Shown piece by piece: positions 1 to 13,173 of a DNA stretch of 13,173 bases (its first letter is position 1; each line of letters opens with the position of its first letter). The notes below the pieces were generated by a model that made no database searches, was not told the origin of the DNA, and was given only the letters and a program-made list of their open reading frames with translations. Source of the stretch: Clostridia bacterium (GTDB lineage: Bacteria; UBA6262; WVXT01; JAUXBS01); assembly GCA_030618495.1 (NCBI GenBank), contig JAUXDE010000044.1, positions 1 to 13,173 on the forward strand, given 5' to 3'. A program made the translations under genes and the position numbers.

Positions 1-27
1 ACACTAGTGCCTTATTAAATAACTTAT

Positions 28-143
28 GTAACCATAACATGTCTGGATATGGCTTAGTTGCAACGAACGACAACGCCGGCGTGCTGTATGCACGTCAAGG
101 CGGAGTGAGGCAGCAAACAACCATATACGGACATGCCCGTTAC
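28..143. repeat. Long imperfect inverted repeat / extended hairpin
   Basis: The two halves pair over about 116 bases. The outer GTAAC (28-32) pairs with GTTAC (139-143), and CATGTC (38-43) with GACATG (130-135). ATATGG (47-52) pairs with CCATAT (121-126), and GTT (57-59) with AAC (116-118). At the tip, CGCC-GGC-GTGC (74-84) pairs with GCAC-GTC, an AA bulge, then GGCG (90-102), closing on the loop TGTAT. Interruptions are small internal loops and bulges, as in structured RNAs, miniature transposable elements or integron attC sites. The attC core AAC...GTT is present at the outer arms, but the flanking RYYY/RRRY consensus is not, so attC is only one possibility. Confidence 0.5.
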
Positions 144-148
144 GGGCA
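134..148. repeat. Short perfect stem-loop
   Basis: TGCCCG-TTA-CGGGCA has a six-base-pair stem and a three-base loop, and is followed on the plus strand by an AT-rich stretch ending in TTCTTTT. On the plus strand it could act as a weak intrinsic terminator. It competes with the outer arm of the larger hairpin (139-143), so the two folds are alternatives. Confidence 0.35.
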
Positions 149-362
149 GATATTCTTTTAACCGGATTCCGCATCACTCGTCACTCATTTGCAACAAACA
201 TTGTAACCGACGAAACAACGAAGAAGTCGACCGGAATATAGCCTCAAAAATAACGGTAATTTATGAGACAGAGTACAAGCCATATTCTCGATATGCTTTC
301 TTCGTCTTTCCTTGAATCCGTCTCAAAGCCTGCCCTTCATATGTAAAGCTATGTTAGTAACA

Positions 363-1628
363 CTACACACACTTTGGCAGGATTATCCTGAAAGTTGCCC
401 CTTCACCCTCACGGCTGTCAAAATCAATAGTCCCGTTATGCTGAGTCATGATATCCCTGCTGATTGACAAGCCCAGCCCTGTCCCTCCGCCTTCTTCCTT
501 CGTGGTAAAAAACGGAGAGAAAACTTTATCCCTGATTTTATCCGGAATACCGCCCCCTTCATCGATGAATTCAACAATGACTTTCTCGCCCTCGGTTTTA
601 CATGTCACCAGCAGTTTACCCCCGTCCTTCATGGCATCCCGGGCATTGTTCATAAAATTAATAATAACCTGCTTGATCTGATTCCTGTTCACTGACACGC
701 TGCAGGGCTCCTCACTGTAACGTTTGATAACCTGGACCCTGTCCTTTTCAAGATTATATTTAACAAGTTCATAACTTTCATCAAGAATTCTTTTAACATC
801 CAGATTTTCATATCTTTCATCGCCCTTATGGGAGAATGCCAGTAATCCTCTCGATATTATCCCCCCCTGTTCGGCAACCTCACATATATCTTTTATGCGT
901 TTTCTGTTTTCTTCAGTCCTGCCCTCGTGCCTTTTTATTGATTCCGCTGTTCCCATTATTATCTGAAGCAGGTTGCCGATTTCATGGATTACACCGCTTG
1001 CCAGTGTCCCCACCGAAGCCAGCTTGGCTGACTGGAAAAGTTGGGATTTTACTTCTCCATACAGGTTTTCAACCTTACGTAAATTTACTTTGTATTTTTT
1101 TGCTTCCTGGGCAAAATAGCTTGAAAACAGCGCCACCACAAAAAGGAAAGGAATGCGAATCAACACACTTGTATTATACATACCGGCAATTGAGTTTGTC
1201 TGCATCACTATGGCGCCATATAAAATACTGATAAGGAATGTGATAATCAGTGAAAGGAGAATACTCTGACCCAGTGCCGCCATGAAGATTACCAGGAAAT
1301 ATGCCATGTACAGTTCAACGTCAGCGCCACTGGCAAGATAAATAAGCACGGAAACAAACACGGTATCAAATATGAATACTGAATACCTTATCTTATTTAA
1401 AAGAAACTTTTTACAAGGAACAAAACCAAGCCCAACATTTGAAATGATGAAAAACAACAAGAGGCGGTTAACAAGCTTGATATTTTTTATTGACTCTTTC
1501 TCTTTGCTGTAAAGGAACAGGAACATTAAAACTATGAAAATCATCCATCTTAAAAAAAGAATAAGCCTTTTGGCTTTTTTTTCTTCTATGTCCTTCTTTT
1601 CAAGTATAGGTGTCATATTTGTTTGCAA
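363..1628 (-). CDS. Six-TM membrane sensor histidine kinase
   Basis: This membrane-bound two-component histidine kinase is predicted to autophosphorylate and pass phosphate to a response regulator, most likely the OmpR-type protein encoded immediately upstream. About six hydrophobic segments occupy residues 22-175, with little periplasmic sequence between them, so it probably senses within or through the membrane. The dimerisation helix carries H215 in the box HEIGNLL, where most relatives have HEINNPL. The ATPase domain has the N box (NFMNNARDAM, 324-333), G1 (DEGGGIPD, 356-363), F box (FSPFFTTK, 370-377) and G2 (GGGTGLGLSIS, 380-390). It is the last gene of the operon. The longest frame begins with TTG at 1628, directly after the upstream TGA, with a weak AAGAG about eight bases before; an ATG four codons in (1616) is the alternative start. 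Signal and target are unknown. Confidence 0.93.
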   Translation of the reverse strand: MQTNMTPILEKKDIEEKKAKRLILFLRWMIFIVLMFLFLYSKEKESIKNIKLVNRLLLFFIISNVGLGFVPCKKFLLNKIRYSVFIFDTVFVSVLIYLASGADVELYMAYFLVIFMAALGQSILLSLIITFLISILYGAIVMQTNSIAGMYNTSVLIRIPFLFVVALFSSYFAQEAKKYKVNLRKVENLYGEVKSQLFQSAKLASVGTLASGVIHEIGNLLQIIMGTAESIKRHEGRTEENRKRIKDICEVAEQGGIISRGLLAFSHKGDERYENLDVKRILDESYELVKYNLEKDRVQVIKRYSEEPCSVSVNRNQIKQVIINFMNNARDAMKDGGKLLVTCKTEGEKVIVEFIDEGGGIPDKIRDKVFSPFFTTKEEGGGTGLGLSISRDIMTQHNGTIDFDSREGEGATFRIILPKCV

Positions 1629-2336
1629 TCAATCACTCTTGACAAATTTATATCCCCTGGTTTGCACGGTAATTATACTACTTGCTGTCTTTCCCAGCTT
1701 TTCCCTCAACCTGCGGACAGTCATATCCACAGATCGTGAATCATCGGAAAATTCCCGGCCCCAGATTGATTCCCTCAAGTACCTTCTGCTTAACACTTTG
1801 CCTTTTTGCTTTAAAAGAATGGCTAGAAGGTCGAATTCCTTTGGCCTGAGTTCCACACTCTTCCTGTTCACCTGTACCATATGATTATCTACGTCAACAA
1901 TAATATTTTTCTCTGTTAGAACATTACCGTTCCCCTTTTTTCCGCGGGACTGTCCTTTCATTTCCCTTCTTCTAAGCACAGCCTTTACACGAGCAACTAG
2001 TTCCCCCGAATGAAAAGGTTTTGTTATATAATCAAATGCGCCAATTTCCAGCCCCCTTATCTTATCGTCCGGATGCACCGATGTGCCTGTCATAATAATG
2101 ATAGGAATACTTTTTGTTTCTATGTTGTTTTTTAAAACCCTGCATATTTCCCAACCGCCTATTCCCGGAAGCATTATGTCCAGAAGGATTAATTCCGGCA
2201 GTGATGTTTTCGCCTTTCTAACCGCTTCATTTGAACTGGCGGCAGTCATAACCATAAAACCCTCTTCCTCCAGCGCTTCCCTGATAAGCGTTAAAATCCT
2301 GGGATTATCATCCACTATGAGAATTCGCTTCTTCAC
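1629..2336 (-). CDS. OmpR/PhoB-family response regulator
   Basis: This is a DNA-binding response regulator. An N-terminal receiver domain (about 1-122) has the acidic pocket D9-D10, the phosphorylatable D53 in LLDIMLPG, the switch threonine T83 and the invariant K106 in TKPF. A basic linker (RGKKGNGN) leads to a winged-helix output domain (about 137-233) with the typical RPKEFDLL, recognition helix DSRSVDMTVRRLREKLG and C-terminal hairpin QTRGYKF. At 235 residues it is the usual family length. The start codon is GTG at 2336, four bases after the upstream stop, with a GAGG motif inside the end of that upstream gene, so translation is probably coupled. The likely partner is the histidine kinase immediately downstream. 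It may control its own operon, but no binding site is evident. Confidence 0.95.
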   Translation of the reverse strand: MKKRILIVDDNPRILTLIREALEEEGFMVMTAASSNEAVRKAKTSLPELILLDIMLPGIGGWEICRVLKNNIETKSIPIIIMTGTSVHPDDKIRGLEIGAFDYITKPFHSGELVARVKAVLRRREMKGQSRGKKGNGNVLTEKNIIVDVDNHMVQVNRKSVELRPKEFDLLAILLKQKGKVLSRRYLRESIWGREFSDDSRSVDMTVRRLREKLGKTASSIITVQTRGYKFVKSD

Positions 2337-2339
2337 CTT

Positions 2340-3110
2340 TTATTCCTCTTCAATAATTTCCTGTATTCTTATCGGCTTTAACTCAAACAAACTGGTATTT
2401 TTGGCCTCCAGTATTCTTTTTAACCCATCGTTGGGAACCTTGCTGAAATCAAGGACTATATGAATATTATTAGTTAAAGCAAAGTTCAGCACTTCCACTC
2501 CCGTAGTATCATTCCAGTCAGCAAGTCCCATGTCGCTTATTATGTAATCCGGTAGTTGTTTTTTAGACTGCTCAAGCAATTCATCTTTTGTGCTGACTTC
2601 AACAACTTTGTTTCTCGCTCCCGCGGTTTCAATTATATTTTTTTTCACATAATTATTTTCAATTAAAACCATCAATTTTTTCCCGATAACTATTTCCTGT
2701 TGCTGTTGCTGCTGCTGAACACCCTGGCTTTTTTCCGGCAATTTTCCTATAATCTTCTCTATCGATGCAATCAGTTTCTCTTCTTCAAAAGGCTTGGAAA
2801 TAAACTCGTTCACATCAAGCATTATCATTTCCTTCATCTGCGCGTCAAATCCCTTTGAAGTAAGCATTATTATGGGTACTGACCGGCAGGCAGGATTTGC
2901 CCTTATTTTTTTTATCGCCTCATATCCGGTTAGAACAGGCATGTTGTTATCCATGATTATCAAATCAGGATTCGCGCTCTCCGCAAGATTAATGCCCTTC
3001 TGCCCGTCATCCGCTTCAATAATTTCAATATCATAGTTATCAAGGGACATCCTTACAAGCAGCCTCCAATCCATCTGATCATCCACAATTAATATTCTTT
3101 TCTCAGCCAT
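2340..3110 (-). CDS. Response regulator with REC, polyGln linker and degenerate second REC
   Basis: Residues 4-122 form a complete receiver domain with D10-D11, phosphoacceptor D54 in IIMDNNMP, switch T84 and K106-P107. A linker (about 123-140) contains seven consecutive glutamines from alternating CAG/CAA codons. The second half (143-256) has receiver-like alternating strand/helix spacing: ISDMGL holds D193 where a phosphoacceptor would sit, and ELKPI holds K245. The N-terminal acidic pair is missing (LIENN) and the switch region is altered, so it is probably a pseudoreceiver. There is no DNA-binding or enzymatic output, so it most likely works by protein contact or as a phosphorelay intermediate. 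A strong AAGGAGG precedes the ATG. It lies between two kinase/regulator partners; the HAMP kinase 40 bases upstream is the likeliest donor. Confidence 0.88.
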   Translation of the reverse strand: MAEKRILIVDDQMDWRLLVRMSLDNYDIEIIEADDGQKGINLAESANPDLIIMDNNMPVLTGYEAIKKIRANPACRSVPIIMLTSKGFDAQMKEMIMLDVNEFISKPFEEEKLIASIEKIIGKLPEKSQGVQQQQQQQEIVIGKKLMVLIENNYVKKNIIETAGARNKVVEVSTKDELLEQSKKQLPDYIISDMGLADWNDTTGVEVLNFALTNNIHIVLDFSKVPNDGLKRILEAKNTSLFELKPIRIQEIIEEE

Positions 3111-3149
3111 GGGTAATCCTCCTTATACGTTATTCTTTTTTCTATATTT

Positions 3150-4595
3150 CTATACTTTATCCTTTAACTCCGCCGGTAACGAGCCTTTTGGCAAACTGAA
3201 AAAAAACGTACTCCCTTTGTTTATTTTACTCTCTACCCATACCTTGCCGTCATGAGCTTCGACTATCCCCTTCACTATAGCGAGTCCCAGTCCCGTACCT
3301 CTGGTTTTAACCATTTTAACATGTTCCTGCACCTGATGAAAACGGTCAAATATACTTCCGATATCCTCGGGAGGAACCCCGACACCCGTATCGCTTACGC
3401 TTATTATCAATTCCTTCCTCTTATCCTCAAGAGAAACCGTAATACGCCCTTTCTCGGGAGTGAACTTGATGGAATTGCTTATCAGGTTATGCAGCACTCT
3501 TTCCAGGCTTTTTTTATCCCCGAAAATCTCTTCCGCTCCATCAGGAACTTTTGCCTTTAGAATAATTGATTTATTATCGGCAAGGGGCTCAATCAATCTT
3601 ACCGTTTCCCTGATAATTTCCGAAACATCCGTTTTCTCCCTGACTATGTCAATACTGCCGGATTTTATTTTAGCATAATCCAGGATATCTCCTATGAAAT
3701 TCCCAAGACGCTCAGCGTTTTCACTTACCCTTATAAGGGCATCCTTCTGCTTGTCGTTTATATTGCCCATCCTGCCTTTCAGTAGGAAGTCAACATAACC
3801 TTTCATTGCCCCAAGGGGAGACTTCAAGTCATGGGTGATATTGGAAACAAAGGCATCTTTCATAGTATCAAGTTCCTTCAGTTTTTTGGCCATACTGTTG
3901 AACTCTCCCGCAAGCTTGCCCAGTTCATCCCTGCTCCTGATATCTATAACCGTATCCAGATTGCCATCCCCTATAGACGCTGCGCCTTTGGATAATTTCT
4001 TGATGGGATTTGACATCATGCCGGCAAGAATAACCGAACCAAACAATCCCAGCAAGAGGCTGACACCGGAAATACCCGCAATCCTTGTATATGTTTGCTG
4101 TTTTGTATTTTCAATTAACCTGTTCAATCCCACCTGGGAAAACCTTATGCCGGTAGTGCCTGTCCTTTCCCCGCCTATCATAACCGGCAAAAATATATCC
4201 CATACGTTTTCTATTTCAGGATGAGTTGCGCCAAGATAAGACCCTTCATCAATCTTGATTTCTGCCAGTTTATTGTCAAAATCGCCTATCATTTTTGGTT
4301 CGGTGTGAGCCAATATTTTGCCGTCTCTATCCACGTAAATAATGTGGACTATTTCCCTGTTGTTCTTCCTGATGTTCTTTACCTGGTTTATTATCAACAA
4401 CTGGTCATTGCCTATTATGGATTCCCTGCAAACATGAACCAGGTTTTTTGCGAGCTCTATCCTGCTTGCTTCTTTGTCCTTTATTATTTTATTAAGAATG
4501 GTCCGCTCAGATATGACCAGGAAGAGGCTTACGCCTGCGACCACAATCAGGACCATCACGGTTATTGATATCCCAAACTTATATTTCAATATCAT
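3150..4595 (-). CDS. Cache/HAMP sensor histidine kinase
   Basis: This is a classical transmembrane histidine kinase. TM1 (about 8-29) and TM2 (172-192) bracket a periplasmic sensor (30-170). The segment YVDRDGKILAHTEPKMIGD in the sensor fits a single Cache-like ligand-binding fold. HAMP follows at about 193-245 (NPIKKL...DELGKLAGEFNSM). The DHp helix has H255 in SNITHDLKSPL, and the catalytic domain has N374 in HNLISNSIKFTP, G1 DTGVGVP (402-408) and G2 GTGLGLAI (433-440). All key residues are present, so it should be active. Its ATG shares a base with the TAA of the upstream barrel-TPR gene (TAATG), with AGGAG ahead, pointing to coupled translation. It is probably paired with the REC-pseudoREC regulator 40 bases downstream. 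The ligand is unknown; linkage to envelope proteins suggests periplasmic or envelope sensing. Confidence 0.94.
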   Translation of the reverse strand: MILKYKFGISITVMVLIVVAGVSLFLVISERTILNKIIKDKEASRIELAKNLVHVCRESIIGNDQLLIINQVKNIRKNNREIVHIIYVDRDGKILAHTEPKMIGDFDNKLAEIKIDEGSYLGATHPEIENVWDIFLPVMIGGERTGTTGIRFSQVGLNRLIENTKQQTYTRIAGISGVSLLLGLFGSVILAGMMSNPIKKLSKGAASIGDGNLDTVIDIRSRDELGKLAGEFNSMAKKLKELDTMKDAFVSNITHDLKSPLGAMKGYVDFLLKGRMGNINDKQKDALIRVSENAERLGNFIGDILDYAKIKSGSIDIVREKTDVSEIIRETVRLIEPLADNKSIILKAKVPDGAEEIFGDKKSLERVLHNLISNSIKFTPEKGRITVSLEDKRKELIISVSDTGVGVPPEDIGSIFDRFHQVQEHVKMVKTRGTGLGLAIVKGIVEAHDGKVWVESKINKGSTFFFSLPKGSLPAELKDKV

Positions 4596-6550
4596 TATTC
4601 GGGCTCCTGTTCAATCTTGACTTCTTCCTGGGCCCTCTTTAAAGCATTCTGTATTATTTCATTTTCAGGATCCAGTTTTATTGCCTTCTTCCAGGTTTTT
4701 ATTGCCCCGTCAGTATCACCCTGAGTATAACTGCCGAGCCCCTCCGCATAGTATTTTTCCGCCTTTTTCTTGTTTTCCTTCTTGATATTTTCACGGGATT
4801 CAACAATCTTTGCTATTACCTTTTTGTTATCATGACCGTACTTCAGTGACCTGTTGAACTGCTTGACAGCGGTACTATATTTGCCTTTCTTAAAGAAGAA
4901 CAGCCCCCTGTTATAATACATACTTGCGGCTTCTTTCTTCGCCTTTGCCAGGTATTCCTTTGACCCTTCATGGTCAGGATTATATTTTATCACATCCTTG
5001 AAAACTCTAATTGACTCCACCCACTGCCCCTTGTTAAAAAATGCCAGTCCCTTGTAGTAATCTGAAATCGCCTTCCATTTTCCTTCCTTCTGTTCTTTCT
5101 GTTTCTCCATGGCTTTCTTAACTTTAGCAAGCTTCTCTTTTATCAATGTTTCATACTTGCCTGCCTTATCATGCATGGGATTAAAAGACAGCACCTTATT
5201 CACGTGCTCATGCGCAATTTTGTAATCCCCGCGCTCGTAACTCGTTTTGGCTTTTTCCATCTGGTTACTTATTAATTCATCTGATTTTCTCTTTATCTTT
5301 TCAAGGTATTCTTTTGCCTTCTTGTGTTCAGTGTCCACGATAAGCAGACCGTCAAACTCAACCATGGCTTTAACCAGGTCCCCTTTTTTGTAATACTTTT
5401 CGCCCCTTACAAAATATCCTGCTATTTCCTTAGAAGTATCGTACTCATCAATGTTCACCTCGGTTCTTGCAAGGTAATCCGACGCCCCCTTATGCCCGGG
5501 AGCCAGTTCAAGTATATTCTTGAATTCGTTGTAGGCATTAATAAATTCCCTGCGGTAATAATATTTCTTCCCGCGTTTAAAGTGCCTCTCTATGTTGCTC
5601 TCTATCAACGTGTACATGTATTCCCTGCCGAACCGCCCTGTAAAACCGAACCGGCTGATCATGTCTCCCAGAAACAGAGAAACAACAAAATCAATATGTA
5701 CGTTTTCGTTGCCTATGCCGATACCAAAGTGTATACCCTGGTCCTGGCCAGCCCTTGTATTATAACCTGTCCTCAGGGCAAGCCAGTTAAGTACCCAGTA
5801 CTCCCCTCCGAAGGTAATGAATGTTTCCTCCCCGCTCGAAGCCAGGTTAAGGTCAAGCCCAAGAGTAAGCACACCGTCAAACCATTTTCCCGCCACTCCT
5901 AACTTGTAAATGAGTGGAAGCGCTAACCAGGGCCTCTTACTCTCTGTTATTGTAGTGGTTGAAATGAAATTAGCCGCTGAGATATTCTGTATGACTCCCG
6001 CCAAATGAATTTCATCAGTCACTTTGTGTATAATACCTATATCAGCTCCCCAACTATACCGCGGGTACGTGCTTATGCTTAGATCGTAGGGGTTCTCTTC
6101 AAACAGGTCTTTTTTCAGGAACTTTGCGTTTAACCCCAAACTTGTATTGTCGGTAATCTTTTTACCATAAGACAACATGATAGAGGTGTCCCATATTTCC
6201 TTATAATTTTCAGGTACATTTCCCAGGTGTTGATAATAATAGCCGGAAATACCGAAAGTCCCGATATTTTTTAGCGGGTTGACGTAGGCAAGATACATAT
6301 AAGGAGTACCCTCACTGGACATAACCGTAAATTCCTTGCGGTCAAGCATTCCCAGCCCCGCAGGGTTCCAGTAAACAGCATTAACATCATCGGCTACCGC
6401 GACATACGTTCCCCCCATACCGAAAGGCCTCAAACCAACGCCTTTTGTAAGCAAGTCAAAATCAATAGTTGAGTCACTAAAAGCGTATCCGGCAGCAGTA
6501 AAAAGCAATAACAGCGATACAAATAGTGTTGAAAGCGTTCTCTGTTTCAT
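4595..6550 (-). CDS. PorV/UPF0164-like outer-membrane barrel fused to TPR domain
   Basis: A signal peptide (1-25, ending near GYAFS) is followed by the hallmark of PorV/PorQ/UPF0164-like outer-membrane barrels, GLRPFGMGGTYVAVADD then WNPAGLG (40-67). Alternating strands then run to about 310, including aromatic-rich stretches such as ISGYYYQHLG. Residues 324-631 contain six TPR-like units starting near 324, 378, 430, 496, 544 and 597, each with the pattern Y-x-G-x-x-x-x-K-G-x-x-x-x-A and ending in P or an equivalent. The tail is lysine- and glutamate-rich. Free-standing members of the barrel family are usually about 300-400 residues, so the C-terminal TPR extension roughly doubles the length. 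The barrel should sit in the outer membrane with the TPRs as a protein-docking platform, most plausibly on the periplasmic face. The ATG overlaps the upstream lipoprotein stop (ATGA). Confidence 0.87.
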   Translation of the reverse strand: MKQRTLSTLFVSLLLLFTAAGYAFSDSTIDFDLLTKGVGLRPFGMGGTYVAVADDVNAVYWNPAGLGMLDRKEFTVMSSEGTPYMYLAYVNPLKNIGTFGISGYYYQHLGNVPENYKEIWDTSIMLSYGKKITDNTSLGLNAKFLKKDLFEENPYDLSISTYPRYSWGADIGIIHKVTDEIHLAGVIQNISAANFISTTTITESKRPWLALPLIYKLGVAGKWFDGVLTLGLDLNLASSGEETFITFGGEYWVLNWLALRTGYNTRAGQDQGIHFGIGIGNENVHIDFVVSLFLGDMISRFGFTGRFGREYMYTLIESNIERHFKRGKKYYYRREFINAYNEFKNILELAPGHKGASDYLARTEVNIDEYDTSKEIAGYFVRGEKYYKKGDLVKAMVEFDGLLIVDTEHKKAKEYLEKIKRKSDELISNQMEKAKTSYERGDYKIAHEHVNKVLSFNPMHDKAGKYETLIKEKLAKVKKAMEKQKEQKEGKWKAISDYYKGLAFFNKGQWVESIRVFKDVIKYNPDHEGSKEYLAKAKKEAASMYYNRGLFFFKKGKYSTAVKQFNRSLKYGHDNKKVIAKIVESRENIKKENKKKAEKYYAEGLGSYTQGDTDGAIKTWKKAIKLDPENEIIQNALKRAQEEVKIEQEPE

Positions 6551-7359
6551 CTCTTACCTGCCTTCTTCGCATCAAGCTGCAACCTGAATTCATCCCTCGT
6601 TTTTATAAGGGTAGAGATTAAATTTTTTATCTTTTCTTCGTAATCCAGTATTTTCTTTTTCAATTTTTCAATATATCCCGCATCCATGTCTTCAAGAATA
6701 ATTTCCCTTTTCTTCACAAGGTAAGTATAAATATTCTTAGGCGGTGTCATGCATCCACCTTTTACTTCTGCGTATGAATAAGGTTTCAATGTATAAGCAT
6801 AGAAATTTTTCCCCTGTATTCTTAACCTACAGGAACGGTAAAATGTATTCAATGACATAAAATAATTGCATACCTGTTCAACATCCGGAAGAAAAGCCTC
6901 ATATTCCTTCAATTTTTTAATGGTTATGGTTTTAAGCTCGCCATCAATCTCTATTTTTATCGGATCGTCAGAGAAAACCCTGTTATACGTGCTGCGCTCC
7001 TCACTAAGGGCCAACAGCAGGTCCATCAGAGTTTCATGATACGCTTTCAATATTTTGTCGCATGGTTCCTTGGTAACGCTGATTGCCCTGTAAATATCGT
7101 TCATCCTGTTTTTCATGCCGGAAATATCTTTTTCAATACTGTCAATTCCTAAGCTTGCTTCTTCAATTCCCGCCGATCCCGAGGATAAAATATTATCCAT
7201 CTCCCTTGATTTCTTGCTGATGCCGGATAAATCCCTCTGTATATCCCTTAATTCCATTGATATGGCATCAACTCTCTTGAAATATTTATTATGCTTCATG
7301 CAACAGCCTGACATTGATGCCATTATTAAGAGGGTAAGAAGTACTTTCACTTTATTCAT
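6547..7359 (-). CDS. Coiled-coil lipoprotein of unknown function
   Basis: I do not recognise a family. A lipoprotein signal peptide (1-18) ends in a lipobox MSGC with C19 as the predicted lipidated residue, followed by another cysteine. Residues 30-95 have heptad-like spacing (ISMELRDIQRDL, IDSIEKDISGMKNRMNDI) consistent with a coiled coil. A central globular part (about 100-215) contains further cysteines (C100, C164, C177, C203), and a second charged helix follows (220-265). The sorting residue after the cysteine is Cys rather than Asp, so outer-membrane attachment is plausible in principle. It lies between the Ig-repeat protein and the barrel-TPR protein, overlapping the latter by four bases, so it probably belongs to the same envelope assembly. 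Only a weak CAGG precedes the ATG. Confidence 0.8.
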   Translation of the reverse strand: MNKVKVLLTLLIMASMSGCCMKHNKYFKRVDAISMELRDIQRDLSGISKKSREMDNILSSGSAGIEEASLGIDSIEKDISGMKNRMNDIYRAISVTKEPCDKILKAYHETLMDLLLALSEERSTYNRVFSDDPIKIEIDGELKTITIKKLKEYEAFLPDVEQVCNYFMSLNTFYRSCRLRIQGKNFYAYTLKPYSYAEVKGGCMTPPKNIYTYLVKKREIILEDMDAGYIEKLKKKILDYEEKIKNLISTLIKTRDEFRLQLDAKKAGKR

Positions 7360-7409
7360 GGGATAACCTGTTCCGGGTCGGGCTTATATCTCCGATGCCC
7401 ATACACAAC

Positions 7410-9746
7410 TTATTTTTTGTCTATATGCTCTATGAATTCAACAATCCCTTTATTGATTGCCCCTTCTATATGAAGGCTCATTTCAGTAAAAACCCCCATA
7501 CCTTTCAATTCCTTTTTCACAAAAACCATATTCTTATCGGCAATATTGCCTTCAATAAACTTCTGTAAATCGCTATTAGTTATTTGTTTTTTACTTGCCA
7601 GTTCATCAATTGTTTTCCCTAAAACCGCTTCATTTTTTCTGCCCTTCGATACCGCAAACAACCATACCTGATACAGCCCTGCCCGGGCATACTTCTCTCT
7701 CTCTTCAATTTCATTGATTCCATATTTATACAGGAATGGATCAGCCTTATCCCTGTCATGCTTTCTTCCATTCCATGACCATCTATAAGCGTTATTCTCA
7801 TCGGAATACATCACTTCAGACCATTCTTTTTTCTGTATAATCTCCCTTGTGCCGCTGAAATTTTTCTCCCCGACAACCACACAGTTTACAGCAACCCGCC
7901 CGGAAAAAATAAAATCTATAATTACCCTGCCTTCCTTATCAACTTTGTCCCTGTCAAGGTCCACTTCAAGGCGGTTGAAAACATCATCGGAGGAAATAAC
8001 CGGGCTTGGGAAAAGATAATCCTGCTCCATATCAAATGCATAAAATACGTTGGTACCGTCATACTCCGCCGACAAGACTTGCGGCGTTTCCCTTACAAAA
8101 ATATCATAGCCGTATACGATAGTTTTTGGTTTCTTCACAAGAACTGTATCCGTAGCCAGTATTTTGATTTTATACTTGCCCGGAGAAACATGTTTCCCGT
8201 ACTGGTCCGTCCCGTCCCATCTTACTTCAGCTGGCCCGGCAAGGACTCTTCCCATATCGGTTTTCTTCTCAATGCCCCCCTTGACCGAAAGAATCTGAAC
8301 TTTAACGTTGGCATCCTTGGTAATTTTAAAGGGGATTACAACCTCGGCAAACCTGTTTGCCATGGAAACTGATATATTCTTGGGAAAGAACTCCTGATTT
8401 GCATTAACGCCTCTTATTTCCTTTTTTTTGACATTTATACCAAATGGCTTTTCAAGGTCTATCGTTACGGTAGTAATTTTTGGAGCGCCTACTTCCTTCG
8501 TTTCCGGGTCCTTTACATTTACCTCTATGGTGTACTTCCCCGAAAATAAACTCTCGGTTTTAACCGACGTATAGAGCACCTCAACCCTGTCAATTTCAGT
8601 TTCTATAATATCACCTTCGATTCCTTCTGTTTTCTCTTTCAATTCCTTCAGGGTAATCGGTGTTTCACCGCTTTTTACACTGGAATAAATTATGGGATAT
8701 CCTTCATTTTTTCCCATCTTATATTTTAAATCCTTCCCATTCATTTCTTCCGTAATGGTTTTCTTTTCATGCTTGATTATTTCAGTTGCTTTTTCATCTT
8801 GCTTGTCTTTTTTCTTAATCTTAATCTTATAATAAATATTAGTATTAAATTTAACCTTTTTCAGCCCCCCCCATACGATAGAATTCTTTCCCGCATTACC
8901 CCCATTTATCCCGCTGTACCACACCTCCTCGCCGCCGGTATCGCTCACCTTTATACTGTAATCCGCTTTCTTATCCAACGTAAATGATATGGTCGTATAA
9001 TTATTCATTCTTTCGGGATTAATTTTGCCGGGGATTACCGTCAGGTTCTTTATTTCAATACCCTCAACAATCATAAAAGGAACTTTGCGCTTCTCTTTCT
9101 TCCCGGAAACTGAAACTTCTAACAAGCATACATACGACCCGGGCTCCAGGAACCAACCTTCCTCGTCCTTGCCGTCCCATGATATACTGTTTCTACCCCT
9201 GGAAACTTTTTTTCTTTTAACAGGATGAATCATGGGAATCCCCCTGCTGTCCAATATAGCAATTGAGACAACTGCCTTTTTTGATAGCTGGAATAGTATT
9301 GTCGCCGTTTCTCTGGCCGGACTAAGCGGGGATGGAGCGAACCTCAATTCCTCGATAACGTAATAGGTTTCAACCCGTACTTCTTTTTTAAGAACCGTTT
9401 TTCTGAATGGCTTTGCAAAATCACTCAAAACCATCTCTACTTCATAATTTCCGTTATCAACCACGTCACCATTATCATTCCTGCCATCCCATTCTGATTC
9501 AAATGATGATTTTGCGGAAATCCTTTTTTTAACAAGATTCCTTACAAGTATCCGCTTTTTTTCGGTTAATTCGTATATCTTAATGTCAACATTGGATTCA
9601 TTCGTCAGAGACACCTTAATGATTGTACTGTTATTGACACTGCTGCCGGGTGAAATGTCGGTATTGCTGATATCAAGCGTCGCTGAATACAGCTTTAAAG
9701 GTAAGAATATAAATAGAATTAAAGTAAATAATGTTATTTTTTTCAT
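7410..9746 (-). CDS. Exported protein with repeated FlgD-like Ig domains
   Basis: A signal peptide (about 1-21, cleaved near LYSA) precedes several Ig-like modules of the FlgD C-terminal type. Their signature is W-(D/N)-G-x-(D/N)-x-x-G followed by a G-x-Y hairpin. Clear copies are WDGRNDNGDVVDNGNYEV (86-103), WDGKDEEGWFLEPGSYVC (190-207) and WDGTDQYGKHVSPGKYKI (510-527). Weaker copies occur near 292-309 (VWGG) and 656-695 (WSWNG...ARAGLYQV). In FlgD this fold helps cap-protein assembly; in exported proteins of candidate phyla such modules are usually extracellular or periplasmic adhesive or structural elements. No flagellar genes are nearby, so a flagellar role is not supported. It is the first gene of the operon, about 40 bases from the predicted transcription start, with a weak GAGTGA before the ATG. 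Confidence 0.84.
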   Translation of the reverse strand: MKKITLFTLILFIFLPLKLYSATLDISNTDISPGSSVNNSTIIKVSLTNESNVDIKIYELTEKKRILVRNLVKKRISAKSSFESEWDGRNDNGDVVDNGNYEVEMVLSDFAKPFRKTVLKKEVRVETYYVIEELRFAPSPLSPARETATILFQLSKKAVVSIAILDSRGIPMIHPVKRKKVSRGRNSISWDGKDEEGWFLEPGSYVCLLEVSVSGKKEKRKVPFMIVEGIEIKNLTVIPGKINPERMNNYTTISFTLDKKADYSIKVSDTGGEEVWYSGINGGNAGKNSIVWGGLKKVKFNTNIYYKIKIKKKDKQDEKATEIIKHEKKTITEEMNGKDLKYKMGKNEGYPIIYSSVKSGETPITLKELKEKTEGIEGDIIETEIDRVEVLYTSVKTESLFSGKYTIEVNVKDPETKEVGAPKITTVTIDLEKPFGINVKKKEIRGVNANQEFFPKNISVSMANRFAEVVIPFKITKDANVKVQILSVKGGIEKKTDMGRVLAGPAEVRWDGTDQYGKHVSPGKYKIKILATDTVLVKKPKTIVYGYDIFVRETPQVLSAEYDGTNVFYAFDMEQDYLFPSPVISSDDVFNRLEVDLDRDKVDKEGRVIIDFIFSGRVAVNCVVVGEKNFSGTREIIQKKEWSEVMYSDENNAYRWSWNGRKHDRDKADPFLYKYGINEIEEREKYARAGLYQVWLFAVSKGRKNEAVLGKTIDELASKKQITNSDLQKFIEGNIADKNMVFVKKELKGMGVFTEMSLHIEGAINKGIVEFIEHIDKK

Positions 9747-9792
9747 TTAATCACTCATTATTAGTATTAATGTTACTTAATATTTAATTTGT

Positions 9793-9820
9793 ATTATACT
9801 AATATAATATATTAAATCAA
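9793..9820 (-). promoter_or_regulatory. Predicted sigma70-type promoter of the seven-gene operon
   Basis: On the minus strand a perfect -10 box TATAAT (9798-9793) lies 16 bases after TTGATT (9820-9815), which matches four of six -35 positions. Long T tracts directly upstream (about 9821-9856) could act as an UP element or bend the DNA. The expected start near 9786 leaves a leader of about 40 bases before the ATG at 9746. Confidence 0.55.
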
Positions 9821-9856
9821 ACAAAAAAATAAAAAAAGTGACATAGTCAAAAAAAA

Positions 9857-9890
9857 TCACTAATTAAACAATTCTTCATTTAATCAGTGA
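9857..9890. repeat. Inverted repeat upstream of the operon promoter
   Basis: TCACTAATTAAA (9857-9868) pairs with TTTAATCAGTGA (9879-9890) with one mismatch around a ten-base gap. It lies 37-70 bases upstream of the -35 box. A smaller palindrome TGAC-ATA-GTCA (9839-9849) lies between. AGTGATTAA also recurs on the minus strand just before the ATG at 9746. This could be an operator for a dimeric regulator, possibly one of the operon's own products; that is inference. Confidence 0.4.
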
Positions 9891-9892
9891 CA

Positions 9893-10017
9893 TTCAGGGA
9901 CAGGTCTTGAATTATATAATTTAAATCAATTTATAGGAAAGGAGAAAGGGGTCTGCCCCCTGCAAGTTATAATAAACATAAATGAATATTTTAATAAATT
10001 CAAGACCTGCCGCTGAA
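9893..10017. repeat. 125-bp inverted-repeat element (MITE/REP-like)
   Basis: The ends carry a perfect 13-base inverted repeat, CAGGTCTTGAATT at 9901-9913 and its complement at 9997-10009. It extends outward through three bases with two mismatches to another perfect TTCAG/CTGAA (9893-9897, 10013-10017), and inward with decreasing match. The centre holds a purine-rich run and the small hairpin GGGG-TCTG-CCCC (9948-9959). GGGGTC-type palindromes next to GAAAGGAGAAAG-like sequence resemble REP-type repeats, as I recall them. It starts five bases past the stop of the upstream lipoprotein gene and may also serve as that gene's terminator. No transposase is present. Confidence 0.6.
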
Positions 10018-10022
10018 GACCT

Positions 10023-10802
10023 TTACCAGATGCATTTCCATCTATGTTTACCTGTTTCACTGTCAAATTCAATATAACCATCAGGATCTGCCCAACCTTT
10101 CCCTGCCTCCGTTGCAGGCTTAAAATCATGCAAATCCATATCCCAGCTTATTATTTCCCATGAAGGAACAGCAGAAATATTATCTACTGACAACTTGAGT
10201 CCTGAGGACCATTCAGTTTCAGATATTCCTTCAATTATAAAAGTGACATCCACCGTTGCGGTATTATCGGCAATACTGATATTAGAATAGGAAAATTCCA
10301 CCCCTTCGGGTATAGGACAGTTCTGACAAAAATTTTCTTTCGTGCAGATTACCTCATCATTCCCTGTAAAAGTCATTTCAAAACCATCACCTAAAACATC
10401 ATCCAGATTTACAGCACTGCCTTTTATTCCTTCTATAAACCCGTCATATACAGCCATGATTTTACTTTCGTTATCATACATCAGGACTATATCCGTCATT
10501 TCCATCTTGCAGGCATAGGATTCTCCAAGAGTAACTTGTTCATGACTGTCAACATAGCCTTCTTTTGTTGCTTTTATTTCATAATTGCCCCAGATAACAT
10601 TTTCAAATTTAAACCAGCCCGCATTATCCGTTTCGGTTTTAACCAACTCAAAAGAGCGTATGTAGAGAACTATCGTTGCCTTATTGACAGCCCTTCCCTG
10701 GCTGTCAATTACTCTGCCGGAAATCTCCCCCTCACACCCAAGCGGCCCCCACCCGGTGCTTAGAATAATTAATAATATAATAAGTAATATATATTTTCTC
10801 AT
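10023..10802 (-). CDS. Lipoprotein with carboxypeptidase-regulatory-like domain
   Basis: The lipoprotein signal peptide ends in PLGC, with C23 as the predicted lipid attachment site. Residues 25-100 form a carboxypeptidase regulatory-like (transthyretin-type) domain with the sequence GRVIDSQGRAVNKATIVL, then TDNAGWFKFENVIWGNYEIKATKEGYV. This fold usually anchors or presents other domains outside the cytoplasm. The rest (about 108-259) matches nothing I know. It contains clustered cysteines (C153, C159, C162) and C257 three residues from the end, which could form disulphides. It has its own predicted promoter and a CRP-like site upstream, and is separated from the following operon by the inverted-repeat element. 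No Shine-Dalgarno sequence is visible, and the -10 box lies only about ten bases before the ATG, so the message may be nearly leaderless or start elsewhere. Confidence 0.82.
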   Translation of the reverse strand: MRKYILLIILLIILSTGWGPLGCEGEISGRVIDSQGRAVNKATIVLYIRSFELVKTETDNAGWFKFENVIWGNYEIKATKEGYVDSHEQVTLGESYACKMEMTDIVLMYDNESKIMAVYDGFIEGIKGSAVNLDDVLGDGFEMTFTGNDEVICTKENFCQNCPIPEGVEFSYSNISIADNTATVDVTFIIEGISETEWSSGLKLSVDNISAVPSWEIISWDMDLHDFKPATEAGKGWADPDGYIEFDSETGKHRWKCIW

Positions 10803-10811
10803 TGCTTTATA

Positions 10812-10840
10812 ATATTATCACAAAAAAACTTATTTGTCAA
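10812..10840 (-). promoter_or_regulatory. Predicted promoter of the regulatory-domain lipoprotein gene
   Basis: On the minus strand a perfect -35 TTGACA (10840-10835) is followed after 17 bases by TAATAT (10817-10812), preceded by TGA as in extended -10 promoters. The -10 ends ten bases before the ATG, which would give a leader of only a few bases. Confidence 0.55.
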
Positions 10841-10855
10841 TAGAAATAATCATAA

Positions 10856-10871
10856 AGTGATATAAATCACA
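10856..10871. promoter_or_regulatory. CRP/FNR-family-like operator
   Basis: AGTGA-TATAAA-TCACA matches the CRP half-site consensus TGTGA-N6-TCACA in nine of ten positions. Its core GTGAT-ATAA-ATCAC (10857-10870) is a perfect inverted repeat. The centre lies about 59 bases upstream of the transcription start predicted from the adjacent promoter, close to the spacing of a class I activator site. It could instead be a weak hairpin after pgi, which ends at 10889. Confidence 0.4.
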
Positions 10872-10888
10872 TATCTAGTGTAGTGTTT

Positions 10889-12190
10889 CTAATACCCGGG
10901 TTTTTCAAGCAGAGAAAACATGTTTTTCTTATATACTTCCACTCCGGGTTGGTTAAATGGATTTATTCCCAGAATATACCCTGATAAAGCGCAACTGATT
11001 TCAAAGAAGTATAAAACCTGTCCCAGGTAATATTCTTTTAACTCGGGAATTCTGAGAGTCATATTGGGAACACCCCCGTCATGATGCGCCCTTGACGTTC
11101 CCTCGGCCGCCTTTTTATTGATGAAATCAAAGTTTTTGGCTTCCAGGTAATTAAGCTCATCAAGATTTTCCGGGTCTTTCTTGATAAAAATGTTTTTCTC
11201 TTCATTTTCGGTTAATACGAGGGTTTCAAAAATAATTCTCTGCCCCTCCTGCAAGTACTGCCCCATAGAATGCAGGTCGGCTGTAAAATTACATGAAGCA
11301 GGAAAAATACCCCGGCCTTCCTTTCCCTCGCTTTCACCGAACAACTGTTTCCACCATTCAGCCAGGTAATGGAACTTCGGAGTCCACATCGAAAGAACTT
11401 CTATCTGCTTGCCGATTTTTAGCATTTGGTTTCGTATCGCAGCATAAGTACACGCAGGATTTTCAAATATCTTATCGGATTTACAAATATCCGCCATATC
11501 CCCGGCTCCACGCATCAGTTCCCGTATATTTATACCGGCAACTGCAATGGGAAGCAATCCAACGGGAGTCAACACGGAAAAACGCCCCCCCACATCATCC
11601 GGTATCACATAAGTCTTGTAATTCATACTGCCGGCAAGCTTCTTCAGCGCTCCCCGGGACCTATCCGTAGTCACAAAAATCCTGTCCTTTGACTGTTCGC
11701 CGTATTTGGACTCTATCAAATCTTTTAGCAAGCGGAAAGCTATTCCGGGTTCGGTTGTCGTTCCTGACTTTGAAATAATATTAACGGTAATAGACCTATC
11801 CCTTATCAACTCCATAAGATCCTTCATGTAATCCGAAGATATATTTTGCCCGGCAAAATAAATCCTGGTTTTTGTCTCGGATTTTTCATTGAAAAAGTTT
11901 GGCTTAAGCGCCTCTATTACCGCCCTTGAACCTAGATAACTGCCCCCTATGCCTATCACAATAAAAACGTCTGACTGGGATTGTATTTTTTTCGCGCTTG
12001 CTTCAATATCAGAAAGCATTTCATCGGCGGTATTACCGGGCAGGTTTGTCCATCCCAGGAAATCGGCTCCCTGGCCGGTTTTGCCCATGAGTTTACCGTA
12101 AGCTTCAGTAACCTTCCCCTGCCAGGATAAAATCACATCCTTACCTGCAAATGACAAAATGTTTTCATAATCAAGTTTTATTGTTTTCAT
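10889..12190 (-). CDS. pgi: Glucose-6-phosphate isomerase
   Basis: This cytoplasmic enzyme interconverts glucose 6-phosphate and fructose 6-phosphate in glycolysis and gluconeogenesis. The two SIS domains are recognisable: the first has IGGSYLGSRA (81-90) and the phosphate-binding SKSGTTTEPG (140-149). The family signature GGRFSVLTPVGL lies at 201-212. E315 in QYLQEGQ fits the catalytic base, H369/H370 in RAHHDGG the ring-opening histidine region, and K421 in FNQPGVEVYKKN the second signature. At 433 residues it belongs to the shorter bacterial form rather than the roughly 550-residue E. coli type. The ATG is preceded by GGAGG at proper spacing. A separate promoter and unrelated neighbours suggest it is monocistronic housekeeping. 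Confidence 0.97.
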   Translation of the reverse strand: MKTIKLDYENILSFAGKDVILSWQGKVTEAYGKLMGKTGQGADFLGWTNLPGNTADEMLSDIEASAKKIQSQSDVFIVIGIGGSYLGSRAVIEALKPNFFNEKSETKTRIYFAGQNISSDYMKDLMELIRDRSITVNIISKSGTTTEPGIAFRLLKDLIESKYGEQSKDRIFVTTDRSRGALKKLAGSMNYKTYVIPDDVGGRFSVLTPVGLLPIAVAGINIRELMRGAGDMADICKSDKIFENPACTYAAIRNQMLKIGKQIEVLSMWTPKFHYLAEWWKQLFGESEGKEGRGIFPASCNFTADLHSMGQYLQEGQRIIFETLVLTENEEKNIFIKKDPENLDELNYLEAKNFDFINKKAAEGTSRAHHDGGVPNMTLRIPELKEYYLGQVLYFFEISCALSGYILGINPFNQPGVEVYKKNMFSLLEKPGY

Positions 12191-12254
12191 AATGCCTCCA
12201 TAACATAACTGTGACCGTTTATAAGCTATTTATTAGGTACATATTAATGTTCCT

Positions 12255-12282
12255 ATATTAACATAAATAAACAGTTTGTCAA
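12255..12282 (-). promoter_or_regulatory. Predicted pgi promoter
   Basis: A perfect -35 TTGACA (12282-12277) is followed on the minus strand after 16 bases by TAATAT (12260-12255), with TG just before the -10. The predicted start near 12248 gives a leader of about 58 bases. The element closely matches the promoter at 10812-10840, including the same TAATAT box. Confidence 0.55.
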
Positions 12283-12294
12283 AGTTTTTTTTAA

Positions 12295-12453
12295 TCATTT
12301 TATCGGTAGTTCAATCATCAGGACCGTACCCTTCCCGATTTCACTCTCCACATCAATTGTACTATTATAATCATCCACTATATTCTTACTGATAGGGATG
12401 CCGAGCCCCGTTCCACTCTCAGTCTTTAAATTTACCCTATTTATAATTCCATT
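12295..12453 (-). pseudogene. C-terminal relic of a histidine kinase
   Basis: Read on the minus strand from about 12450 to the TGA at 12297-12295, the frame gives about 50 residues including KTESGTGLGIPISKNIVDD and then IDVESEIGKGTVLMIELPIK. This is the G2 box and terminal strand of a histidine-kinase ATPase domain (GTGLGLxIS...ESxxGxGTxFxIxLP). The frame is closed upstream by TGA at 12459-12457, and no start codon, DHp helix, N box or G1 box is present. Its 5' end lies next to a possible insertion-element remnant. It therefore looks like the tail of a gene destroyed by insertion or deletion. It is not a copy of either intact kinase in the window. Confidence 0.8.
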
Positions 12454-12468
12454 TAATCAAACATGTTC

Positions 12469-12603
12469 TGTCAACGAATAAGTGTACTATCAAACAAATA
12501 TCAGGGTTTAGAATAAAGAATATAACAAAAAAGGATCCAACTTAAAATTCAAAGTGTCCCTCTAACCCTAAATTTCAAGCTTGACCCTAATATTTAATTG
12601 ACA
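12469..12603. mobile_element. Possible IS21-like terminal remnant or miniature element
   Basis: The stretch is bounded by TGTCAA (12469-12474) and TTGACA (12598-12603). Near the right end, degenerate direct repeats with a 25-base period begin at 12539 (AACTTAAAATTCAAAGTGTC) and 12564 (AACCCTAAATTTCAAGCTTG), with a shorter third copy at 12589 (AATATTTAATTGACAC). Multiple internal AT-rich repeats containing TTGAC/GTCAA next to a TGT...ACA terminus resemble IS21-family ends as I know them. No transposase or clear target duplication is present. The terminal repeat is only six bases, so this call is tentative. Confidence 0.35.
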
Positions 12604-12672
12604 CAAACCAAATAGTTTAAATTTATTTAATATCTGCGATATTTATTTCTTATGAAGATATCAGGAAATCCG
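12604..12672. other. AT-rich spacer with small palindrome
   Basis: This stretch follows the stop of the small repeat protein. It contains AATATC-TGC-GATATT (12629-12643), a perfect six-base-pair palindrome in very AT-rich sequence. The stem is too weak to call a terminator. No coding frame is supported. Confidence 0.3.
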
Positions 12673-12909
12673 CTATGTCTTCTTTTTTCTTCCTCTCATC
12701 ATCTTTGATTTTGAAATATCTCCCTGCCTGTCAATGAAGTAAAGATAACCTGTTTCTCTCTTAATCCCCGCATTTTTCACCTTTTCTGGAGATCCCCGTC
12801 CTTTTCTTCCACGAGCCATCTTAATCCTGGATATATCACCTTCCTTATCCATAAAATAAAGATAACCTTCTTCACGGGTAATGCCTGTATTCACCACTTT
12901 TTCTGCCAT
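12673..12909 (-). CDS. Small basic protein with two GYLYF-D-GDIS repeats
   Basis: The 78-residue protein consists almost entirely of two copies of a 34-residue unit, residues 3-36 and 42-75. They are identical at about 24 positions and joined by a short GRGSP-type linker. Each unit contains G-I-x-R-E-x-GYLYF-x-D-x-x-GDIS, then K-M-x-RGRK, ending in basic residues. I do not know a characterised family; I have the impression that single-unit relatives occur in environmental genomes, but cannot confirm it here. The alternating hydrophobic/charged core looks like a beta hairpin per unit, and the RGRK/KKK tails suggest nucleic acid or other polyanion binding. A strong AAAGGAGG about ten bases before the ATG supports expression. 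It follows the lysine-rich gene on the same strand. Confidence 0.75.
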   Translation of the reverse strand: MAEKVVNTGITREEGYLYFMDKEGDISRIKMARGRKGRGSPEKVKNAGIKRETGYLYFIDRQGDISKSKMMRGRKKKT

Positions 12910-12987
12910 TTATAATTCGCCTCCTTTAACCTGCGATTCTTCTATAAGGCATCTATAACACAATCTCTTTTTGCGCTGAAAGAAGAA

Positions 12988-13065
12988 CCCCTTGTAGATT
13001 AGGTAATCAGGCAATCTATTAAACCGCTTCCTGCAATTACCTTAATAACCTAATTCTACAAGGGG
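12988..13065. repeat. 78-bp inverted-repeat hairpin
   Basis: CCCCTTGTAGA (12988-12998) is perfectly complementary to TCTACAAGGGG (13055-13065). Pairing continues inward with one or two bulges through TTAGGT (left) against ACCTAA (right), and then imperfectly. The element lies between the lysine-rich gene (stop at 13076) and the small repeat protein (start at 12909). On the minus strand it comes 10 bases after the stop and is followed by TTCTTCTTTC, so it could be a large terminator or processing hairpin. Its size and clean ends also fit a small palindromic mobile repeat. Confidence 0.6.
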
Positions 13066-13075
13066 CATAAGACGC

Positions 13076-13173
13076 TTATCTCTTCTTCTTCTTCTTTGCT
13101 ACCTTTTTTTTCTTCTTTGCTACCTTTTTCTTTACTACTTTTTTCTTTGCTACTTTTTTCTTTGCTTTCTTTT
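13076..13173 (-). CDS. Lysine-rich C-terminus of a partial protein
   Basis: Only the last 32 codons are in the window. They encode a nearly pure lysine tail with irregular VAKKK/VVKKK units, ending in KKKKKR and then TAA at 13078-13076. Such tails occur in bacterial histone H1-like proteins, in some HU-type proteins with extended basic tails, and at the ends of some ribosomal or nucleic-acid-binding proteins. A DNA- or RNA-binding role is therefore likely, but the fold is unknown because the N-terminal part is missing. The other two minus-strand frames either hit stops or give a less convincing Glu/Ser-rich sequence. The low-complexity DNA could vary in repeat number among strains. Confidence 0.65.
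   Translation of the reverse strand, partial: KKAKKKVAKKKVVKKKVAKKKKKVAKKKKKR

Follow-up and report, generated by a model that had tools for sequence, protein, structure and literature searches.

A PorV-type barrel with a TPR arm encoded beside a Cache-HAMP sensor: a candidate module for trans-envelope signalling

TonB-dependent transducers of the FecA-FecR type relay surface events across the envelope: the periplasmic domain of a barrel in the outer membrane transmits them to a regulator in the inner membrane. The kinase WalK is regulated by partner proteins (YycH/YycI). PorA, a PorV-binding CTD protein of Porphyromonas, is placed upstream of the kinase PorY, and according to the authors this signalling step should be mediated by other factors (PMC7712824). 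Even this best-studied case leaves a gap between a type IX-like surface protein and the kinase of the inner membrane. In PorP-PorE complexes the FadL-family barrel carries a CTD protein and has a TPR/propeller protein as its periplasmic partner (PMC9143113). The genes reported here offer a candidate mediator, a barrel with a predicted periplasmic TPR arm that is encoded beside a sensor in many genomes and combined with exchangeable outputs, and this makes the surface-to-kinase question testable. They also provide candidate functions for a recurrent, unannotated gene set of uncultured phyla, which may report cell-surface events to the cell interior, possibly by physical coupling.

We name module a PorV-family barrel with TPRs, fused or adjacent, that is encoded at most two genes away from an sCache-HAMP transducer, the arrangement found in the operon studied here. 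FecA-FecR-type systems use another barrel family, an N-terminal signalling domain and anti-sigma factors, in contrast to the C-terminal TPRs and Cache-HAMP proteins of the module. The model of the module sensor is closest to the extracytoplasmic Cache domain of WalK but, unlike the module, WalK with YycH/YycI has no outer membrane, barrel or TPR partner. Judged by analogy, the closest precedent is PorA-PorV acting upstream of PorY. The PorA-PorV/PorXY-SigP system of Porphyromonas gingivalis likewise places a PorV-binding surface CTD protein upstream of an inner-membrane histidine kinase (PMC7712824). However, its PorV lacks a TPR arm, and one kinase with the PglZ-type regulator PorX controls secretion genes, whereas the barrel of the module has a TPR arm and adjoins its sensor gene, and the outputs vary. 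PorP-PorE-type B CTD complexes share with the module the FadL-family barrel, the surface CTD protein and the periplasmic TPR protein (PMC9143113). PorE attaches to peptidoglycan and is not known to have a sensor partner; the module instead has its TPRs fused to the barrel or encoded next to it, with a transducer behind. Searches of the open literature (open-licence full texts) turned up no account of the module, and no described system matched; likewise, the initial annotation knew no named system with the gene order of the operon. The module is apparently an undescribed variant of trans-envelope surface signalling, a kind that is itself already known.

The window, which is the whole stretch of 13,173 nucleotides analysed, belongs to a genome of 1.69 Mb (98% complete). 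Its positions 363-9746 carry seven ORFs, all on the minus strand and located in the ORF list as first described; the ORF coordinates confirmed that no gap exceeds 50 bases. In the order of transcription they encode an exported Ig protein of 778 amino acids with repeated FlgD-Ig/CTD-like Ig domains (7410..9746), a coiled-coil lipoprotein of 270 amino acids with the lipobox SGCC (6547..7359), a 651 amino acids-long barrel-TPR protein composed of a signal peptide, a PorV-family barrel and TPRs (4595..6550), the membrane histidine kinase HK1 with single-Cache, HAMP, HisKA and HATPase domains (3150..4595), a double-receiver response regulator (Response_reg; 2340..3110), an OmpR/PhoB-type response regulator with Response_reg and the winged-helix DNA-binding domain Trans_reg_C (1629..2336), and a second histidine kinase, HK2, with HisKA/HATPase and a multi-transmembrane input devoid of a Cache domain (363..1628). 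The barrel-TPR protein and HK1 are the core part. Intergenic distances are 50, −4, −1, 39, 3 and 0 bases; stop/start overlaps, initially reported as several, are two, lipoprotein/barrel and barrel/HK1. The gene naming was upheld by matches to FlgD_ig (three), TPRs, PorV_fam, HisKA/HATPase (two), Response_reg (two) and Trans_reg_C (one), and by the lipobox. A weak promoter-like site on the minus strand (TTGATT-16-TATAAT, 9793..9820) lies about 46 bases ahead of the first gene, but such sites are no commoner in the window than in shuffled DNA. A terminator-like stem sits after the gene upstream of the operon. That gene (10023-10802, minus strand) codes an exported protein with a CarboxypepD_reg domain; it is separated by 276 bases from the first operon gene and occupies the same position in the sister species (59% identity).

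The barrel scores 97.2 bits on the NCBIfam PorV/PorQ family model PorV_fam (NF033709; curated cut-off 90) and its paralogue from the same genome 186.7 bits. On the equivalog model for the type IX PorV (NF033710) it reaches 41.6 bits, below the cut-off of 250, and it carries an extra TPR extension of 330 residues. A 14-strand FadL-type barrel of the PorV family (residues ~30-307) is followed by a solenoid of about seven TPRs (309-647). The structural model (pLDDT 82, pTM 0.50) shows the 14 strands at 72-307 and paired helices at 309-647; due to the low pTM, it does not fix the angle between barrel and solenoid. Its best PDB match by Foldseek is 8gl6_F, from a type IX complex with a RemA-CTD substrate, a chain that we take to be the PorV barrel; TPR proteins and the FadL/TodX channels come next. 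In HK1, two transmembrane helices flank a periplasmic single-Cache domain and are followed by HAMP, HisKA (H255) and HATPase domains. The sensor model (pLDDT 78) matches the input domains of WalK, CitA and DcuS. The first receiver of the double-receiver regulator is intact (D10, D11, D54, K106) and the second one is degenerate, with clear matches of this second domain found only in the sister species and in the MAG L057 (E 2.6e-13), whose counterpart is 40% identical over its full length. MAGs of another phylum encode an orthologue of this regulator immediately after the module kinase, and OmpR-type regulators akin to that of the window (34-42%) come after module kinases elsewhere. HK1-like Cache-HAMP kinases without an adjacent barrel were seen amid runs of several response-regulator genes (L115-L118), and one further run (L266:8539-14289) combines two Cache-HAMP kinases, several receiver genes and a TPR gene, with no barrel.

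In the sister species (JAUXBS010000004.1, CSMAG_2805), the seven genes and the one upstream of them are arranged in the same order, with 58-80% identity, so the seven-gene order is not due to chance. HK2 is kept in the sister species and was seen in the window's genus only. The lipoprotein has no family above cut-off in Pfam or NCBIfam and, apart from a weak match within an unrelated 1048-aa frame (G004), no other clear match beyond the window's genus among the 60 genomes searched. The Ig protein has three FlgD_ig domains and five internal CTD-like repeats (approximately 39-102, 138-220, 247-316, 477-533 and 645-685), with no full-length match in the related modules compared. It has no C-terminal sorting domain: the last repeat ends at residue 685 of 778 and a tail of about 90 residues follows. 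The exported neighbour in the paralogous modules does have this domain (TIGR04183, 29.3 and 29.6 bits versus a cut-off of 23), and the exported protein of other modules is a different one whose C-terminal domain is type-IX-like and whose gene usually adjoins the barrel-TPR/sensor genes. The Ig protein is a genus-specific version of the exported protein of the module; since it lacks the sorting domain of most other modules, docking is less certain here than elsewhere. As judged from these searches, the lipoprotein and the Ig protein are accessories confined to the window's genus. The initial annotation had linked the envelope proteins to the sensor circuit as a unit of seven genes. The link between barrel-TPR protein and membrane sensor holds, as paralogous and orthologous modules and co-inheritance testify (see below), but the seven-gene unit does not, because lipoprotein and Ig protein are found in this genus only.

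What recurs is a unit of fewer genes than the seven-gene operon, with a much wider distribution. Modules were read at about 41 loci, in 12 genome families (as grouped by the search tool) and in MAGs labelled Elusimicrobia. The usual arrangement is an exported CTD protein, then barrel-TPR, then the transducer. The window's own genome (C95), the sister species (C5) and a further family within the order encode other full-length barrel-TPR homologues, each directly followed by an HK1 homologue and preceded by an exported protein with a Por_Secre_tail or FlgD-type C-terminus. In a third version, barrel-TPR is followed by a kelch protein ending in a FlgD-type tail and then by a transducer that combines the same Cache-HAMP input with a guanylate cyclase output. 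An alignment of the sensor part (A3) was searched in 386 genomes and the neighbourhoods were annotated with HMMs derived from module proteins. Beyond the window's order, a PorV-type barrel lies at most two same-strand genes from the transducer at 22 loci from ten further families; about 30 other sensor loci have no PorV-type barrel within this distance. The barrel-TPR and the sensor input are constant while the outputs are interchangeable (histidine kinase, class III cyclase, SpoIIE phosphatase or PAS). The partner of the barrel is thus a single Cache-HAMP input rather than two-component genes as such, which had been proposed; HK2 lacks this sensor and was seen in the window's genus only.

The TPRs are fused to the barrel in one MAG labelled Elusimicrobia (L236) and encoded by a separate neighbouring gene in others (L057/L224, L229), where the TPR protein has a signal-like stretch at its N-terminus. 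In two MAGs of one small phylum (L057, L256) the order is exported CTD protein, barrel, TPR, receiver-cyclase, histidine kinase and double-receiver regulator. Some modules have one or two genes between barrel-TPR and transducer. The protein encoded at this place ahead of a SpoIIE transducer in family f117 (L132:7433-9430 and L130:9955-11955) shows in L132 two-component-regulator propeller repeats and an OmpA domain, recalling PorE. No single-chain fusion of the sensor to TPRs or to a barrel was found among the fetched loci. Two simpler descriptions were discarded, namely a genus-level curiosity, given that the same core occurs in paralogues and other families, and a module restricted to kinases, given the cyclase and SpoIIE outputs.

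The reverse search used a barrel-TPR profile over the same 386 genomes, scoring the top three candidates per genome. Matches listed in which the barrel runs into TPRs (profile position at least 410) were 28: 20 have an sCache-HAMP transducer at most two same-strand genes away, five do not, and three lie at contig ends. The transducer is hence present beside 20 of the 25 scoreable genes among the matches listed, and beside 10 of 15 when the sequences used to build the profile are left out. None of 12 control loci of TPR-less PorV had an sCache-HAMP transducer within the flanking genes available, ruling out a general link of PorV barrels to kinases; inspection by eye of about 120 TPR-less rows listed gave one with a sensor match within ~6 kb (G151:C62). 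Homologues devoid of two-component genes, which had been regarded as evidence against the link, are therefore the situation of the TPR-less PorV barrel and mostly not of the barrel-TPR, with the five exceptions among the 25. At E ≤ 1e-20 the window's genome has two sCache-HAMP matches, precisely the two encoded next to its barrel-TPR genes. Pairwise distances of barrels and sensors correlate across 34 modules (Mantel r 0.854), and re-pairing the sensors within genomes, which keeps the species tree, gave correlations averaging 0.44 and never exceeding 0.81, so that none of 5000 trials reached the observed value; note that these modules were picked by adjacency, that pairings are common to related species and that the trials are not independent events. 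In 13 of the 34 modules the genes of barrel and transducer share 1 or 4 bases. Barrel and sensor are inherited as pairs.

We favour, with modest confidence, the reading that the operon is a version of a conserved trans-envelope relay in which the periplasmic TPR arm of the barrel informs the Cache sensor of cargo or occupancy at the surface. The PorV-family barrel would reside in the outer membrane and dock a FlgD/CTD-type Ig partner at the surface, as PorV/PorP-type barrels do; in the window this partner would be the Ig protein, aided by the lipoprotein. The C-terminal TPR solenoid is predicted to hang into the periplasm because an even-stranded barrel puts both its ends on the periplasmic side. 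It could touch the periplasmic single-Cache domain of HK1, directly or via a partner, and docking, release or occupancy of the barrel would alter this contact and thereby the activity of HK1, which would phosphorylate the double-receiver regulator and/or the OmpR-type regulator, with HK2 contributing a second input. In this way the kinase may monitor the cargo or assembly of the envelope proteins, as proposed initially for both kinases. More tentatively, PorV-TPR barrels could form a general, unnamed class of outside-in receptors whose periplasmic TPR arm drives Cache-HAMP proteins in several poorly studied phyla, with kinase, cyclic-nucleotide cyclase and PP2C phosphatase as interchangeable outputs.

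Several points count against the relay. Five of the 25 barrel-TPR genes among the matches listed have no such transducer nearby, one or two genes separate barrel-TPR and transducer in some modules, and the exported protein of the window lacks the sorting domain. Moreover, small molecules are frequent ligands of Cache domains, and HK1 could thus respond to a metabolite. One alternative is that the Cache domain senses a small molecule and the transducer controls expression of the neighbouring surface proteins, regulation being shared with no contact between barrel-TPR and sensor. Two-component genes often adjoin the genes they control, an OmpR-type regulator comes after HK1 and the modelled sensor looks like Cache domains that bind ligands, for example those of CitA and DcuS. 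Nevertheless, transducers with cyclase or SpoIIE outputs, which do not act directly on neighbouring promoters, keep the same neighbour, TPR-less PorV genes have no sensor despite being equally surface-exposed, and the barrel/sensor pairing is specific within genomes; we regard shared regulation as rather unlikely. It is still less probable that a FadL-type barrel imports a hydrophobic compound that the Cache domain detects, with the TPR arm as organiser. Such sensing coupled to uptake would fit the FadL and TodX channels among the Foldseek matches and the small ligands bound by Cache domains, but the best fold and family matches are to PorV, a cargo carrier, a CTD-type exported protein is the regular neighbour, and no metabolic genes were seen to accompany the module in the neighbourhoods read.

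It is highly improbable that the operon is simply a type IX secretion locus with its PorXY regulators. Besides the PorV-family barrel and CTD proteins, the genome encodes a divergent SprA/Sov-like ORF of 1766 aa (G000:C106; matched in several pieces at E 1.8e-21, short of the curated cut-off). However, the PorU catalytic domain is absent (no Peptidase_C25 match in the window's genome), NF033707 matches falling in the region of C-terminal sorting domains and, in one case, in the window's Ig repeats. Both regulators lack the PglZ domain that PorX has, matching receiver and winged-helix domains only, and the PorX model matched just the receiver part. Moreover, there are several modules per genome with different outputs, and not one regulator. 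The search for the PorL/PorM (GldL/GldM) motor by TIGR03517 gave no match anywhere, its controls being also silent. With a SprA-like ORF and sorting-domain tails, no PorU-type protease and an uninformative GldM search, we use for the operon only the term "type-IX-like" and do not file it as a type IX locus.

The SprA-like ORF (G000:C106:2043-5096) has counterparts in the other genomes of the window's order. The sister MAG (L052, JAUXBS010000004.1) is labelled Clostridia in NCBI, yet it encodes outer-membrane PorV-type barrels; this label is probably wrong. Farther upstream of the operon, the minus strand of the window carries a 78-aa ORF that contains a duplicated stretch (12673-12909) and, at the contig end (13056-13172), a lysine-rich repeat of the KKAKKKVAKKK type with the look of histone H1.
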